This document shows, one piece after another, positions 1 through 64,000 of a stretch of 64,000 bases of DNA. The notes below the pieces were generated by a model. It ran no database searches. It was given only the letters and a program-made list of their open reading frames with translations, and was not told where the DNA came from. Source of the DNA: Lachnospiraceae bacterium (lineage in GTDB: Bacteria > Bacillota > Clostridia > Lachnospirales > Lachnospiraceae); contig JAGBMJ010000015.1 of NCBI GenBank assembly GCA_017634975.1, positions 62,001-126,000 on the forward strand, given 5' to 3'. Both the position numbers and the translations under genes were made by a program. Numbering within the stretch: position 1 is the first letter of the stretch; the number at the start of each line of letters is the position of its first letter.

Positions 1-1
1 G

Positions 2-337
2 GAGATCCTCGAGGCACTTTATCATATTGAAAAATCGTATGGTGAGGAACTGACGCTGGAGGCGATGGCTGCGGAGGCGGGGTTTTCCACAGCGTATTTT
101 TCGCGGCAGTTCAAGGCACAGCTCGGAGTGCCTTTTTCGGAATATCTGACCAATGTGCGTGTGCGCCATGTGCAGGAACTGCTGACACAGACGGACCGGT
201 CCATCTCGGAGATCGCGCTGGAGACCGGCTTCTGTAACGGGGACTATCTGGCGGCACGTTTCCGGCAGCGCGTAGGGATGACACCTACGGCCTATCGGAA
301 AAATCTCAGGAAGAGAAAAACTCCGAAACAAAAGTGA
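2..337 (+). CDS. AraC-family transcriptional regulator, C-terminal DNA-binding part (5' truncated)
   Basis: The reading frame is already open at the window edge and runs to a TGA at 335-337, giving about 111 residues of the C-terminal part. They form the two helix-turn-helix motifs of an AraC/XylS DNA-binding domain: first helices around AAEAGFSTAYFSRQFK, second around ISEIALETGFCNGDYLAARFR, ending in the family signature VGMTPTAYRK. A basic tail (RKRKTPKQK) closes the protein. The sensor domain lies outside the window, so the ligand is unknown. In this kind of organism such regulators often control sugar-use genes, but no target can be assigned. Family call is firm. Confidence 0.9.
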   Translation, partial: EILEALYHIEKSYGEELTLEAMAAEAGFSTAYFSRQFKAQLGVPFSEYLTNVRVRHVQELLTQTDRSISEIALETGFCNGDYLAARFRQRVGMTPTAYRKNLRKRKTPKQK

Positions 338-395
338 AAAAAGTATAATTTTTCAAAAATCCCGGCCTGCGCTTGCACTTTGCTTGCACTTTGTG

Positions 396-404
396 TGTTA
401 TGAT
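396..404 (+). promoter_or_regulatory. Extended -10 promoter candidate for the lipoprotein at 482
   Basis: TGTTATGAT is an extended -10 (TGnTATGAT). A tandem pair of TTGCAC hexamers lies upstream at 373-378 and 384-389, but neither is at the ideal 17-bp spacing, so the call rests on the extended -10. Confidence 0.35.
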
Positions 405-481
405 CGGTCTTGTCGAACAGAGAAAAAGGAAAAAATAAAGAAACGACAACAGGTAAAGGTAAGAAAAGGAGGAAAGGGAAT

Positions 482-1507
482 ATGAAAAAGAGAATTTTGT
501 TGTTGGCAGTAATGGGAGTGATGAGTGCAGCGATGCTTGCCGGGTGTGGCGAGAAAGCGGCTCCGGCGGAGAACTCTGCCGTACAGACGAACCCGGAGGT
601 AACGGAGGCACCCGAGACAACAGAAGCGCCAAAGGGCGAAGGAGCAGAAAATCCGGGAGAGGTTGGCATGGCAAATCCCTGGAGAGACAGTACAGAGGAA
701 GAAGCAAAAGAGCTGATCCCGCGGATGTTTGCCGTACCGGATGGTGCAGAAGTGATTTCCTGGATGGTGCTGGATGATCCGACGGAGGCAAACGGGAAGT
801 CGGATCCGCTGGTGGATCTGCAGTTTACTATGGATGGCAGGATCTTTGATGCCAGAGCGCAGATAACAGGAGATGATTATCTGGATCTGTCCGGGCTTTA
901 TTATGACTGGACGGTGGAAGATGATGTGACCCTGGCAAAATGGGGTTTTGGTAATATGCAGGGCAAGACGTTCCGCAGTATCAACGAAAACGGCATGGTG
1001 GATCTGCTCACCTGGTACGATACGGAGATCGGCATCTCCTATGCTCTGTCGGTTGCCGCAGAGGATCTGGACGGATTTGACATTCAGGCGGTTGCAGAGC
1101 AGATGTACAATGCGGACAATGAGCCGCTTTCCGGCTATACCTTAAAGGATGATACGGAGTATTGTACGGAACAGATTCAGATCGCTATGGCGCAGGCGCT
1201 TATGGATGCTTACGAAGAGTCGGGAGCCGAAGCGGAATCGATCACCGTTATCGTGGATAAGATCTACGACAGCGAGACGGAAGCGGAGTGCGAGCCGGTA
1301 GCGGAGATGAATCTGGGCAAGGATGCGGCGGCTTTTGAATGCCATTGCGAGGTCGTTCCGGCAGAAGGCGCGGATGTCAATATTCTGATGGGCGCTAACG
1401 GAGTGCAGGATGAGGAGACCGGGGTGATCACCGTATATCTTCTGGGTGTGCTTGTTACAAAGGAAGACGGCAGCTATGCTGTAGAAAATCTGGGTACCGG
1501 CTGGTAA
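482..1507 (+). CDS. Lipoprotein of unknown function with TEAP linker
   Basis: A 341-residue secreted lipoprotein. The signal peptide ends in a lipobox (MLAGC, lipidated Cys22), followed by a disordered Thr/Glu/Ala/Pro linker (VTEAPETTEAP) and a globular acidic domain of about 280 residues that I do not recognise. The ATG at 482 is chosen because AAGGAGG lies 9 bases upstream and the signal peptide starts there; the same frame is open further upstream but lacks a ribosome site. It stands alone between the AraC gene and a terminator at 1537-1566. Similar linkers occur in the lipoproteins at 6071, 50747 and 57021, which suggests a lineage-specific cell-surface set. Function unknown. Confidence 0.8.
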   Translation: MKKRILLLAVMGVMSAAMLAGCGEKAAPAENSAVQTNPEVTEAPETTEAPKGEGAENPGEVGMANPWRDSTEEEAKELIPRMFAVPDGAEVISWMVLDDPTEANGKSDPLVDLQFTMDGRIFDARAQITGDDYLDLSGLYYDWTVEDDVTLAKWGFGNMQGKTFRSINENGMVDLLTWYDTEIGISYALSVAAEDLDGFDIQAVAEQMYNADNEPLSGYTLKDDTEYCTEQIQIAMAQALMDAYEESGAEAESITVIVDKIYDSETEAECEPVAEMNLGKDAAAFECHCEVVPAEGADVNILMGANGVQDEETGVITVYLLGVLVTKEDGSYAVENLGTGW

Positions 1508-1536
1508 ATAACGATCGGGTGTTGGGGGATACAGAC

Positions 1537-1566
1537 GGCCCTGCCTTGCGGCAGGGCTGTTTTTGT
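1537..1566 (+). terminator. Intrinsic terminator
   Basis: An 8-bp perfect stem GCCCTGCC / GGCAGGGC (1538-1545 / 1550-1557) with loop TTGC, followed by a T-rich run. It ends the lipoprotein transcript. Confidence 0.85.
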
Positions 1567-1613
1567 GCTATTATTTTAGATTGAAATTTTATCGATACAA
1601 GAAGGTTAATGCT

Positions 1614-1913
1614 ATGTTGCTGTATATCGATCCCAGTGCCGTGACTTATATGATCCAGGCGGTGGCGGCGGTCGCGATCGCGGCCGGGGCTGCGCTGACG
1701 GTATTCCGCCACAAGATCGCGGCATTGTTCCGCAAAAACAGAGGTATCGAAAAACACCGGGAGATCCATCTGAAAAACGGCTGGGAGAATCTTTTTGAAG
1801 TTTCGGAGAAACAGAGTACGGATCCGGGCACCAATAAAAAGAAGACATCCGATAAAAAGAATACGGTGACGAAACAGAAGATGTATTCGGTTACGGAGGA
1901 TCTGTACCAATGA
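1614..1913 (+). CDS. Small single-span membrane protein coupled to the fusion protein downstream
   Basis: A 99-residue protein that opens YIDPSAVTYMIQ, continues with one hydrophobic helix (AVAAVAIAAGAALTVF, about residues 16-32), then a basic stretch (RHKIAALFRKNR) and a Lys-rich polar tail. ATG 1614 has AAGAAGG 8 bases upstream. The stop TGA overlaps the ATG of the next gene (ATGA at 1910-1913), so the two are translationally coupled. Short proteins beginning with an IDP motif plus one helix are often found beside sulfatase-type transferases; by position I infer a membrane partner of the 1378-residue protein. No enzymatic motif is visible. Confidence 0.75.
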   Translation: MLLYIDPSAVTYMIQAVAAVAIAAGAALTVFRHKIAALFRKNRGIEKHREIHLKNGWENLFEVSEKQSTDPGTNKKKTSDKKNTVTKQKMYSVTEDLYQ

Positions 1914-4900
1914 TGGCGCTGATCGGAAAATTCTTCGGTTTCTTTATGTACCATGGTTATCGCCTGCTGCATAACTATGGGCTTTCTATCATATTGTTCA
2001 CGTTGATCACCAAGATCATCCTGCTTCCCATTTCCATAATGGTGCAGAAAAACTCCATCAAGATGGTACAGATGTATCCGGAGCTGAACCGCATCAAGGC
2101 GAAGTGTTTCGGCAACAAGGATATGATCTCGGAGGAACAGTACAAGCTGTATAAGAAAAATCATTATCACCCCATGCTGGATCTGGTGCCGGTGATCGCG
2201 CAGCTTGTGATCCTGATGGGGGTGATCAATGTGATCTACCAGCCACTGACCTATCTGCTGCAGATGGGGCAGGAGCAGATCGATGCATGTCTTGCGGTAT
2301 TTCAGGGGCTGACCGGGATCTCTCCGGAGGTTTCTTCTGTACAGATCCGGCTGATCTCCTGGCTGCATCAGGGGAACAGGGAGGCGTTTCTGGCATGGGT
2401 TCCGGATTATACGGCGGTACCTTTGGGGCAGGCGGAGGATATGGCACTGCTGGATCACAGTCTGGCTGAGTGGATGCGCTCCTTTAACACTCCGGATCAG
2501 ACGGACGCGATGATGGCACTGAACCTGCACTTCTGCGGATTTGATCTGGGGCTGGTTCCGGGGGAAGCAAAGGGGATTTCTCTGTTGGTACCTGTGCTGG
2601 CAGCCGCCTCCTCATGGCTGATGTGTTTTACACAGAACCGCTCCAATGTATTGCAGAGCGAGCAGAGCAAAGCAAATCAGTGGACCACATTGCTGATCAG
2701 TGTAGGTCTGTCTTTGTATCTCGGATTGTTTGTGCCGGCCGGTGTGGGCTTCTACTGGATCATCAGCAACCTGTTCTCCATTGCGCAGATGTATCTGCTG
2801 AACTACTTCATCGATCCGAAAAAGTATATCGATTACGATGCGTTGGAAGAGAGCCGCAGGGAACTGGCGCAGATGCAGACTTTTTCTTCCGGGGAAAAGA
2901 AGGAACGCTCCAAAGAAGAGATCGCAAAAGAAATCGCGGATTACAAGCGCTTTCTGGCATATCCGGCCAAGCAGATCGTATTTTATTCCGAAAAGAACGG
3001 TTTCTATAAGTATTTCAGGGATGTGATCGAAGAAATCTTGGCGCATTCGGATGTGGTGATCCATTACATCACAAGTGATCCGAAGGATGAAGTGTTCAAG
3101 CTGCAGAGCGAGCAGTTTCAGGTATATTACATCAGCGAGAACAAGCTGATCGTATTGATGATGAAGATGGATGCAGATGTCGTCGTGATGACAACGCCGG
3201 ATCTGCAAAAGTATCATATCAAGCGTTCTCTGGTGCGGGACGACATCGAATATGTCTATATGGACCATGCGGTGGCCAGTGCAAACCTGACCCTGCGCAA
3301 GCATGCATTGGATCATTTCGATACGATCTTTGCGACGAATGAAAAGATGGCGCAGGAGATCCGCGCGATGGAGGAAACTTACAAGCTTCCGAAAAAGACC
3401 ATCGTTAAATCCGGGTATTCCCTGATCGACAATATGATCGCAGCCTATCGGGAAGAGCATGGAGAAGAGGATCTCGCAGGCAGCTTTATCGCGATGCAGC
3501 CCCAGATCCTGATCGCTCCGTCATGGCAGGAAGACAACCTGATGGACAGCTGCATCGAAAAGATGCTGGATGCGCTGGGCAGCGGTCAGTACCATATCAC
3601 GGTGCGTCCGCATCCGCAGTATGTACGGCATTTTGAAGAGAAGCTGAAAGTGCTGGCAAAGAAATACGAGAACAATCCGAACATTGAGCTGCAGACGGAT
3701 TTTTCTTCCAACAAGACGGTTTTTGATGCGGATGTACTGATCACCGACTGGTCGGGCATTGCCTACGAATACGCATTCACGACTTTGAAACCGGTGCTCT
3801 TTATCAATACGCCGATGAAGGTGATGAACCCGGATTACAAAGAGATCGATGTGGTGCCTTTTGATATCGAAGCCAGAGATCAGGTGGGCATCTCCGTGGA
3901 TACGGATGCGCTGGATACGCTGCAGGATGCGGTATACCGCCTGCTGACGGAGGAGGTATATTCCAAAGATGCGCTGGAGAAAGTACGGGAAAAGTACCTG
4001 TACCATGTGGGCAGCAGTGCGGAAGTCGGGGCGAAGTATCTGCTGCACGAACTGATCGAAGCAACGAAGAAGGATGTTGTGTCGGAAGACACAGCCTCTG
4101 CCCACCCTGTGAAGGAGAGGGATTCCGAAAGGACGGATAAGGCGACTTCTTTCCGGAACCGTTTCCCGGCTTCTGCTCTGATCCTGGCATTTCCGGTAAT
4201 GATGGTCTGGATCCTGGGACCTTTGGAGATCTATGCCGGTAATGTGGGTGAGCTGTTTTTCGGCACCGGTGATTTCTTCTGGATGTTTCTGGCAGCATCC
4301 CTGGCGGCGGTTGCTGTCGGGGCAGGGATCCTTTCTCTGCTTCCGGATAAAGTGCGACGCTTCCTGCATACCCTGATCTTTGCCGTGAGTCTGTGCTGTT
4401 ACGTTCAGAATCTGTTCCTGAACATGGAGCTGATCAAGACGGATGGCAGCAAGGTGGATTGGAGTCTGTACAGCGGTTATTCCAATTGTACGATCCTTGT
4501 ATGGATCAGCCTGATCATCACGGTTTTTGTTCTCCTGCAATGGGGAACGTGGAAGCGTCCGGTAATCCTGACGTTGATCATCGGATGTTTTGCCTGGCTG
4601 ATATTGCAAAATGATATGAGTGACGGGAAAAAGGTCATAACCTGCGTTGTGATCTGTATCGTCTGCGCGGTCCTGCTCTGGGTGGATGGTATGTGGAATG
4701 AGCTTGGCCGGTTCCGGAAGGAGCATACGGATCCGAAAGATCACCGCGGAACGGTTACGGTCTTTTTGAGTGCGTTTCTTCTTCTGGTCCAGACCGTCGC
4801 CGTGATCAGTCTGCTCGTCACCAATCCGTACAGTGTCAGCGCAGGAGCCCGCAGGATGTATGTGCTGTCGAGTGAGAAAGAGTTTAGTGTGGCGCCCGGG

Positions 4901-6046
4901 AAAAATATCATCGTACTGATCCTGGACCGTTACGGAAACAAGGCATATGAAAATATGCTGGAGGAGGAGCCGGAGGCGGGAGAGATCCTGAAGGATTTCA
5001 CTTTTTATAACAATGCCAACAGCGAGTATAACTATACATTTCCGTCGCTTACCCATATGCTGACCATGGCGGATCCGATGGTCAGCAGCACTACGACAGA
5101 TCAGTATAAGGAACAGGCGTGGTCATCGAACGGATTTGGATGTTCCGAAGATTTTCTTGAGCGTCTGCATAAAAAAGGTTATACCTACAACTTTTATACC
5201 GGTTCCGGCAGCGCCATCTATAAGGATGCTTCTTACCTGCAGGGCAGTGTGGATAATGTGGAGGAAATGGACGCGACATCTTACCGGATCGATCATGGGT
5301 ATATGTTTTATATCATGACCAAATCCAGCCTGCTCAAATATGCACCCTATCCGCTGAAGCCGTATCTGGAGATCCAGAGCTTTTACTATGACGGCATTGT
5401 ATCTTTTGAGGGGATGGATTACTGTATCTCTGATAACGGTGAATATTACAGTATTCTGAAAGAGCGGGGTCTTGCGGTGGATGAGAGTATGGAGAATGCG
5501 CTGATCATTACGCATTTAAGCGGTATCCACAATCCGCTGACCATCAATGAAAAAGCGGAATCCGTACCGGCGGATACGGTAACGACGATGCAGGTGCAAA
5601 AAGGTCTGAATGTGATCCTTGAGGAGTATCTGCAGCAGCTGAAAGAACTGGGGGTATATGACGACGCAACGATCATCATTACCGCCGATCACGGACAGTA
5701 TCTGGATACACTGGATCTGCAGCCGATCTATTTCCTGAAACCTGCGGGACAGACCCGGGATAAAATGAGCGTGAATACGGCACCGATCAGCAGCGGGGAT
5801 TTTCTTCCGACAATACTGGAACTGACCGGCGAAAAGGGTGCGCTTCAAGAGCATTCTATCATGCTGGGATTTACCACGCATAAATCCATCTTTGCGTGGG
5901 AGCCGGGAGATATGCGGGAACGGACCACATCCTATCTTCATAACGGGCTGGATACCTACCGTTATACCGGGGATCGGGATGATCTGACGGATGCTGTGGA
6001 AAAGGGGATATTCGAACATACGGATACACCATATGATTGGGATTAA
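1910..6046 (+). CDS. YidC/Oxa1-like - glycerophosphotransferase-like - membrane - LtaS/sulfatase-like fusion protein
   Basis: A 1378-residue protein in one uninterrupted frame. Residues 1-310 resemble YidC/Oxa1/SpoIIIJ: helix SIILFTLITKIILLPISI, then QKNSIKMVQMYPELNRIKAK, then the paired cytoplasmic segment and later helices. The groove arginine of YidC appears to be Lys35. Residues 345-720 resemble CDP-glycerol glycerophosphotransferases (TagB/TagF type): TVRPHPQY and ADVLITDWSGIAYEYA near the C-end. Residues 750-985 hold about six membrane helices. Residues 1000-1365 are an alkaline-phosphatase/sulfatase fold as in LtaS: VLILDRYGN (metal-binding Asp1006), YTFPS (candidate nucleophile Thr1043), ITHLSG (His1202) and TADHGQ (Asp1260, His1261). 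Inferred job: making or attaching glycerol-phosphate on a surface polymer, with the YidC-like part as membrane platform. It is coupled to 1614-1913 and followed after 24 bases by a lipoprotein. Confidence 0.8.
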   Translation: MMALIGKFFGFFMYHGYRLLHNYGLSIILFTLITKIILLPISIMVQKNSIKMVQMYPELNRIKAKCFGNKDMISEEQYKLYKKNHYHPMLDLVPVIAQLVILMGVINVIYQPLTYLLQMGQEQIDACLAVFQGLTGISPEVSSVQIRLISWLHQGNREAFLAWVPDYTAVPLGQAEDMALLDHSLAEWMRSFNTPDQTDAMMALNLHFCGFDLGLVPGEAKGISLLVPVLAAASSWLMCFTQNRSNVLQSEQSKANQWTTLLISVGLSLYLGLFVPAGVGFYWIISNLFSIAQMYLLNYFIDPKKYIDYDALEESRRELAQMQTFSSGEKKERSKEEIAKEIADYKRFLAYPAKQIVFYSEKNGFYKYFRDVIEEILAHSDVVIHYITSDPKDEVFKLQSEQFQVYYISENKLIVLMMKMDADVVVMTTPDLQKYHIKRSLVRDDIEYVYMDHAVASANLTLRKHALDHFDTIFATNEKMAQEIRAMEETYKLPKKTIVKSGYSLIDNMIAAYREEHGEEDLAGSFIAMQPQILIAPSWQEDNLMDSCIEKMLDALGSGQYHITVRPHPQYVRHFEEKLKVLAKKYENNPNIELQTDFSSNKTVFDADVLITDWSGIAYEYAFTTLKPVLFINTPMKVMNPDYKEIDVVPFDIEARDQVGISVDTDALDTLQDAVYRLLTEEVYSKDALEKVREKYLYHVGSSAEVGAKYLLHELIEATKKDVVSEDTASAHPVKERDSERTDKATSFRNRFPASALILAFPVMMVWILGPLEIYAGNVGELFFGTGDFFWMFLAASLAAVAVGAGILSLLPDKVRRFLHTLIFAVSLCCYVQNLFLNMELIKTDGSKVDWSLYSGYSNCTILVWISLIITVFVLLQWGTWKRPVILTLIIGCFAWLILQNDMSDGKKVITCVVICIVCAVLLWVDGMWNELGRFRKEHTDPKDHRGTVTVFLSAFLLLVQTVAVISLLVTNPYSVSAGARRMYVLSSEKEFSVAPGKNIIVLILDRYGNKAYENMLEEEPEAGEILKDFTFYNNANSEYNYTFPSLTHMLTMADPMVSSTTTDQYKEQAWSSNGFGCSEDFLERLHKKGYTYNFYTGSGSAIYKDASYLQGSVDNVEEMDATSYRIDHGYMFYIMTKSSLLKYAPYPLKPYLEIQSFYYDGIVSFEGMDYCISDNGEYYSILKERGLAVDESMENALIITHLSGIHNPLTINEKAESVPADTVTTMQVQKGLNVILEEYLQQLKELGVYDDATIIITADHGQYLDTLDLQPIYFLKPAGQTRDKMSVNTAPISSGDFLPTILELTGEKGALQEHSIMLGFTTHKSIFAWEPGDMRERTTSYLHNGLDTYRYTGDRDDLTDAVEKGIFEHTDTPYDWD

Positions 6047-6070
6047 ATACAGACAGGAGGCGGTGACAAA

Positions 6071-7654
6071 ATGAAAAAGAAAGCATTTGCACTGGTAATG
6101 ATCACCATGCTGCTGGCAGGATGCGGGCAGGAAGGGAGCACCCGCGGGAAAATGCCGGAAGCGGAAGATACGGTGGAAGCGCCGAAAACAGAGGAAGTGA
6201 AAGAAGAACCGACTGCGACACCCACGGAAGAGGCAGCGCCCGCAGCCGGGGAAGAAGTGTTGTGGGTACCGATGAGTGCGGAAGAACTGGAACAGATCCG
6301 GGGATATATGATCGATGCGGAGAATGGTTTTTTCTTGTCGGATTACTGTACGCCGGAGATGATCGACTGGAATGAGGTGTGTTACTGCGGGGCGGGGATC
6401 GGCTTGCCCATATCGGATAAGCTGTACGATACGATCGAAGCACAGGAGGAGGACATTTATACAGATGTGACGGCCATCAGCGGCAATGATCTGAAGGAGT
6501 TTGTGTTGCGGACGACCGGAACGGACTATGACGTTGCACAGAGACCTTTGACCTGGACGTATCTGTATGACGAAGATGTATACTATTCGATGCACGGGGA
6601 CACCAATTATCAGCCGATCGAATTCACAAGGGGCGAGGCGAACGGAGATATTTACCGTCTGTATTACAACCGGTATGATTTTGGTGTGGATGATGAACTG
6701 GAATATGTGATGACGGCGCAGATTTCCGGAGATAACCAGTGGATGTATCTGTCCAATCTGCCGTCGGATAAGCCTACACAGGCAAGCCTGCTTTCCATGA
6801 GTTTTTATGAGGATAAAGCGGCAATGGAGGGATATGCACCGAAGGATTATGTGGAGATTCCCGGGGACTTGTCTCCGGAACCCGAACCCTGGTACTGGGT
6901 GCTTTTATTCGCACTGGAGGATGATACGCATATTGCGCTGCACAGTGCGGATGTCAGCACGGATATGGGTGAGCAGCTGGTGTGGGACGGGATCTTCCTG
7001 CCGGGACAGGAACTGTATCAGACGGTACTGGATCGAGGGGAATCCGTTGCGGTACGGGTGAATCTGCCGTGGAATCCGCGCATTCATCTGAGTGTGGACA
7101 GCGGTAATTTTTATGGGGAATATTTCTTCGGACAGGATAACTGGCGACATCTGTGGACGGAGGAGCGGCCGATGCCGGATATGCCGGTGATCGGACATGA
7201 TTTTGTGGCTGAGGGACGCGGTCCCGAACCGCAGAACAACATTCAGTTTTTCCGGATGATGGACGGAGACTGGATCTGGTTTGATCAGAACGGGGAGCCG
7301 GCAGCCGTGCTGTCATATCAGTTCAATCCGGGGCAGCTGGTGATCCGGACGGAGGAAAACTATTATGAACTGTGGGTGAATATGGAGCATATTCTGGTGC
7401 CGGACAGCGCAGCCGCAGACGGGATCAGTCTTTCCTGCTATGATACGGAGAGCTTATCACAGTTTCCGACGGACGATTATGATCCGGATGCGCTGGGAGA
7501 CTATCTGGTGGAAGTCTCTCATGCAAAGGGCCTGCAGACGATCACACTGGTACAGGCCAATAACGGAGACGGGATCCTGTCTTATCTGATCCCCGGGGCA
7601 GATCATACAACAACATCGTTTACGTTTACCCGATATATGGGTGTGGCCGAATAG
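6071..7654 (+). CDS. Lipoprotein of unknown function
   Basis: A 527-residue lipoprotein: signal peptide with lipobox LLAGC (Cys18), a Glu/Thr/Ala/Pro linker to about residue 60, then an acidic, Trp/Tyr-rich domain rich in predicted beta strands. ATG 6071 has AGGAGG 10 bases upstream. It lies 24 bases after the fusion protein and 16 bases before the Nudix gene, so all probably share one transcript. The mature part is exported and anchored to the outer face of the membrane, where it could assist the surface-polymer activity proposed for the fusion. I do not recognise the domain. Confidence 0.75.
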   Translation: MKKKAFALVMITMLLAGCGQEGSTRGKMPEAEDTVEAPKTEEVKEEPTATPTEEAAPAAGEEVLWVPMSAEELEQIRGYMIDAENGFFLSDYCTPEMIDWNEVCYCGAGIGLPISDKLYDTIEAQEEDIYTDVTAISGNDLKEFVLRTTGTDYDVAQRPLTWTYLYDEDVYYSMHGDTNYQPIEFTRGEANGDIYRLYYNRYDFGVDDELEYVMTAQISGDNQWMYLSNLPSDKPTQASLLSMSFYEDKAAMEGYAPKDYVEIPGDLSPEPEPWYWVLLFALEDDTHIALHSADVSTDMGEQLVWDGIFLPGQELYQTVLDRGESVAVRVNLPWNPRIHLSVDSGNFYGEYFFGQDNWRHLWTEERPMPDMPVIGHDFVAEGRGPEPQNNIQFFRMMDGDWIWFDQNGEPAAVLSYQFNPGQLVIRTEENYYELWVNMEHILVPDSAAADGISLSCYDTESLSQFPTDDYDPDALGDYLVEVSHAKGLQTITLVQANNGDGILSYLIPGADHTTTSFTFTRYMGVAE

Positions 7655-7670
7655 GCGGGAGGATAAGAAA

Positions 7671-8282
7671 ATGGCAGAGAACAGAAACGAGCAGAAGAAT
7701 TTGGACAATGAAGCACTTGCCTGGACAGAGATCCGTACTGAGCATCTGGTGCAGGATGAATGGATCGATTTTCGACGGTCTGCTTATCGCTTTCCGGACG
7801 GGAGTGAATTTGAACCGTATTACAGTTACAGCCGCAGGGATTATGTGGTGATCGTGGCTTCCGATACCGAAGGAAAATATCTTTGCGTCCGGCAGTTCCG
7901 GCAGGGGATCAAACGGGTGACAACAGAGTTTCCCGCCGGAGGCATCGAGCGCAAGGACGGGAAGGAATACGGCGGTATGGACGGGTTTCTTGCGGAAGAG
8001 GCATTGAAGGCTGCGAAGCGGGAACTTCTGGAAGAGACCGGTTACGAATCGGACGAATGGACGCATCTGCTGACGATCCCGTCCAATGCAACGATGGCGG
8101 ATAACTATGCGCATCTGTATATGGCAAAGAATTGCCGGAAGGTAGCTTCCCAGTCACTGGATGAAACAGAGTTTTTGAATGTGATCCGCCTTTCGGAGCA
8201 GGAGATCGAAGAGATGGTACACAACGGATGCTTCGAGCAGGTGGCTCACGTGACCGCCCTGCTGCTGGCGCAGAAGAATTAA
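7671..8282 (+). CDS. Nudix hydrolase, ADP-ribose pyrophosphatase-like
   Basis: A 203-residue cytoplasmic Nudix protein. The Nudix box reads E-x7-RELLEETGY (AEEALKAAKRELLEETGY), preceded by TTEFPAGGIE as in ADP-ribose pyrophosphatases of the NudF type. The loop between the Gly and the box is longer than usual (RKDGKEYGGMDGF). The family hydrolyses nucleoside diphosphate-X compounds, typically ADP-ribose, in a Mg-dependent way. ATG 7671 is preferred to an upstream in-frame start because GGGAGG (7657-7662) precedes it by 8 bases. It is the last gene before a terminator at 8325-8364. Substrate not certain. Confidence 0.85.
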   Translation: MAENRNEQKNLDNEALAWTEIRTEHLVQDEWIDFRRSAYRFPDGSEFEPYYSYSRRDYVVIVASDTEGKYLCVRQFRQGIKRVTTEFPAGGIERKDGKEYGGMDGFLAEEALKAAKRELLEETGYESDEWTHLLTIPSNATMADNYAHLYMAKNCRKVASQSLDETEFLNVIRLSEQEIEEMVHNGCFEQVAHVTALLLAQKN

Positions 8283-8324
8283 ACCAGAGTAAACAATGCA
8301 GTAATATGCATCAAAACCGGGAAC

Positions 8325-8364
8325 AAAACCCGTAGCTGCGGTATATCGTGGCTACGGGTTTTTA
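8325..8364 (+). terminator. Intrinsic terminator after the Nudix gene
   Basis: The 11-bp stem AAACCCGTAGC / GCTACGGGTTT (8326-8336 / 8351-8361) encloses a 14-base loop and continues into a T run. It closes the transcript that starts upstream of the fusion protein. Confidence 0.8.
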
Positions 8365-8417
8365 AACTACAATATCATAAATCTTATGACTTTGCATTGA
8401 AATACGCATATATTCGG

Positions 8418-8446
8418 TGGAAAACATAGAAAAAGTGCCATATAAT
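8418..8446 (+). promoter_or_regulatory. Promoter for the cupin/PL26-like gene pair
   Basis: TGGAAA (8418-8423), 17-bp spacer, perfect TATAAT (8441-8446). It sits between the upstream terminator and the cupin gene. Confidence 0.55.
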
Positions 8447-8530
8447 AAACCCAGAAATGAAAAGAATTATGGAAAAGATACGTTTCGCGGTCGAAAGGGC
8501 TGTGATCGTAACATTTGAAAGGAGAAGCTT

Positions 8531-8872
8531 ATGCTGACAGCAAAAGACCAGGTGTGGGTTGCCAATGAGGAGATCGACGGACAGAAGGGCGGCGAAGGCG
8601 TGGTCCGGAAGGTTCTGGCGTATACGGACGAAGTGATGACCGTCGAGAACCATTTTGAGAAAGGGGCAGTGGGCGCACTGCATCATCACCCGCATACCCA
8701 GATCACCTATGTGGTGAAGGGAAAGTTCGAGTTTACCATCGGCGGAGAAAAGCGGATCGTACAGGCCGGCGATACGATGCTGAAAAAAGACGGGATCGAG
8801 CATGGATGTGTCTGTCTGGAGGAAGGGATCCTGGTGGATATCTTCTCACCGATGCGGGAAGATTTTGTCTGA
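8531..8872 (+). CDS. Cupin protein, KdgF-like (unsaturated uronate handling)
   Basis: A 113-residue single-domain cupin. Motif 1 is GALHHHPHTQITYVVKG (three metal-binding His positions and the Gln/Glu site); motif 2 is GDTMLKKDGIEHG. The C-end (DIFSPMREDF) matches KdgF, which speeds ring opening of 4,5-unsaturated uronates produced by pectin or alginate lyases. ATG 8531 follows AAAGGAG. The partner 45 bases downstream is a YetA/PL26-like protein, and a pectin locus lies 13 kb away, both consistent with the KdgF reading. Small cupins are hard to assign from sequence alone, so the specific role is an inference. Confidence 0.75.
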   Translation: MLTAKDQVWVANEEIDGQKGGEGVVRKVLAYTDEVMTVENHFEKGAVGALHHHPHTQITYVVKGKFEFTIGGEKRIVQAGDTMLKKDGIEHGCVCLEEGILVDIFSPMREDFV

Positions 8873-8917
8873 GAAACGAGATTGTTATGATACTATTATT
8901 CCGATAGGAGGATCCGA

Positions 8918-11377
8918 ATGAAACTGCATTTTCCGAAATTATACCGGTATGACCGCCGAATGGAGCATTGCTATATTGCGATCCCGTTTGCAAAGGGTGC
9001 ATTTACGGAAGAGGACCGTATCGTGGTGCTCGAAGATGATATGCAGATGCCGGTGCAGAGCAAGGTGACGTCAAGATATGAGGATGGCAGCGTGCGCTAC
9101 CTCTTCGTGCGTTTTCTGGCGGATCTGCCGGCGAATAAGAAAAAAGATCTGCAGGCAGAAGTGCTGAAAAAAGGGGAGGAGTGCGTTTCACCGGAGCGGG
9201 AGTACGCAGCTTTGACCGTGCAGTGCGATGGCAGCAGGATCACGGTGGATGGCGGCGAAGGCGGTCTGAAATTTACGGTCGCTGATAATGCAGAGCATGT
9301 TTTTGAATCCCTGTCGGATGGCAGAAAGGAGTATACGGCGGAGCAGTTTGCGGGACCGTATCTGAAGGACGGCCACGGGAAATACTATGTCCCTGCTCTC
9401 ACGGAATGGCGTGTGATCGAGGAAGGGCCTTTGGTGGCAGTGCTTCGCTGCAACGGGATCTGTATGCCGGAGAAACGAGGGGCGGGCTCTCGCGGTCTGC
9501 AACCGGGGGCAGATCTTCCGGAGGAACTCCCCGGCTTTGAACTGAAACTGACGGCATACGCGGGCAAGCCCTGGGTGGAGGTTTCCTATCGGCTGATCAA
9601 CGAAACCAGTGATCCGCTGCATGTGGCATCTTTGGTGTTTGCACTGAAAAAGGAGGATAACAGCCCGGGGGCAGAAGCTTTGTTGTCCTCCCTTGCTGAG
9701 GACAGAAGGACCGTCCCCCTGTCCGCAAAGGAAAAGGGCGATTCCGTAGGAGAAGGCAGCTTGGCGACCGGGGCCAATCCGACGGAGGGACCGTTGTATG
9801 AGACCACAGGGATCAAGTATCTGCCGGAGATCGAAAAGAGATTAGATCTACGAAAGGGACGTACCTGCGTGGGCAGTTCCAACTACAAGACTAATTTCCG
9901 TATCGGAGACGGGATCGCAGTAGAGCGTGTGGTGGATGCAAAGCATCTGGCGGGCGAAGCGAATGAGCATTTTGCGGAGGTTTTTTACGGAACGTTCTTT
10001 ACGGACTATACCGATGAGGCAGGCGGCGTGTGCGCAACGATCTTTCAGGCGCAGCAGAACTACCCCAAGGCGGTAAAGGCAGACAGGGACGGTATTTATG
10101 TGATGCTGGTGCCGGAAGATGTGGATCGTGTGGAGATGCAGTCCGGTATGAGTCGGGAGCAGCGCTTCCTTCTGCATTTCCATGAGGCGCAGGAGAGCCT
10201 GACCGAGATCGACAACCGCAGCCTGATCTATCAGATGCCGGACAAGGCATGGATCGATCCGGAAGTCTTCAAGGCGGCCGGTGTGATGCCGGATATCTTT
10301 GTGGATCGGGAGCAGATCCATGCTGAAGTGGAGATCGGCCTGATCTCCAAGGCAGATGCTCATGGCCGGAGCTATGGCATGCTCAATTTCGGTGATGCGC
10401 CGGATATGAACTATACCAGACAGGGGCGCGGGAAAGGCCGGCTGGTCTGGACCAATAACGAGTATGATTACCCGCACGCATGTGCATTGCTCTATGCGCG
10501 TACCGGCGAGCGGCGTTTTCTGGATTATATGATCGCAGCCGGCAGTCACTGGATGGATGTGGATGTATGCCACTACAGTAAGGATCCGCTGCTTTTGGGC
10601 GGACAGTGGGAACACACGGCCGGTCATTGCGTGGACGGATGTATGGTCTGCTCCCACGAATGGGTGGAAGGCCTGCTGGATTATTATCATTTCACCGGAG
10701 ATGAGCGTGCGCTGGAAACGGCGCTGGGGATCGGCGAAAATGTACGCCGCCTGCTGGAGACACCGATGTATCAGGTCAGCGGTGAGAGCAATGCCAGAGA
10801 GACCGGCTGGGCACTGCGTACTTTGACCGCCCTTTATATCGAGACCAACGATCCGAAATGGGTGGAAAAAGGGGAGTGGATCGTCGGACATTTTAAGGAA
10901 TGGACGGAGGGGTACGGAGAATGGATCGCGCCGTATACGGACAATACCCTGATCCGTACGGGGTTTATGATCTCTGTGGCGGTAGGCAGCCTGATGCGGT
11001 ATTATCGTGTATTCCCGTCAGAGGAACTCAAAGACCTGATCATGGGAGCTGTGGATGACCTGCTGGAGAACTGTCTGATGGCAAACGGGCTGTTCTATTA
11101 CAAAGAACTGCCGAGTTTAAACCGTCTGGGAAATAATACGCTCCTTCTGGAAGCCATGACGGTGGGATATGAGCTGACCGGGGATACAAAATATTTAGAG
11201 GCCGGCAGGACGACATTCTGGAGCAATATCCGTGATGTTTCCGGCGCTGCACTGGGGGATAAGCGGATCGTGGAGGATGCCGTGATCGTAAACGGAGGCC
11301 CCACCAAATCGTTTGCACAGAGCTGTGTGCCGCTTTCGGTATATTACAAGGCGATCGCGGATGCGGGAATGCTTTGA
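8918..11377 (+). CDS. YetA/PcRGLX-like protein, candidate exo-rhamnogalacturonan lyase (PL26-like)
   Basis: An 819-residue protein without a signal peptide, so probably cytoplasmic. The N-terminal 200 residues (YIAIPFAKGAFTEEDRIVVLED, then VQSKVTSRYEDGSVRYLFVRF) resemble the RIFT-barrel domain of B. subtilis YetA and of fungal PcRGLX, an exo-rhamnogalacturonan lyase. A beta-rich middle section follows, then an alpha-toroid-like region (about 430-819) with repeated aromatic helices. Start ATG 8918 follows AGGAGGA. It would release unsaturated galacturonosyl-rhamnose units from RG-I chains; the KdgF-like cupin just upstream would process unsaturated uronate. Assigned by eye from domain pattern; catalytic residues were not verified. 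Confidence 0.65.
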   Translation: MKLHFPKLYRYDRRMEHCYIAIPFAKGAFTEEDRIVVLEDDMQMPVQSKVTSRYEDGSVRYLFVRFLADLPANKKKDLQAEVLKKGEECVSPEREYAALTVQCDGSRITVDGGEGGLKFTVADNAEHVFESLSDGRKEYTAEQFAGPYLKDGHGKYYVPALTEWRVIEEGPLVAVLRCNGICMPEKRGAGSRGLQPGADLPEELPGFELKLTAYAGKPWVEVSYRLINETSDPLHVASLVFALKKEDNSPGAEALLSSLAEDRRTVPLSAKEKGDSVGEGSLATGANPTEGPLYETTGIKYLPEIEKRLDLRKGRTCVGSSNYKTNFRIGDGIAVERVVDAKHLAGEANEHFAEVFYGTFFTDYTDEAGGVCATIFQAQQNYPKAVKADRDGIYVMLVPEDVDRVEMQSGMSREQRFLLHFHEAQESLTEIDNRSLIYQMPDKAWIDPEVFKAAGVMPDIFVDREQIHAEVEIGLISKADAHGRSYGMLNFGDAPDMNYTRQGRGKGRLVWTNNEYDYPHACALLYARTGERRFLDYMIAAGSHWMDVDVCHYSKDPLLLGGQWEHTAGHCVDGCMVCSHEWVEGLLDYYHFTGDERALETALGIGENVRRLLETPMYQVSGESNARETGWALRTLTALYIETNDPKWVEKGEWIVGHFKEWTEGYGEWIAPYTDNTLIRTGFMISVAVGSLMRYYRVFPSEELKDLIMGAVDDLLENCLMANGLFYYKELPSLNRLGNNTLLLEAMTVGYELTGDTKYLEAGRTTFWSNIRDVSGAALGDKRIVEDAVIVNGGPTKSFAQSCVPLSVYYKAIADAGML

Positions 11378-11461
11378 AAAGAGATGGGCAAAGCTGTGTG
11401 ACGGTGCCGGAAAGCGGTTCCTGCAGCTGCAGAGAATAGAGGATTACGGGAGAATACGTGA

Positions 11462-12880
11462 ATGGATGCGGGATCAGGTGTAAAAAAGCATAAGATCGAT
11501 ATGACGCAGGGACCGATCATGAGGAACATTTTCCTTTTTGCGATCCCGATCGTGATCGGTAATATCCTGCAGCAGCTTTATACAACTGTGGATACGCTGG
11601 TGATCGGTAATTATTGCGGACACACTTCCCTGGCCGCCGTCGGTACGAGCTCGCAGCCGGTGGAAGTATTGCTGTGTATTTTTCTGGGGATCGGTACCGG
11701 TGTTTCCATTCTGATCTCACAGTATATCGGCGCGCAACGTTCGGAGCAGGTAAAGAACTGTGTTGCTACGGCTAATGGTTTTGTGTATCTCTGCGGCATT
11801 CCCGTGGGGATCCTCGGGTGGATCCTGACACCGGCGATCCTGGATTTTATGGGAGTCCCGGCCGATACGAGAGAAGCGGCACAGATCTATACACGCCTGG
11901 TCTTTTGTGGGACGCTGGGCAACATCGGTTACAATATGAATGCCGGCATACTGCGCGGGCTTGGTGACAGCCGTGCATCCCTGTGGTTTCTGGTGGTGTC
12001 CTGTGCAGCCAATATCATTCTCGACCTGACGTTTGTAGCAGGCATCGGGATGGATGTGAGCGGAGCGGCGCTGGCAACCGGCATTGCGATGTATCTGTCA
12101 TGGTTTGTGAGCGTAGCTTATATCAGAAAAAAATTTCCGGAGCTCGGATTTACATTGCTTCCGCGGAAACTGCATAAGGAGGAACTGCGTCGTATCATCG
12201 GCATCGGTCTGCCGATCGGCTTGAATAACTCGCTGTATTCCTTCGGGCACATGGCACTGCAGACGCTGGTGAATGCGCAGGGGTCTGTCTTTATGGCGGG
12301 GGCCTCCGTAGCCGGACGCATCACCGGTGTGGCGGGGATAGCGGTACAGGCGCTCTCGGCGGCAGCTACGACGTTTTCCGGACAGAACTTCGGTGCGCAG
12401 CGGTATGACCGCCTGCGGGATGGTCATATCCGCATTCCTCTGGCCAACGGCCTTGTCACCTTTGCATTTGCGATGATGCTGATCGGATTCCGCACACCCA
12501 TCCTGCGGATCTTCAATAAAGACGAAATGGTGCTGATGTATGCCAATCGTTATGTTGTGGTGATGCTTTTCTCCCAGTGGATCTACGCGATCTTTAATGT
12601 GATGATCTGTCTCGTGAACGGTACGGGCAGAGTGCGGTATACCACCATCGTGAATGTCCTGATGCTGTGGGCAGTACGCATTCCGGTAGCCTCTCTGATC
12701 AACCGTTTTTATGATGGTACCTGGGTGATGCTCTGCTTTCCGATCTCCTTCAGTTTCGGACTGCTTTGTATGATCGGTTATTACATCTTCTGTAAGAGCT
12801 GGCGGGAGATCCTGTTTCAGGAGGTCATGCCGGAGAGATTCACGGATCGTATTTTATTCCTTAAAAAACTGCATTTCTGA
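11462..12880 (+). CDS. MATE-family efflux transporter
   Basis: A 472-residue membrane protein with about 12 hydrophobic helices. The N-terminal half carries [35 protein letters not shown], characteristic of MATE (NorM/DinF-type) exporters; the second half repeats the fold ([16 protein letters not shown], then [14 protein letters not shown]). Such proteins export cationic drugs or metabolites using a Na+ or H+ gradient. ATG 11462 has only a weak upstream GGGAG. The 3' end overlaps the convergent chemoreceptor gene by 27 bp. Substrate not predictable. Confidence 0.9.
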
Positions 12881-14869
12881 CAGTAATTCTTCTGCTACAT
12901 TTTTCAGTTCTTCGGCTGTACCATGCAGTGTACTTACGGCTGCACTCATTTCTTCCATAGAGGCCGAGGTTTCTTCCGTGGCTGCCGCATTTTCTTCCGA
13001 GATCGCCGAGAGGGAACTCATCGCATCGACCACCACATCTTTGGAAGCATCACAATCCTCTGCTGCCTGGCGGATGGTATCTATGCCGGCTACCGTCCGG
13101 TTGATATCTGTGATCAGCGTTTCGATGCTCTGCAGTGCATCGGACAATACCTCTCGCTGCATTTCCGTAGCTTTGTGTACTTCATCGGCCTGACGGACAG
13201 CTTTCTGCGATTCCTCCAGAAGCAATTCCATTTCCTTGCGGATCTCGGTTGCCATATGGGAGGAATCGTCTGCCAGATGTCCGATCTCTTCCGCGACTAC
13301 GGCAAAGCCTCTGCCGGCCTCGCCTGCTCTGGCGGCCTCAATCGAAGCATTTAGTGCCAGCAGATTGGTCTGGGAGGCGATGGAGTTGATGGAGGTAACC
13401 TTCTGGCTGATCCGCTCTACGGCATCGCTGGTGGAGCGGATCTTATCAGAGATGTCATCGATGGCCACACTCATTTCCTGAGAGGTAGCATCCAGTTTCT
13501 TCATCTGATCGGCAGTCTCTGTACTGTTTGCGTTCATGCCGCCGGCCATGGAGGCCAGGTTTTCCGCACTTTTCGTGACATTGCGGATGTTATCACTGAT
13601 GCGCCCGGTATTCTCGCTGGCGTGCTGGATCTCGTCTGCCTGCTGACCGGCGCCGGTCGCGATCTCCTGGATGGCCTTTGCCACATCTTCCGAGGTGATC
13701 GCCATCTGTCCGGCGGAATCTGCCAGTTCCTCCGAAGAACAGGTCACCTTGCCGGCTGAATTTTTGATCTTTTCTACGATGTCTTCGAGTTTCTCGACCA
13801 ATGCATTGGCAGAGGCAATCATCCTGCCGAATTCATCTTTACGGCCCGCATAGCCGTTTACCTTCCGGAATTCGCCGTTGGCCAGTTTATCCAGCGTTTC
13901 ATTTAACACTCCAACCGGTTTGGTGAAGGAAGCTGCCATCTGCAGTGCAATGATACTGGCGATCGCAAGCATCATTACACCCATTGCCACGATGATCAGA
14001 GAGGTGCTTTTGGCAGAGGCCATGGTTGCGTTGTAATCACGCTCCATTACGATCACCCAGCCGGTCAGTTCGAGGCGGCGGAAGGATATGATCATTTTCT
14101 TTCCGCCCTCGGTTGCGATATAGGTACCGCTTTCTTCCGATTGCCCACGGGTAAAGTATTCCGCACCGCTGCGATCATCCGGCTCATCTTCCGCCATGAT
14201 CTCGTGATCCGAATCCGCCAGCACGGCACCGTCTCTTCCGCAGATCAGGATGCGGCTGTCGGCATCGGCTTCTTCTGCAAGAAAAGCGTGGAGATACCCA
14301 ATGTCATACATACGGGTGATCACGCCCAGGATCGTACTTTCATCCTCGGTTTTGATCGGCACTGCCGGCACGATGATACGGCTGCCTGTGGTCTTGCTGA
14401 TGATCACATCGGAGATATAGATATTGCCTTTCATCGCTTCCAGATAGTAATCACGGGTAGCCACATTTACCAGGGAACCCTTGGAACGCACCATCTGCTG
14501 GCCTCTGGGATCGATCAGTACCGTGGGGTTGTCATCTCCCAGATCGGCATCGATCATCTGCAGGAATTTCGTCATCTCCTGAAATTTTGATGCCTGTACC
14601 GGTGCCGGTGCCGAGAGATATTCACGCATCGACGGTGCGGCAGCGACGGCCTGGATGGCGCTGATATTGCGTTTCAACAGACCGGAAAACTCGCTCTCCA
14701 CGATATCGAGCTGTTTGCTGTTGAGAGATTCTGCGCTTTCCTGTGCCGTGCGGTTGGCATTCACATAGCTGACTGCGATAGCGATCGCCAGCGGGATCGC
14801 GCAGACCAGCAGCATTACCAGGATCAGCTGTGTCTTGATGCTTTTTTCTTTTCCTTTTTTCTCGTTCAT
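12854..14869 (-). CDS. Methyl-accepting chemotaxis protein
   Basis: A 671-residue chemoreceptor: membrane helix at about residues 13-37, extracytoplasmic Cache-type ligand domain to about 285 (with [22 protein letters not shown], typical of dCache), second helix ([20 protein letters not shown]), HAMP linker, and a long signalling coiled coil with the conserved hairpin tip [33 protein letters not shown]. There is no C-terminal pentapeptide tether for CheR/CheB. The GGAGGG upstream of ATG 14869 supports the start. It follows the serine hydrolase on the same strand after 42 bp, and its 3' end overlaps the MATE gene. The organism is therefore probably motile; the ligand is unknown. Confidence 0.95.
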
Positions 14870-14911
14870 ACGTTAACCCTCCAATCCCCTGAATGATTTA
14901 TAATTGCTGAT

Positions 14912-16303
14912 TTATTGGAACCTGATCGGTACCCCTTCAAAAAATCCGTTAAACTCACCGAAGCAGGTCTCTTCGATCTTGCGGATATACAGAGTGGGTT
15001 TGCTGTCTTTTACATTCAGCACAAAGTGCATACTGCCGACATATTCGTCCAGGATCTGCGCGTACAGATACAGGCTGCCGTCCTTCTGTGGGAAGCCCTG
15101 TGTATAGATGGTCTGCTGATACTTTGGATCCCTGGTCTTTGCAGGCACCTCCAGGCTGTACGGAAAGACGAAGCGGTGCGAACCGGTGGTCAGGACCAGC
15201 TCATGATCGTTTGCTTCCAGTGATGAGAAGCCGGATTTGTTGGGCTGTAACTCCCACTTGCCGAAAAGGGCAGTGTTTGCTGCGGGGGCAGCACCCGCGG
15301 TCTGCTGCGGCAGCGCAGCCCCCGGATTTTCCGGCACCGGATCCGGTTCAACACCCAGTTCCAGAGCGACCCTGCGTATCTCATCCAGTATATACTGTGT
15401 ACCGCCGCCGATCATCTGCGTATCCGCGGTGGTCACAAAGATCAGTTCCTGCTTCGGGTAGATCACCACATACTGTCCGCCCATACCGTACATCATGATA
15501 CCGCCGTCCCGTACCATCCAGAACTGGCAGCCGTAGCCCATCTTTTCGTCGAGTGTTTTACCATCATGCAGGTTGGAGGTATGATAGGACATGGCATCTT
15601 TGACAAACGCTGCGTAACGTTTCCAGAAGGTTTTATCATAAATGCTGTCCGCACAGCCGCAGATATCCGGAAAGTCTCGGTCCAGAGTATCGTTATAGAG
15701 CGCCAGAAGCAGGCGTGCCACCTTCATCAGATCTTCCGTGGTGCAGACCAGGCCGGATCCGCCGATCTCGCTGCCGAACGGGTCCTTAAGAACGTAGGCT
15801 TCCCCGGAAAAACCGATGGCATCGAGATACACTTCTCTTAAATAATCCAGGATTCCCTTTCCGCTGATTTTTTTGACCAGTGCCGCCAGAGTATGCGCGG
15901 AGGAAGTATCGTATTTAAAGATCATACCGGGACGGTGATCCGGCGGTGTCGTAAAGAAGGATTCCACCCAGTTGGATCGCATATTGACCTTGTATGTGGT
16001 AGACGCATGGCAGGTGCGCATCTCCAGCATATCCTTGATTGTCATCGCTGCCAGATACGGATGCGGCTCTGCCGGTGTATATTCCGGAAAGTACCGGAGG
16101 ACGGGATCCGTAAGGGAAAGACGGTTTTCCGCGAGCAGGGCGCCTACGGCCAGAGCGGTAAACGCCTTCGTGACCGAGAACATCCGGTGCGGGGCATTTT
16201 TTTGAAAGCACCCGAAACATTCATCCTGCAGGATCCGGTCTTTCTGCCGGATCGTAATGCTGTGCATGGGAAAAGGGAAAGCGCCTGCGTTAAAGTGACT
16301 CAT
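14912..16303 (-). CDS. Serine hydrolase of the beta-lactamase/PBP (class C-like) family
   Basis: A 463-residue protein with the active-site SVTK (Ser43, Lys46) and a second motif around Tyr131 (FKYDTSSAH), as in class C beta-lactamase-like esterases and D-amino-acid peptidases. The C-terminal 120 residues form a separate beta-rich domain. No signal peptide is evident. The start is ATG 16303 because its minus-strand leader carries CAGGAGG 7 bases upstream; the frame is open further upstream but without a ribosome site. It has its own promoter (16337-16366), overlapped by a direct repeat. The chemoreceptor gene follows 42 bp downstream. Reaction unknown; it need not hydrolyse beta-lactams. Confidence 0.85.
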   Translation of the reverse strand: MSHFNAGAFPFPMHSITIRQKDRILQDECFGCFQKNAPHRMFSVTKAFTALAVGALLAENRLSLTDPVLRYFPEYTPAEPHPYLAAMTIKDMLEMRTCHASTTYKVNMRSNWVESFFTTPPDHRPGMIFKYDTSSAHTLAALVKKISGKGILDYLREVYLDAIGFSGEAYVLKDPFGSEIGGSGLVCTTEDLMKVARLLLALYNDTLDRDFPDICGCADSIYDKTFWKRYAAFVKDAMSYHTSNLHDGKTLDEKMGYGCQFWMVRDGGIMMYGMGGQYVVIYPKQELIFVTTADTQMIGGGTQYILDEIRRVALELGVEPDPVPENPGAALPQQTAGAAPAANTALFGKWELQPNKSGFSSLEANDHELVLTTGSHRFVFPYSLEVPAKTRDPKYQQTIYTQGFPQKDGSLYLYAQILDEYVGSMHFVLNVKDSKPTLYIRKIEETCFGEFNGFFEGVPIRFQ

Positions 16304-16336
16304 AAGCAACCTCCTGTAGAATATCCTTTTATCATC

Positions 16337-16366
16337 AGTATAACATGTTAAAAAGTGTTCGTTCAA
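16337..16366 (-). promoter_or_regulatory. Promoter of the serine hydrolase gene
   Basis: On the minus strand: TTGAAC (16361-16366), 18-bp spacer, TATACT (16337-16342). The predicted transcript start is about 30 bases before ATG 16303. Confidence 0.65.
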
Positions 16367-16392
16367 TAAGACTTTTTTAATGTTCGTTTAAT
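16356..16392. repeat. 12-bp direct repeat, operator candidate
   Basis: TGTTCGTTCAAT (16356-16367) and TGTTCGTTTAAT (16381-16392), 11/12 identical and 25 bp apart. The first copy covers the -35 of the minus-strand promoter and the second lies just upstream of a TTGACA (16394-16399) facing the VTC operon, so one protein could control both divergent units. Confidence 0.45.
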
Positions 16393-16449
16393 CTTGACAC
16401 CGTATCATCACATCATAAACAGGAGATTTCTTGAAAGGAAGTGACGGAT

Positions 16450-17232
16450 ATGAGTGAATACAGAGAAGTGTTCCAGAGAAAAGAGATCAAATATCTGCTG
16501 AATGAGATGCAGTACAGGGAATTGACGGTTTTTCTGGAAGACATGGCCAGGATCGATGAATACGGTTTATCACGGATCAACAATATATACTATGATACTC
16601 CGGATCACAGGCTGGTGCGAACATCGATGGAAAAACCGCTGTATAAGGAAAAGCTGAGGCTGCGCTCCTATGGGACAGCAAATGATGAGACGAATGCCTT
16701 CCTGGAGATCAAAAAGAAATATGCAGGTGTCGTATACAAACGGCGCATTTCCGGAAAATACAAAGATCTGTATGCATACCTTTCGGGGGTGAAAAACGAT
16801 CTGGGAACATCGCAGATCGCAAAAGAGATAAGGGCATTCCGGCAGCTGTACGGAGAACTGCTGCCGGCAATGAGCATCTGTTATGACCGTATCGCTCTGG
16901 CGGGAACAGAGGATAAAGATCTTCGGATCACCTTTGACAGCAATATCGAGTGGAATGCCGAATGCAGCGATCTGAGAAGGATCCCGAAAGGGAATCCGTT
17001 ATTGCAGCCGGGGCAGCATCTGATGGAGATAAAGGTGAGTAATGCTTTTCCGCGAAAGCTTTCGGAAAAACTCAGCGAACTGAACATTTTTCCCACATCT
17101 TACTCGAAATACGGTGCAGGATATTCGGATATGTTAAGAAGAGCATGGGCAGGAGAGACAAGAACTGCCAGTACGGCAGGGAACAGAGATCGGGAATACG
17201 GGAGAAGGAAAGGAGAGATGGCATATGTTTAA
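16450..17232 (+). CDS. VTC-domain protein (polyphosphate polymerase-like)
   Basis: A 260-residue protein of the VTC/CYTH tunnel-fold superfamily: RKEIKYLLNEMQYRELTVFLEDM at the N-end, YYDTPDHRLVRTSMEKPLYKEKLRLRSYG with the RxR motif, then FLEIKKKYAGVVYKRRI and the final MEIKVSNAFP. In yeast Vtc4 this domain makes polyphosphate from ATP; bacterial proteins of this set are less well characterised. ATG 16450 is preferred to an in-frame GTG at 16441 because AAAGGAA ends 9 bases before it. The gene overlaps the DUF4956 gene by 8 bp and belongs to a three-gene unit with it and the carbohydrate-binding lipoprotein. Confidence 0.85.
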   Translation: MSEYREVFQRKEIKYLLNEMQYRELTVFLEDMARIDEYGLSRINNIYYDTPDHRLVRTSMEKPLYKEKLRLRSYGTANDETNAFLEIKKKYAGVVYKRRISGKYKDLYAYLSGVKNDLGTSQIAKEIRAFRQLYGELLPAMSICYDRIALAGTEDKDLRITFDSNIEWNAECSDLRRIPKGNPLLQPGQHLMEIKVSNAFPRKLSEKLSELNIFPTSYSKYGAGYSDMLRRAWAGETRTASTAGNRDREYGRRKGEMAYV

Positions 17233-17905
17233 TACGATTTTTACATCCGTCTTATCGGGCGGTACTTTTAGCGGAAGCGAATTTGTGATCGTTACGGCGG
17301 CGGCATTTCTGTGCGGGCTTATCATAGCAGGAGCGTATCGGCTCAAAAGCCGGTATTCGGACAGTTTTGTGACCACACTGGTGCTGCTGCCGATGATCGT
17401 GGAACTGGTGATCATCCTTGTTAACGGAAATCTGGGAGTGGGTGTCGCAGTGGCGGGGGCTTTCAGTCTGGTGCGGTTCCGTTCGGCTCCGGGACGCGGT
17501 CAGGAGATCACCGGCATATTCCTTGCGATGGCAGTCGGGCTTGCTGCGGGAATGGGATACATAGGGATAGCGCTTCTGTTCTCTCTGCTGGTATCGGGGG
17601 TAAATCTCCTTCTGAAATTTCTGCATTTCGGCGCGGAAAGTAAGGGGATGCAGATGTTGAAGATCGCCGTTCCGGAGAATCTGGATTATGAGAACCGGTT
17701 TGAAGATACGTTTCGTAAGTACCTGAAGGAATACAGCTATGAGGATGTGCGTACGACAAATATGGGAAGCCTTTACAAGCTTACGCTGAGCGTGGTCCTG
17801 AAAGAGAACGCTTCCTCTCGTGAATTACTGGATGAGCTAAGAACACTCAACGGAAATCTGGACATAAGCCTGGGACGTATGGTCGAAGCACGGGAAGCAC
17901 TGTAA
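17225..17905 (+). CDS. DUF4956 membrane protein
   Basis: A 226-residue protein with about four hydrophobic helices in residues 15-130 (FVIVTAAAFLCGLIIAGAY; LVLLPMIVELVIILVNG; GIFLAMAVGLAAGMGYIGIALLFSLLV), a conserved cytoplasmic loop FSLVRFRSAPGRGQEI, and a C-terminal soluble alpha/beta domain of about 90 residues. This pattern matches DUF4956, which is regularly encoded next to VTC-domain proteins. The start overlaps the end of the VTC gene, so translation is coupled. Likely a membrane partner of the VTC protein; biochemical role unknown. Confidence 0.85.
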   Translation: MFNTIFTSVLSGGTFSGSEFVIVTAAAFLCGLIIAGAYRLKSRYSDSFVTTLVLLPMIVELVIILVNGNLGVGVAVAGAFSLVRFRSAPGRGQEITGIFLAMAVGLAAGMGYIGIALLFSLLVSGVNLLLKFLHFGAESKGMQMLKIAVPENLDYENRFEDTFRKYLKEYSYEDVRTTNMGSLYKLTLSVVLKENASSRELLDELRTLNGNLDISLGRMVEAREAL

Positions 17906-17948
17906 ACAACGTTAACGAAAATCATAGATCAGAAGGGAGAAGAAGCAT

Positions 17949-19274
17949 ATGAAGAAAAGAACGATCCTTGCAGTTTTTTCTGCTGCAGTATTATTAACGG
18001 CCTGCGGACAGACCGGTCCGGTAAACACAGCATCGGAGGAGAACGGGTACCCGACGGAGAGTATGGAGGTCTCCATGGAAGAACTGGGCAGCGGGCAAAG
18101 TGCCACCGTCTCGGCAAAGAGCGGCGAGATCGACAGCGGTGATCTGTTTACCGAAAGGGATCTGCAGCAGACGCCGGATCTTTCGGAGGCGCAGTACCTT
18201 ACTATTTCGGATGGAGAAGACCTGACGATCGATACGGAAGGGATCTATGTGCTGAGCGGGAATGCGCAGAATGCGACGGTTCTGGTAGAAGCGGAGGATA
18301 ATGCCAAGGTACAGCTGGTACTGGACGGATTGAAGATCAGCAATACTGACCGTCCATGCATTTATGTAAAAAATGCCGATAAAGTATTTCTTACGACCAT
18401 ATCGGAGGATAATGCACTGACGGTGAGCGGAAGTTTTTCTTCTGACGGTGATACCAATACCGATGCCGTAATCTTTTCAAAGGATGATCTGGTGCTGAAC
18501 GGAACGGGGAGACTGGTCATTCGTTCCTCAGACAACGGCATATCCGGTAAAGATGCGGTAAAGGTAACCGGAGGGACGATAGAGATCGAATGCAGCGGCA
18601 ATGGGATCGAGGCGCACGACGGGATCCTGGCAGCGGACGGAAGCCTGGATATCACGACGGAGCAGGATGGGCTGCATGCCGAAGATAACGATGATGATAC
18701 AAAGGGATATGTATATATCGCCGGAGGTACCATAAATATCGAAGCAGCGGATGACGGTATCCATGCAACAACGTTTGTGCAGATCGAAGAAGGGGATATC
18801 ACACTGACGGCAGCGGAAGGAATCGAAGGAACGCAGATTGCGGTCAATGGCGGAACGATCGATATTACAGCATCGGATGACGGGATAAATGCTGCAAAAA
18901 AGTCATCCTCTGCCGATCCGGTCTTTGAACTGAACGGAGGAGAGGTCAGCATCACGATGGGAGCCGGCGATACCGATGGTGTTGATTCCAACGGGGACAT
19001 ACGGATCAATGGCGGAACCATCAGCATCACCGGGCAGTCGACGTTTGATTATGACGGCGAAGCGGAGTATAACGGCGGAACGATCCTGGAGAACGGAAAG
19101 GAGACAAATACCATTTCAAATCAGATGTTTGGAGGCCCGGGAGGCAGAGGCGGAATGGGAGCGCAGGGAGGTTTTGGCGGCCCCGGAAACCGGCCGGAGC
19201 GGATGAACGGTTTTGACAGCAGGATGCCGGAAGGCCGTCCGGCACCGGACAATGCGGGGACGGCTAAACAATAA
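17949..19274 (+). CDS. Carbohydrate-binding beta-helix lipoprotein (Cthe_2159/DUF4353-like)
   Basis: A 441-residue lipoprotein: lipobox LLTAC (Cys19), short linker, then a right-handed beta-helix visible as repeated short strands (GGTIEIECSGNGIEAHDG, GGTINIEAADDGIHA, NGGTIDITASDDGINA, NGGEVSITMGAGDTDGVDS). The repeats and the N-terminal lead-in match the Clostridium thermocellum Cthe_2159 family, known to bind cellulose and polygalacturonate. The C-end is a Gly/Arg/Pro-rich tail (GGPGGRGGMGAQGGFGGPG). It is third in the VTC-DUF4956 unit, 43 bp after DUF4956, an arrangement seen in other Clostridia. Likely a surface protein that adheres to plant cell wall. Confidence 0.85.
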   Translation: MKKRTILAVFSAAVLLTACGQTGPVNTASEENGYPTESMEVSMEELGSGQSATVSAKSGEIDSGDLFTERDLQQTPDLSEAQYLTISDGEDLTIDTEGIYVLSGNAQNATVLVEAEDNAKVQLVLDGLKISNTDRPCIYVKNADKVFLTTISEDNALTVSGSFSSDGDTNTDAVIFSKDDLVLNGTGRLVIRSSDNGISGKDAVKVTGGTIEIECSGNGIEAHDGILAADGSLDITTEQDGLHAEDNDDDTKGYVYIAGGTINIEAADDGIHATTFVQIEEGDITLTAAEGIEGTQIAVNGGTIDITASDDGINAAKKSSSADPVFELNGGEVSITMGAGDTDGVDSNGDIRINGGTISITGQSTFDYDGEAEYNGGTILENGKETNTISNQMFGGPGGRGGMGAQGGFGGPGNRPERMNGFDSRMPEGRPAPDNAGTAKQ

Positions 19275-19329
19275 CACTTGAATTCGCCCGGATCCTGGTA
19301 TATCATGATATGGAATATGCGTTTTAAAG

Positions 19330-19370
19330 GTTACTGTTCACACCTCTTTGGGCTGTGAACGGTAACTTTT
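19330..19370. repeat. Palindromic module H3 (terminator-like)
   Basis: GTTACTGTTCACA (19330-19342) pairs with TGTGAACGGTAAC (19354-19366), one wobble, then TTTT. It is the same hairpin module as 35614-35650 and 61452-61486. Here it sits between two genes and could end the upstream transcript. Confidence 0.75.
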
Positions 19371-19397
19371 GCAGGTCTTTTTTCAGGGGGAAGTTTT

Positions 19398-21053
19398 ATG
19401 CTTTGGAAAGCGGATCTCGGTAACGGCCGATATAAGAATCCGATCCTTTATACCGATTATTCCGATCCGGATGTGATCCGGGTGGGAAATGATTTTTATA
19501 TGACGGCATCTTCGTTCAATAATGTGCCCGGTCTGCCGATCCTGCATTCCAGGGATCTGGTGAACTGGGAACATATCGGGTATGCGCTGCAGAAGATTCC
19601 GGAATTCCGCTACCGGGACCCCATGCACGGCTGTGGTGTATGGGCACCCTCTCTTCGTTTTCACGATGGTATCTACTATATTTATTTTCCGATGCCGGAC
19701 GAAGGTATCTATATGATCACCGCCCACAATCCCGGAGGCAAATGGAGTGATCCGGTGAGAGTTTATGACGGCGCCGGTTTTATCGACCCCTGTCCGTTCT
19801 GGGATGAAGATGGCAGAGCCTATCTGGTAAATGCCGTAGCCAAATCGCGTATCGGTTACAAAAGTGTGCTGTATCTGTCGGAGATGAGCCCGGACGGAAA
19901 GCAGCTGATCTCTGAGCCGGTGCAGATCTATGACGGTACTGCAGACGGAAATGTGACTACGGAAGGTCCGAAAGTATATAAGAAATACGGTTATTATTAT
20001 ATCTTTGCACCGGCCGGAGGTGTCAAGACCGGCTGGCAGATCGTATTGCGCAGCAGGGAGATCGCCGGACCCTATGAGGTGCGTACGGTCATGCGTCAGG
20101 GAACCACCGGTGTCAATGGCCCGCACCAGGGAGCCTGGGTGGATACGCCGCAGGGCACGGAATGGTTTCTTCATTTTCAGGATGTGTTCGCGGCGGGGCG
20201 TATCCTGCATCTGCAGCCGATGCAGTGGACTGCGGATTTCTGGCCCATCATCGGGCAGTCCGGCATGCAGAGTGCTTTTGCGGGGGAACCTGTGACAGAT
20301 TATGAAAAACCGGTAAAGACCGATAGTGCCGCGGAACGCGAGATACAGAGAAATCTGCCTTTTACGGGGATCACCGGCAGGCTGGTGCCCGGATGGCAGT
20401 GGAATGCCAATCCGTCCGCAACGTGGATGCAGCCGGCGGAGGATGGCGGCATCTATCTGACGGCGGTACAGGTTTCCGAAAAGCGTCCTTTGTCGGACTA
20501 TCCCAACCTGTTATTACGTAAATGGGAGGCTCCGGCTTTTAAGGTGCAGGCGGAAATGGATCTTTCGGAAATGGCGGACGGAACGATGGCGGGCATGGCA
20601 TCCATGGGGATTGATTTTGGCGGGATCGCTGTTGAAAAGACCGAGGACAGCTGCCGCATCTGCAAGATCACCGGGCAGCAGACTTTTGATGCGGGGATGG
20701 TCTATGCGGATGAAAAGCGGGAGTATATACAGATCACGAAGGATATCGCGCAGAAGCTGCGGTTTACCTTTGAGGTGATCCCGACCAATAACGTGGCGGC
20801 AATGTCTTTCAAGCCGGAATATAAGGAAGGTGAGGAGAGCAAGGTGCTCCATCCGGAGGAAAAAGTACGGATCACGATGCAGGACCGCAGCGGACGGGAG
20901 CTGGTACATATTGAGGTGCCGGGATCTGCGGGACGCTGGGTAGGCGCAAAATACGGTTTTTTCCATGTCAAGGTGGGGATGGCCGGCCGGTGGCAGGGGG
21001 CGGAGACGGAAGAGATCGGGTGCGTGAAGATCTCGGATGTGATCCTGACCTGA
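19398..21053 (+). CDS. Glycoside hydrolase family 43 (beta-xylosidase/arabinofuranosidase-like)
   Basis: A 551-residue enzyme without signal peptide. The N-terminal five-bladed propeller carries the GH43 acidic triad: Asp23 in YSDPDVIRV, Asp130 in GFIDPCPFW and Glu189 in TTEGPKVYK. Residues from about 330 form a beta-sandwich accessory domain, as in longer GH43 subfamilies. Members remove xylose or arabinose from plant oligosaccharides; without export it would act on imported oligomers. Start ATG 19398 has AGGGGGAA upstream. It stands alone between the palindromic module at 19330 and a terminator at 21095. Exact specificity cannot be read from the sequence. Confidence 0.9.
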   Translation: MLWKADLGNGRYKNPILYTDYSDPDVIRVGNDFYMTASSFNNVPGLPILHSRDLVNWEHIGYALQKIPEFRYRDPMHGCGVWAPSLRFHDGIYYIYFPMPDEGIYMITAHNPGGKWSDPVRVYDGAGFIDPCPFWDEDGRAYLVNAVAKSRIGYKSVLYLSEMSPDGKQLISEPVQIYDGTADGNVTTEGPKVYKKYGYYYIFAPAGGVKTGWQIVLRSREIAGPYEVRTVMRQGTTGVNGPHQGAWVDTPQGTEWFLHFQDVFAAGRILHLQPMQWTADFWPIIGQSGMQSAFAGEPVTDYEKPVKTDSAAEREIQRNLPFTGITGRLVPGWQWNANPSATWMQPAEDGGIYLTAVQVSEKRPLSDYPNLLLRKWEAPAFKVQAEMDLSEMADGTMAGMASMGIDFGGIAVEKTEDSCRICKITGQQTFDAGMVYADEKREYIQITKDIAQKLRFTFEVIPTNNVAAMSFKPEYKEGEESKVLHPEEKVRITMQDRSGRELVHIEVPGSAGRWVGAKYGFFHVKVGMAGRWQGAETEEIGCVKISDVILT

Positions 21054-21094
21054 TCCGTGAACATCCGAAATAAAATGTTATATACTTTTGCATA

Positions 21095-21129
21095 AGGGTT
21101 CCGCTTGCGGAACCCTGTTTTCTTTTTTT
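21095..21129 (+). terminator. Intrinsic terminator after GH43
   Basis: AGGGTTCCGC / GCGGAACCCT (21095-21104 / 21107-21116) followed by a long T-rich run. Confidence 0.85.
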
Positions 21130-21150
21130 ATCCCTGAATTGCCACCGGAT

Positions 21151-21164
21151 TGTAAGCGCTTTTA
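21151..21164. promoter_or_regulatory. Catabolite-type operator (cre-like), upstream copy
   Basis: TGTAAGCGCTTTTA fits the cre/LacI-family pattern with one weak position. It is flanked by an 8-bp perfect inverted repeat, CACCGGAT (21143-21150) and ATCCGGTG (21174-21181). It lies 230 bp upstream of the better site at 21394. The intervening stretch (21182-21350) is AT-rich and I see no gene in it. Confidence 0.5.
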
Positions 21165-21351
21165 CTATAATTCATCCGGTGCCTGTCTATAGTTTGTCCG
21201 GAAAAAATTGGGTAAATTTAACAAGATATATGTACAATATATGGAATAATAGACAATTAGTTGGTTAATTATTGTCGGAAATGCAGAATAAAAGAACTTA
21301 CATACAGTAAAATATATGAAAAACCAACAAAATAATTGTGTATTTTTAATG

Positions 21352-21380
21352 TTGCACGGAAAAAAAATACATGTTATATT
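21352..21380 (+). promoter_or_regulatory. Promoter of the sugar-binding protein operon
   Basis: TTGCAC (21352-21357), 17-bp spacer, TATATT (21375-21380). The predicted start lies immediately before the operator at 21394, in the usual position for repression. Confidence 0.65.
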
Positions 21381-21393
21381 GAACGAGTAAGAG

Positions 21394-21407
21394 TGAAAGC
21401 GCTTACA
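21394..21407. promoter_or_regulatory. Catabolite-type operator (cre-like) at the transcript start
   Basis: TGAAAGCGCTTACA fits the cre consensus and is identical to the site at 25536. It lies 14 bases after the -10, so a bound CcpA/LacI-family repressor would block initiation or elongation. Confidence 0.75.
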
Positions 21408-21474
21408 AGAAAAAAAACAGAGAAAGTGCATAGCACAAATAAAGAAAACAAGTATCTCAATAAGGAGGAAAAAA

Positions 21475-23166
21475 ATGAAAAAGAAGATTGTTTCTATGTT
21501 GCTCTCTTCCGTAATGATCGTAAGCTCACTGGCAGCCTGCGGTACACAGACCGGCGGAGAAACCGGCGGAACCAGCACCACGGTGGAAGTGAAGGATGAT
21601 CAGGGTAATGTTACCACGGTAGAAGTAGCGGATACTACTACCGGCGAAGTAAACGCTGAAACCGGCACTTATGAAGTAAAGGATCTGTACATCACCGTTG
21701 ACGGTACTCTTACCGCAAACGTAGACAACGGACAGGATGCCTTCGTTCAGCAGTGGGAAGAGGCAGTCAGCGCCAAGCTGGGCCACGATGTGAAGCTGCA
21801 CATCAATCAGCCGGATCACTCCGGATATGCTTCCAACGTAGCACAGATGCTGGCAACCGGTACACCGGGCGACGGTTCCTATCCGGATGCTCTGATCATG
21901 AGCGCAGGTATGTTCCGTCAGTATGCAAACGAAGGTCTGCTCTGGGATATGGCTAAGGCATATGATAATGCAGAGTTTCAGGCACGTGTTACACTGCCGA
22001 GCGTAAACCTGAATATGCGTGATGCCCAGGGACATCAGTACGGCTTTGCACCGACCTACGGTAACGGATGTGTAACCTACATCAAGCAGTCCTGGCTGGA
22101 TGCAGCGGGCAAGAAGATCGAAGACATCAAGACGTTCGATGACTATTATGCACTGCTGAAGGATTTCACTAAGGATGGCCAGACCGGTGTCATCGCTGCC
22201 GGATTCGGTAAGCTGGACGAGGCTCCGTTCATCAACTATATGCCGGAGTTCTGGCAGGGCGCTTATCCTTCCTTCTATCAGAAGCCGGGCACCACAGAGT
22301 GGATCGACGGTTTCCAGGAGCAGGCAACGATCGATGCTCTGGACAGACTGGCACAGGCTTACAAGGATGGCGTGATCGATAAGGATACCGAGGGTGCTTC
22401 CACAAAGATCGCTCGTGAGAAGTTCTTCTCCAACGACCAGAGCACTTCCGAAGGTGTATTTACTTACTGGGCAGGTACCTGGCTGCGTACACTGACCAAC
22501 AATATGGAAAAGAACGATGTGGATAACGATCTGGGCGATGACAGACTGGTACAGCTGCCGCCGATCAAGGAGATCGAGGATACCTGGGGCGGTTACATCA
22601 ACCGTGAAGCTCCGGTTTGGGTAATTCTGGATGACGGCGATGGCAATGACCTTCGTGAGCAGGCAATCTTCGATGCACTGTTCGATACCATGCTGGACGG
22701 TGATACCGTACAGACGCTGTGGACCTACGGTGCTAAGGGTGTTCACTGGGATACCAAGGCAGAAGAGTTTGTAACCAATCCGGATGATCCGGACAAGAGA
22801 AAAGAGTACAGCTATGAAGAAGGTGAGTTCCACCTGCTTCCGAGCCCGAACGATCCGAACTCCCTGTGGAAGAAGAATCACCTGGATTCTGTCCTGGTAA
22901 TCGCTCCGCTGGCAAACGGCTTCGTAGATAACGATCCGCTGGTAGAGGAAGGCAACGCATTCTTTACCACACACTGTGTAGATGCTCCGCAGGCTCCGAG
23001 CAGCGAGATCTATACACAGTATGAGGCAGATCTGGCTACCGACAAGACCACCTGGATGAACAAGGTCGTTGCAGGTGAGATGACCGGCGCAGAAGCAATT
23101 GCAGAATATCAGGCGAAGTATGGCGATATCGCTCAGCAGATCCTGGATGAACTGAACGCACAGTAA
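21475..23166 (+). CDS. Extracellular sugar-binding lipoprotein of an ABC importer
   Basis: A 563-residue solute-binding lipoprotein: lipobox SLAAC (Cys22), linker rich in Thr/Gly/Val, then a large two-lobe binding protein of the LplA/YtcQ type, which is longer than maltose-type binding proteins. It serves the two permeases downstream and probably captures pectin-derived oligosaccharides, judged from neighbours. A clean AAGGAGG precedes ATG 21475. The codon choice is more restricted than in neighbouring genes (few rare codons), fitting high expression. A terminator hairpin separates it from the permease genes, as is common for excess binding protein. A catabolite-type site overlaps its transcript start. 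Confidence 0.9.
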   Translation: MKKKIVSMLLSSVMIVSSLAACGTQTGGETGGTSTTVEVKDDQGNVTTVEVADTTTGEVNAETGTYEVKDLYITVDGTLTANVDNGQDAFVQQWEEAVSAKLGHDVKLHINQPDHSGYASNVAQMLATGTPGDGSYPDALIMSAGMFRQYANEGLLWDMAKAYDNAEFQARVTLPSVNLNMRDAQGHQYGFAPTYGNGCVTYIKQSWLDAAGKKIEDIKTFDDYYALLKDFTKDGQTGVIAAGFGKLDEAPFINYMPEFWQGAYPSFYQKPGTTEWIDGFQEQATIDALDRLAQAYKDGVIDKDTEGASTKIAREKFFSNDQSTSEGVFTYWAGTWLRTLTNNMEKNDVDNDLGDDRLVQLPPIKEIEDTWGGYINREAPVWVILDDGDGNDLREQAIFDALFDTMLDGDTVQTLWTYGAKGVHWDTKAEEFVTNPDDPDKRKEYSYEEGEFHLLPSPNDPNSLWKKNHLDSVLVIAPLANGFVDNDPLVEEGNAFFTTHCVDAPQAPSSEIYTQYEADLATDKTTWMNKVVAGEMTGAEAIAEYQAKYGDIAQQILDELNAQ

Positions 23167-23180
23167 TCAAAGCAGTAACG

Positions 23181-23217
23181 CTTGCCTCTATCGGTATTCT
23201 GGTAGGGGCAAGTATTT
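23181..23217 (+). terminator. Internal hairpin between binding protein and permeases
   Basis: A 10-bp stem CTTGCCTCTA / TAGGGGCAAG (one wobble) at 23181-23190 / 23203-23212, followed by TATTTTC. Probably a leaky terminator lowering permease expression. Confidence 0.65.
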
Positions 23218-23344
23218 TCAAAAAGTCCGAAAATCAAGGATAGGCAATCCAAAATATCCAAGAGATAACTGATGAGATGAATGACGGCGGCTCGGAAGAG
23301 AGGGGACGGGCTGCGGTGCAAAATAATAGGAAAGGAATACTCTT

Positions 23345-24301
23345 ATGGACAATACTACTAAGCCGTCCGTGCAAATAAGAAAAAAACCCTTAGGGCTTCG
23401 GATCAAAAACAATCTTGGTTTTTATCTGATGTTTCTCCCGGTTCTGGTCTTCGTAGTCGTTATCTACTATTGGCCGATGCTGGGGATCCGCTTCTCGTTC
23501 TTTAGTTCCAAAATGGTTCGAGGCGGTGGTCTGGAATGGACATTTGTGGGGCTGAAACATTTTGAAACCATGTTTAAGGCTCCGGAGTTCTGGACTGCGT
23601 TTAAGAATACATTGATCATTTCTATTGTGAAGTTGTTATTGAATACTTTTGCAGCAGTTGTGATCTCGATCTTCCTGAATGAAATGACCAGCATGTTTTG
23701 CAAGAAAGCGGTACAGACGATCATTTATCTGCCGCACTTTATGTCCTATGCGGTAGTAGCAGCGATCTTCACCCTGTTCCTGTCCACTTCTTCTTCCGGT
23801 ATGATCAACGAAACGCTGAAGAGCTGGGGCTGGATCAAAGAAAGTATCGACTTTATGCACACATCCAAACTGTGGAGACCGGTGTTCTACATCGTCAACC
23901 TCTGGAAAGAAACCGGTTGGGGAACCGTTATCTTTTTTGCCACACTGTCCGGTATCAGCCCGGAACTGTATGAAGCAGCCGAGATTGACGGTGCTACCAG
24001 ATTGCAGAAAATGCGTTATGTTACCCTGCCGGCACTGGCGAATACGATCATCATCGTACTGATCCTGAACGTAGCCAAGGTGCTCAACATCTTCGAGCCG
24101 GTATTCGTTATGTACAATAACCGCGTATTTGATGTATCGGATGTTATTTCGACCTACATCTACAGAAAGACCTTTATGACAGCGGTGCCGGATTATGGTT
24201 TCTCTACGGCAGTCGGTCTGTTCAAGTCGCTGGTTGGTTGTGCACTGATGCTTGGAAGCAACTTTGCATCTAAGAAGATCCGCGGCCGCGGAATTATTTA
24301 A
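23345..24301 (+). CDS. ABC sugar permease 1 (LplB/YteP-like)
   Basis: A 318-residue inner-membrane permease with six predicted helices. The coupling-helix motif reads EAAEIDGATRLQKMRYVTLPAL, the EAA loop of CUT1 sugar importers. The basic N-terminal segment followed by LGFYLMFLPVLVFVVVIYYWPMLGIRFSF is typical of LplB/YteP permeases that work with large YtcQ-type binding proteins. It is followed after 13 bases by the second permease. No ATPase gene is nearby; CUT1 systems of this type usually share a distant MsmX/MsmK ATPase. Confidence 0.95.
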   Translation: MDNTTKPSVQIRKKPLGLRIKNNLGFYLMFLPVLVFVVVIYYWPMLGIRFSFFSSKMVRGGGLEWTFVGLKHFETMFKAPEFWTAFKNTLIISIVKLLLNTFAAVVISIFLNEMTSMFCKKAVQTIIYLPHFMSYAVVAAIFTLFLSTSSSGMINETLKSWGWIKESIDFMHTSKLWRPVFYIVNLWKETGWGTVIFFATLSGISPELYEAAEIDGATRLQKMRYVTLPALANTIIIVLILNVAKVLNIFEPVFVMYNNRVFDVSDVISTYIYRKTFMTAVPDYGFSTAVGLFKSLVGCALMLGSNFASKKIRGRGII

Positions 24302-24314
24302 GGAGGTTTGAAAA

Positions 24315-25238
24315 ATGGCTGAGAATCAAACAAAAAATGTACAGACCTCCGAAACAGGGGAAAAGCACAGTACAATGAAGATCAATACAGTGGCAGATAA
24401 GAAGCCTTCCAAGATCAAGCTGTTTGATGTGATCAATTATGTGGTATTTGCAATCCTGACACTGATCATCCTGATACCGATCTGGAAAGTACTCGTAGAC
24501 TCCTTCAGTGCCGTAGGTGTGTACCAGTTCAAGTTGTGGCCGACACAGCCGACGATCGGCGGTTACGCCACGATCCTGAAGACACAGAAGTTGTTCCGCC
24601 CGCTGCTGAATTCTTTCATCACCACCATTGCAGGTACCCTTCTGGGCCTGCTTCTCTGTACACTGGGTGGCTACGTACTGAACCAGTATGATATGCCGGG
24701 ACGAAATGCACTGTCCTACTTCCTGATGGTAACGATGATCTTTTCCGGCGGTATGATCCCGGAATACCTCGTTATGAGACAGCTGGGACTTGTCAACAAT
24801 ATGTGGATCCTGGTAGTAAAGCACGGTATGAATGTATATAATCTGGTGCTGATGAAGAACTTCTTCGAAGGCATTCCGGCGTCGCTGTATGAAGCGGCAC
24901 GACTGGACGGCTGCTCGCCGATGCAGATCTTCTACAAGATCGTGCTTCCGCTTTCGAAAGCAGCACTGGCTTCCATCGGTCTGATGTTTGCCGTAACCGT
25001 ATGGAACGACTTCAGTACCGTACAGATCTACATCACCAACCGTGACCAGGTAAACTTCCAGTATATGCTGCGTGTAATGGTCATGGACGGCGATACCCCG
25101 ACGACAGCGTACAAGGTATCCCAGTCCACTCTATACTACTCCGGTATCGTATGTGCGATCCTTCCGTTTATGGTCGCATATCCGTTCCTGCAGAAGTATT
25201 TTGTCACCGGCGTAAATGTTGGTGCAGTCAAGGAGTGA
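24315..25238 (+). CDS. ABC sugar permease 2 (YtcP-like)
   Basis: A 307-residue permease: polar N-terminal tail of about 40 residues, then six helices and the EAA motif YEAARLDGCSPMQIFYKIVLPLSKAAL. The end, FLQKYFVTGVNVGAVKE, is the YtcP-type C-terminus. ATG 24315 follows AAGGAGG closely. With 23345-24301 it forms the membrane channel of the oligosaccharide importer. A strong terminator follows at 25264. Confidence 0.95.
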   Translation: MAENQTKNVQTSETGEKHSTMKINTVADKKPSKIKLFDVINYVVFAILTLIILIPIWKVLVDSFSAVGVYQFKLWPTQPTIGGYATILKTQKLFRPLLNSFITTIAGTLLGLLLCTLGGYVLNQYDMPGRNALSYFLMVTMIFSGGMIPEYLVMRQLGLVNNMWILVVKHGMNVYNLVLMKNFFEGIPASLYEAARLDGCSPMQIFYKIVLPLSKAALASIGLMFAVTVWNDFSTVQIYITNRDQVNFQYMLRVMVMDGDTPTTAYKVSQSTLYYSGIVCAILPFMVAYPFLQKYFVTGVNVGAVKE

Positions 25239-25263
25239 TGCTCCCCAATATCCATGCGATTTC

Positions 25264-25293
25264 AAGCCCCGGTCATATGGCCGGGGCTTTCTA
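25264..25293 (+). terminator. Intrinsic terminator after the permeases
   Basis: AAGCCCCGG / CCGGGGCTT (25264-25272 / 25281-25289) with an 8-base loop, then TTCT. Confidence 0.85.
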
Positions 25294-25338
25294 AATGGGA
25301 ACGGGTGAGCTGAGGGAGCGATCTTTCTGCGAATACAA

Positions 25339-25445
25339 ATTCATGTTTAGCGGTGAGCCATGGGGACGGTTCTTGTGGCAACAAGATCGAAGATCTTTAG
25401 CCACAAGAACCGTCCCCGTGGCTCGCCGGCTCGACAAACATGAAT
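25339..25445. mobile_element. 107-bp palindromic MITE/REP-like element (type B)
   Basis: The termini ATTCATGTTTAGCG and CGACAAACATGAAT are inverted repeats. Inside, 28-nt arms at 25352-25379 and 25400-25427 match at 26 of 28 positions, both differences being compatible with G-T pairs, and contain GGGGACGGTTCTTGTG. The 20-base centre holds AAGATC-GAA-GATCTT (25383-25397). The termini are shared with the 676-bp element at 60621-61296, and the GGGGACGGTTCTT core recurs at 60598. No gene inside; it lies between a terminator and the next promoter. Confidence 0.8.
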
Positions 25446-25499
25446 CTGTAAGTGCAAAACAAACAAGATTTCGGTTAAAAATACGACAAATCCACGTCA

Positions 25500-25529
25500 T
25501 TGACAAAGGTGCGGAAACACTGCTATAAT
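25500..25529 (+). promoter_or_regulatory. Promoter of the CE12-GH105-GH28 operon
   Basis: Perfect TTGACA (25500-25505), 18-bp spacer, perfect TATAAT (25524-25529). Confidence 0.8.
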
Positions 25530-25535
25530 ACAGAT

Positions 25536-25549
25536 TGAAAGCGCTTACA
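25536..25549. promoter_or_regulatory. Catabolite-type operator (cre-like) at the transcript start
   Basis: TGAAAGCGCTTACA, identical to 21394-21407, begins 7 bases after the -10 and so covers the start point. The importer and the degradation genes would thus answer to the same regulator. Confidence 0.75.
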
Positions 25550-25574
25550 ATCAAAGCGCGGTAAGGAGACGAAT

Positions 25575-26348
25575 ATGGCACGTATCATTTATGCCGGGGA
25601 CAGTACGGTTACGTTTAATAAGATTGCTACATACCCGCAGATGGGACTGTCGCAGGGACTGCTGCTCTATCTGAAGGATGAAGTGGTGTTGCGCAGTTTT
25701 GCGATCAACGGGCGGAGTACCAGGTCCTTTATCGATGAGGGAAGACTGGAGCAGATCGACGCGTATTTGCAGAAGGAGGATTTCCTGTTTATCCAGTTCG
25801 GACACAATGACGAGAAGGCGTCCGATCCCAAACGTTATGCGGAGGCTTTTACGGACTATAAGGATAACCTGAAGAAGTTCATTGAAGCGGCCAGAAAGCA
25901 CGAGGCGAGACCTGTCCTGTTCACCCCCATCGCCAGACGACTGTTTGATACGGACGGAACATTTCTGCCGGGAAGCCATACGGACTATCCGGAGGCGGTG
26001 CGTCAGACGGCAAAGGAAGAAGAGGTGCCCTGCATTGATATGACGGCACTTACCGAGAAATATGTTGCGTCGATCGGAGATTTCGCATCCCGGGCGCTGT
26101 ATGTATATCCGAAGGATAATACGCATCTGGTGATGCAGGGAGCCATGGTATTCGCCGGGTTTATCGCAGACGGTCTGCGGGAACTGGGGCATCCTTATGT
26201 GGATCTGCTGGTGGGACGGGATGCGAAAACTGTGGATGATGACGCAAAACCGGCTGTGGATCCGTATATGCCGCTGGGACAGATCGGTAAACCGGTAGAG
26301 ATCCGTGATAATATCGATGCGGCATTTCGGGATGAGACGGTAGACTGA
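25575..26348 (+). CDS. Rhamnogalacturonan acetylesterase-like SGNH hydrolase (CE12)
   Basis: A 257-residue SGNH/GDSL esterase. The four blocks are visible: GDSTV with nucleophile Ser10, NGRSTRSF, QFGHNDEK, and the C-terminal DNTHL (Asp181, His184). This spacing is that of CE12 rhamnogalacturonan acetylesterases such as B. subtilis YesT/RhgT. There is no signal peptide, so it removes acetyl groups from imported RG-I oligomers in the cytoplasm. AAGGAG precedes ATG 25575. First gene of the downstream pectin operon, behind a cre-type operator. Confidence 0.9.
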   Translation: MARIIYAGDSTVTFNKIATYPQMGLSQGLLLYLKDEVVLRSFAINGRSTRSFIDEGRLEQIDAYLQKEDFLFIQFGHNDEKASDPKRYAEAFTDYKDNLKKFIEAARKHEARPVLFTPIARRLFDTDGTFLPGSHTDYPEAVRQTAKEEEVPCIDMTALTEKYVASIGDFASRALYVYPKDNTHLVMQGAMVFAGFIADGLRELGHPYVDLLVGRDAKTVDDDAKPAVDPYMPLGQIGKPVEIRDNIDAAFRDETVD

Positions 26349-26369
26349 TGTAAAGATGTGTTTATTTTT

Positions 26370-26436
26370 GTTACTATTCACAGTCGAAACGTGTACTTGC
26401 TGCGCGATTACGACCCAAAGCACCACGAGTAGTAAT
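26370..26436. repeat. Palindromic module H1, short form
   Basis: It begins GTTACTATTCACAG and ends in TAGTAA (26430-26435), an inverted terminal match. The interior, from GTCGAA to GCGCGATTACGACCCAAA, is nearly identical to 61353-61393. It lies between the CE12 and ABC half-transporter genes; the region up to 26488 holds nothing else I can identify. Confidence 0.7.
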
Positions 26437-26488
26437 TTATATTTTCAGGGGGCTTTCCGGGAATAAAAAGCGGAAAGCAGCAGGAATT

Positions 26489-28300
26489 ATGCAGGGATTG
26501 AAGAAATCGGAACAGAAACCTTCACAGGATCTGGAGCAGAGATTCGTAAAGTATTATAAGAAATATCCGAACGATTCGCTGAAGGTATTGCTCGGTTTTT
26601 ATAAGGGGCAGTACCATAAGTTTCTGATCAGCTGTTTCTTTTTTCTGATCAAGCATTCACCGGCGCTGTTTTCTTCACTGCTGATCGCCAACGTGATCAA
26701 CGGCGTATTGGCGGGAGGCGAGATGGCCAGGTACGCGATCATGGCGAACGTGGGTATCTGGATCGGTCTGCTGACCATACATTTGCCGGCCAACTATCTG
26801 TATATGAAATACCGGGCACGCGTGACCAGACAGACAGAAGCGGCGCTCCGCGGGGCTCTGGTGCGTAAACTGCAGGAACTGTCGATCCCGTATCATACAC
26901 AGGCGCAGTCCGGACGTCTGCAGTCCAAGATCATCCGTGATGTGGAAGCAATTGAAACCCTGTCTTCGCAGTTATTCATCAATATGATGAACATTACGAT
27001 GAATATGGTGATCATGGTCGGGATCACGGCGGCGAAGAACCGTACGATCCTGCTGTTCTTTGTACTGGTAGCGCCGATCGCATCCCTGACGATCGTAGCA
27101 TTTCGGAAAAAGATCAGTCGCGAGAACCGGGCATTTCGTGTGGAGATGGAAAACACTTCCGCAAAAGTCATGGAAATGGTGGAGATGGTTCCCGTGACCA
27201 GAGCGCATGCGCTGGAGGAAGTGGAACGCGAGCGTATGGCAAAACAGCTGGAAGAGACCGCGGAAAGAGGCTATCGTCTGGATATGGTACAGGCCAACTT
27301 CGGTGCGGTCGGCTGGGTGGTCTTTCAGGTTTTCCAGGCATTGTGCCTCGGCTTTACCGGTTATCTGGCGCTGAAAGGCAGGATACAGGTAGGCGACATC
27401 ACGTTTTACCAGACCGGTTTTACCACGGTGGTAAATCAGTTTACGGCACTGATCAATCTGCTGCCGGTGCTGACCAAAGGTCTGGAATCCGTCAAGTCGG
27501 TCGGAGAAGTGCTCTCCTGCGATGATGTGGAACACAACGAAGGCAAGGAAGAACTGACCTCCCTGACCGGGGAATATGAATTCCGTAACGTGAGTTTTTC
27601 CTATCCGGATACGGACGAAGATGTGCTGAAGGAGCTGAGTATGCGGGTAAAACCGGGCGAGACGGTAGCGATCGTCGGCGGATCCGGTTCCGGAAAGACC
27701 ACGATGCTCAATCTTCTGATCGGTTTTATGCTGCCGAAGGAAGGGCAGCTTCTGGTGGATGGAAAGGATATCAGCGAGATCAACTTAAAGACTTACCGGC
27801 GGTTTCTTTCGGTCGTGCCGCAGATGCCGCTGTTGTTTACCGGTACGCTTCGTGATAATATAGTATACGGTATGGAAGACGTGACGGAGGAGCATCTGCA
27901 GAAAGCTGTGAAGGCGGCTAATCTGGCGGATATGGTGAGTAAACTGCCGCAGGGGCTGGATACTATGCTGGAGGAGCATGGTGCCAATCTTTCCGGCGGA
28001 CAGCGGCAGCGTATCGCGATCGCAAGAGCCATCATCCGTGATCCGCAGGTGATCCTTTTGGATGAAGCAACCTCTGCACTGGATGTGATCTCGGAAAAAG
28101 AGATCCAGGAAGCGCTGCAGAGTCTGCAGAAAGACCGCACCACCTTTATCGTAGCGCATCGTCTGTCTACGGTAAAAAATGCGGATCGTATCGCGGTGCT
28201 TTCCGCAGGTAAGATCGTGGAGGAAGGCAGCTATACCGAATTAATGGAAAAGAAAGGGATCTTCTATCATATGGAGAGCTTACAGGTGAGTCTGGCATGA
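26489..28300 (+). CDS. ABC half-transporter (fused membrane and ATPase domains)
   Basis: A 603-residue exporter-type ABC protein: six helices in residues 45-320, then an ATPase domain with Walker A GGSGSGKT (397-404), signature LSGGQRQR, Walker B VILLDEATSALD and the switch His in VAHRLSTV. Such proteins act as homodimers or heterodimers. It is embedded in a pectin-use operon, overlapping YesL by 4 bp, which is unusual for an exporter. It might export a sugar or signal or supply another function; the sequence does not say. Start ATG 26489 has a weak ribosome site (GCAGGAAT). Confidence 0.9.
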   Translation: MQGLKKSEQKPSQDLEQRFVKYYKKYPNDSLKVLLGFYKGQYHKFLISCFFFLIKHSPALFSSLLIANVINGVLAGGEMARYAIMANVGIWIGLLTIHLPANYLYMKYRARVTRQTEAALRGALVRKLQELSIPYHTQAQSGRLQSKIIRDVEAIETLSSQLFINMMNITMNMVIMVGITAAKNRTILLFFVLVAPIASLTIVAFRKKISRENRAFRVEMENTSAKVMEMVEMVPVTRAHALEEVERERMAKQLEETAERGYRLDMVQANFGAVGWVVFQVFQALCLGFTGYLALKGRIQVGDITFYQTGFTTVVNQFTALINLLPVLTKGLESVKSVGEVLSCDDVEHNEGKEELTSLTGEYEFRNVSFSYPDTDEDVLKELSMRVKPGETVAIVGGSGSGKTTMLNLLIGFMLPKEGQLLVDGKDISEINLKTYRRFLSVVPQMPLLFTGTLRDNIVYGMEDVTEEHLQKAVKAANLADMVSKLPQGLDTMLEEHGANLSGGQRQRIAIARAIIRDPQVILLDEATSALDVISEKEIQEALQSLQKDRTTFIVAHRLSTVKNADRIAVLSAGKIVEEGSYTELMEKKGIFYHMESLQVSLA

Positions 28301-29016
28301 GTGGAGAGGGAAGAGGATTTGCTTTTTTGCAGATGGACAGTCCGTTTATGCGCTTCTTAAGCGTCTTGGCGGATCTGATGATACTGAATTTCCTGACGAT
28401 TGTATGTTGTATCCCGGTCATTACCGCGGGAGCATCGTTTACGGCAATGCACTATGTACTGACCAAGATGGTGCGTAATGAAGAAGGGTATATCGCGAGA
28501 TCCTTTTTTCATGCATTTAAGCAGAACCTCGGACAGAGCATCTTTATCTGGATCGGTATGATCGGTGTGACGGCAGCTCTGGTCATGGACTGGTTGATCC
28601 TGAAGAGTACACCCGGACAGTTTTCCGAGGTGCTGGTGGTATTGCTCTATGCTGCAGCGATCGTGGTTTATCTGATCATGCTGTATGTGTTTCCGGTATT
28701 GTCCCGTTATCACAATACGATCCGCGGAACGTTAAAGACTGCTTTTTCCATGGCTGTTTTCGGAATCTTTACACTGCGTACGATCGCAAACGGTCTGCTT
28801 TTTCTTGTACCTTTTGCGGTGCTTTGGATCGGCGGCTGGAATTCGATTCCGATCCTGGCGGTGTTCTGTTTCACACTGCCGGGCTATCTGCGGGCGGCGC
28901 TGTACAGCGGATTGTTCAAAAAGTATGAGACTCCGGCGGAAGAGCTGCAGCAGCAGGCAGAAGATGCAAAGAAAAAGCGGGAAGAGCGGAAGAAAAATAA
29001 GAATCGCTTTCATTGA
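28297..29016 (+). CDS. YesL-family (DUF624) membrane protein
   Basis: A 239-residue protein with about five helices, matching the YesL/DUF624 family: FMRFLSVLADLMILNFLTIVCCIPVITAGASFTAMHYVL. In B. subtilis yesL opens the rhamnogalacturonan cluster (yesL to yesZ), and relatives are regularly found beside YtcP/LplB permeases. The role is thought to be in sugar transport but has not been shown. ATGA overlap with the ABC gene. The C-terminal 30 residues are a highly charged Lys/Glu/Arg tail. Confidence 0.9.
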   Translation: MSGEGRGFAFLQMDSPFMRFLSVLADLMILNFLTIVCCIPVITAGASFTAMHYVLTKMVRNEEGYIARSFFHAFKQNLGQSIFIWIGMIGVTAALVMDWLILKSTPGQFSEVLVVLLYAAAIVVYLIMLYVFPVLSRYHNTIRGTLKTAFSMAVFGIFTLRTIANGLLFLVPFAVLWIGGWNSIPILAVFCFTLPGYLRAALYSGLFKKYETPAEELQQQAEDAKKKREERKKNKNRFH

Positions 29017-29032
29017 GTGAGGGAACGGAAAG

Positions 29033-29893
29033 ATGCGTATAGGGATACGGTTACATGACACAAAAAAATGTCCGTTGGAAGAACGACTGCAGATCGTGCG
29101 GCGGCAGGGGTTTTCCTGTGTGCACATTGCGCTGGGGAAGACGGACGGGCTTCCGAAGGAGACAGACGCGCTGACACCGGGCTATGCCCTGTGGCTGAAA
29201 AAAGTCTTTGCGGATGCACAGCTGGATATGGCAGTGCTGGGAAATTATCAGAACCTGGCGCACCCGGATCCGGTGAAGTTGAAGGAGATACAGCATCGTT
29301 ATACGGCGCATCTGCGCTTTGCGGCTTTGGCCGGCTGCGGCATGGTGGGGACCGAGACCGGTGCACCGAACGAAGATTATCACTATGACAAAGAGGCAAA
29401 TCATAGTGCGGAGGCACTGGAGATCTTTATCCACAACCTGCGTCCGGTGATCGCGGATGCGGAACGATTTGGTGTGATCCTGGCGATCGAACCGGTGTAT
29501 AAACATATCGTGTGGAACCCGAAACGGGCCAGGGAAGTACTGGATCGCATCGCGTCGCCAAATCTGCAGATCATCTTTGATCCCGTGAATCTTCTGGATC
29601 CGGACAATCTGGATCACCGGGAAGAAGTCATCGAAGAGGCGATGGACCTGCTCGCACCGGAGATCGCAATGATCCATCTGAAAGATTATGTATTGGAAGA
29701 CGGCAAAATGAATGCCGTGGGCTGCGGTTTCGGCGAGATGGATTATCGAAAGATCGTGGAATTTGCCGAAACGAAAAAGCCGTATATCCATGCAACACTG
29801 GAAAATACATCACCGGAAACCGCGGAACAGTCGCGGCAGGTGATCGAAGAACTGACCAACAAATACAGAAAGAAACCGGGAGGTGTCCAATGA
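29033..29893 (+). CDS. Sugar phosphate isomerase/epimerase-like TIM barrel
   Basis: A 286-residue protein of the AP-endonuclease-2/xylose-isomerase-like TIM-barrel family. The metal-site residues are recognisable: LAIEPVYKH (Glu), IIFDPVNLLD (Asp), MIHLKDY (His) and HATLENT (Glu) near the C-end. Such enzymes isomerise or epimerise ketoses, and within this pectin operon a galacturonate- or rhamnose-derived ketose is plausible. ATG 29033 follows GAGGGAACGGAAAG. It overlaps the GH105 gene by 4 bp (ATGA), so translation is coupled. Confidence 0.85.
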   Translation: MRIGIRLHDTKKCPLEERLQIVRRQGFSCVHIALGKTDGLPKETDALTPGYALWLKKVFADAQLDMAVLGNYQNLAHPDPVKLKEIQHRYTAHLRFAALAGCGMVGTETGAPNEDYHYDKEANHSAEALEIFIHNLRPVIADAERFGVILAIEPVYKHIVWNPKRAREVLDRIASPNLQIIFDPVNLLDPDNLDHREEVIEEAMDLLAPEIAMIHLKDYVLEDGKMNAVGCGFGEMDYRKIVEFAETKKPYIHATLENTSPETAEQSRQVIEELTNKYRKKPGGVQ

Positions 29894-31029
29894 CAGACGA
29901 AACCAGACAGCAGATCCAGGATTACATCGCATACCTGCTCAGGAATTCCAGTGCAGAGCGTCCGATGTGGAACAAGGAGATGATCCGTGAGAACAAACCG
30001 AATAAATGGAATTACATTGACGGATGTATGATCACGGCGATCCTGCAGCTGTACGAGATCACGGGAGAACAGAAGTACTTTGATTTTGCAAAGGAATTCA
30101 TTGATTTCTTTGTACAGGAAGACGGTACGATCAAGACCTATAACGTGAAGGAGTACAATCTAGACAACATCAATACGGCCAGCAATCTCTTCCTTCTGTA
30201 TGACAAGACAGGCGATGAAAAGTACAAAAAAGCGCTGGATCTGGTGCGTACGCAGCTGGATACCATGCCCCGTACGAAGGAGAACAGTTTCTGGCATAAG
30301 GATATCTATCCGAACCAGGTGTGGCTGGACGGGCTATACATGGCAGAGCCGTTCTATATGCGCTATGAGACCCGTTTCAACAAGATGGGAAAATGCAATG
30401 ACGTGATCCACCAGTTTGAGAACGTGGAGAAATATATGAAGGATCCGAAGACCGGTCTCTATTATCATGGTTATGATGAGAGCCGGGAGATGTACTGGGC
30501 CGATCCGGTGACCGGCTGCAGTCCGAATTTCTGGCTGCGCGCGCTGGGCTGGTTTTCGCTGGCACTGGTTGAGACTGCTCAGGCGACGGACGAATCCCTG
30601 TACTACGAGAAACGTTATCTGCAGACCCTGCTGGAGAATCTGGCAGATGCGCTGAAGCCGTATCAGGATGTGAGCGGCATGTTTTATCAGGTGGTGAACC
30701 GGGCGGATGCCAAAGGCAATTATCTGGAAACCTCCGGAACCGCGCTGATCGCATATGCTATACTCAAGGCCGTGCGGCTGGGATTTCTGGCGCCGCGCTA
30801 TGCGGAGATCGGTGAGAAGGCGTTTGACGGTATCGTGGAAAAATACCTGTCCCGCGATGACGACGGACAGCTGAAACTTTCCGGGATCTGCCTTGTTGCC
30901 GGGCTGGGCGGCAAGAATCACAGGGACGGTTCTCTGGATTATTACTTCAGTGAGCCGGTCGTTGAGAACGAAGCCAAAGGTGTAGCTCCGTTCCTGCTGG
31001 CATACACAGAGATGTTGAGGAGAAACTAA
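29890..31029 (+). CDS. Unsaturated rhamnogalacturonyl hydrolase, GH105
   Basis: A 379-residue GH105 enzyme, the length typical of YteR/YesR. The alpha6/alpha6 barrel shows Asp92 in NLDNINTAS and Asp147 in WLDGLYMAEPF, which correspond to YteR Asp88 and Asp143, and the conserved WADPVTGCSPNFWLRALGWF. It hydrates the double bond of unsaturated galacturonosyl-rhamnose made by rhamnogalacturonan lyases, acting in the cytoplasm. It overlaps the isomerase gene upstream (ATGA) and the GH28 gene downstream by one base (TAATG). A lyase product is implied, which the PL26-like enzyme at 8918 or an external lyase could supply. Confidence 0.95.
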   Translation: MTDETRQQIQDYIAYLLRNSSAERPMWNKEMIRENKPNKWNYIDGCMITAILQLYEITGEQKYFDFAKEFIDFFVQEDGTIKTYNVKEYNLDNINTASNLFLLYDKTGDEKYKKALDLVRTQLDTMPRTKENSFWHKDIYPNQVWLDGLYMAEPFYMRYETRFNKMGKCNDVIHQFENVEKYMKDPKTGLYYHGYDESREMYWADPVTGCSPNFWLRALGWFSLALVETAQATDESLYYEKRYLQTLLENLADALKPYQDVSGMFYQVVNRADAKGNYLETSGTALIAYAILKAVRLGFLAPRYAEIGEKAFDGIVEKYLSRDDDGQLKLSGICLVAGLGGKNHRDGSLDYYFSEPVVENEAKGVAPFLLAYTEMLRRN

Positions 31030-32630
31030 TGGAATTTTCAATCATAGCGATCTGTAATCGCAGTGTAACGATCGAGCGGAACAACAAAAGCATATACGAG
31101 ACGGAAGTACCGTGCCGGCTGCTGCTGAACGGAAACGTGGTGAAAGAGACGACAAAGAATGTGATCACGCTGTACGGACTCACGCCGGATACCGAGTATG
31201 AACTCGGGATGGATACCGTAAGCGATAATGCACCGGTAGGGCGGCGCTTCAAGAAGCGTTTCCGCACCAAACCGGAAAGTATACTGCTGGATGTGCGCAG
31301 CTTTGGCGCAGTGGGCGATGGTGAGCATAACGATACGGCGGCTCTGCAGGCGGCGATCTTGGCGTGTCCGGAGAACGGAACAGTATGGCTTCCGAAGGGA
31401 ACGTATTATTCGGGACCGCTGTTTTTTAAGAGCAATATGACCTTCTGGGTGGATGAGGGGGCAACCCTGCTCGGGGATACCGACCGCAGCCATTATCCTG
31501 TCCTGCCCGGTATGGTGCGCAATCTGTATCATAATGATGAGGAATACAATATCGCGTCCTGGGAAGGCAATCCGCTGGACTGCTTTGCCTCCCTGATCAC
31601 GGCGCTCAATGTGCAGAATCTGGATATCATTGGGGAGGGCACGATCGATGGGAATGCGCAGAACGGCGACTGGTGGGTGAATCCCAAGGTGAAGCGTACG
31701 GCGTGGCGTCCGAATACCGTCTTTATCGCACACAGCAAATATGTGCGGATGCAGGGACTGGCGGTGCAGAACTCGCCGACATGGACGATCCATCCGTATT
31801 ATTCCGATCATGTAGCGTTTATGAACCTGACGATCACCAATCCTTCGGATTCGCCCAATACGGACGGTTTCGATCCGGAAAGCTGTGTGGACGTGCTGCT
31901 GCTCGGTACAAAGATCTCGGTAGGGGATGACTGTATTGCCATAAAGAGCGGCAAGCTGTATATGGCACGCTTCCATCACCGGGAGACCAGAAATGTGACG
32001 ATCCGCAATTGCTGTCTGGAGCGCGGACATGGCTCCGTAACCGTGGGTTCCGAAGTGGCCGGCGGTGTGAGCGGCTTATTTGTAAAACAATGCATTTTCT
32101 CGCAGACCGACCGTGGTGTACGGATCAAGACCAGACGTGGCAGAGGCGATCGCAGTGTTCTTACCGATCTGACCTTTGAAGATATCCGTATGGACCACGT
32201 GCATATGCCGGTGACCGTGAATATGTTTTACTATTGTGATCCGGACGGGCACAGCGGGTATGTGCAGGATCAGAATGAGCAGCCGGTGGATTACCGTACA
32301 CCTTATATTGGACATTTGAAGATAAAAGATGTAGAATGTAGCGGTGTGGATTCTTCCTTTGTCTGTGCCTATGGTCTTCCGGAGGCACCGATCGGCAGGC
32401 TGACATTGAAAAGGGTCAGGGTAAGTTTTCTGCCGGAAGAGGAGAGAATCTCCAAGTGCCCGATCATGATGGATGATTTTCCGGAAATGAACGGCAAGGG
32501 TATGTTCTTAAAGAACGTGACGGCGCTGGAGATCGAAGATGTAGAGATCAGAGGCAGCGCTGATAAAAAGGCGGATCTGGAGAATGTTCCGGAACAGGAC
32601 ATCTCAAATTTACTTTTTGAAGACTTATAA
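31029..32630 (+). CDS. Polygalacturonase-like glycoside hydrolase, GH28
   Basis: A 533-residue GH28 enzyme. Residues 1-85 look like a fibronectin-III-type domain; the beta-helix follows (FGAVGDGEHNDTAALQAAI). The catalytic set is intact: NTDGFD (Asp279), GDDC (Asp300, Asp301), GHGS (His334) and RGVRIKT. An N-terminal FnIII with GH28 is typical of exo-acting forms and rhamnogalacturonan-type hydrolases. No signal peptide, so it trims imported oligogalacturonates. Start overlaps the GH105 stop by one base. The acetate kinase gene follows after 18 bases. Confidence 0.95.
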   Translation: MEFSIIAICNRSVTIERNNKSIYETEVPCRLLLNGNVVKETTKNVITLYGLTPDTEYELGMDTVSDNAPVGRRFKKRFRTKPESILLDVRSFGAVGDGEHNDTAALQAAILACPENGTVWLPKGTYYSGPLFFKSNMTFWVDEGATLLGDTDRSHYPVLPGMVRNLYHNDEEYNIASWEGNPLDCFASLITALNVQNLDIIGEGTIDGNAQNGDWWVNPKVKRTAWRPNTVFIAHSKYVRMQGLAVQNSPTWTIHPYYSDHVAFMNLTITNPSDSPNTDGFDPESCVDVLLLGTKISVGDDCIAIKSGKLYMARFHHRETRNVTIRNCCLERGHGSVTVGSEVAGGVSGLFVKQCIFSQTDRGVRIKTRRGRGDRSVLTDLTFEDIRMDHVHMPVTVNMFYYCDPDGHSGYVQDQNEQPVDYRTPYIGHLKIKDVECSGVDSSFVCAYGLPEAPIGRLTLKRVRVSFLPEEERISKCPIMMDDFPEMNGKGMFLKNVTALEIEDVEIRGSADKKADLENVPEQDISNLLFEDL

Positions 32631-32648
32631 TGAAAGGGGTAAAATAAA

Positions 32649-33842
32649 ATGAACATCTTGGTAATCAACTGTGGCAGCTCTTCCTTGAAGTATCAGCTGA
32701 TCGACTCCGAAACGGAGAATGTATTGGCGAAGGGTATCGTTGAACGTATCGGTATGGAGGGCAGCTGCATTACACACACTCCGGCAGGCAAAGATAAAGT
32801 GGTTAAGACACAGCCGATGGAGGATCATAACGAGGCAGTACGTCTGGTGATCGAGGCACTGATCGATCCGGAGCATGGGGTGATCAAGTCCCTTTCCGAG
32901 ATCGGTGCGGTAGGACATCGTGTGGTACATGGCGGTGAGAAGTTTAAGACCGCAGTAAAGATCGATGCTTCCGTGATCAAGGATATCGAAGATCTGAGCT
33001 CTCTGGCTCCGCTGCACAATCCGGCGAACCTGATCGGCATCCGGGCCTGTGAAAAGAATATGCCGGGGGTACCGCAGGCAGCGGTATTTGATACCGCGTT
33101 CCATCAGACCATGCCGCAGAAGGCTTATATGTACGGTCTTCCGTATGAGTACTATGAGAAATACAAGATCCGTCGTTACGGTTTCCATGGCACCAGCCAC
33201 GATTTCGTATCCAACCGTGCAGCGGAGATCCTGGGCAAAGACCGCAAGGATCTGAAGATCATCGTTTGCCATCTGGGAAATGGCGCGAGCATTTCTGCCG
33301 TAAAGAACGGCGAGTGTGTAGATACTTCCATGGGTCTGACCCCGCTGGAAGGTCTGATCATGGGTACCCGCAGCGGTGACCTGGATCCGGCGATCCTGGA
33401 CTTCATCTGCGAGAAGGAAGGCTTATCCAGCGCAGAGATGAATACGATACTGAACAAGAAATCCGGTGTATACGGTCTGTCCGGCGGTATCTCCAGTGAT
33501 TTCCGTGATCTGACTGCCGCATCCAAGGAAGGCAACGCGCTGGCCAAGATGGCACTGGAGACCTATTGCTATCGTGTAGCAAAATACATCGGTTCCTATA
33601 CCGTGGCTATGCAGGGCGTGGATGTGATCGCCTTTACCGCAGGCATCGGTGAGAACGATACGGGCGTTCGTAAGGGTGTCTGCGAATACCTGAAGTTTAT
33701 GGGTGTGAACATTGATGAAGAAAAGATCATGCTCCGCGGTGAGGAAGTGATCGTATCCACTCCGGACAGCAAGGTGACCGTGATGGTGGTACCGACCAAT
33801 GAGGAGCTGGCGATCGCAAGACAGACACTGGCGATTTTGTAA
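32649..33842 (+). CDS. ackA: Acetate kinase
   Basis: A 397-residue acetate kinase of standard length: [13 protein letters not shown] at the N-end, [47 protein letters not shown] and FTAGIGEND. It converts acetyl phosphate and ADP to acetate and ATP, or the reverse. AAAGGGG precedes ATG 32649. It lies 18 bases behind the GH28 gene with no visible terminator, so it may be read from the pectin operon promoter; no pta gene is adjacent. Codon choice is strongly biased, as expected for an abundant enzyme. Confidence 0.97.
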
Positions 33843-33862
33843 TCTGTTAAGGTAATACTTTA

Positions 33863-35599
33863 TTGGCGATCAAAGATATTCATTACAACGCATTTATCTC
33901 CTATCGGCATGCAGAGCAGGACAGCGAAGCAGCGATCGCTCTGCATCGCCGGCTGGAGGCGTTTCGCCTTCCGGGGAATCTGCGTAAGAAATACCCGAAG
34001 GAACGCTGGAAGATCGAGCGGGTATTCCGCGATCAGGATGAGCTGCCGCTGTCGGATAGTCTGTCCGATCAGATCGAGCAGGCACTGGCAAATGCGGATT
34101 ATCTGATCGTGATCTGCTCGCCACGCCTGCCGGAGTCGAAATGGTGTGCCAGAGAGATCGAATTATTCAAGAAAATGCACGGCCTGGATCATATCCTTGC
34201 CGTATTGATCGAAGGAGAGCCGGAAGAGTCTTTTCCGGAAGGTATCCGTTATCGGGAAATTCCCACAGTAAATGAAAAAGGCGAGACGGTCATCGTTCGT
34301 CAGGAGGTCGAACCGCTGGCAGCGGAACTGCGTGCGGAGGATAAAAAGACGCGGAAGAAGCTGTTGGAGGATGCTGTCCTGCGAATGGCGGCGCCCATGT
34401 ACGGGCTGGCTTATGATGAACTGAAGCAGCGGCACCGTGAGCAGAAGATACGGCGGATCGCTGCGATCAGCGGCATCGCGGCAGCCGTTGTTTTGGGTTA
34501 TGCGGCTATGAGTACTCTGTTTGCCCTGCGCATCAGTGAGCAGAAGAAAACGATCGAAGAACAGCATGAACAGCTGCAGGAACAGTATATGCAGCAGCAG
34601 GTGAAATATGCGGAATCCATGGCTGTCGTTTCGGATACTCTGCTGAAAGAGGGGCGGCGGCTGGATGCGTTGTATGCGGCCCGAAATTCTATGCCGGCAT
34701 CGAAGGAAGAGGATGACATCCCTTATACAGCCGCAGCGGAATATGCTCTATCTGCAGCATTGATGCCTTATGATTATGACATTTTTATTCCGCAGGAGCC
34801 GCTGCCGCTGCCGGAAGATGAGGATTTCTGGGGGGATATAGATGATTATCGGGATCTTCAGGAATACCTCGGCGGGCATTATATCATGGGGGTTAGTGAG
34901 CGCGAGGACGGATCCGTATGGATCATTTTGGAGAATGCTTCGATTTCCATCTATTATCCGGAAGAAAGAATTCTTTTACAACCCGGGGAATCCTTTTATA
35001 CCGATGCTCCGGATGTAAAACTGAATTGTGCGGTTGTTTATGACGATAAGCTGTATATGCAGTTTACGGATGGTGATTATATGGCCTGCTATCAGTGGGA
35101 AGAACACGATAAAGGTGATGAATGCGGGGTTCTGACCAGGGATGAATTTACCGATCACCATATGCATATGATCGAAACAGGGCAGGAAGCCCTTTCGGAT
35201 GACGGGCAATACATCGTGCGCGTGGAATCGAATCATACAATAGGGATCTATGAGGCCGGCACAAAGGAGCCGGTACAGAAGATCTATGATATTCATGCGG
35301 AGATTTATGGCTTAGAGAGGTTAAAGGGGATGCCCTATTATGTGCTGATCACCAGCAGCCGGTATTCCTATCTGTTGAATGAGGATTTTGAGTGTATTTC
35401 CCGTATCCCGTCCTATTACGGATACGATGAAAAAGACGGACAGCTGATCCTGTATGAGCTTGCTTCGGATCATGTGAACTATATATTATACAAGGTACCT
35501 CTGAAAAGTTACGACGAACTGATCGAAGAAGCGGATGAACTGCTGAAGGATTACAGGCCTTCGGACGAAATCCTGACGCGGTATCGTATGCTGGAATAA
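33863..35599 (+). CDS. Membrane-anchored TIR-domain protein with C-terminal propeller-like region
   Basis: A 578-residue protein. Residues 5-145 are a TIR domain (YNAFISYRHAEQDSEAAI; VFRDQDELP; LIVICSPRLPESKWCAREIE), with Glu98 at the position of the catalytic glutamate of NAD-cleaving TIRs. A membrane helix follows at about 195-215, then a coiled coil (KKTIEEQHEQLQEQYMQQQ), then about 300 residues of acidic beta-rich sequence. The start is TTG 33863: AAGGT lies 9 bases upstream and an in-frame stop (33848) excludes longer forms. Lachnospiraceae carry many such TIR proteins of unknown role; NAD-dependent signalling or defence is an inference. No Thoeris partner is adjacent. Confidence 0.85.
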   Translation: MAIKDIHYNAFISYRHAEQDSEAAIALHRRLEAFRLPGNLRKKYPKERWKIERVFRDQDELPLSDSLSDQIEQALANADYLIVICSPRLPESKWCAREIELFKKMHGLDHILAVLIEGEPEESFPEGIRYREIPTVNEKGETVIVRQEVEPLAAELRAEDKKTRKKLLEDAVLRMAAPMYGLAYDELKQRHREQKIRRIAAISGIAAAVVLGYAAMSTLFALRISEQKKTIEEQHEQLQEQYMQQQVKYAESMAVVSDTLLKEGRRLDALYAARNSMPASKEEDDIPYTAAAEYALSAALMPYDYDIFIPQEPLPLPEDEDFWGDIDDYRDLQEYLGGHYIMGVSEREDGSVWIILENASISIYYPEERILLQPGESFYTDAPDVKLNCAVVYDDKLYMQFTDGDYMACYQWEEHDKGDECGVLTRDEFTDHHMHMIETGQEALSDDGQYIVRVESNHTIGIYEAGTKEPVQKIYDIHAEIYGLERLKGMPYYVLITSSRYSYLLNEDFECISRIPSYYGYDEKDGQLILYELASDHVNYILYKVPLKSYDELIEEADELLKDYRPSDEILTRYRMLE

Positions 35600-35613
35600 A
35601 AATCTGTGCTTTG

Positions 35614-35650
35614 GTTACTGTTCACAGCACGAAGGGCTGTGAACAGTAAC
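35614..35650. repeat. Palindromic module H3
   Basis: GTTACTGTTCACAGC (35614-35628) and GCTGTGAACAGTAAC (35636-35650) form a perfect 15-bp stem with loop ACGAAGG, the same loop as in 61466-61472. It may serve as a terminator for the TIR gene, though no T run follows. Confidence 0.8.
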
Positions 35651-35670
35651 GTTCTGAACAGTAACATTCT
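35641..35670. repeat. 15-bp tandem repeat
   Basis: GAACAGTAACGTTCT (35641-35655) is directly followed by GAACAGTAACATTCT (35656-35670), 14/15 identical. The second unit duplicates the end of the H3 hairpin. Confidence 0.75.
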
Positions 35671-35710
35671 TTGGGAGGCCTTCCGGTACCATCACCGGAT
35701 GCGCTTTATC

Positions 35711-35738
35711 TTGTTAAATTTTCACTATATGATATAAT
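35711..35738 (+). promoter_or_regulatory. Promoter of the antiporter-trkA unit
   Basis: TTGTTA (35711-35716), 16-bp spacer, TATAAT (35733-35738). The predicted start at about 35745 is only some 4 bases before ATG 35749. Confidence 0.5.
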
Positions 35739-35748
35739 ATATGTTATT

Positions 35749-37044
35749 ATGAGTATACAAATTTTTATTATTATTATTTTGGCGTACATAGTGATCATCG
35801 GAACCGTTAATGAAAAAGTGTTCCACATGCAGAGCGACATTGCATTGATCTTTTTTTCGTCCGTATTATCCTTCTTTTTGTTGTTGCTGCGCTATATTTT
35901 CCCGGCGGAGCCGCTGCACGAACTGATCGGCAGTCTGGGACATTTTGACTTCCGGGAGTATCTGATGGATGGCATGCTGTGCTTTATGCTTTTTGCGGGC
36001 GCCAGCAAAGTCAATATGGGAAAATTCAAGACCAACCTGCGCCCGATCTGTCTGCTGGCGTTTTTGACGACGCTGATCGCTTCGTTTTTGTATGGCGGTC
36101 TTTTGTATCTGGCGGCGATGGCTTTTGCGCTTCCGCTGGATTTCTGGACTTGTGTGCTGCTTGGCTGCGTGGTGTCTCCCACCGATCCGATCGCCGCGAC
36201 CGGCATCCTGAACAAGATCGGCCTGTCCAAAAATGTGTGTTCGGTCATTGAGAACGAATCCCTGTTTAACGACGGCATCGGTGTTACGCTGTTTATTTTT
36301 GTACGCTCCCTGATCACGCACAGCGGCGACAGCAATGTCGTGGTCCTTCTGGTAAAAGAGATCTTTGGTGCGGCGGCAGTGGCTCTGATCGTATCCTTTC
36401 TGATGTTTCAGCTGATCAGGATTTCCAGGGATCCGATCCGTAATATCCTGGTTGCGTTCCTGAATGTTTTTCTGGTATATCTGATCTGTGAGCATCTGGG
36501 ATTTTCGGGAGTGCTGGCCTCCGTGATCTGCGGTTTCTTCTTCTCCTATCAGATGGACAAGATCCGCCGTGTATTGCCGGTGGTCGATCCGCATCATTTT
36601 TACGCCAATTTCTGGGAGATCCTGGAAGGAATCCTGAATGCCGCGTTATTTGTAATGATCGGCTTTGTAGTACTTGGCACCACCTTAAGCCCTTATGTGG
36701 TAATCCTTGTGCCGGTGACGCTGGCGGCGCTTATCCTGTCCAGAGCCGGTGGCGTGACGATCAGTACGATCCTCACGGGGCACAACATTCCCGGAAATTA
36801 TGATCTGCCGGAGTTTGTGGCATTGATGACATGGTCGGCACTGAAGGGCGGTCTTTCTCTGGCGCTGGCACTGGAGACACAGGAATATCTGCCCCAGCCG
36901 GTTTACGAGATCTTTCTGAATGTGGCGTTTGTGACCATATTCTTTACGGTTCTGGTGCAGGGCTTGTCGGTCCGACGCGTATATTTCGCTTTGGAAAAAC
37001 ATAAGGCAAAGCGTATGAGTTATAAATCGGGAGACGGAAAATGA
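35749..37044 (+). CDS. Cation/proton antiporter (CPA1/NhaP type)
   Basis: A 431-residue membrane protein with about 12 helices. The family core is clear: LGCVVSPTDPIAATGIL and IENESLFNDGIGVTLFIF carry the conserved ion-binding residues of CPA1 Na+(K+)/H+ antiporters. The start is set at ATG 35749, giving MSIQIFIIIILAYIVIIG; the frame is open to a TTG at 35671, but a promoter -10 lies inside that stretch. There is no clear ribosome site before 35749, so the message may be almost leaderless. It overlaps the TrkA-like gene by 4 bp (ATGA), so a regulatory RCK subunit is produced alongside it. Confidence 0.85.
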   Translation: MSIQIFIIIILAYIVIIGTVNEKVFHMQSDIALIFFSSVLSFFLLLLRYIFPAEPLHELIGSLGHFDFREYLMDGMLCFMLFAGASKVNMGKFKTNLRPICLLAFLTTLIASFLYGGLLYLAAMAFALPLDFWTCVLLGCVVSPTDPIAATGILNKIGLSKNVCSVIENESLFNDGIGVTLFIFVRSLITHSGDSNVVVLLVKEIFGAAAVALIVSFLMFQLIRISRDPIRNILVAFLNVFLVYLICEHLGFSGVLASVICGFFFSYQMDKIRRVLPVVDPHHFYANFWEILEGILNAALFVMIGFVVLGTTLSPYVVILVPVTLAALILSRAGGVTISTILTGHNIPGNYDLPEFVALMTWSALKGGLSLALALETQEYLPQPVYEIFLNVAFVTIFFTVLVQGLSVRRVYFALEKHKAKRMSYKSGDGK

Positions 37045-38408
37045 AGATTATTGTTGTAGGATTAGGACGGACCGGGCATTTACTGATCCAGTCCCTCGCT
37101 TCGGAAGATTATGATATCGTAGTGATCGACAAGGATAAAAAGCTGGTCGATGAGGTGACGGACCGATTCAGCGTAAACGGGATCGCGGGCAGTGGTGCTT
37201 CACGTGAAACTCTGCTCGCTGCAGGCGCGGCTACTGCGGATGCGATCGTAGCACTCACACCGGTAGACGAGATCAATCTCTTAAGCTGCATGCAGGCAAA
37301 AAACCTCGGAACGCGCTATGCGTCCGCAAGGATCACGATGCCGGATTTTGTAAAGGAAAGAGAAGCCCTCAAGAGAGAGTACCGGATCGATATGATCTTT
37401 ACGCCCAGAGAAGATGTGGCGGAAGAGATCTATCAGAATATCGGTATGCCCGGCAATACCAAACTGGTGGGTTCCTGGAGAAACGGTATCCATCTGATGG
37501 ATCTGAATCTGCTGGAGGATTCTCCCCTGTGCGGGCGCAGCCTGAACGACATCAAAAAGACCAACCACCTGAATATGCTGGTGGTCGCGGTACTGCGTGG
37601 TGGCAGGCTGACGATCCCGGATGGAAATTTTGTGGTGGAAGCCAATGACAATCTGACGCTGATCATTTCGGAAAAGGAGTTGTCACATACGCTGGAGTCT
37701 TTGGGGATCCATAGAAAAAAAGTCAAAAAGGTCATGATCATAGGCGGCAATACCATCAGTGAATACCTGCTGGGCCTGATGGAAAAGGACAGCTATCAGG
37801 TAACGGTGCTGGAAGAAGATGCCGACCGCTGCCGTGAACTGATGGATCGTTTTCCCAAGTGCAAAGTGCTGTGTACCGGGGAAGGGGAGCTGCTGGAGAT
37901 CCTGAAGGAAGAGCGTATCACCGATATGGATATGGTGGTTTCCCTGACGAACAGTGATGAAACCAATCTGGTCATCAGTATGTATTCCTGGTCCTGCCGT
38001 ATTCCGAGCGTACTTACCTATGTGGAAGTGACCGAGCATCTGCGCCTGCTGCATAAGGTGAATATCGATATTACCGTATCTCCGGTGGAATCCACGTCTC
38101 TGCGGGCGATGCGGTTTATCCGGTATCATGACGGAGATGAAGCAGAGCAGGCGATCGGCAAGTTTTACATGGTCGCGGAAGGGCATGCCGAGATCAAAGA
38201 GCTGAAGGCCGGATCCGATTTTAAACTGCTCGATATCGCATTTAAGGAACCGTCTTTCAAACTGAAAAAGAATGTGCTGATCGCAGCGATCTTCCGCGAT
38301 GGGGAACTGATCGTACCTTCCGGGAATACCACGATCCGGCAGGGCGATCAGGTGATCATTGCGACACCGAGGAAACAGAAGATACGACATCTCAATGATA
38401 TTGTATAA
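37041..38408 (+). CDS. trkA: TrkA-type RCK protein (two NAD-binding and two TrkA-C domains)
   Basis: A 455-residue soluble protein with two tandem RCK units. Each begins with a Rossmann nucleotide site: KIIVVGLGRTGHLLIQSL (residues 2-19) and VMIIGGNTISEYLLGLM (about 232-248); each is followed by a TrkA-C domain. The length is that of bacterial TrkA, the regulatory subunit of K+ channels. No TrkH/TrkG channel gene is present here; instead it overlaps the CPA1 antiporter gene, so it probably gates that antiporter in response to NAD(H) or a cyclic dinucleotide. The symbol reflects family, not proven role. Confidence 0.85.
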   Translation: MKIIVVGLGRTGHLLIQSLASEDYDIVVIDKDKKLVDEVTDRFSVNGIAGSGASRETLLAAGAATADAIVALTPVDEINLLSCMQAKNLGTRYASARITMPDFVKEREALKREYRIDMIFTPREDVAEEIYQNIGMPGNTKLVGSWRNGIHLMDLNLLEDSPLCGRSLNDIKKTNHLNMLVVAVLRGGRLTIPDGNFVVEANDNLTLIISEKELSHTLESLGIHRKKVKKVMIIGGNTISEYLLGLMEKDSYQVTVLEEDADRCRELMDRFPKCKVLCTGEGELLEILKEERITDMDMVVSLTNSDETNLVISMYSWSCRIPSVLTYVEVTEHLRLLHKVNIDITVSPVESTSLRAMRFIRYHDGDEAEQAIGKFYMVAEGHAEIKELKAGSDFKLLDIAFKEPSFKLKKNVLIAAIFRDGELIVPSGNTTIRQGDQVIIATPRKQKIRHLNDIV

Positions 38409-38432
38409 GTATCGTATATCCGGGGAGGCTGT

Positions 38433-39788
38433 ATGGAGCATTTTAAAAAATTTTTGATCCTGACCGATAAAGAACTCAATATCAAGGAATGCAATCCCGA
38501 TTTTATGCAATATATCGGTCGCAGCGGGATACGCGGTCTGGATGAAGTGGTGCCTCCGCAGGATATGATGCAGCTTCGGAATGCTGTGTTTGCCATTGAT
38601 CCCGGACGGCAGTGCCTGACCTGTTTCCGGATCCGTACGGAGGCCGGGAGCCTCAACTGGATCGCAGCCAATGTGGCAAAGACCGATACACCGGACGAAG
38701 AGATACAGATCGAGCTGAGTGATATCCAGTCTATGAAGATACAGGGGACGATGGCTTTTTATGACAAGATGACCGGGCTTCTGAATAAGCAGGGGATCAC
38801 GAATTATGCGCAGGAACTGATGGGACGGTATCCTCGCAAAACCTTCTATTTTTTCCTGCTGGACATCGATCATTTTAAAATGGTGAATGATACCTTCGGG
38901 CATATGCGCGGTGATGAGGTGATCATTGATGTGGCCCATATCATACGTGATGTCATCGGTAAACGGGGAACGGTCGGCCGGATCGGCGGAGATGAGTTTA
39001 TGCTGGTTCTGGAAAATGTACAGACCGAAGCGGATCTGCGTCTGGTGCTTGGAGAGGTGCGGGATGCCGTGCGTGAAAAGTACGAAAATTTCGGTGATAA
39101 ACTGAACCTGACGGTTTCCATGGGAGGAGCGCGCTTTCCGGATTATACGGAGAGTTATGAGGAAATGTTTAATCTGGCGGACCGGATGCTGTATCTGGCA
39201 AAGATGAAAGGCCGGGATCGTTATATCTTTTATACACCGGCGATTCACGGACCGGTACATGAAGATGAAAAGATGTCTTCCGCTTCTCACAGAGCGGCCG
39301 GAGAGAGCGAAAAGACACGCCTGCTTATGGATTGCATCACACAGGCCTGCCGGGGGAATTTATCTGCAGAAAAGGATTCCATTAAGCAGATGATGGGGCT
39401 GTTTGATCTGGATGCGGTATACTTATTTCAAGGCGAAGATACCGACAGCACATTTGGTCTGGAGCGATGCAGCGGCGCAGCGGGAGACAACCTGCGCGAA
39501 GCAAAGGTTTCCATGCCCAATCTGCACAGCAAAGAAATCCTTTCGCAGATCGGAAGCAACCAGATCGCGGTCATCAATATCTATGACCTGAGTAAAGAGT
39601 TGTATTCGGATCTGATCACCTATATGGATGCGCAGGGATGCCGCGTGATGGTGATCTATCACCTGCGGGATTCCAAAAAGGGCGGCTATATCGTATATAT
39701 CAATCGCACGGACAGTGCCTGCCGTCTTTCCGAGGCAGACCTTTCCGATCTGACTTATTATTCCCATTTATTTGAATTGTTCTGGTAG
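38433..39788 (+). CDS. GGDEF diguanylate cyclase
   Basis: A 451-residue protein. Residues 1-95 look PAS-like (KEFL-type start, LTDKELNIKECNPDFMQYIG). The GGDEF domain spans about 108-265, with LDIDHFKMVNDTFGHMRGDEV and an intact GGDEF signature at 185-189, so it should make cyclic di-GMP. The inhibitory RxxD site upstream appears absent (KRGTVGRI). Residues 285-451 form a GAF-like domain. No EAL domain. GGGGAGG precedes ATG 38433, 24 bases after the trkA stop, so the three genes may be cotranscribed. With the chemoreceptor it supports a motile life style. Confidence 0.92.
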   Translation: MEHFKKFLILTDKELNIKECNPDFMQYIGRSGIRGLDEVVPPQDMMQLRNAVFAIDPGRQCLTCFRIRTEAGSLNWIAANVAKTDTPDEEIQIELSDIQSMKIQGTMAFYDKMTGLLNKQGITNYAQELMGRYPRKTFYFFLLDIDHFKMVNDTFGHMRGDEVIIDVAHIIRDVIGKRGTVGRIGGDEFMLVLENVQTEADLRLVLGEVRDAVREKYENFGDKLNLTVSMGGARFPDYTESYEEMFNLADRMLYLAKMKGRDRYIFYTPAIHGPVHEDEKMSSASHRAAGESEKTRLLMDCITQACRGNLSAEKDSIKQMMGLFDLDAVYLFQGEDTDSTFGLERCSGAAGDNLREAKVSMPNLHSKEILSQIGSNQIAVINIYDLSKELYSDLITYMDAQGCRVMVIYHLRDSKKGGYIVYINRTDSACRLSEADLSDLTYYSHLFELFW

Positions 39789-39789
39789 G

Positions 39790-39936
39790 GATTACTATTC
39801 CGCCACGAGCCACGCACCAGCTGCGTGGCTGCGTGTCAAAGAAGCCGAACTGCGGGATTGTCGCCATTTGCGCAGCAAATAATGCATGGCGGCAATCCGT
39901 TACAATCAGCGGCTGGTTGGCCGCGGAATTGTAACC
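39790..39936. mobile_element. 147-bp three-hairpin palindromic element (type A, full form)
   Basis: The termini GATTACTATTCCG (39790-39802) and CGGAATTGTAACC (39924-39936) are inverted repeats, 11/13. Inside: H1 AGCCACGCA / TGCGTGGCT (39808-39816 / 39822-39830); H2 GATTGTCGCCAT / ATGGCGGCAATC (39856-39867 / 39886-39897, one wobble); H3 GTTACAAT...ATTGTAAC (39899-39906 / 39928-39935) around GCGGC/GCCGC. Same module order as 61344-61486. No coding capacity. Confidence 0.75.
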
Positions 39937-39975
39937 TTGACGCCCGTAAGAAACAGAGCTGGTAAAAAATACTTC

Positions 39976-40004
39976 TTTACCGTCATAGCTGATTGTGTTA
40001 TATT
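39976..40004 (+). promoter_or_regulatory. Promoter for the PD-(D/E)XK gene
   Basis: TTTACC (39976-39981), 17-bp spacer, TATATT (39999-40004) with extended TGT. It implies a leader of about 150 bases; 40010-40148 otherwise shows nothing I recognise. Confidence 0.5.
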
Positions 40005-40160
40005 ATTCTTGAAGGCAAGGAAAGATTACATTTTCTGAACATCTGAATCATTCTGAAAATCATTTGATCTCCCGTGCTTATTACAGTTTTAAATGAAAAG
40101 GGCAGGGAGACAGGAAAAGTCCATAAGGTCTCCGGCTGCTGAAATGCGAAAGGAGGAAAT

Positions 40161-41012
40161 ATGGACAAAAAAATGAATACAGAGGAACGGTTGCAGTATC
40201 ATCCGGCATACTGTGATGCTACGGAGGCGATTTTTTACAGAAACCGGAATGAGTTGACGTTTCAAAGAGAAGTCAGCCTGAACACGTTGCCGAGACGTAT
40301 CGACTTGCTGGTGATCCGTAAAGAAGGTACGGTATCGATAGAAAACGAATTGGGCAGGATATTCCGACATTATAATCTTTGGGAGATGAAAGGCCCGGAT
40401 GCAGCACTGAATGTCAGTACCTATTTTGACTTGATGAGTTATACGTATCAATATCTGGCAGAATACGCTCCGGAGGCGGATATACTGGATACAAGCCTTA
40501 CATTTCTGCGAGAGAAGATGCCGGTTGAGTTGATGGCCTATTTCGTAAAGCACGGTTTTGAGGAAGAACAGCGTGGAGATGGCTTGTATCGATACCGAAA
40601 AGCAGGACATCCAGACATGCAGATCATAGTCATATCGCATCACGGCGTATCACCTTGGTATCGCATTATGGCGGAGAATGCGGAAGAAGCAGATTTGGAT
40701 GCAAGTGAAAAACTGTTTATGGAGCTTCCGGAGGAGCTGAGGCGAAGAACAATAACCGTGTGGGAAATGATGCAGGCAGTAAATGGAGATAAGAATTGGG
40801 AAAGGGAGGAAGAGAGTATGCCGACCAAAATGATATTTGAGGAGTTGAGAAATAAGGATGCACTGATCGCAGCACAAAATGCTGAGATTATGCGTGACAA
40901 GGTACAGCTCGAGGAAAAAGATGCGCAGATCAAACGGGATAAAGACCAGCTTGAACAGAAAGATGCGCGTATCCGGGAATTGGAGGCTATGCTTGAGATG
41001 GCGCGTAGCTGA
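40161..41012 (+). CDS. PD-(D/E)XK nuclease-like protein with C-terminal coiled coil
   Basis: A 283-residue protein. The core RREVSLNT-type strand, RIDLLVI (Asp48) and LWEMKGPD (Glu75-x-Lys77) give a D...ExK pattern as in the PD-(D/E)XK superfamily, and the overall look is that of the Rpn/PDDEXK transposase-like proteins abundant in Lachnospiraceae. From about residue 225 a heptad-rich coiled coil repeats RDKVQLEEKDAQIKRDKDQLEQKDARI. AAAGGAGG precedes ATG 40161. It stands alone, 225 bp from a palindromic mini-element. Whether it is an active nuclease is not known. Confidence 0.7.
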   Translation: MDKKMNTEERLQYHPAYCDATEAIFYRNRNELTFQREVSLNTLPRRIDLLVIRKEGTVSIENELGRIFRHYNLWEMKGPDAALNVSTYFDLMSYTYQYLAEYAPEADILDTSLTFLREKMPVELMAYFVKHGFEEEQRGDGLYRYRKAGHPDMQIIVISHHGVSPWYRIMAENAEEADLDASEKLFMELPEELRRRTITVWEMMQAVNGDKNWEREEESMPTKMIFEELRNKDALIAAQNAEIMRDKVQLEEKDAQIKRDKDQLEQKDARIRELEAMLEMARS

Positions 41013-41026
41013 GCGGTAATGAAAAT

Positions 41027-41060
41027 AACAGCCTGTCGGAAAGCTCCGGCAGGCTGTTTG
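41027..41060. terminator. Terminator between convergent genes
   Basis: AACAGCCTGTCGGA / TCCGGCAGGCTGTT (41027-41040 / 41045-41058, one wobble), loop AAGC. Its place between convergent genes suggests use from both sides. Confidence 0.75.
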
Positions 41061-41110
41061 GTTATCAAAGTAGTAGATCTGAGGTTTCTTTTGCAGGTGT
41101 GTCGGCTTCT

Positions 41111-42250
41111 TTAGGAAACTTTTTTGGGGGCTTTTTTCATTGCCTTATACACCAGATCCGACAATACCTTGACCAGCACCGCTACCGCGGAAGTGATCAG
41201 GATCTGTGCCAGAAACAGCAGGAGCAGGTTTTTGTTGGAAGACAGATCTCCGTGTTTGTTGGCATAGATACAAGCCTGTCCGATCACGATATGGTGGAAC
41301 AAAAAGTAGGTGTAACTGTATGCAGACAGCACATTGACCACTTTCATAAAATGGGGCATTTTCTTAAACAGTCCTTCCAGAGCCAGAAAGATGAAGAAAG
41401 TACCCACGGACAGGATCACGATGGACGGTGTCATATCGATGGGGAGTTTTGCCGGATAAAGCAGATAGAATCCCAGCAGTGCCACACCGATCGCAGCGGT
41501 CCATTTGGGGATGCGGTCCATCACCTCTACCAGAAACATGCCCAGGATGAAGTCGTAGATCTTGATCGTGAAATTGTTGTAGGAAGGAACCTCTGCCCAG
41601 GGCATATACTTGTAGGTGGCCAGAGCGATGATGTAGTATATGGTCGCGATGATCAGTGTGAGGTTACGGTTTTTCATAATGCACTTGCGCAGCAGTGGGA
41701 ATACGATGTACATCGGGATGAGACACCCGAGGAACCACTCCCCCAGCATCAGGGTGAAGGTCGGAATATTAAAGATGGAAAGGTAGCCGTCCATACCGAG
41801 CAGTGTAAAGATAAAGCAAAGCGGTGACGGTTTCACACCGGTCAGACTCTCAAAATAGACCGGAAACTCAAAGCCGATCAGGAACAGGTAAATGGAATAC
41901 AAAATGTAGGAGATATAGAACGGGATCAGGATCCGCATAAATCTCCCCTTGTAAAAGTTCTTCACGGAAAAGTCGGCTTTCTTCTTGCTTGACATCATCA
42001 GACCGCCGCCGGAGAGCATCAGGAACAGTCCCACACCGATGGCAGGAAAGTTCATATTCACATTGGCATACATCGCTTCGATGGTATCCTTCTGCCGGAT
42101 CCCCTGCAGGTACAGTGTCACCAGCGTATGGTAATACACTACGCCCATCAGTGAGAGCAGCCGCAGGACGCTCATAAATTCGTAGCGCCCCGGTCCGGAA
42201 GCCGTGGGCTGGGTTTTGGCAGTATTCTGTTCTTTTGGTTCCTGTGTCAT
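41111..42250 (-). CDS. Membrane acyltransferase family 3 (OafA/YrhL-like)
   Basis: A 379-residue protein with about ten helices; the N-terminal pattern RYEFMSVLRLLSLMGVVYYHTL matches acyltransferase family 3 (the conserved R...H pair in helix 1), and FYKGRFMRILIPFYI is the second family motif. These proteins O-acylate surface sugars or other exported molecules. Three in-frame starts exist (TTG 42283, ATG 42271, ATG 42250); I choose 42250 because AAAGGGA lies 7 bases upstream and the predicted transcript start (about 42278) leaves it a normal leader. The promoter region carries two palindromes, so expression is probably regulated. Confidence 0.85.
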   Translation of the reverse strand: MTQEPKEQNTAKTQPTASGPGRYEFMSVLRLLSLMGVVYYHTLVTLYLQGIRQKDTIEAMYANVNMNFPAIGVGLFLMLSGGGLMMSSKKKADFSVKNFYKGRFMRILIPFYISYILYSIYLFLIGFEFPVYFESLTGVKPSPLCFIFTLLGMDGYLSIFNIPTFTLMLGEWFLGCLIPMYIVFPLLRKCIMKNRNLTLIIATIYYIIALATYKYMPWAEVPSYNNFTIKIYDFILGMFLVEVMDRIPKWTAAIGVALLGFYLLYPAKLPIDMTPSIVILSVGTFFIFLALEGLFKKMPHFMKVVNVLSAYSYTYFLFHHIVIGQACIYANKHGDLSSNKNLLLLFLAQILITSAVAVLVKVLSDLVYKAMKKAPKKVS

Positions 42251-42284
42251 ATGTGGTTCCCTTTTTTGCATATTTACTTTCAAA

Positions 42285-42313
42285 ATAATACACTACTCTA
42301 GTGTGTATTGCAA
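42285..42313 (-). promoter_or_regulatory. Promoter of the acyltransferase gene
   Basis: On the minus strand: TTGCAA (42308-42313), 17-bp spacer, TATTAT (42285-42290). The spacer is filled by the palindrome ACACTA-CTC-TAGTGT (42290-42304, plus-strand reading), a likely repressor site. Confidence 0.65.
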
Positions 42314-42317
42314 GTTT

Positions 42318-42331
42318 TCACAGATCTGTGA
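42318..42331. promoter_or_regulatory. 14-bp perfect palindrome upstream of the acyltransferase -35
   Basis: TCACAGATCTGTGA, self-complementary, 4 bp upstream of the minus-strand -35. Candidate activator or second operator site. Confidence 0.5.
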
Positions 42332-42354
42332 TACCGCTCCAAGGAAGAAAACAC

Positions 42355-42418
42355 GTTACTATTCAGCGTCGAGCCACGCACAAGCTGCGTGGCTGCGAGC
42401 CGATAACGTTGAATAGCG
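42355..42418. repeat. Palindromic module H1, short form
   Basis: The termini GTTACTATTCAGCG and CGTTGAATAGCGG are imperfect inverted repeats; the inner hairpin AGCCACGCA / TGCGTGGCT (42372-42380 / 42386-42394) is identical in stem to 39808-39830, with the loop differing by one base. Confidence 0.75.
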
Positions 42419-42465
42419 GTTTGGTGCCCTTTTGTGGCATTTTTGATCCGTTCATCTGCGGATTC

Positions 42466-42494
42466 TTGATAATATGAAAGGCTTTCGTTATAAT
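42466..42494 (+). promoter_or_regulatory. Promoter of the two-component/ABC operon
   Basis: TTGATA (42466-42471), 17-bp spacer, TATAAT (42489-42494), placing the start about 20 bases before the small membrane protein gene. Confidence 0.75.
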
Positions 42495-42516
42495 GTTGGA
42501 ATGAGGTGTGAGTCGA

Positions 42517-42801
42517 ATGAAAGCAAAGACAAAGATAACAATCCTGTTTGTGATCCGGATCTGTCTGTGGATCATAGCTCTGGTCACTACGGGATACTGG
42601 ATGTATTACTCTTTTAAACTGACACACGATGGGATTTTTGATCCATATGAATATGCGGAGCTTTTGAGACCGGTTCTCTATCCCTGTCTGGTCATCGCGA
42701 TCACGGCGGTCTGCATTTCTTTTGCATTGTACGCAAAAAGCCAAAAGCTGAAAAAGGAAATGAAGGAATTGAGGCCGCAGGGAGAAGAGGAAGATCGATA
42801 A
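42517..42801 (+). CDS. Small two-helix membrane protein
   Basis: A 94-residue protein with two hydrophobic helices (ITILFVIRICLWIIALVTTGYW and VLYPCLVIAITAVCISFALYA) separated by an acidic loop, and a charged C-terminal tail. ATG 42517 is taken rather than the in-frame GTG 42508 because GAGGTG sits 8 bases upstream of it. First gene after the promoter at 42466 and 28 bases before the response regulator. No family recognised; possibly an accessory of the sensor kinase. Confidence 0.65.
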   Translation: MKAKTKITILFVIRICLWIIALVTTGYWMYYSFKLTHDGIFDPYEYAELLRPVLYPCLVIAITAVCISFALYAKSQKLKKEMKELRPQGEEEDR

Positions 42802-42829
42802 AGCAGACAGTTTAAGGAGGAATGTCACC

Positions 42830-43531
42830 ATGCGCATTGCGATATGCGATGATGAAAAGATACTTGCAGAAAGACTGAAAGCAATGATCGAAGATGCAGT
42901 GAAAAGTCTGGATGTGCTGATGGATGTGTATACGGACGGCAACGAACTGCTGCGGCGTTTCGAACAGAAAAAATACGATCTTGTTTTTCTGGATATCGAG
43001 ATGCCGGCGATCGACGGACTGAGTGTGGCAGGAAAGCTGCGGGATGCGAGCGCAGAAGTGTTCATTGTTTTTCTGACATCCCATGTCGAGTATGCCATCA
43101 AAGGATATGAGGTCAACGCTCTGCGCTATCTGACCAAGCCGCCGGAAAAAGAAAAAGTCTATGAGATCATCGAGCATGTGCAGAAAAAACAGGCCGATGA
43201 AAAAACGCTGTGGATCAAAGACAGTGAGGGGGAACGAAAGATCCGGCTATCGGAGATCATATACATTGAAGCACTCAATCAGAAAATGATCCTTCATACC
43301 GCTTCGGGAAATTATGAGGTGTGGGGAAAACTGAATGAGTACGAAGAGAAACTGTGCGGGGATGGGTTTTTCCGTATCCATCGCAGTTTTCTGGTTTCCC
43401 TTTCCAAAGTGATCGGCATCATGGGACGAAACATCCGGATGCTGGGGGGCGATGAACTGCCGATAGGCAGAACAAAAGTAAACGAATTTCGGGAAGCACT
43501 GATCGTATATGCGGATAAGGAGGCCTTCTGA
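42830..43531 (+). CDS. LytTR-family response regulator
   Basis: A 233-residue response regulator. The receiver domain (1-120) has the acidic pair Asp7-Asp8 and the phosphorylation site Asp55 in LVFLDIEMP; the conserved Lys is in LTKPPEK. The C-terminal LytTR DNA-binding domain (about 130-230) shows IIYIEALNQKMILHT and GFFRIHRSFLVSL. Members bind direct repeats upstream of target genes. AAGGAGG precedes ATG 42830. It overlaps the sensor kinase gene by one base (TGATG), so the pair is translated together. Confidence 0.95.
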   Translation: MRIAICDDEKILAERLKAMIEDAVKSLDVLMDVYTDGNELLRRFEQKKYDLVFLDIEMPAIDGLSVAGKLRDASAEVFIVFLTSHVEYAIKGYEVNALRYLTKPPEKEKVYEIIEHVQKKQADEKTLWIKDSEGERKIRLSEIIYIEALNQKMILHTASGNYEVWGKLNEYEEKLCGDGFFRIHRSFLVSLSKVIGIMGRNIRMLGGDELPIGRTKVNEFREALIVYADKEAF

Positions 43532-44871
43532 TGGAAGTCGGATCCGTGATCAAGGACGGGGTGGAATATACGGCATTGGCTTTCGCATGCGGGATCTTTC
43601 TGCATGGTTTTTTTGATGACCGGATCCGGGTGACATGGAAACGTCTCGGTATTATCTTTACTGTTGTCGTGGTACTTTCTTTTCTGGATATCCTGATGCA
43701 GAAACAGCTGGGATGGAATCTGATCCTGATCCCTGTTTTTTTTATTTGTACTGCGATCGTGCTGCAGTGGGACATCAAAGCAGATCTGGGCGGATTCACC
43801 AAACGGCTTTTTTTTATCATCGGTACGGATGTTGCGATCTCTGTATATTCTCTGGAAATCGTTATGCTCGGCGCTTCCCTGGCCGGAGTCAGCGATGCGG
43901 CGGCAAAGGCCGGAATGCGCGAGAGAGGGGAAAGCATCGGATTTTATCTGATCTATGTGGGTGTTGTGATACTGATCGGAGCAGTGCTCTATTATCTTAC
44001 GGAACGGCGCGGTGCGGCGATGCTCTTTCGCGGCAGTGATATCATTCTGACGGTCGCGATGGGAACGATCATTCTGCTTTCTCTCGGATTATATATGTAT
44101 ATCGAAAATAATGAGATGGTGAAGCTGTATCGCACCGGTTTGGAAGCGATGCTGCTTCTCTTGCTGCTCGTGATGCCGGTAATGATCTACAAAAATCGGC
44201 AGAGTGCTTATTTTATCGAGATGAGCGCCCACAATGAGAGCTATCTGGAGGCGGAACTGGCGGCATCCCGACAGTATCGTGAGTCGCAGGAAGAAACCAG
44301 GGCATTCCGGCATGATATGCGCAACAACCTGACGCTTCTGGCCGGGCTGATGCAGGAGAAGAAATATGAAGAAGCGGAGCAATATATCCGCGATCTGAAC
44401 GGGGAACTGGCTGCGTTGTCTCCGCGGATCGTCACCGGAGACGATATGCTCGATTCCCTGATCTCTTCCAAGCTCGGAGAACTGGAACGGCTGGGGATCG
44501 TACTTACGGTAAACGGCGTGATCGACGGCGGGCTGAACTGGAAACCCATCGATATCTGTGCGGTGTTTGCAAATGCATTGGATAATGCGATGCGCGCCTG
44601 TCAGTCGGTACCGGAGGATTCACAGAGATATATCCGGATTTCATTTCGAAAAACGGAGTTGCAGAGAGTGATCACGATCGCAAACAGTACGACAGAAAAA
44701 ACAGACGCCGCAAGACTTCTGTCCGGAGAAGGAAGATATACCACCAAAAGCGACAAAAGCAGACATGGTTTTGGGCTGCATAATATCCGGCGTACCGTGG
44801 AAAAACACGGCGGAATGCTAAAGGTATCCTGCGATGATAAGGAGTTCCGATTGACTATTGTGCTGACATAG
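43531..44871 (+). CDS. GHKL sensor histidine kinase (AgrC/NatK-like)
   Basis: A 446-residue kinase with about six helices in residues 10-225, then a cytoplasmic coiled segment, the phospho-acceptor His261 in AFRHDMRNNL, and a GHKL ATPase domain with N-box FANALDNAMRAC and G-box SRHGFGLHNIRRTVEKHGG. This layout is that of AgrC-type kinases, which often sense peptides through the membrane part. It is the partner of the LytTR regulator upstream and lies 24 bases before the M13 peptidase gene. Confidence 0.93.
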   Translation: MEVGSVIKDGVEYTALAFACGIFLHGFFDDRIRVTWKRLGIIFTVVVVLSFLDILMQKQLGWNLILIPVFFICTAIVLQWDIKADLGGFTKRLFFIIGTDVAISVYSLEIVMLGASLAGVSDAAAKAGMRERGESIGFYLIYVGVVILIGAVLYYLTERRGAAMLFRGSDIILTVAMGTIILLSLGLYMYIENNEMVKLYRTGLEAMLLLLLLVMPVMIYKNRQSAYFIEMSAHNESYLEAELAASRQYRESQEETRAFRHDMRNNLTLLAGLMQEKKYEEAEQYIRDLNGELAALSPRIVTGDDMLDSLISSKLGELERLGIVLTVNGVIDGGLNWKPIDICAVFANALDNAMRACQSVPEDSQRYIRISFRKTELQRVITIANSTTEKTDAARLLSGEGRYTTKSDKSRHGFGLHNIRRTVEKHGGMLKVSCDDKEFRLTIVLT

Positions 44872-44895
44872 AGGGGAGAAGGAGGAAAACAGAGT

Positions 44896-46887
44896 ATGAA
44901 GAAACAACGCGTGATCCCGCTGCTTCTGGCAGGCTGTCTGTTACTGGCAGCCTGCGGGGAAGAAACGGCGGAACCATCCGTACAAACGGCCGAGGTATCG
45001 GAGGAGGGCTATATCGACAGCCTGACGCCGAAGAATGACTTCTACGGTTACATCAATGCGGCGGAACTGATGGAAACTGATCTGGACGGAAAGAACGTGG
45101 TCGGAACGCTTTATGATCTGGACGAGGATGTGAAGGACCGGCTGAATGACATCATTGATGAGATTGCGGCATCGGACAAAGCATATGCCCCGGGCAGCAA
45201 TGAGCAGCTGATCCATGACCTGTATCATAAGATATACGATTTTTACGAAAATGATGATGCGATGGAAGAAAAGGATACGCAGACGATCGATGCTCTTATG
45301 GCGCGGATCGATGCGGTATCATCCATGGAAGAACTGTATGATCTCTGGGCAGATCTGGCCAACCATTATGGGATCTTCCCGGTTTTTTTATGCGGTATAA
45401 CCGAGAATATTTATGATGTGCATGAAACAGTATTCAATATAGGATGCTTTTTTCCCGTGGATCTGGATGATATGAAAAAAAGCGATGTCCGGGCGACGGT
45501 CTACCGGGACGGTTTTGTTGCGCGCTTCAAACGGTTCGGGATGAGCGAGGACGAAGCAAAGCAGCGGGCCAATGATATTATGTATGCGTTTTTCGAGATC
45601 GCGGGACATACGGATCTGGCCTTATACACGGGGGATAAAGAAGATGTGGAATGCTTCCGGCTCTATACGGAAGAGGAAGTACGGGCGATCACCGGAGATG
45701 TTTGGTTTGATAAGATCATCTGTGGTCTTGGGGTTCCGACGGGCTCGCAGAGGCATTACGCGATCTACGACAGTGACCAGCTGAAGACAACGGTTTCCCT
45801 GATGGATCAGGAGCATCTGCAGATCTGGAAGGATTGCACTACCATGAGTATCATGGACCAGAGCGATGCTTTCCTGCCCGAAAAATACAATATGGCGGAG
45901 CAGCCGGAGGCTTCTACAGAGCGTCTTGCAAGATACTATGTCCGGTCCATGCTGGAAAAAGAGCTGGCGGAGATTTACGCGGAAAAATATTTTGATGAAG
46001 AAAAACGGGCTTGTATTCAGGAAATGTGCGAAGAGATCCGCGGTGAATATTATGATCTGATCGGTAACGCGGACTGGATGACGCAGGAGGGCAGGGACAT
46101 TCTCTGCCGGAAACTGGATACTATGCAGTTTTATATCGGCTGCGGTGAAGCTCATGTCGTGGATCCGAAGGATGCAGATCTGATCGGTGATACGATGCTT
46201 GAGACGTTTTACAACTTTAATCAGCGCGATATCGAATGGGCGCGGGATATATTCATAAACGGAGCGGAAGAAGATCCGTTTGATACTATGAGCGCAAGTA
46301 CCGTGAACGCCTGCTATGTGCCGCTGGGAAATTACGTCATCATAACGGCAGCGATCCTGACGGAGCCGGTCTTTGATGTGAATGCGGACCGGGCAGTAAA
46401 TCTGGGAGCGATCGGATCCTGCATCGGGCATGAGATATCCCATGCGTTTGACGATAATGGTGTGAACTATGATGAAAAGGGTAACTATAACCCGGGCAGG
46501 ATGCCGGAAGCAGACATTCAGGCCTTTAAGGAGCGTCAGGAGAAAGCGATCGAGTACTATAACGGCTTTACCGTGCTCAGCTCCCACGTGAGCGGCAAAA
46601 AGACCCTTGGCGAAAACCTGGTGGATATCAGCGGTGTGCAGTGTGTATTGGCGATCGCAGACGGACCGGAAGAACAGAAAGAAGTTCTGGAAAGCTATGC
46701 GAGGTACTGGAAGACGCTGATGCTGGATACTACGGCCAAGGACCAGCTGAGCCACGATGTGCATGCACCGTCCAGGGTTCGGGTAAATGCAGTGGTCTCC
46801 TGTTTTGACGAATACTATGAGATCTACGATGTTGCGCCGGGGGATCCTATGTATGTGGCGCCCGAAGACAGAGTAAGGAGGTGGTGA
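44896..46887 (+). CDS. M13 (neprilysin-like) metallopeptidase lipoprotein
   Basis: A 663-residue zinc peptidase of family M13. The zinc motif HEISH (His512, Glu513, His516) and the third ligand motif ENLVD (Glu573, Asp577) are intact and correctly spaced. The N-terminus TPKNDFYGYINA is the family's opening. The signal region has two possible lipoboxes (LLAGC, Cys14; LLAAC, Cys20); the second fits better. It should therefore sit on the outer face of the membrane and cleave short peptides. Its place between a peptide-type sensor kinase and an ABC transporter suggests peptide processing or detoxification; this is inference. Confidence 0.9.
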   Translation: MKKQRVIPLLLAGCLLLAACGEETAEPSVQTAEVSEEGYIDSLTPKNDFYGYINAAELMETDLDGKNVVGTLYDLDEDVKDRLNDIIDEIAASDKAYAPGSNEQLIHDLYHKIYDFYENDDAMEEKDTQTIDALMARIDAVSSMEELYDLWADLANHYGIFPVFLCGITENIYDVHETVFNIGCFFPVDLDDMKKSDVRATVYRDGFVARFKRFGMSEDEAKQRANDIMYAFFEIAGHTDLALYTGDKEDVECFRLYTEEEVRAITGDVWFDKIICGLGVPTGSQRHYAIYDSDQLKTTVSLMDQEHLQIWKDCTTMSIMDQSDAFLPEKYNMAEQPEASTERLARYYVRSMLEKELAEIYAEKYFDEEKRACIQEMCEEIRGEYYDLIGNADWMTQEGRDILCRKLDTMQFYIGCGEAHVVDPKDADLIGDTMLETFYNFNQRDIEWARDIFINGAEEDPFDTMSASTVNACYVPLGNYVIITAAILTEPVFDVNADRAVNLGAIGSCIGHEISHAFDDNGVNYDEKGNYNPGRMPEADIQAFKERQEKAIEYYNGFTVLSSHVSGKKTLGENLVDISGVQCVLAIADGPEEQKEVLESYARYWKTLMLDTTAKDQLSHDVHAPSRVRVNAVVSCFDEYYEIYDVAPGDPMYVAPEDRVRRW

Positions 46888-46888
46888 G

Positions 46889-49321
46889 ATGATCCTGAAA
46901 TATACGCTGAGCAATATGTTTCAGAAACCGGCAAGACTGATCATACTGATGCTGTGTATGATCACTGCATGCCTGTTTGGCTTTTTGGCCATGGATTTCA
47001 GCGGAAACCTAAAGGATCTGCTAGCCGCTTCCTTTTCTTATGATGCGGGAGATGCCGATTACATTGTGGCTTCTCTGGGAAAAGACGGGATCGAAGGCGT
47101 AGATCTGAGCGGCGCGGGCCCGGTCCGGATCTGCTATCGTTCGTTTGTCAAAAAGACGGAGATCAAGCGTCAGGAGAGCGAATATGATCATGGGATATCT
47201 GCGGCAGCGGAAATCTGGGTACTCGGCGATTATGAAACGGCAGTTGAGATGCAGCTGGTACCGTCCGGTGTCACAGCCGGATTCGGGGAAATCGCCATCG
47301 GAAAAAGATACAGTGAAGACTTCGGGATCGGGATCGGAGATACCATCACACTGAAGAGCAGTGAAGATGAGGAGGTTCCGTTTACCGTATCCTGTATCTT
47401 TGCGGAAAGCGGTGTCTGGGAGGAAGGATACAAAGGGATGATCACACCGGACTCGGCAAAGCAGCTGCTGAAAGGGAAAGGGTTCCGGCAGGCCTATGTC
47501 GATCTGGTGAATAACAATTTTACCGAATTTGAAGAGTATATGACCGCAGAGCATCCGGCGCTTACCGTGCTGCCGACTTATGCGGCGGACTATGTGCTGG
47601 AGGTTTTGAATAACGTCGGCTATGTCGTATATCTTCTGTTTGTTCTGGTCTTTGCCCTGGTCATCTTTGTTACGATCAGTTTTACGGAAAAGATCCTGAC
47701 GGAGCGGATGTCTGTGATCGGTACCCTTCGAAGCATCGGTATGTCGATGAAGAAGACCACGTTTATCCTGCTTTTTGAAAACGTTCTCTATGGTGTGATG
47801 GGATCGGTGTTCGGCCTCATACTGTATCTGATCCTGCGCGCCGTACTGGTAGCGGTTGCGATGGAAGACTTTGTGGATGACGCGATGGGGACCATCAGTA
47901 TCCCGCGTTTCCTGATCGTGATCGCGGCAACGATACTGATCCAGGTGCTGATCCCGCTCAAGGAAGTGCTGAAAGCCGTTAAAACATCCATCCGTGATAT
48001 CATTTTTGAGAACCGGGATTCGGACAGTAAAGTATCTGTCAAAAAAACGATCGCGGGAGTTGTGCTCATCGTCTTTGGTGTTGCAGCAGGTCTGCTGGTC
48101 GAAAATATAGTAATGGATATCATCTGCATTCTGCTGGTGATCGTGGGCGGAAGTCTGATCATCACGTTTCTGGTAAGGAAGCTGACAGAGAAACTGGCCG
48201 TTGCTTTTGGGAAGGCGGGAATGCCGGTGGCAGAACTGGCGGCGGTTGAATGCGGTACCAAAAAGCCCAATAACGGAAATGCCATTCTGACCATCGTTGC
48301 GGTGACGGCTTCGATCGCGATCTTTGTGATGGGCAGCTCGGTCATCTACGGAATGAACAAGCCGGATTATGATACCGATGTTGTCATCACGGGAACGGAA
48401 GAACAGCGTGCGGAAGATTACAGTTATCTCGATGATTACGACAGTATCACGGAGAAAGAATTCATTATGTCCCAGTGGGAGTACATCGGATACACGCCCG
48501 ATAAAAATGCAGGTTTTGACGTCTGGGCGCTGCCGTCCACCGGACAGTATATCGGTTTCGGAAAACTGCCGGAGAGCCTTGGTAAAAATGAGATGGTGCT
48601 GAACCGGAATGCGGCACAGTTGATGCGGGTGAAGGTCGGAGATACGGTGAAACTGACATTTCATGATGACGGTCTGTTCCCGCAGGAGATGGAACTGAGG
48701 GTTGCGGAAATAACCAAAGAAAACCGCTTTGATCCGTCGTTTGTGATCATACTGAATCCGGAAACCTACAAGGAACTGTATTATGACAGTGTGAGCATGA
48801 TCCTGATCCGTACCACGGAACCGGATCGTCTGGCAGACCAGCTGGATGCAGCTATGACGGATGGAGAGACGATCAAGACCAATGAAAAGATCCTGGCGGA
48901 GACCAAAGATGACAATGACATTATCAACCTGATCCTGTACGCGGTCACCTTTGCCGCCATGGGACTTACCATCGTCGGCATCTCCGGTAATCAGATGATC
49001 GGTTTTGTAGGGCGCAAGAAAGAATATGCGATGCTGCATTCCACGGCTTGCTCGCGCAAAAAGATCGTGCGGATGATCTGGATCGAGAATGCGTTATTGT
49101 TCGGCATTGCCGTGATCTGTGCCGCGGTCATTTCAATCCCGGTCGTATTGCTGATCGCAAGAGTCTTCCGGCTGACCAACCTGGGGCTGTTTGTGGAGGT
49201 ACGTTTTGATGCGCTGATCGGCTGCGCTTTCCTGTTGTGGCTCGTAACAATGCTAACGGCACGTACACCGATCCGGGGGCTTAAGAAGATGAATACCGCT
49301 GTTGAGATGAAGTATGAATAA
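46889..49321 (+). CDS. FtsX/MacB-type ABC transporter permease
   Basis: An 810-residue membrane protein: N-terminal helix (LIILMLCMITACLFGFLAM), an extracytoplasmic domain to about 240, a block of three helices with an FtsX core (TERMSVIGTLRSIGMSMKK), two further helices around 390-430, a second FtsX-like half with its own external domain, and three C-terminal helices (LILYAVTFAAMGLTIVGISG onward). AAGGAGG lies 7 bases before ATG 46889, directly behind the peptidase stop. It pairs with the ATPase at 49338. Such pairs extrude peptides or lipoproteins, or sense and detach antimicrobial peptides. Confidence 0.9.
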   Translation: MILKYTLSNMFQKPARLIILMLCMITACLFGFLAMDFSGNLKDLLAASFSYDAGDADYIVASLGKDGIEGVDLSGAGPVRICYRSFVKKTEIKRQESEYDHGISAAAEIWVLGDYETAVEMQLVPSGVTAGFGEIAIGKRYSEDFGIGIGDTITLKSSEDEEVPFTVSCIFAESGVWEEGYKGMITPDSAKQLLKGKGFRQAYVDLVNNNFTEFEEYMTAEHPALTVLPTYAADYVLEVLNNVGYVVYLLFVLVFALVIFVTISFTEKILTERMSVIGTLRSIGMSMKKTTFILLFENVLYGVMGSVFGLILYLILRAVLVAVAMEDFVDDAMGTISIPRFLIVIAATILIQVLIPLKEVLKAVKTSIRDIIFENRDSDSKVSVKKTIAGVVLIVFGVAAGLLVENIVMDIICILLVIVGGSLIITFLVRKLTEKLAVAFGKAGMPVAELAAVECGTKKPNNGNAILTIVAVTASIAIFVMGSSVIYGMNKPDYDTDVVITGTEEQRAEDYSYLDDYDSITEKEFIMSQWEYIGYTPDKNAGFDVWALPSTGQYIGFGKLPESLGKNEMVLNRNAAQLMRVKVGDTVKLTFHDDGLFPQEMELRVAEITKENRFDPSFVIILNPETYKELYYDSVSMILIRTTEPDRLADQLDAAMTDGETIKTNEKILAETKDDNDIINLILYAVTFAAMGLTIVGISGNQMIGFVGRKKEYAMLHSTACSRKKIVRMIWIENALLFGIAVICAAVISIPVVLLIARVFRLTNLGLFVEVRFDALIGCAFLLWLVTMLTARTPIRGLKKMNTAVEMKYE

Positions 49322-49337
49322 CGAGGAGGAGCGATCT

Positions 49338-50012
49338 ATGGAACCTATTTTAAAAGTAGAACACGTAAGCAAAGCATTCGGTAAAGGTGAGGCGTATTTA
49401 AAAGTCCTGGACGATGTCTCCCTCGAGATCCATAAAGGGGAATTTGCTTCTCTGATGGGGCCGTCCGGAAGCGGCAAGTCCACGCTTCTGTATATCATCG
49501 GCGGGCTGGATATCGATTACGAAGGCAGCGTCTATATCGGCGGGCAGAAGATGACCGGGATGAAAGATGAGGAACAGTCTGCGCTGCGCCTTGCAAAGAT
49601 CGGTTTTATCTTCCAGTTTTACAATCTGGTACAGAACCTTTCTGTGGAAGACAACATCCTTCTGCCCATCAAGATGGCGGGCAAGCATGTGGACGGATAT
49701 CAGGAAAAACTCGAGGAGATCCTGGACATCACAGGATTGACGACGAAGAGAAAAAACAAACCGGCAGAACTCTCCGGCGGACAGCAGCAGCGTGTCTCCA
49801 TAGCAAGAGCGGTCCTTGCCGAGCCGGAACTGTTACTTGCCGACGAACCTACCGGCAACCTGGACAGCAAATCCACGACGGAGATCATGGAACTGTTCAA
49901 GCGCTTAAACGATGAGAAAGGCATTACCTTCCTTCAGGTAACACACTCCAAGGATACCGCAGATTACGGCAAGCGCATCATACAGCTGGACAGCGGAAAA
50001 GTGATCGGATAA
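49338..50012 (+). CDS. ABC transporter ATPase (MacB/LolD type)
   Basis: A 224-residue ATPase: Walker A GPSGSGKS (41-48), FQFYNLVQNLSVEDNI typical of the LolD/MacB class, signature LSGGQQQRVSIARA, Walker B LLLADEPTGNLDS, switch His in QVTHS. ATG 49338 follows AGGAGGA by 7 bases and is preferred to an upstream ATG at 49314 that overlaps the permease end. Last gene of the operon that starts at 42517; a terminator follows at 50027. Confidence 0.95.
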   Translation: MEPILKVEHVSKAFGKGEAYLKVLDDVSLEIHKGEFASLMGPSGSGKSTLLYIIGGLDIDYEGSVYIGGQKMTGMKDEEQSALRLAKIGFIFQFYNLVQNLSVEDNILLPIKMAGKHVDGYQEKLEEILDITGLTTKRKNKPAELSGGQQQRVSIARAVLAEPELLLADEPTGNLDSKSTTEIMELFKRLNDEKGITFLQVTHSKDTADYGKRIIQLDSGKVIG

Positions 50013-50026
50013 AAAAACAAACTTTT

Positions 50027-50054
50027 ACCGGCAGGATTTTCTGCCGGTTTTTTA
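50027..50054 (+). terminator. Intrinsic terminator
   Basis: ACCGGCAG / CTGCCGGT (50027-50034 / 50041-50048) followed by TTTTT. Confidence 0.9.
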
Positions 50055-50159
50055 CTTTACGGGGAAATTGCTCCGGCTAGGGAAACCCACTTGCGGAAAC
50101 ACACGGAATGGGCTATAGTAATTAGGAAATTATGTGATTTCAGAAAGAAGGGATGCATC

Positions 50160-50720
50160 ATGGATCTGGTACAGATCGAGAACGAAAGTGAACAGGTGGT
50201 AAACGAGGTATACGAACTGGCGAAACTGAAGGCCGGAGACCTGCTGGTGATCGGCTGCTCCTCCAGTACCGTACAGGGTGAGCTGATCGGAACACACTCC
50301 AGTGTGGAGCTTGCGGAAGCAGTCTACCGCGGGGTGAAAAAGGCGGTTTCAAAAAATGGTCTGCGTCTGGCGGTACAGTGCTGCGAACATCTGAACCGGG
50401 CGATCATCACGGATCGTGATACTATGGAAAAATATGGTCTGGAACAGGTCAATGTGATCCCGCAGCCCAAGGCCGGAGGTTCGTTTGCGACTACCTATTA
50501 CAAGGATCTGAAGGAGCCGGTAGCGGTAGAGAACTTAAAAGCCGGCGCGGACGCCGGGATCGATATCGGCGGTGTATTGATCGGAATGCACATCAGGCCG
50601 GTGGTGGTACCGCTGAAGATCACCCATAAAAAGATCGGCGAAGCCATCGTGATCGCGGCGCGCAGACGTCCGAAATTTGTCGGCGGCGCACGTGCGGTTT
50701 ACGACGAAAACTTAGAGTAA
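50160..50720 (+). CDS. YwlG family protein (DUF436, UPF0340)
   Basis: A 186-residue cytoplasmic protein of the YwlG/TIGR01440 family: LLVIGCSSSTVQGELIGTHSS near the N-end, QCCEHLNRAI, and the final IAARRRPKFVGGARAVY. Widely conserved in Firmicutes, with no established function. ATG 50160 is taken as start because AGAAGGG lies just upstream and it matches the family's usual N-terminus; the frame stays open to 50091. Stands between a terminator and a lipoprotein gene. Confidence 0.85.
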   Translation: MDLVQIENESEQVVNEVYELAKLKAGDLLVIGCSSSTVQGELIGTHSSVELAEAVYRGVKKAVSKNGLRLAVQCCEHLNRAIITDRDTMEKYGLEQVNVIPQPKAGGSFATTYYKDLKEPVAVENLKAGADAGIDIGGVLIGMHIRPVVVPLKITHKKIGEAIVIAARRRPKFVGGARAVYDENLE

Positions 50721-50746
50721 AGCTTTAGTAAAGGGGAGAGAAAACT

Positions 50747-52378
50747 ATGAAAAAAAGACTGGTTGCCATGATCCTGTTGACGGCGTTTGCCGTGACCGCC
50801 TGTGGTACGGATGCGGCACCGGACCGGGGAAGCTTAAGCGACAGGATCGGAAAGGAAGAAGATACACCGACGGAAGCGCCGACGGAGGCGCCGACCGAGG
50901 CGCCCACCGAAGCACCGGCCGAAGGGGGCGAGCCGACGCCGCAGGGGACGATCGAGCCTGTGGCATATGACGGGGAAGTACGTCCGCTGCAGATCGCGAT
51001 CGATACGGAATATGACGGCTGGAGCAGTGATGACTGGAATTATTCCGCGCATATCCAGGCACCGGAGATCACGGTGGAAGAGGACGGTTTTGATGCGCTG
51101 GCCAAGTCGGCACACAGTTACGGCAGATCCCTTCAGGAATTTGCAAAGAATAATGACCTGCCGGATATGATCAATATGTGTCAGGAAATGCAGGCATCCG
51201 ATCCGGAACCGGAGAACGGTGTGTATATGGTTTCGGAATATACGACGACCGTTGCCCGTGCCGACAGTACGGTTACCAGTTTTCTGACGACACAGTATGT
51301 GGATTATGCGGGAGCACATCCGGGAACGGTGATCACGACCAAAAATTTTGATTCCATGACCGGGGATGCCCTGGATATCTACTCCGTGGTGGAAAGTGAC
51401 CAGATCGACGGCCTGCCGGAGCTGATCGCCGACAGCCTTATCGAAAAATACGGTGAAGAACCTTTTTATGATGCGGACAATCTGACCGGCACGATCGATG
51501 ACACGCTGGGAATGAACAGTGATCTGGTATTTACGGTGGATTATTTCGGCATTACGTTCTACTTCTCACCTTACGAACTGGCACCGTATGCATTTGGGGC
51601 GCAGACCGTGACTTTCCGTTATGAGGACTATCCGGATCTGGTAAAGGATGTCTATCAACAGACGGCGGAAAACTACATTTATCCGCTGGATCCGTACGAA
51701 GTCAATACGCTTCCGGACGGACGGGAACTGGAACTGAAGATCACGACCTTTGGCGAAGAATACGAAGAGGGATACGAGATCGGAACCAGTCTGGACGGAA
51801 AACAGGCTTCTTATGAGATCTATGATGCCTTTGAGATGGTTCCCTGGCTGGTACACTGCAATGACAGGGATTACCTGTATCTGAAATGGAGTACCTATAA
51901 TGATTACGGGCTGATCAGCGTCTGTGATCTGAACGGAGATACGGTCGGAAAGCCGGAGGATTTCTATGGTTCGTTCATGGGATCCCCCACCGATCCGGAG
52001 AACTTAAAGATCTATAACCGCGGCGATCTGCTTTCCACCGTAGGTATGTACCGGTACTATACGGTTGGAAAGGATGGTATGCCGGAGCCGAAGACCGACT
52101 ATTTCATCATCTCTTCCGAACTGTCCATCACGCTGAAGAGGGATATGACCTTTGAATGCCGGGAGGATTTTGATGCACCGGAGAATGCGGTGGAAGAAAA
52201 CCTGCGTAAAGGCACAAAGCTTACATTCTATGCGGAAAATGATGATGAGGGCTGGGTAGATCTTACTCTGCCGGACGGACGTTTTGTACGGGTGTATGTA
52301 GACAGCAGCGATTATCCGCGTACCGTGGAAGGGATCGATATGGATGATGTCTTTGCAGACCTGTTCTGGGCAGGCTGA
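50747..52378 (+). CDS. Lipoprotein with TEAP repeats and RsiV-like DUF3298 domain
   Basis: A 543-residue lipoprotein: lipobox VTAC (Cys19), then a linker in which the tetrapeptide TEAP is repeated four times (about residues 42-57), then a DUF4163/DUF3298-like domain (YVDYAGAHPGTVITTKNFDSMTGDALDIY), as in RsiV and relatives. The C-terminal 70 residues look SH3-like (GTKLTFYAENDDEGWVDLTLPDGRFVRVY). AGGGGAG precedes ATG 50747. RsiV binds lysozyme, but this protein lacks an anti-sigma segment, so function stays open. The DUF202 gene follows 18 bases downstream. Confidence 0.75.
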   Translation: MKKRLVAMILLTAFAVTACGTDAAPDRGSLSDRIGKEEDTPTEAPTEAPTEAPTEAPAEGGEPTPQGTIEPVAYDGEVRPLQIAIDTEYDGWSSDDWNYSAHIQAPEITVEEDGFDALAKSAHSYGRSLQEFAKNNDLPDMINMCQEMQASDPEPENGVYMVSEYTTTVARADSTVTSFLTTQYVDYAGAHPGTVITTKNFDSMTGDALDIYSVVESDQIDGLPELIADSLIEKYGEEPFYDADNLTGTIDDTLGMNSDLVFTVDYFGITFYFSPYELAPYAFGAQTVTFRYEDYPDLVKDVYQQTAENYIYPLDPYEVNTLPDGRELELKITTFGEEYEEGYEIGTSLDGKQASYEIYDAFEMVPWLVHCNDRDYLYLKWSTYNDYGLISVCDLNGDTVGKPEDFYGSFMGSPTDPENLKIYNRGDLLSTVGMYRYYTVGKDGMPEPKTDYFIISSELSITLKRDMTFECREDFDAPENAVEENLRKGTKLTFYAENDDEGWVDLTLPDGRFVRVYVDSSDYPRTVEGIDMDDVFADLFWAG

Positions 52379-52396
52379 TGATGGGAGGAGACCCTT

Positions 52397-52810
52397 TTGG
52401 CAGAAGATAAATACTCGGAACTGAGTCTTGCGGATATCCAGCAGATGGAACTCTCCTACGAGAGGACCAACCTGTCGGTCATCCGGACGGATCTGGCATT
52501 TCATAATACCAAACTCTCCGTGGAACAGACACATCTGTCTTTTCTGCGGACGATCGTATCCCTGATCGGCAGCGCGGCGACGATCTACAAGGCTCTGCCG
52601 GCATTGGGGGTATCGGACCGTTTTTCTACGGTGCTGTCCGTGTTTTTGCTCCTTGCGGCGGTCTATTTTACGGTACGTGACCGGATGACCTATCCGAGAC
52701 TGAAGAAGCAGATCGAGGAGATGGAACAGGAGAAGGAACAGATCGTAAAGAACCAGCCGGATGCATCATTGATCCTGGGCGATGTGGATGCGGACGCGGA
52801 TACGGATTAA
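52397..52810 (+). CDS. DUF202-family small membrane protein
   Basis: A 137-residue protein resembling DUF202: ERTNLSVIRTDLAFHNTKLSVEQTHLSFLRTIVSLIGSAATIYKAL, then a second helix (FSTVLSVFLLLAAVYFTV) and a coiled, acidic tail. The start is TTG 52397: GGGAGGA is 7 bases upstream and no ATG is in a suitable place. It lies 18 bases after the lipoprotein and probably shares its transcript. DUF202 proteins are found in many bacteria and have no agreed function. Confidence 0.75.
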   Translation: MAEDKYSELSLADIQQMELSYERTNLSVIRTDLAFHNTKLSVEQTHLSFLRTIVSLIGSAATIYKALPALGVSDRFSTVLSVFLLLAAVYFTVRDRMTYPRLKKQIEEMEQEKEQIVKNQPDASLILGDVDADADTD

Positions 52811-52911
52811 ATAGACTTTGACAGGTTTTTGTGATAAGATACAGTGATATATCGTAATGGGCTTGGCAGACCGGAAAGATGATATCTTTAAGATGGGAGT
52901 AGTCTGAAAAG

Positions 52912-54540
52912 ATGATTTACGTAAATCAGGTAGGATATGTGAGCGGCGGAGTAAAACACGCAACGATCAGCGGCGGCAGGGAATTTACCCTGCACAAAGC
53001 AGAGCTTGGGGGCAGAGAAGGAAGAGCGGTGCTGATGGGAGATACCGATGTGCTGACGCGGGATGCGAACAGCGGCGAAGAGGTGGCTCTGATCGATTTT
53101 TCCGGGATCACGGAAGCGGGAAAGTATTATTTTACCGATGAAAAGGGAAACCGGAGCACGCAGTTTACGATCGATGAAGATGTTTATGCACCGGTCTTTC
53201 GGGATGCGCTGCGGATGTTTTATTTCCAGCGCTGTGGTATGGAGCTGGAAGAAAAATATGCCGGGAAGTATGCGCACAAAGCCTGTCATTGTCAAAAGGC
53301 GTTTTATCTGGACGATCCGGAGCGAAAGGTTGATCTGTGCGGCGGCTGGCATGACGCCGGGGACTACGGACGCTATGTGACGGCAGCAGCGGTAGCTCTC
53401 GGACATCTGCTGTATGCTTATGAGATGATGCCGGATGCGTTTACGGAGGAACTGAACATTCCGGAAAGCGGTAACGGTATCCCGGATCTGTTAAATGAAT
53501 GCCGTTATGAGCTGGACTGGATGCTGAAGATGCAGGATGCGGATGGCGGTGTGCATCATAAGGCTACCTCGATGCATTTTGTAGGATTTGTGATGCCGGA
53601 AGAGGATGATCTGGACATTGCGATCACGCCGGTATCGTCTCTTGCGACGGCGGACTTTGCGGCGATCACCGCGATGGCGTCCCGGGTATATGCGGCATTT
53701 GATCCGGTTTATGCAGAACGGTTAAAAGAGGCGGCGGTCAGGGCAGGGGAATGGCTGAGCGTACATCCGGAGTTTCTGTTTAAGAATCCCGATGAGGTAA
53801 AGACCGGAACTTACGAAGACCGCTGTGATGCGGATGAACGTTTGTGGGCAGCGGCAGAGCTGTACCGTCTGACGAAGGATAAGAACTATCTTTCCGTATT
53901 GCCGTCGATCCTGGAACTGCGGATCAGTCTGACGGCGCTCGGCTGGGGAGACGTGGGCGGTTTTGCGGGGATGAGTGTATTGACGGCAGAGAAGGGCTGT
54001 TTCGATGAGGCGCTCGCAGAACGTTTCCGGTACCGCTGGCTGGATGAGGCAGACCGGCTGGTAAAAGTAGCCGGAGAGAATGCTTTTGAACTGGCGCTTC
54101 ATCCCTCGGAGTTTATCTGGGGCAGCAATATGGTCGTGCTGACCAACGCGATGGTACTGGTAATGGCGCATTATATCAGCGGGAAGGAAGAATATCTGGA
54201 GACAGCTGGATACCAGCTGGATTATATCTTCGGCAGAAATGCGATCGATACGAGTTATGTGACCGGGCACGGAGAAAAAGCCTTCCATGATCCGCACAAC
54301 CGGCCGACGATCGCGGACGGCATCGAGGAGCCGATCCCGGGATTTGTATCCGGCGGAGCGAACCGTGGGGCCTGCGATACCAAGGCAAATGCGGAATTGT
54401 TAAAGGGAGTGCCGCCGATGAAGTGCTACGCAGATCACAATCTGTCGTATTCCACGAATGAGATCACAATCTACTGGAACTCTCCGCTGGTATTCACATT
54501 GGCATATATGATGACCTTTTTTGCGGATCAGGAAGCGTGA
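52912..54540 (+). CDS. Cytoplasmic GH9 cellodextrinase-like enzyme
   Basis: A 542-residue GH9 enzyme with an N-terminal Ig-like domain (about 1-85, MIYVNQVGYVSGG) and an alpha6/alpha6 catalytic barrel. The nucleophile-side motif DAGD (Asp148, Asp151) lies in CGGWHDAGDYGRY; the acid Glu517 lies in YSTNEITIYWNSPLVF. There is no signal peptide or binding module, as in the Butyrivibrio cellodextrinase Ced1 of nearly the same length. It should hydrolyse imported cello-oligosaccharides. Transcribed alone, 101 bp after the DUF202 gene. The ribosome site is weak (GGGAG, 15 bases upstream). Confidence 0.92.
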   Translation: MIYVNQVGYVSGGVKHATISGGREFTLHKAELGGREGRAVLMGDTDVLTRDANSGEEVALIDFSGITEAGKYYFTDEKGNRSTQFTIDEDVYAPVFRDALRMFYFQRCGMELEEKYAGKYAHKACHCQKAFYLDDPERKVDLCGGWHDAGDYGRYVTAAAVALGHLLYAYEMMPDAFTEELNIPESGNGIPDLLNECRYELDWMLKMQDADGGVHHKATSMHFVGFVMPEEDDLDIAITPVSSLATADFAAITAMASRVYAAFDPVYAERLKEAAVRAGEWLSVHPEFLFKNPDEVKTGTYEDRCDADERLWAAAELYRLTKDKNYLSVLPSILELRISLTALGWGDVGGFAGMSVLTAEKGCFDEALAERFRYRWLDEADRLVKVAGENAFELALHPSEFIWGSNMVVLTNAMVLVMAHYISGKEEYLETAGYQLDYIFGRNAIDTSYVTGHGEKAFHDPHNRPTIADGIEEPIPGFVSGGANRGACDTKANAELLKGVPPMKCYADHNLSYSTNEITIYWNSPLVFTLAYMMTFFADQEA

Positions 54541-54577
54541 GGGTAAAGATGCGTGCGAAAACGCAACCGGAGCGTGA

Positions 54578-54606
54578 TTGACAGGCAAAGAAATACGTGA
54601 TATCTT
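54578..54606 (+). promoter_or_regulatory. Promoter upstream of the nested-start gene
   Basis: TTGACA (54578-54583), 17-bp spacer, TATCTT (54601-54606). A second TATAAT at 54662-54667 has no good -35. Confidence 0.5.
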
Positions 54607-54618
54607 CACTTTATGGCA

Positions 54619-54705
54619 GGGGAAGACACCCATAAGAAAAAACGTATGTCATAAATCATAATATAATATTTTAGTTGCAAGGGGGAGACACCCATGACAA
54701 AAAAC
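54619..54705. repeat. Duplicated translation-start segment (two 25-nt copies)
   Basis: The segments 54619-54643 and 54681-54705 agree at 22 of 25 positions. Both read GGGG(A/G)AGACACCCAT followed by an A-rich part. The second contains the real ATG 54694; the first has ATA instead and a short frame ending in TAA. Confidence 0.65.
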
Positions 54706-55677
54706 ATTCTTGTGACAGATGAAACCGGAAAAGTAATTGGCGCCACCTACCCGAAACGGGCAAAGGGGCTTATCAAGAGCGGTCGTGCGACCGAAGTGGA
54801 CGAGGGGACAATACGTCTCGTCGCTTCGGGTGGTACGGGCGCTTTTTCTGATACGTTGAATACTTCCGGACAGGATCCCGGAGTCGTATTCAACCATTTT
54901 ATCAAGGAGGATATGACAATGGCAAATAAAATGGAATTCAAGGCAAGGGCATTCAAACTGGTGCCTGAATGTGAGACGAACAGAGGTACCCGCCTGGTCG
55001 TGACCGAAGCCGGTGAGAATGTGGAATGCTTCGAGCTGGCAGAAGGCGGTGCGAAGACCGAGATCGCACACACTGCAGAGCTGCAGAAGGATACGGACTA
55101 TGTATTCCGATTCACATTAAAGAGCCGCTACATCCGTCTGGACCTTGCGGAATGTATGGTGCAGGTGTACTTTGATGAAGAGGGGGATGGTTACACCTAT
55201 CCGCTGGATCGTGATAACAAAAACCGCTTCAAACCGACCCTGTGCAAAAAGACCGAGGACGGCCTGCTGCGTGTCTTTGAACTGCCGTTTAACAGTGGAG
55301 ATGCGAGCAAATGTACGATCCGCATCACCGTGAGCAATATGACTGCATGGGTATATCCGGCCAAGGATGCACAGGCATACGAGGCACTGCCGGATGTGGA
55401 TTATGAGCAGTGGAGACAGGATGCGATGCATCAGGTGACCCGGCTGATGAACGATCTCGGTAACAGCCTGGGTGAGACCTTAAACGGTATCGGTGAATTC
55501 GTCGGCGGTGCCGGTGACAAGATCATCAAAACGGTGAACGATGTGATCCGTCCGACGGCGAAAGATGATGATATCGCAGAGCCGGAGGAGGCTGCGGAGG
55601 CAGAGGACATCGGATCTGCGGAGGAAACAAAGCCGGAAGAAAAGACTGAGACCACGGAAGACAAGAAAGACGAATAA
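54694..55677 (+). CDS. Unknown protein with RRXRR-like N-terminal segment and internal start
   Basis: A 327-residue acidic protein. Residues 1-45 (KNILVTDETGKVIGATYPKRAKGLIKSGRATEVDE) look like the short basic RRXRR-type domain found at the start of many clostridial proteins and of IscB. A linker follows, then a beta-rich domain (about 76-230), a short amphipathic region (LMNDLGNSLGETLNGIGEFVGG) and a disordered Glu/Lys/Thr tail. Inside the frame, AAGGAGG (54904-54910) stands 8 bases before ATG 54919 (codon 76), so a 252-residue product starting MANKMEFKARAF is likely also made. No function recognised. Confidence 0.75.
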   Translation: MTKNILVTDETGKVIGATYPKRAKGLIKSGRATEVDEGTIRLVASGGTGAFSDTLNTSGQDPGVVFNHFIKEDMTMANKMEFKARAFKLVPECETNRGTRLVVTEAGENVECFELAEGGAKTEIAHTAELQKDTDYVFRFTLKSRYIRLDLAECMVQVYFDEEGDGYTYPLDRDNKNRFKPTLCKKTEDGLLRVFELPFNSGDASKCTIRITVSNMTAWVYPAKDAQAYEALPDVDYEQWRQDAMHQVTRLMNDLGNSLGETLNGIGEFVGGAGDKIIKTVNDVIRPTAKDDDIAEPEEAAEAEDIGSAEETKPEEKTETTEDKKDE

Positions 55678-55691
55678 TTGTAATGCCCATG

Positions 55692-55721
55692 GGGATCCGG
55701 TGAAAACCGGATCCCTTTTTA
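55692..55721 (+). terminator. Intrinsic terminator
   Basis: Perfect 10-bp stem GGGATCCGGT / ACCGGATCCC (55692-55701 / 55706-55715), loop GAAA, then TTTTT. Confidence 0.92.
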
Positions 55722-55780
55722 CGTGCATAAAAACAGGTTTTATGATACAATATAACAATAACTATATGAGGGCAAAAAAC

Positions 55781-56257
55781 ATGAAAGAAATGGAACGCCT
55801 TTTGGAAGTGGTGGAAAAACTGCGTGCACCGGACGGGTGTCCGTGGGACCGGGAACAGACGCACAGCAGTCTGAAAGCAGCCTGCGTAGAAGAGGCTGCC
55901 GAGGTGGTCTGCGGCATCAATATACTGGAGGAGACCGGCAGTGCGGATAATCTCAAGGAAGAACTGGGGGATCTGCTGCTGCAGGTGGTGATGCACGCAC
56001 AGATCGCGAAGGAAGAGGGGCTTTTTGACCTGGAAGATGTAGCCAAAGCGATCTCGGACAAAATGGTGCGGAGACATCCGCATGTATTTGGTGAACAGGT
56101 CAGGGACATTACCACCGGTGAAGTGCTGACAGGTTGGGAATCTATCAAGAAGCAGGAAAAAGCCGGACGGGAATGGGAGGCAGACTACCTGCCGAAAGCG
56201 ATGAAGGAGGCATCGGAGCTTCTGGAAACGGCAAAGAAGCGAAAGGGATTTGTATAA
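55781..56257 (+). CDS. mazG: MazG-family nucleotide pyrophosphohydrolase
   Basis: A 158-residue single-domain MazG. The N-terminus LRAPDGCPWDREQTHSSL is the family signature, and the metal-binding pairs are in EEAAEVV and EELGDLLLQVVMHAQ. It cleaves nucleoside triphosphates to monophosphate and pyrophosphate, a housecleaning role. Half the length of E. coli MazG, as in many Firmicutes. ATG 55781 follows GAGGG; an upstream extension would run into the previous gene and its terminator. The nucleosidase gene begins 23 bases downstream. Confidence 0.93.
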   Translation: MKEMERLLEVVEKLRAPDGCPWDREQTHSSLKAACVEEAAEVVCGINILEETGSADNLKEELGDLLLQVVMHAQIAKEEGLFDLEDVAKAISDKMVRRHPHVFGEQVRDITTGEVLTGWESIKKQEKAGREWEADYLPKAMKEASELLETAKKRKGFV

Positions 56258-56280
56258 CATACCGGAGAGGGGGATCGGGC

Positions 56281-56994
56281 ATGATCGGTATTATCTGTGC
56301 AATGGATGTGGAACTCGAAAAGATACTTGCGATGATGGAGAAGGAACAGGGAGATATCATCAGCGGGATCGTTTATCACAGGGGAACGATCGGCGGTAAG
56401 GAGGCAGTATGTGTCGTATGCGGCGTGGGAAAAGTGTTTGCGGCGATGTGCACACAGACGATGATCCTGAAATATGCGCCGGACTGCATCATCAACGTGG
56501 GTGTGGCAGGAGCATTGGATAAGCGGCTGAACATCACCGACATCGTAGTGGCGGATGATCTGGTGCAGCACGATATGGATGTGACGCCTTTGGGAGTTCC
56601 CAGAGGGATGATCCTCGGCACGGATTATATTGCATTTCCGACCGAAAAAAAGGTGTCGGATCTGCTGTATGCTGCAGTCGATACGCTGAATAAAGACCGG
56701 GCGCAGAAGGGTGAAAAAAAACTCGGGATCTATCGCGGGCGGATCGCTTCGGGCGATCAGTTCATTGCTGCGAAAGAGCAGAAAGAGGATATCGCAGGGG
56801 CGTTCGGAGCCGTTGCCTGCGAGATGGAAGGCGCAGCGATCGCACAGGTCTGCTATGTGAACCATATCCCGTATGCGGTGATGCGTGCGATCTCGGATAC
56901 CGCAGATGAGAGCTCCGAAACGGATTTTCCGGAATTTGCCAAAGAAGCCGCCGACTATACGGCGGAAGTGATACGGCATTTCTTTGAGGCATAA
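56281..56994 (+). CDS. mtnN: 5'-methylthioadenosine/S-adenosylhomocysteine nucleosidase
   Basis: A 237-residue enzyme of the MTA/SAH nucleosidase (Pfs) family: IGIICAMDVELEKI (catalytic Glu at the start of helix 1), NVGVAGALDKRLNITDIVVADDLVQHDMD, and the C-terminal CEMEGAAIAQVC and RAISDTADESS (catalytic Asp). It splits adenine from methylthioadenosine and S-adenosylhomocysteine, recycling methyl-transfer by-products and yielding the AI-2 precursor. ATG 56281 follows GGAGAGGGGG. Probably cotranscribed with mazG and perhaps with the lipoprotein 26 bases downstream. Confidence 0.95.
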   Translation: MIGIICAMDVELEKILAMMEKEQGDIISGIVYHRGTIGGKEAVCVVCGVGKVFAAMCTQTMILKYAPDCIINVGVAGALDKRLNITDIVVADDLVQHDMDVTPLGVPRGMILGTDYIAFPTEKKVSDLLYAAVDTLNKDRAQKGEKKLGIYRGRIASGDQFIAAKEQKEDIAGAFGAVACEMEGAAIAQVCYVNHIPYAVMRAISDTADESSETDFPEFAKEAADYTAEVIRHFFEA

Positions 56995-57020
56995 TACGAT
57001 CGACCGGAGGAGAGAAAACT

Positions 57021-58814
57021 ATGAAAAACAGAAAAAGATTGGCAATATTGGGCCTTGGTGCGGCGCTTTGCTTAAGTGCTTGTGGTGAGGCAGAGGAAAG
57101 CAGCCGCGGACTGCGGGGCGATGCTGTGACAGAGGAAACGGAAGAGGTACAGCCGACCGAAACGGAAGCAGCAATGGCTCCCGGTGGTGAAGAGCAGCCG
57201 ACGGAAGCGCCGGGACCGGTGGGAACATCGGAAGAGGACGGTTTCTTTGCGGAAGCGTTTGCAAAAGGGCAGGTGGAAAACAACGGCGGATACTTCGTAC
57301 GTGTCGGGGATAAGGTCTATTACCGGGTATACAGTGAGACAGGACTGCATCGCACGGCATTGTTCGGCAGCTTTATAGACGGGGATATCCCGACCGCGCC
57401 TTCTGCTCTGATGAGTTATGATCTGAAGACCGGTAAGCAGGAAGAAGTAGCGACCGTATACGGCAGCGGAAAGCTGTATGTCGGAACCAAAGGTTTTTTC
57501 CTGGGAAATTCCGAAACGAATGAGACATATCTGATCTCGCCGACCGGTTCGGGGCAGAGCCTGTATTGCAGCGGTGTACCGAATGGTGTTTCCGAAGACG
57601 GGAGATTTTTGGAAGTAAGGCAGTATAACTGGGATACGAATTCCGGCAGTGCGGATCATAAGGAAGTTCTGGTTTGCAACGGCAGGGAAGTGACACAGGT
57701 CGCAGATGAGAACGGTCTGTTTTTCTGCGGGTTTGCGGGAAACGATGCGATCTTTGTGCGCGGTTCAGATAAGGAGGATGAGGATAGTGTCGGAACGGAA
57801 TGGATCCTTTCTTCCGCGGATGAAAACGGGAAGCAGACCGATCTCGGTGTGATCGATGTATCGGACTCGGATGAATGGATCGCTTCTCTGGTTCCGGAAC
57901 CGGAGCAGATCCTGTCGGATGAAGAAGGTGCCTATCTGACTTTCGGATTTTATGATGGTTCGGGGCATATGCTGTCTGCCTGGGCAGCAGTATCGGTAAA
58001 GCCGGGTGAGGCAGACAGCTTAGAGATGCTGGATACCGAAAAACGGGCAGAGGATATTGATGAGGAACAGGTGCCGAAGATGCTGCTGACCGGCCCCGGA
58101 GAAGTGGAATTTTTCTCCGTGACCGGCGGCGAAGTCGGACTCTCGGAAGGGTATTACGGAGATCTCGTATACTATGACAGTCCTTTCGGTGCTACGGTAC
58201 TGAAGGAAGATTTTATCCCGCAGAATGAGGCGGATATGATGACCGATTGGAGAAATTTCCTGCTGGATGCTGCGGTTTTTGATGAGACGGCATTTCTGAT
58301 CACAGCTTACGGAGAGCGCAATGAACAGGAGGATATCGGCTGGCGTGCGGCGTATGACCTGATCTGTCTGGAGTATTACAATATTCCTTTTGATGCGGCG
58401 CATCTGGAAAACGGTGTTCCGAAGGAGATGAACTCGATGGAATTCCTGACGTCCACCGGCTGGGCGGAAGGCGCTGTGGATTATGAGGAGCTGGTGGGCA
58501 GCTGGAAACTGTATTCATTTGAAACGGAGGGATACAGCAGCACGGCAGAGGAAGACGGGATCGATACGCGTGTGTCATTCCAAAAGGATGGCACGGTAAT
58601 CCTGGAAGAAACCGTAGAGGGTGTTAATGAGAAAAGCGAATTCACCAGACTGACCGGTGATGAGGAGAATATCTTCATCTGCATGGATGAGAATGATGAG
58701 GATAACGTGATGCAGATGGAGGTCGTATCTCTGGAAGACGATCAGCTGGAGCTGTCCATTTCGTTTTGGTATTCGGATGCCGGCGGCAGCAGCTGGATAT
58801 TACAGAGAGAATAA
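57021..58814 (+). CDS. Lipoprotein, propeller-like with C-terminal lipocalin-like domain
   Basis: A 597-residue lipoprotein: lipobox LSAC (Cys21), an acidic Thr/Glu/Pro linker to about residue 75, then about 380 residues of repeated beta strands (GDKVYYRVYS, LYVGTKGFFLGN, FCGFAGNDAIFVRG) suggesting a beta-propeller, and a final 110-residue domain opening LVGSWKLYSFE, which resembles small lipocalin-like barrels. GGAGGAGAG precedes ATG 57021. One of four TEAP-type lipoproteins in this window. No enzymatic motif; a sensor or binding function on the cell surface is possible. Confidence 0.7.
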   Translation: MKNRKRLAILGLGAALCLSACGEAEESSRGLRGDAVTEETEEVQPTETEAAMAPGGEEQPTEAPGPVGTSEEDGFFAEAFAKGQVENNGGYFVRVGDKVYYRVYSETGLHRTALFGSFIDGDIPTAPSALMSYDLKTGKQEEVATVYGSGKLYVGTKGFFLGNSETNETYLISPTGSGQSLYCSGVPNGVSEDGRFLEVRQYNWDTNSGSADHKEVLVCNGREVTQVADENGLFFCGFAGNDAIFVRGSDKEDEDSVGTEWILSSADENGKQTDLGVIDVSDSDEWIASLVPEPEQILSDEEGAYLTFGFYDGSGHMLSAWAAVSVKPGEADSLEMLDTEKRAEDIDEEQVPKMLLTGPGEVEFFSVTGGEVGLSEGYYGDLVYYDSPFGATVLKEDFIPQNEADMMTDWRNFLLDAAVFDETAFLITAYGERNEQEDIGWRAAYDLICLEYYNIPFDAAHLENGVPKEMNSMEFLTSTGWAEGAVDYEELVGSWKLYSFETEGYSSTAEEDGIDTRVSFQKDGTVILEETVEGVNEKSEFTRLTGDEENIFICMDENDEDNVMQMEVVSLEDDQLELSISFWYSDAGGSSWILQRE

Positions 58815-58920
58815 GGAAACGTGATCGTTTCTGAACAGATGAAAAGAGTTTTTGTGTAAAATACCGAAAGAAGTGGAAATCGGACACAAAAAACTTGTTA
58901 AAAAAAGATGAAAAAAATAC

Positions 58921-58949
58921 TTGCATTTCGTAATAGTATATGATAACAT
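58921..58949 (+). promoter_or_regulatory. Promoter candidate for tRNA-Lys
   Basis: TTGCAT (58921-58926), 17-bp spacer, TAACAT (58944-58949). The -10 is weak, but the distance to the tRNA (about 22 bases) fits. Confidence 0.4.
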
Positions 58950-58971
58950 CTATTTTGTTGCGAAAAGCAAT

Positions 58972-59044
58972 GCACCGCTAGCTCAGTTGGTAGAGCACCT
59001 GACTCTTAATCAGGGTGTCCAGGGTTCGAGCCCCTGGCGGTGCA
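58972..59044 (+). tRNA. tRNA-Lys: tRNA-Lys (anticodon CTT)
   Basis: A 73-base cloverleaf: acceptor GCACCGC / GCGGTGC with discriminator A at 59044, D arm 58981-58996, anticodon stem CCTGA / TCAGG with loop CTCTTAA (anticodon CTT at 59005-59007), and a T arm containing GGTTCGAGCC. The 3' CCA is not encoded. Reads AAG codons. Confidence 0.97.
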
Positions 59045-59109
59045 GGAAAGCATTCGTTTTGACGACAAGGAGCGTTGGGGCGGATGTTTTTTTATGGGCA
59101 GAAAAGGAA

Positions 59110-59180
59110 GCTTCTCCTAGCGGAGAAGCATTGAAGTCGCTCTAAGCCGCGACGGGCTCCCCCAAGCTTTGCTTGGGAGC
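59110..59180. repeat. Three tandem hairpins between tRNA-Lys and the next gene
   Basis: GCTTCTCC / GGAGAAGC (59110-59117 / 59122-59129, loop TAGC); GTCGC / GCGAC (59136-59140 / 59149-59153); GCTCC..CAAGC / GCTTG-GGAGC (59156-59180 with a two-base bulge). None is followed by a good T run. They may process or end the tRNA transcript, or regulate the gene at 59200. Confidence 0.6.
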
Positions 59181-59199
59181 AGAAAAGGAGTAATATTTT

Positions 59200-59598
59200 A
59201 TGAGTTATGTGATCATTGGTATTATTATAGGTATTATTGTGGCAGTTGTAGTTGTGATCTCGAAGAAAGATGCAAAAGAGCTTGAAGAGATGGTTGCAAA
59301 ACTGTCAGAAGAACAGAAGAAGCTGCTGATGGAAACGGAAGTGGAATTTGTTGAGAAGAATGCCTGGGTGCAGGATGCGATCATCGCAAAGATGGTTGAT
59401 AAGGGCGGTAAATACGATGTACGTTTGCTTTGGTACAATAAGGTGATGAATAACAATGAGAGCAATGAGATAACGCTCGCGGATGCAACGCTCAAAAAAG
59501 CGGAGCAGGAAGCGCATGATCTTAAGGTCGGCGATGCTGTAAAATTGTACATTGCTCCGGAAAAAACGGTCGGAAGCGTAAAGATTGTTTTAGACTAA
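59200..59598 (+). CDS. Small membrane-anchored protein of unknown function
   Basis: A 132-residue protein: one N-terminal helix (YVIIGIIIGIIVAVVVVI), a Lys/Glu-rich amphipathic segment (ELEEMVAKLSEEQKKLL), and a soluble domain that ends LKVGDAVKLYIAPEKTVGSVKIV, which resembles a small beta-barrel. AAAAGGAG precedes ATG 59200. Own terminator at 59621. Not a family I can name; the topology suggests a cytoplasmic domain on a membrane anchor. Confidence 0.75.
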   Translation: MSYVIIGIIIGIIVAVVVVISKKDAKELEEMVAKLSEEQKKLLMETEVEFVEKNAWVQDAIIAKMVDKGGKYDVRLLWYNKVMNNNESNEITLADATLKKAEQEAHDLKVGDAVKLYIAPEKTVGSVKIVLD

Positions 59599-59620
59599 AT
59601 TTGCGGATACCCCTTAAAAA

Positions 59621-59654
59621 GCGAGGATGGAAGAAATTCCATCCTCACTTTTTG
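59621..59654 (+). terminator. Intrinsic terminator
   Basis: GAGGATGGAA / TTCCATCCTC (59623-59632 / 59637-59646), loop GAAA, then ACTTTTT. Confidence 0.9.
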
Positions 59655-59743
59655 CGTTTATGGGGGCAGAGCTGGAATCAAGGGTGGATTTATGATAGTA
59701 TAACAGAATCTGCTGGAATAAGTTTTTGTGAAAGGAACGGAAG

Positions 59744-60583
59744 ATGGAAGAAAAGCAGGAAGAGAGAAAAAAGAAGAAAAGACCGGTTTTGCTGATCCTG
59801 CTTCTGCTCTTTGGGATTGCATGGATCTGGAGCTGGGTGCCGGTGACGGAGCATATTACATTGGATCTTTTGCCGGCGGAAGATAAGAATATCCGGATCG
59901 TGCTTATCACGGATCTGCATTCCTGCTGGTACGGGAGCGGACAGAAGGATCTGCTGCAGCGGATCGACCGGGAGCAGCCGGATCTTGTGATGCTGGGCGG
60001 CGATTTCTTTGATGATGTTGTAAAGGATGATAATGCGAAGATCACGGCGGAATACCTGGCAGGAAAATACCCCTGTTATTATGTGACAGGGAATCACGAA
60101 TACTGGAGCGGCCGCGCAGAGGAGATGAAGACATATATGGAAAATCTCGGGATCTGTGTACTGGCAGGCGAGTGCGAGACGGTGACGATCCATGGCTGTG
60201 ATATCGATGTCTGTGGCGTGGATGATCCGACGGATATCGGGATCAGCAGCTGGAGGGAGCAGCTGGAATATGCCTATGTACAGTCGGATCCCACGCATCT
60301 GCGTCTTCTGCTGACCCATCGTCCGGAGCTGGTAAAGGAATATGCGCGATATGACTTTGATCTGATCATGGCGGGACATGCACACGGCGGGCAGTTCCTG
60401 ATCCCGTTTTTAAATAAGGGAGCTTATGCACCGGATCAGGGTTTGCTGGCAGAGTATGTGAACGGGATCTATGAATTGCCAAACGGAAGCATCATGGAAG
60501 TGAGCCGCGGTCTGGCCAGGGAGAGCACGCCGGCTCCGCGATTTTTTGATCATCCGGAAGTGGTTGTCATCGATATTAAGTGA
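59744..60583 (+). CDS. Membrane-anchored metallophosphoesterase (YkuE-like)
   Basis: A 279-residue calcineurin-type phosphoesterase with an N-terminal basic segment and one helix (VLLILLLLFGIAWIWSWV), so the catalytic part is anchored and probably outside. The five metal-site blocks are intact: ITDLHS, GGDFFDD, GNHEYW, LTHRPE and GHAHGGQ. YkuE-like relatives act on the cell surface or on lipid-linked phosphates. AAAGGAA precedes ATG 59744. Expressed alone; the structured noncoding region begins just after it. Confidence 0.9.
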   Translation: MEEKQEERKKKKRPVLLILLLLFGIAWIWSWVPVTEHITLDLLPAEDKNIRIVLITDLHSCWYGSGQKDLLQRIDREQPDLVMLGGDFFDDVVKDDNAKITAEYLAGKYPCYYVTGNHEYWSGRAEEMKTYMENLGICVLAGECETVTIHGCDIDVCGVDDPTDIGISSWREQLEYAYVQSDPTHLRLLLTHRPELVKEYARYDFDLIMAGHAHGGQFLIPFLNKGAYAPDQGLLAEYVNGIYELPNGSIMEVSRGLARESTPAPRFFDHPEVVVIDIK

Positions 60584-60589
60584 GTGTTT

Positions 60590-60618
60590 GAGGACACGGG
60601 GACGGTTCTTTTGTCCTC
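60590..60618. repeat. REP-like hairpin with GGGGACGGTTCTTTTG core
   Basis: GAGGACA (60590-60596) pairs with TGTCCTC (60612-60618) around GGGGACGGTTCTTTTG. This core recurs in the arms of the 25339-25445 element and resembles REP-type sequences mobilised by IS200-like transposases in other Firmicutes; no such transposase is in the window. Confidence 0.65.
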
Positions 60619-60620
60619 AT

Positions 60621-61296
60621 AAATTCACGTTTAGCGAGCTCCCCGTCCTCGCTTCGCTCGTCCGGGGAGCTCGGGGGAGGGGAGGCCGGGCTGTTTCGAT
60701 TTCCTGCCTGCTTCTCGGTTTCGGAGATGTCAGGATACCATAAGGCTCCGAAACCAATCCGTTCGTTAAGATGCTCTATAAGCTGCCGGTATAATATATC
60801 ACTGCTTCCGGAACCGGAGCCCAAACGACGTCCGTGTCGTTGGGCTCCTTGTCCCACCATCCGGGTGGGACATTCCTATGGTATCGATGGCAGCTTAAGA
60901 GGCATCTAAACTCACTGCTTACGGTTGCGTATCCTTATGGTTATCCGACATCTCCTGCCATAGTATCTGGACGGAAACCGAAATCAGCCCGGCGCTTAAT
61001 AGTTTCGATTAGCGTCAGTGGCATTCGCAACCGTTTTGGGTGCTTTATGGAGTGACTTTAGATCATTCTTAAAACCGCATCGATAAAGAAGCTATGTGAG
61101 GCCCGGATGGCCTCACAAAGGCGCAATCGAGGCACGGATGCCGAGTTGCGCCTGGTAGCTGACCTATATCGGTAATTTGGTGCGGTTTTTAGAATATCTT
61201 AAGCCACGGAATCTGCAGCCAAAACGGTTGTGATGACCACAGACGCATCGATCCCCCCGACTGCGCCGGGCGTGACTGTTCGATAAACATGAATTT
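60621..61296 (+). ncRNA. Candidate large structured noncoding RNA (about 680 nt) bounded by inverted repeats
   Basis: No convincing protein-coding frame; instead nested complementary segments fill the region. Outer closing pair: 60621-60636 with 61281-61296 (14/16). Then 60671-60677 with 61254-61260. Domain 1: 60685-60698 with 60979-60993; the segment 60716-60745 with 60933-60980, pairing almost completely apart from an 18-nt bulge; 60766-60787 with 60889-60909. Inside it lie hairpins A (60816-60848, loop GTCCGT) and B (60852-60870, loop ATCCG). Domain 2: 61028-61039 with 61219-61230; 61061-61069 with 61191-61198; 61071-61079 with 61181-61189; then hairpins C (61095-61117, loop CGGAT) and D (61119-61153, tip ACGGAT). 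Loop B is the exact complement of C, and A can pair with D. Strand is inferred from a G-U pair in A-D and a tandem G-A in D. Transcription is unproven; a TATAAT at 60790 is probably internal. Confidence 0.5.
60635..60673. repeat. Strong GC-rich hairpin at the left edge of the structured region
   Basis: CGAGCTCCCCG (60635-60645) and CGGGGAGCTCG (60663-60673) form a perfect 11-bp stem, with a 17-base loop. It overlaps the inner end of the left boundary repeat. Confidence 0.7.
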
Positions 61297-61343
61297 GTGC
61301 TATTGCAAGTCAATTGCCGGTCTGATAAAGTAGTCAATGAATT

Positions 61344-61486
61344 GCTACCATTCAAAGTCGAATCGCGCACTTGTTGCGCGATTACGACCCAAAATACTTT
61401 GAGTGAGATGGGTTTTGCCCATCGCCGCAGGCGATTTTATTGGCAAAACCCGTTACTATCACAGCACGAAGGGCTGTGATAGTAAC
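61344..61486. mobile_element. 143-bp three-hairpin palindromic element (type A) with 8-bp target duplication
   Basis: The termini GCTACCATTCAAAG and CTGTGATAGTAAC are imperfect inverted repeats. Modules: H1 TCGCGCA / TGCGCGA (61363-61369 / 61375-61381); H2 GGGTTTTGCC / GGCAAAACCC (61410-61419 / 61442-61451), with inner ATCGCC-GCA-GGCGAT; H3 GTTACTATCACAGC / GCTGTGATAGTAAC (61452-61465 / 61473-61486). The element is flanked by AATGAATT on both sides (61336-61343 and 61487-61494), a target-site duplication showing that it moved as a unit. It lies 29 bp upstream of the GH9 start and has no gene. Confidence 0.8.
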
Positions 61487-61514
61487 AATGAATTGTTATA
61501 TTAGGAGGAATTGA

Positions 61515-64000
61515 ATGAAGAAAAGAGATATCAGATATAGATTAGCATCGGCGGCGGTAGCAGCAGTAGTTTCCTTTGCGGCAGTGGCAGAGCCGATCCA
61601 TGTTCTGGCAGGCGAGCAGCTGGGGGAGACAGATTTTGAGGAAGGGAAGGGGCTGCCCTGGCACATTGTAGAATCCGGTCCGGGAAAAATGGATTTTGAT
61701 ATCACCGGAGGAAAGTACGTGATCACGATCGTCAATCCGGGCGGGGCATCCCGTGGCGGCGAGGATCGCTGGGACTGCCAGTTCCGGCACAGGGGATTAA
61801 AGATCGTTGCGGGACATCAGTACCGTGTACAGTATGAGATCACGCCGTCCAATGCCGGCAAGTACTATACCAAGATCGGCAATCTGGAGGGAAATGTCGA
61901 GATCTGGCACAATATGAGCAACGGCTATGATCTGGATGCGACCTGGGATCCGATCCAGATCGGGGCAAATGAGACGAAAAAGGTGGATATCACGTTTACG
62001 GCAAACCAGAGTCTGGATGTTGCGGAGTGGGCATTTCATCTGGGGGGCGACGGCCAGTATACGAACGGTGACTGCTTTCCGGCGGGGACGGTGATCACCT
62101 TTGACAATATGTCTCTGTACGATATGACGTCGGATGAGAATGACTATGTGCAGGAAGTACCATGGGAGCGTTCCGGAGTGCTGACCAATCAGGTGGGCTA
62201 TTTTATCGGTGCTGCCAAGAAGGCAACCCTGCTTTCCACCGAGAGCAAAGGTGTGGCTTTTGATGTGGTGGATGCCGGCGGACAGAAGGTGTTCAGCGGA
62301 ACTTCGGAAGTGCTGGGTGCCGATGCGGATTCCGGTGACAGCGTGCATGTGATCGATTTTACCGGACTGGATACGGCCGGTACCTATCATATCGAAGCGG
62401 CCAATGGTGCCTCTTCCAGAGAGTTTGCCATCGGAGACAGCGGGATCTATTCCGCGATGCTGTACGATTCCCTGAATTATTTCTATCAGAACCGTTCGGG
62501 GATCGCAATCGAGAGTCAGTATATCACATCGGGTGACGCCAATGCACTGGCACGTGCGGCAGGACATATGCCGGACAATGCTACGATCGAGCAGACGTGG
62601 GGCTATACGGCTTCCTCCGGTTCGCAGGATGTGAGCGGTGGCTGGTACGATGCGGGTGACCATGGCAAATATGTGGTCAATGGCGGTATCTCACTCTGGA
62701 TGATGCAGAACCAGTACGAGACAGCGGTATGGACGGGAACGGCAGCTGCTTATGCGGACGGAACGATGAATCTTCCCGAGAACAACAACGGCTATCCGGA
62801 TCTGTTGGATGAAGCGCGCTGGCAGATGGAGTGGATGATGAAGATGCTCGTGCAGGACGGCGAGTGCAGGGATATGGCATACCATAAGGTGCACGATGAG
62901 AAGTGGACCGGATTGGGTATTGCGCCGTCGGAAGATACGATGAACCGTATCATCAAGCCGCCCACGACTGCAGCGACGCTGAATGTGGCGGCATGCGCAG
63001 CGCAGTCGGCCAGACTGTGGAAGGGCATAGATGATACATTCTCGGCAACCTGTCTGGATGTGGCAAAACGTACCTATGCAGCGGCCAAGGTACACCCGGC
63101 GATGTATGCGCCTTTGGATGAATCCGTGGGTGGCGGTGCCTATGGTGACAATGATGCAACGGATGAGTTTTACTGGGCGGCCGCCGAGCTGTATATCACG
63201 ACCGGTGATGATGCGTATTATAAAGATATGAAGAACTCGCCCTGGTTTTTGAAACTCCCGACGACTATGGACGGGGGTGAGAGCGTCGGTGCGGAAGCCA
63301 GCTTTGACTGGGGGCATACAGCAGCACTCGGAACGATGAGCATCTGTGTGAACGGAGATAAGGTGGATGCCGGAGATAAAAAGACGGCAGCAGCCAATGT
63401 GGTCGCCGCAGCGGATGCCTATATCAGGAAAGAAGAAACACAGGGGTACGGTCAGCCGTACGGGGCATCGCAGATCGCATACAATGATACCGACAAGGGG
63501 TATATCTGGGGGTCCAATTCGGCCGTGGCAGATAATGCGGTCGTGATCGCCTACGGATATCTGCTGACGGGAGATCAGAAATACTATAACGGTGCGGTAT
63601 CCGGAATGGACTACCTGCTGGGACGCAATCCGATGGACTACTCTTATGTGACGGGGTACGGTACGCATACGGTAAAATACCCGCATCACAGATACTGGGC
63701 AAACCTGATCGATGCCGCTTATCCTTTGGCACCCTGCGGTGTCCTGTCCGGCGGCCCCAATTCCGGTATGCAGGATCCGTGGGTGCGCGGTATGGGCTGG
63801 AAGAAGGGAACCATCTCTCCGGCAAAATGCTATCTGGATCACATCGAAGCGTGGTCGGTAAATGAATGTACGATCAACTGGAATGCGCCCCTGGCGTGGC
63901 TGACCGGCTTTTTGACACAATACACGGAGGAAGGGATCGTGGTCGGCAGCACGGGTAATGGCAGCGGTCTGGCGATCAATCCGCAGAATACCGCAAATAC
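61515..64000 (+). CDS. Secreted GH9 cellulase with N-terminal carbohydrate-binding module (3' truncated)
   Basis: The frame is open to the window end (828 full codons). Signal peptide with likely cleavage after VLA (about residue 32); residues 35-210 resemble a CBM4/9 module (beta-sandwich, DCQFRHRGLKIVAGHQYRVQY); about 225-310 an Ig-like domain (LTNQVGYFIG); then the GH9 barrel with DAGD (Asp379, Asp382) in SGGWYDAGDHGKY and the acid Glu784 in EAWSVNECTINW. Exported and acting on cellulose or mixed glucan. The C-end, outside the window, could hold further binding modules or a sorting signal. AGGAGGA precedes ATG 61515. The upstream region is occupied by a palindromic element, so its promoter lies within or beyond that insertion. 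Confidence 0.93.
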   Translation, partial: MKKRDIRYRLASAAVAAVVSFAAVAEPIHVLAGEQLGETDFEEGKGLPWHIVESGPGKMDFDITGGKYVITIVNPGGASRGGEDRWDCQFRHRGLKIVAGHQYRVQYEITPSNAGKYYTKIGNLEGNVEIWHNMSNGYDLDATWDPIQIGANETKKVDITFTANQSLDVAEWAFHLGGDGQYTNGDCFPAGTVITFDNMSLYDMTSDENDYVQEVPWERSGVLTNQVGYFIGAAKKATLLSTESKGVAFDVVDAGGQKVFSGTSEVLGADADSGDSVHVIDFTGLDTAGTYHIEAANGASSREFAIGDSGIYSAMLYDSLNYFYQNRSGIAIESQYITSGDANALARAAGHMPDNATIEQTWGYTASSGSQDVSGGWYDAGDHGKYVVNGGISLWMMQNQYETAVWTGTAAAYADGTMNLPENNNGYPDLLDEARWQMEWMMKMLVQDGECRDMAYHKVHDEKWTGLGIAPSEDTMNRIIKPPTTAATLNVAACAAQSARLWKGIDDTFSATCLDVAKRTYAAAKVHPAMYAPLDESVGGGAYGDNDATDEFYWAAAELYITTGDDAYYKDMKNSPWFLKLPTTMDGGESVGAEASFDWGHTAALGTMSICVNGDKVDAGDKKTAAANVVAAADAYIRKEETQGYGQPYGASQIAYNDTDKGYIWGSNSAVADNAVVIAYGYLLTGDQKYYNGAVSGMDYLLGRNPMDYSYVTGYGTHTVKYPHHRYWANLIDAAYPLAPCGVLSGGPNSGMQDPWVRGMGWKKGTISPAKCYLDHIEAWSVNECTINWNAPLAWLTGFLTQYTEEGIVVGSTGNGSGLAINPQNTAN

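Follow-up and report, generated by a model that had tools for sequence, protein, structure and literature searches.

Layout of the Unit and Its Locus

The window (the whole 64-kb stretch of DNA that was analysed, from the genome called G000 below) contains a unit of about 680 bp that takes in 60621-61296, upstream of a GH9 gene that starts at 61515. The unit is made of two TwoAYGGAY (RF01731) copies on opposite strands. A scan of the whole window with 4227 Rfam models at gathering cutoffs returned two RF01731 matches, one tRNA match and nothing else; the earlier note had likened the interval to ROOL, GOLLD and OLE RNAs, and neither these models nor those of raiA and HEARO matched. Both cores cover model positions 1-168 and, with 88.9 bits on the left and 89.2 bits on the right, score about twice the RF01731 cutoff of 43 bits. 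They are arranged head to head with 123 nt between them, outer arms prolong each core, and a terminal inverted repeat closes the pair. A known RNA family is thus present as an inverted pair, in a unit that looks mobile. Its features, with those that abut it, are:

60590-60618, no strand assigned: REP-type hairpin GAGGAC...GTCCTC, from sequence reading; abuts the left end of the unit and also lies beside the G000:C11 copy
60618-60637, no strand assigned: left terminal inverted repeat of the unit, 85% pairing with 61280-61299; also in the G000:C11 copy
60685-60754, minus strand: 3' outer arm of the left element; pairs with 60922-60993 (inverted repeats and fold)
60755-60921, minus strand: TwoAYGGAY core, left copy (RF01731, 88.9 bits, E 5.4e-14); GGA loops at 60860-60862 and 60831-60833
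60922-60993, minus strand: 5' outer arm of the left element (inverted repeats and fold)
61012-61043, plus strand: 5' outer arm of the right element, 81% pairing with 61215-61246
61045-61214, plus strand: TwoAYGGAY core, right copy (RF01731, 89.2 bits, E 4.5e-14); GGA loops at 61105-61107 and 61136-61138
61215-61246, plus strand: 3' outer arm of the right element, inverted repeat with 61012-61043
61280-61299, no strand assigned: right terminal inverted repeat and right end of the unit (inverted repeat); the match to the GH9-upstream region of G006 starts at 61300
61300-61335, plus strand: native GH9 upstream region, abutting the unit; 92% identity over 36 nt to G006:C174

Three relatives (G006, G021 and G032) have the gene order phosphoesterase, TatD DNase, GH9 (Pfam), and the unit is absent there; RF01731 has no match anywhere in the genomes of G006 and G021. 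In the window, the junction between the unit and the GH9 upstream region falls at 61299/61300, and this native region, followed by a further repeat, separates the unit from the GH9 gene. Comparison of these loci shows a gain or replacement here, without indicating the mechanism. The TatD DNase gene that G006, G021 and G032 have in this interval is missing from 60584-61300 of the window.

Fold and Covariation

Complementary segments are present in the interval, as had been described, in the form of four inverted repeats: 60723-60755/60923-60955 (33 nt, 79%), 60756-60787/60889-60920 (32 nt, 72%), 61012-61043/61215-61246 (32 nt, 81%) and the outer 60618-60637/61280-61299 (20 nt, 85%). The minimum free energy (MFE) of 60621-61296 is -322.6 kcal/mol on the plus strand, compared with a mean of -223.1 (sd 5.6) for 20 shuffles, none of which was as good (z -17.7), and -328.7 kcal/mol on the minus strand (z -17.95, 20 shuffles). 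Like stability on both strands is expected from a palindromic unit. The arrangement, however, is not the one mutually compatible nested fold that the earlier note proposed, but two side-by-side domains beneath an outer helix. The two long helices that it singled out both exist and belong to the left element, one being an outer arm pair and the other the inner helix. Its complementary hairpin loops are also real, but the complementarity is trivial. The minus-strand TwoAYGGAY copy has GGA loops whose antisense reads GTCCGT and ATCCG, and the GGA loops of the plus-strand copy read ACGGAT and CGGAT. Because the complementarity arises from one GGA-loop motif on opposite strands, it provides no evidence for kissing.

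The view of the interval as a conserved structured noncoding element held up, since its helices covary among homologues and its open reading frames of at least 50 aa are only short ones (60-94 aa). Compensatory changes, the check suggested for the helices, are present both in 40 cores and in six composite units. The 40 cores were chosen by hand from 36 genomes, the more diverged cores of other families being excluded because of poor alignment, and 36 pairs were tested. A standard pair occurs in 79.1% of cells vs 35-48% in slid controls, 29 of the 36 pairs have changes on both sides (24.1 in shuffles, 2 of 500 of which reach this number), and covariation scores 0.516 vs 0.160 shuffled and at most 0.187 slid. 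The six composite units (two from G000 and four from G032, some incomplete) keep the MFE fold of the window in 95.6% of cells, and of 249 pairs 19 have double-sided changes vs 7.7 shuffled and 1-4 slid. As the structure comes from one of these six units, the comparison leans in its favour.

Strand-specific constraint was read from G-U and A-C cells in 140 elements, namely those of the 200 RF01731 matches of the genus that were retrieved with full flanks. The junction helix and first hairpin together hold 61 G-U and 0 A-C cells, which looks like constraint on one strand, related copies being counted repeatedly. Counts of G-U vs A-C are 115 vs 99 in the inner helix, 3 vs 14 in the upper second hairpin (12 of the A-C cells at the loop-closing pair), 57 vs 83 in the poorly aligned lower second hairpin and 312 vs 344 over all pairs; the outer arms, with 163 vs 136, display little strand bias. 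Since only the junction helix and first hairpin give this signal, it amounts to a partial argument on strand, and RNA and single-stranded DNA are indistinguishable by it. Simple ungapped hairpin finders misplace the loops, and their loop tables were left out of these results.

Dispersal and Mobility

Of 35 genomes of the genus, 26 have RF01731 matches, 200 in total; the other 25 genomes of the sample have none. Among fully or almost fully scored genomes, G030 carries 24 copies, G029 21, G002 20 and G034 17. Most copies in fully listed genomes are single; the composite unit of the window has a second copy at G000:C11 (98%) and relatives on several G032 contigs. In the 140 elements, the median symmetric match score of an outer arm is 24 with its own partner; it falls to 14.5 for other copies within that genome (104 random comparisons) and to 7 for copies from other genomes (1569 comparisons). 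TwoAYGGAY elements are dispersed, multi-copy palindromes in genomes of related gut and rumen bacteria, and the arms of each copy match one another best, for which either selection or correction between the arms of a palindrome may account. As judged by eye, terminal repeats or flanking REPs differ by subfamily.

MITEs and REP/BIME elements are short and palindromic, have terminal repeats and are found in many, mostly intergenic copies. With its terminal inverted repeats, its multiple copies and no transposase gene inside, the unit corresponds to the definition of a MITE. TwoAYGGAY elements share with MITEs, REPs and BIMEs the short palindromes with terminal repeats and the many mostly intergenic copies, here with REPs adjacent, but differ in having a covarying RNA-like core, lineage-specific arms and no mobilising enzyme found. 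No transposase mobilising the element was identified, no clean target-site duplication was made out in the flanks inspected by eye, and no match indicated phage or plasmid carriage (two patterns in viral_contigs; blastn against phages and plasmids). A REP/Y1 transposase was considered as the mover and rejected: it was found in 13 of 26 RNA carriers and 2 of 9 non-carriers of the genus, not a significant association (p 0.24), and it is absent in G030 and G034 (24 and 17 copies; 99% complete). An IS200-like replication-strand bias was also rejected, 12 of 18 copies being co-oriented in G096 by hand count, with one beside a skew switch. The REP-type repeat of 60590-60618 flanks Y1 transposase genes at G019:C33 and G025:C20 and adjoins one at G024:C92. 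This repeat has 11 exact-core copies in G000.

Close pairs have a preferred orientation. In the 11 genomes whose lists are complete or nearly so (G000 and ten others), copies less than 500 bp apart form 11 divergent, 2 tandem and 0 convergent pairs. These pairs are not independent: one composite is common to G000 and G032, and a GH9 tree of 11 genomes shows kinship of G019, G025 and G031. Among the matches listed for other genomes there are six divergent pairs (G701, G352 twice, G380, G235 and G486) with 93-295 nt between cores; a further close pair in G235 was no longer a pair on re-scoring. Tandem pairs were seen in G029 (twice), G279 and G004, and no convergent pair was seen among all pairs inspected. 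Divergent copies with genes between them occur in G721 (847 nt apart) and G259 (1104 nt). A cargo transposase between divergent copies was rejected, as the intervals inspected hold other genes: that of G012 has serpins (two of its genes were scanned), that of G721 a CAAX-protease-type protein, and that of G259 an acetyltransferase together with a protein that matches nothing in Pfam. At the serpin cluster of G012 (L043 1890-2250 and 4895-5290; two genes confirmed by Pfam), two intergenic copies have similarly placed arms and oppositely oriented cores, which suggests a probable in-place inversion.

GGA Loops and Co-occurrence with CsrA

TwoAYGGAY was described in 2010 (PMC2864571), and a 2014 paper still called its function unknown and proposed CsrA binding because of the GGA loops (PMC4333381). 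In the window, loop 1 is CCGGAT in both copies, with C instead of A before NGGA, and loop 2 is ACGGAC and ACGGAT. Of the 140 genus elements, 119 have both GGAs, always 26-28 nt apart, and 21 are without one. Among 40 cores, a set that overlaps the 140, both are present in 34, at a distance of 25-28 nt. According to a review (PMC7652899), a CsrA dimer bridges sites 10-63 nt apart and the loop bound is ANGGAN; the 26-28 nt spacing falls within this range, and the loops are ANGGAN-like. The same review reports that hairpins of at most 4 bp dominated CsrA SELEX, a length that the TwoAYGGAY stems exceed, and that very stable stems are perhaps disadvantageous for CsrA binding.

In csrA-bearing genomes, GGA is present in loop 2 of all 118 elements and in loop 1 of 100; in csrA-less ones, with 22 elements, it is present in loop 2 of 21 and in loop 1 of 20. 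A non-GGA loop 1 in csrA-bearing genomes is mostly of CGA type. The CGA loop is one base shorter than NGGA, and was seen in one hairpin in L053, L043, L216, L206 and L209 and in both hairpins in L278. In 21 elements of G013, G019, G025, G031 and G001, the last having a csrA fragment only, the GGA loops are 97% identical between copies, compared with 66% for the cores and 47% for a linker. The loops being kept in csrA-less genomes, CsrA is not their sole keeper there, unless its loss is recent or the gene was undetected.

The RNA and CsrA tend to occur together outside the genus sample. In the following tests genomes count as independent, with kinship ignored and no control gene alongside CsrA. 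In a draw from the family (397 genomes, 334 genera), CsrA is encoded by 62 of 65 RNA carriers vs 148 of 332 non-carriers (Fisher p 4e-16), where 63 of the 65 carriers are over the family cutoff and weak carriers were possibly missed, six candidates being scored per genome. The exceptions are G511, G657 and G694. In a draw from the class (291 genomes; 20 of 28 carriers over cutoff) the figures are 24 of 28 vs 71 of 263 (p 1.5e-9), and with the own family set aside they are 20 of 24 vs 66 of 257 (p 3e-8); the four CsrA-less carriers of the class draw are assemblies 80-95% complete. Several csrA matches were found in 14 of the 62 carriers with CsrA vs 16 of the 148 non-carriers with CsrA (p 0.03). 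Six csrA matches were counted in one RNA carrier, G685.

The own genus shows no such association: CsrA is encoded by 21 of 26 carriers and 8 of 9 non-carriers (p 1.0). G000 encodes CsrA, and csrA was undetected in five carriers, G008 (88% complete), G013, G019, G025 and G031 (92-100%); G019 and G031 (100 and 99% complete) have 11 and 9 RNA copies. Irrelevance of CsrA, considered on the basis of the genus only, was rejected because the class and family samples display co-occurrence. As a correlation among genomes, this co-occurrence supports the 2014 proposal that TwoAYGGAY may bind CsrA.

Interpretation

We propose that TwoAYGGAY elements spread as non-autonomous, MITE-like DNA units, that their central part may act as RNA, and that the two GGA hairpin loops, 26-28 nt apart, would be a putative dock for both RNA-binding faces of one CsrA dimer. 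We regard the chances of this combination as evenly balanced. Transcripts carrying an element would titrate CsrA or fall under CsrA control, and the unit in the window would expose one putative CsrA site in transcripts of either strand. More tentatively, the elements might be transposon-borne CsrA decoys, self-spreading palindromes often amplified in divergent pairs, that would seed clostridial genomes with dimer-bridging sites and titrate or rewire CsrA.

Both halves of the unit match RF01731 over its full length and have the twin NGGA-loop hairpins and the known conserved fold of the family; different here are the head-to-head pair within an inverted-repeat unit, outer arms that extend well past the Rfam model, and the dispersed, multi-copy occurrence. 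Like CsrB/RsmZ, the Csr/Rsm RNAs of Gammaproteobacteria, the elements have GGA in hairpin loops and paired sites at a CsrA-bridging distance, but they have two sites per element, very long stems, multiple copies, apparent mobility and clostridial hosts, and their CsrA binding is putative. Dispersal, divergent pairing, arm behaviour and CsrA co-occurrence are new here, none of them having been found stated in the parts of the TwoAYGGAY and CsrA literature used for comparison, the Rfam entry itself lying outside that comparison. A dispersed, multi-copy palindrome whose presence goes with that of CsrA, and whose two CsrA-type hairpins keep a fixed distance, makes the 2014 proposal sharply testable. 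If the proposal is true, mobile DNA would distribute the binding sites of a global RNA regulator, and if the elements are decoys, Csr RNAs would exist beyond Gammaproteobacteria and be mobile. If CsrA does not bind, the csrA-less relatives would point to another ligand of the GGA loops.

It is possible, although we think it rather doubtful, that the elements are selfish palindromic DNA only, MITE- or REP-like, whose fold serves their own movement as single-stranded DNA or RNA. The GGA loops would then be read by a mobility factor, and the CsrA correlation would be a by-product of lineage or lifestyle. The multiple copies with terminal repeats and adjacent REPs agree with this, as do the GGA loops kept in csrA-less genomes, the little strand bias of the outer arms (163 G-U vs 136 A-C) and the G012 cores inverted between similarly placed arms. 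It is harder to reconcile with the CsrA co-occurrence (62/65 vs 148/332), with a Y1 transposase that is dispensable (none in G030 and G034; 13/26 vs 2/9, p 0.24) and with a replication-strand bias that is not strong (12/18 co-oriented in G096).

A cis-regulatory leader, here on the GH9 gene, is unlikely. Rfam types RF01731 as Cis-reg and the unit does lie upstream of the gene at 61515, but its two copies occupy opposite strands, it is separated from the gene by native GH9 upstream sequence and by a further repeat, and it is absent before the GH9 orthologues of G006, G021 and G032. Around the copies in general, the upstream neighbour is on the same strand in 64 of 105 cases and on the opposite strand in 41, and the downstream neighbour in 63 of 108 vs 45, a mild bias obtained from crude ORF calls with 34 of 145 copies excluded as overlapped by a called ORF.

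The single large ornate RNA with kissing loops of the earlier note, in spite of a z of -17.7 and a whole unit conserved in G000 and G032, is very improbable given the lack of any ROOL, GOLLD, OLE, raiA or HEARO match, a minus strand that folds equally well, the single state of most copies in fully listed genomes, and a loop complementarity that is one motif on opposite strands.

Two minor observations concern the surroundings of the unit. A repeat of about 143 bp lies at 61346-61487, between the GH9 upstream region and the GH9 start; it has at least six further copies in G000 at 93-96% and at least seven in G010, and its ends are flanked by a near-direct repeat, CAATGAATTG(C/T)TA, which may be a target duplication. 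On the other side, a hairpin-rich stretch was seen by eye at 59110-59180, after the tRNA-Lys gene.
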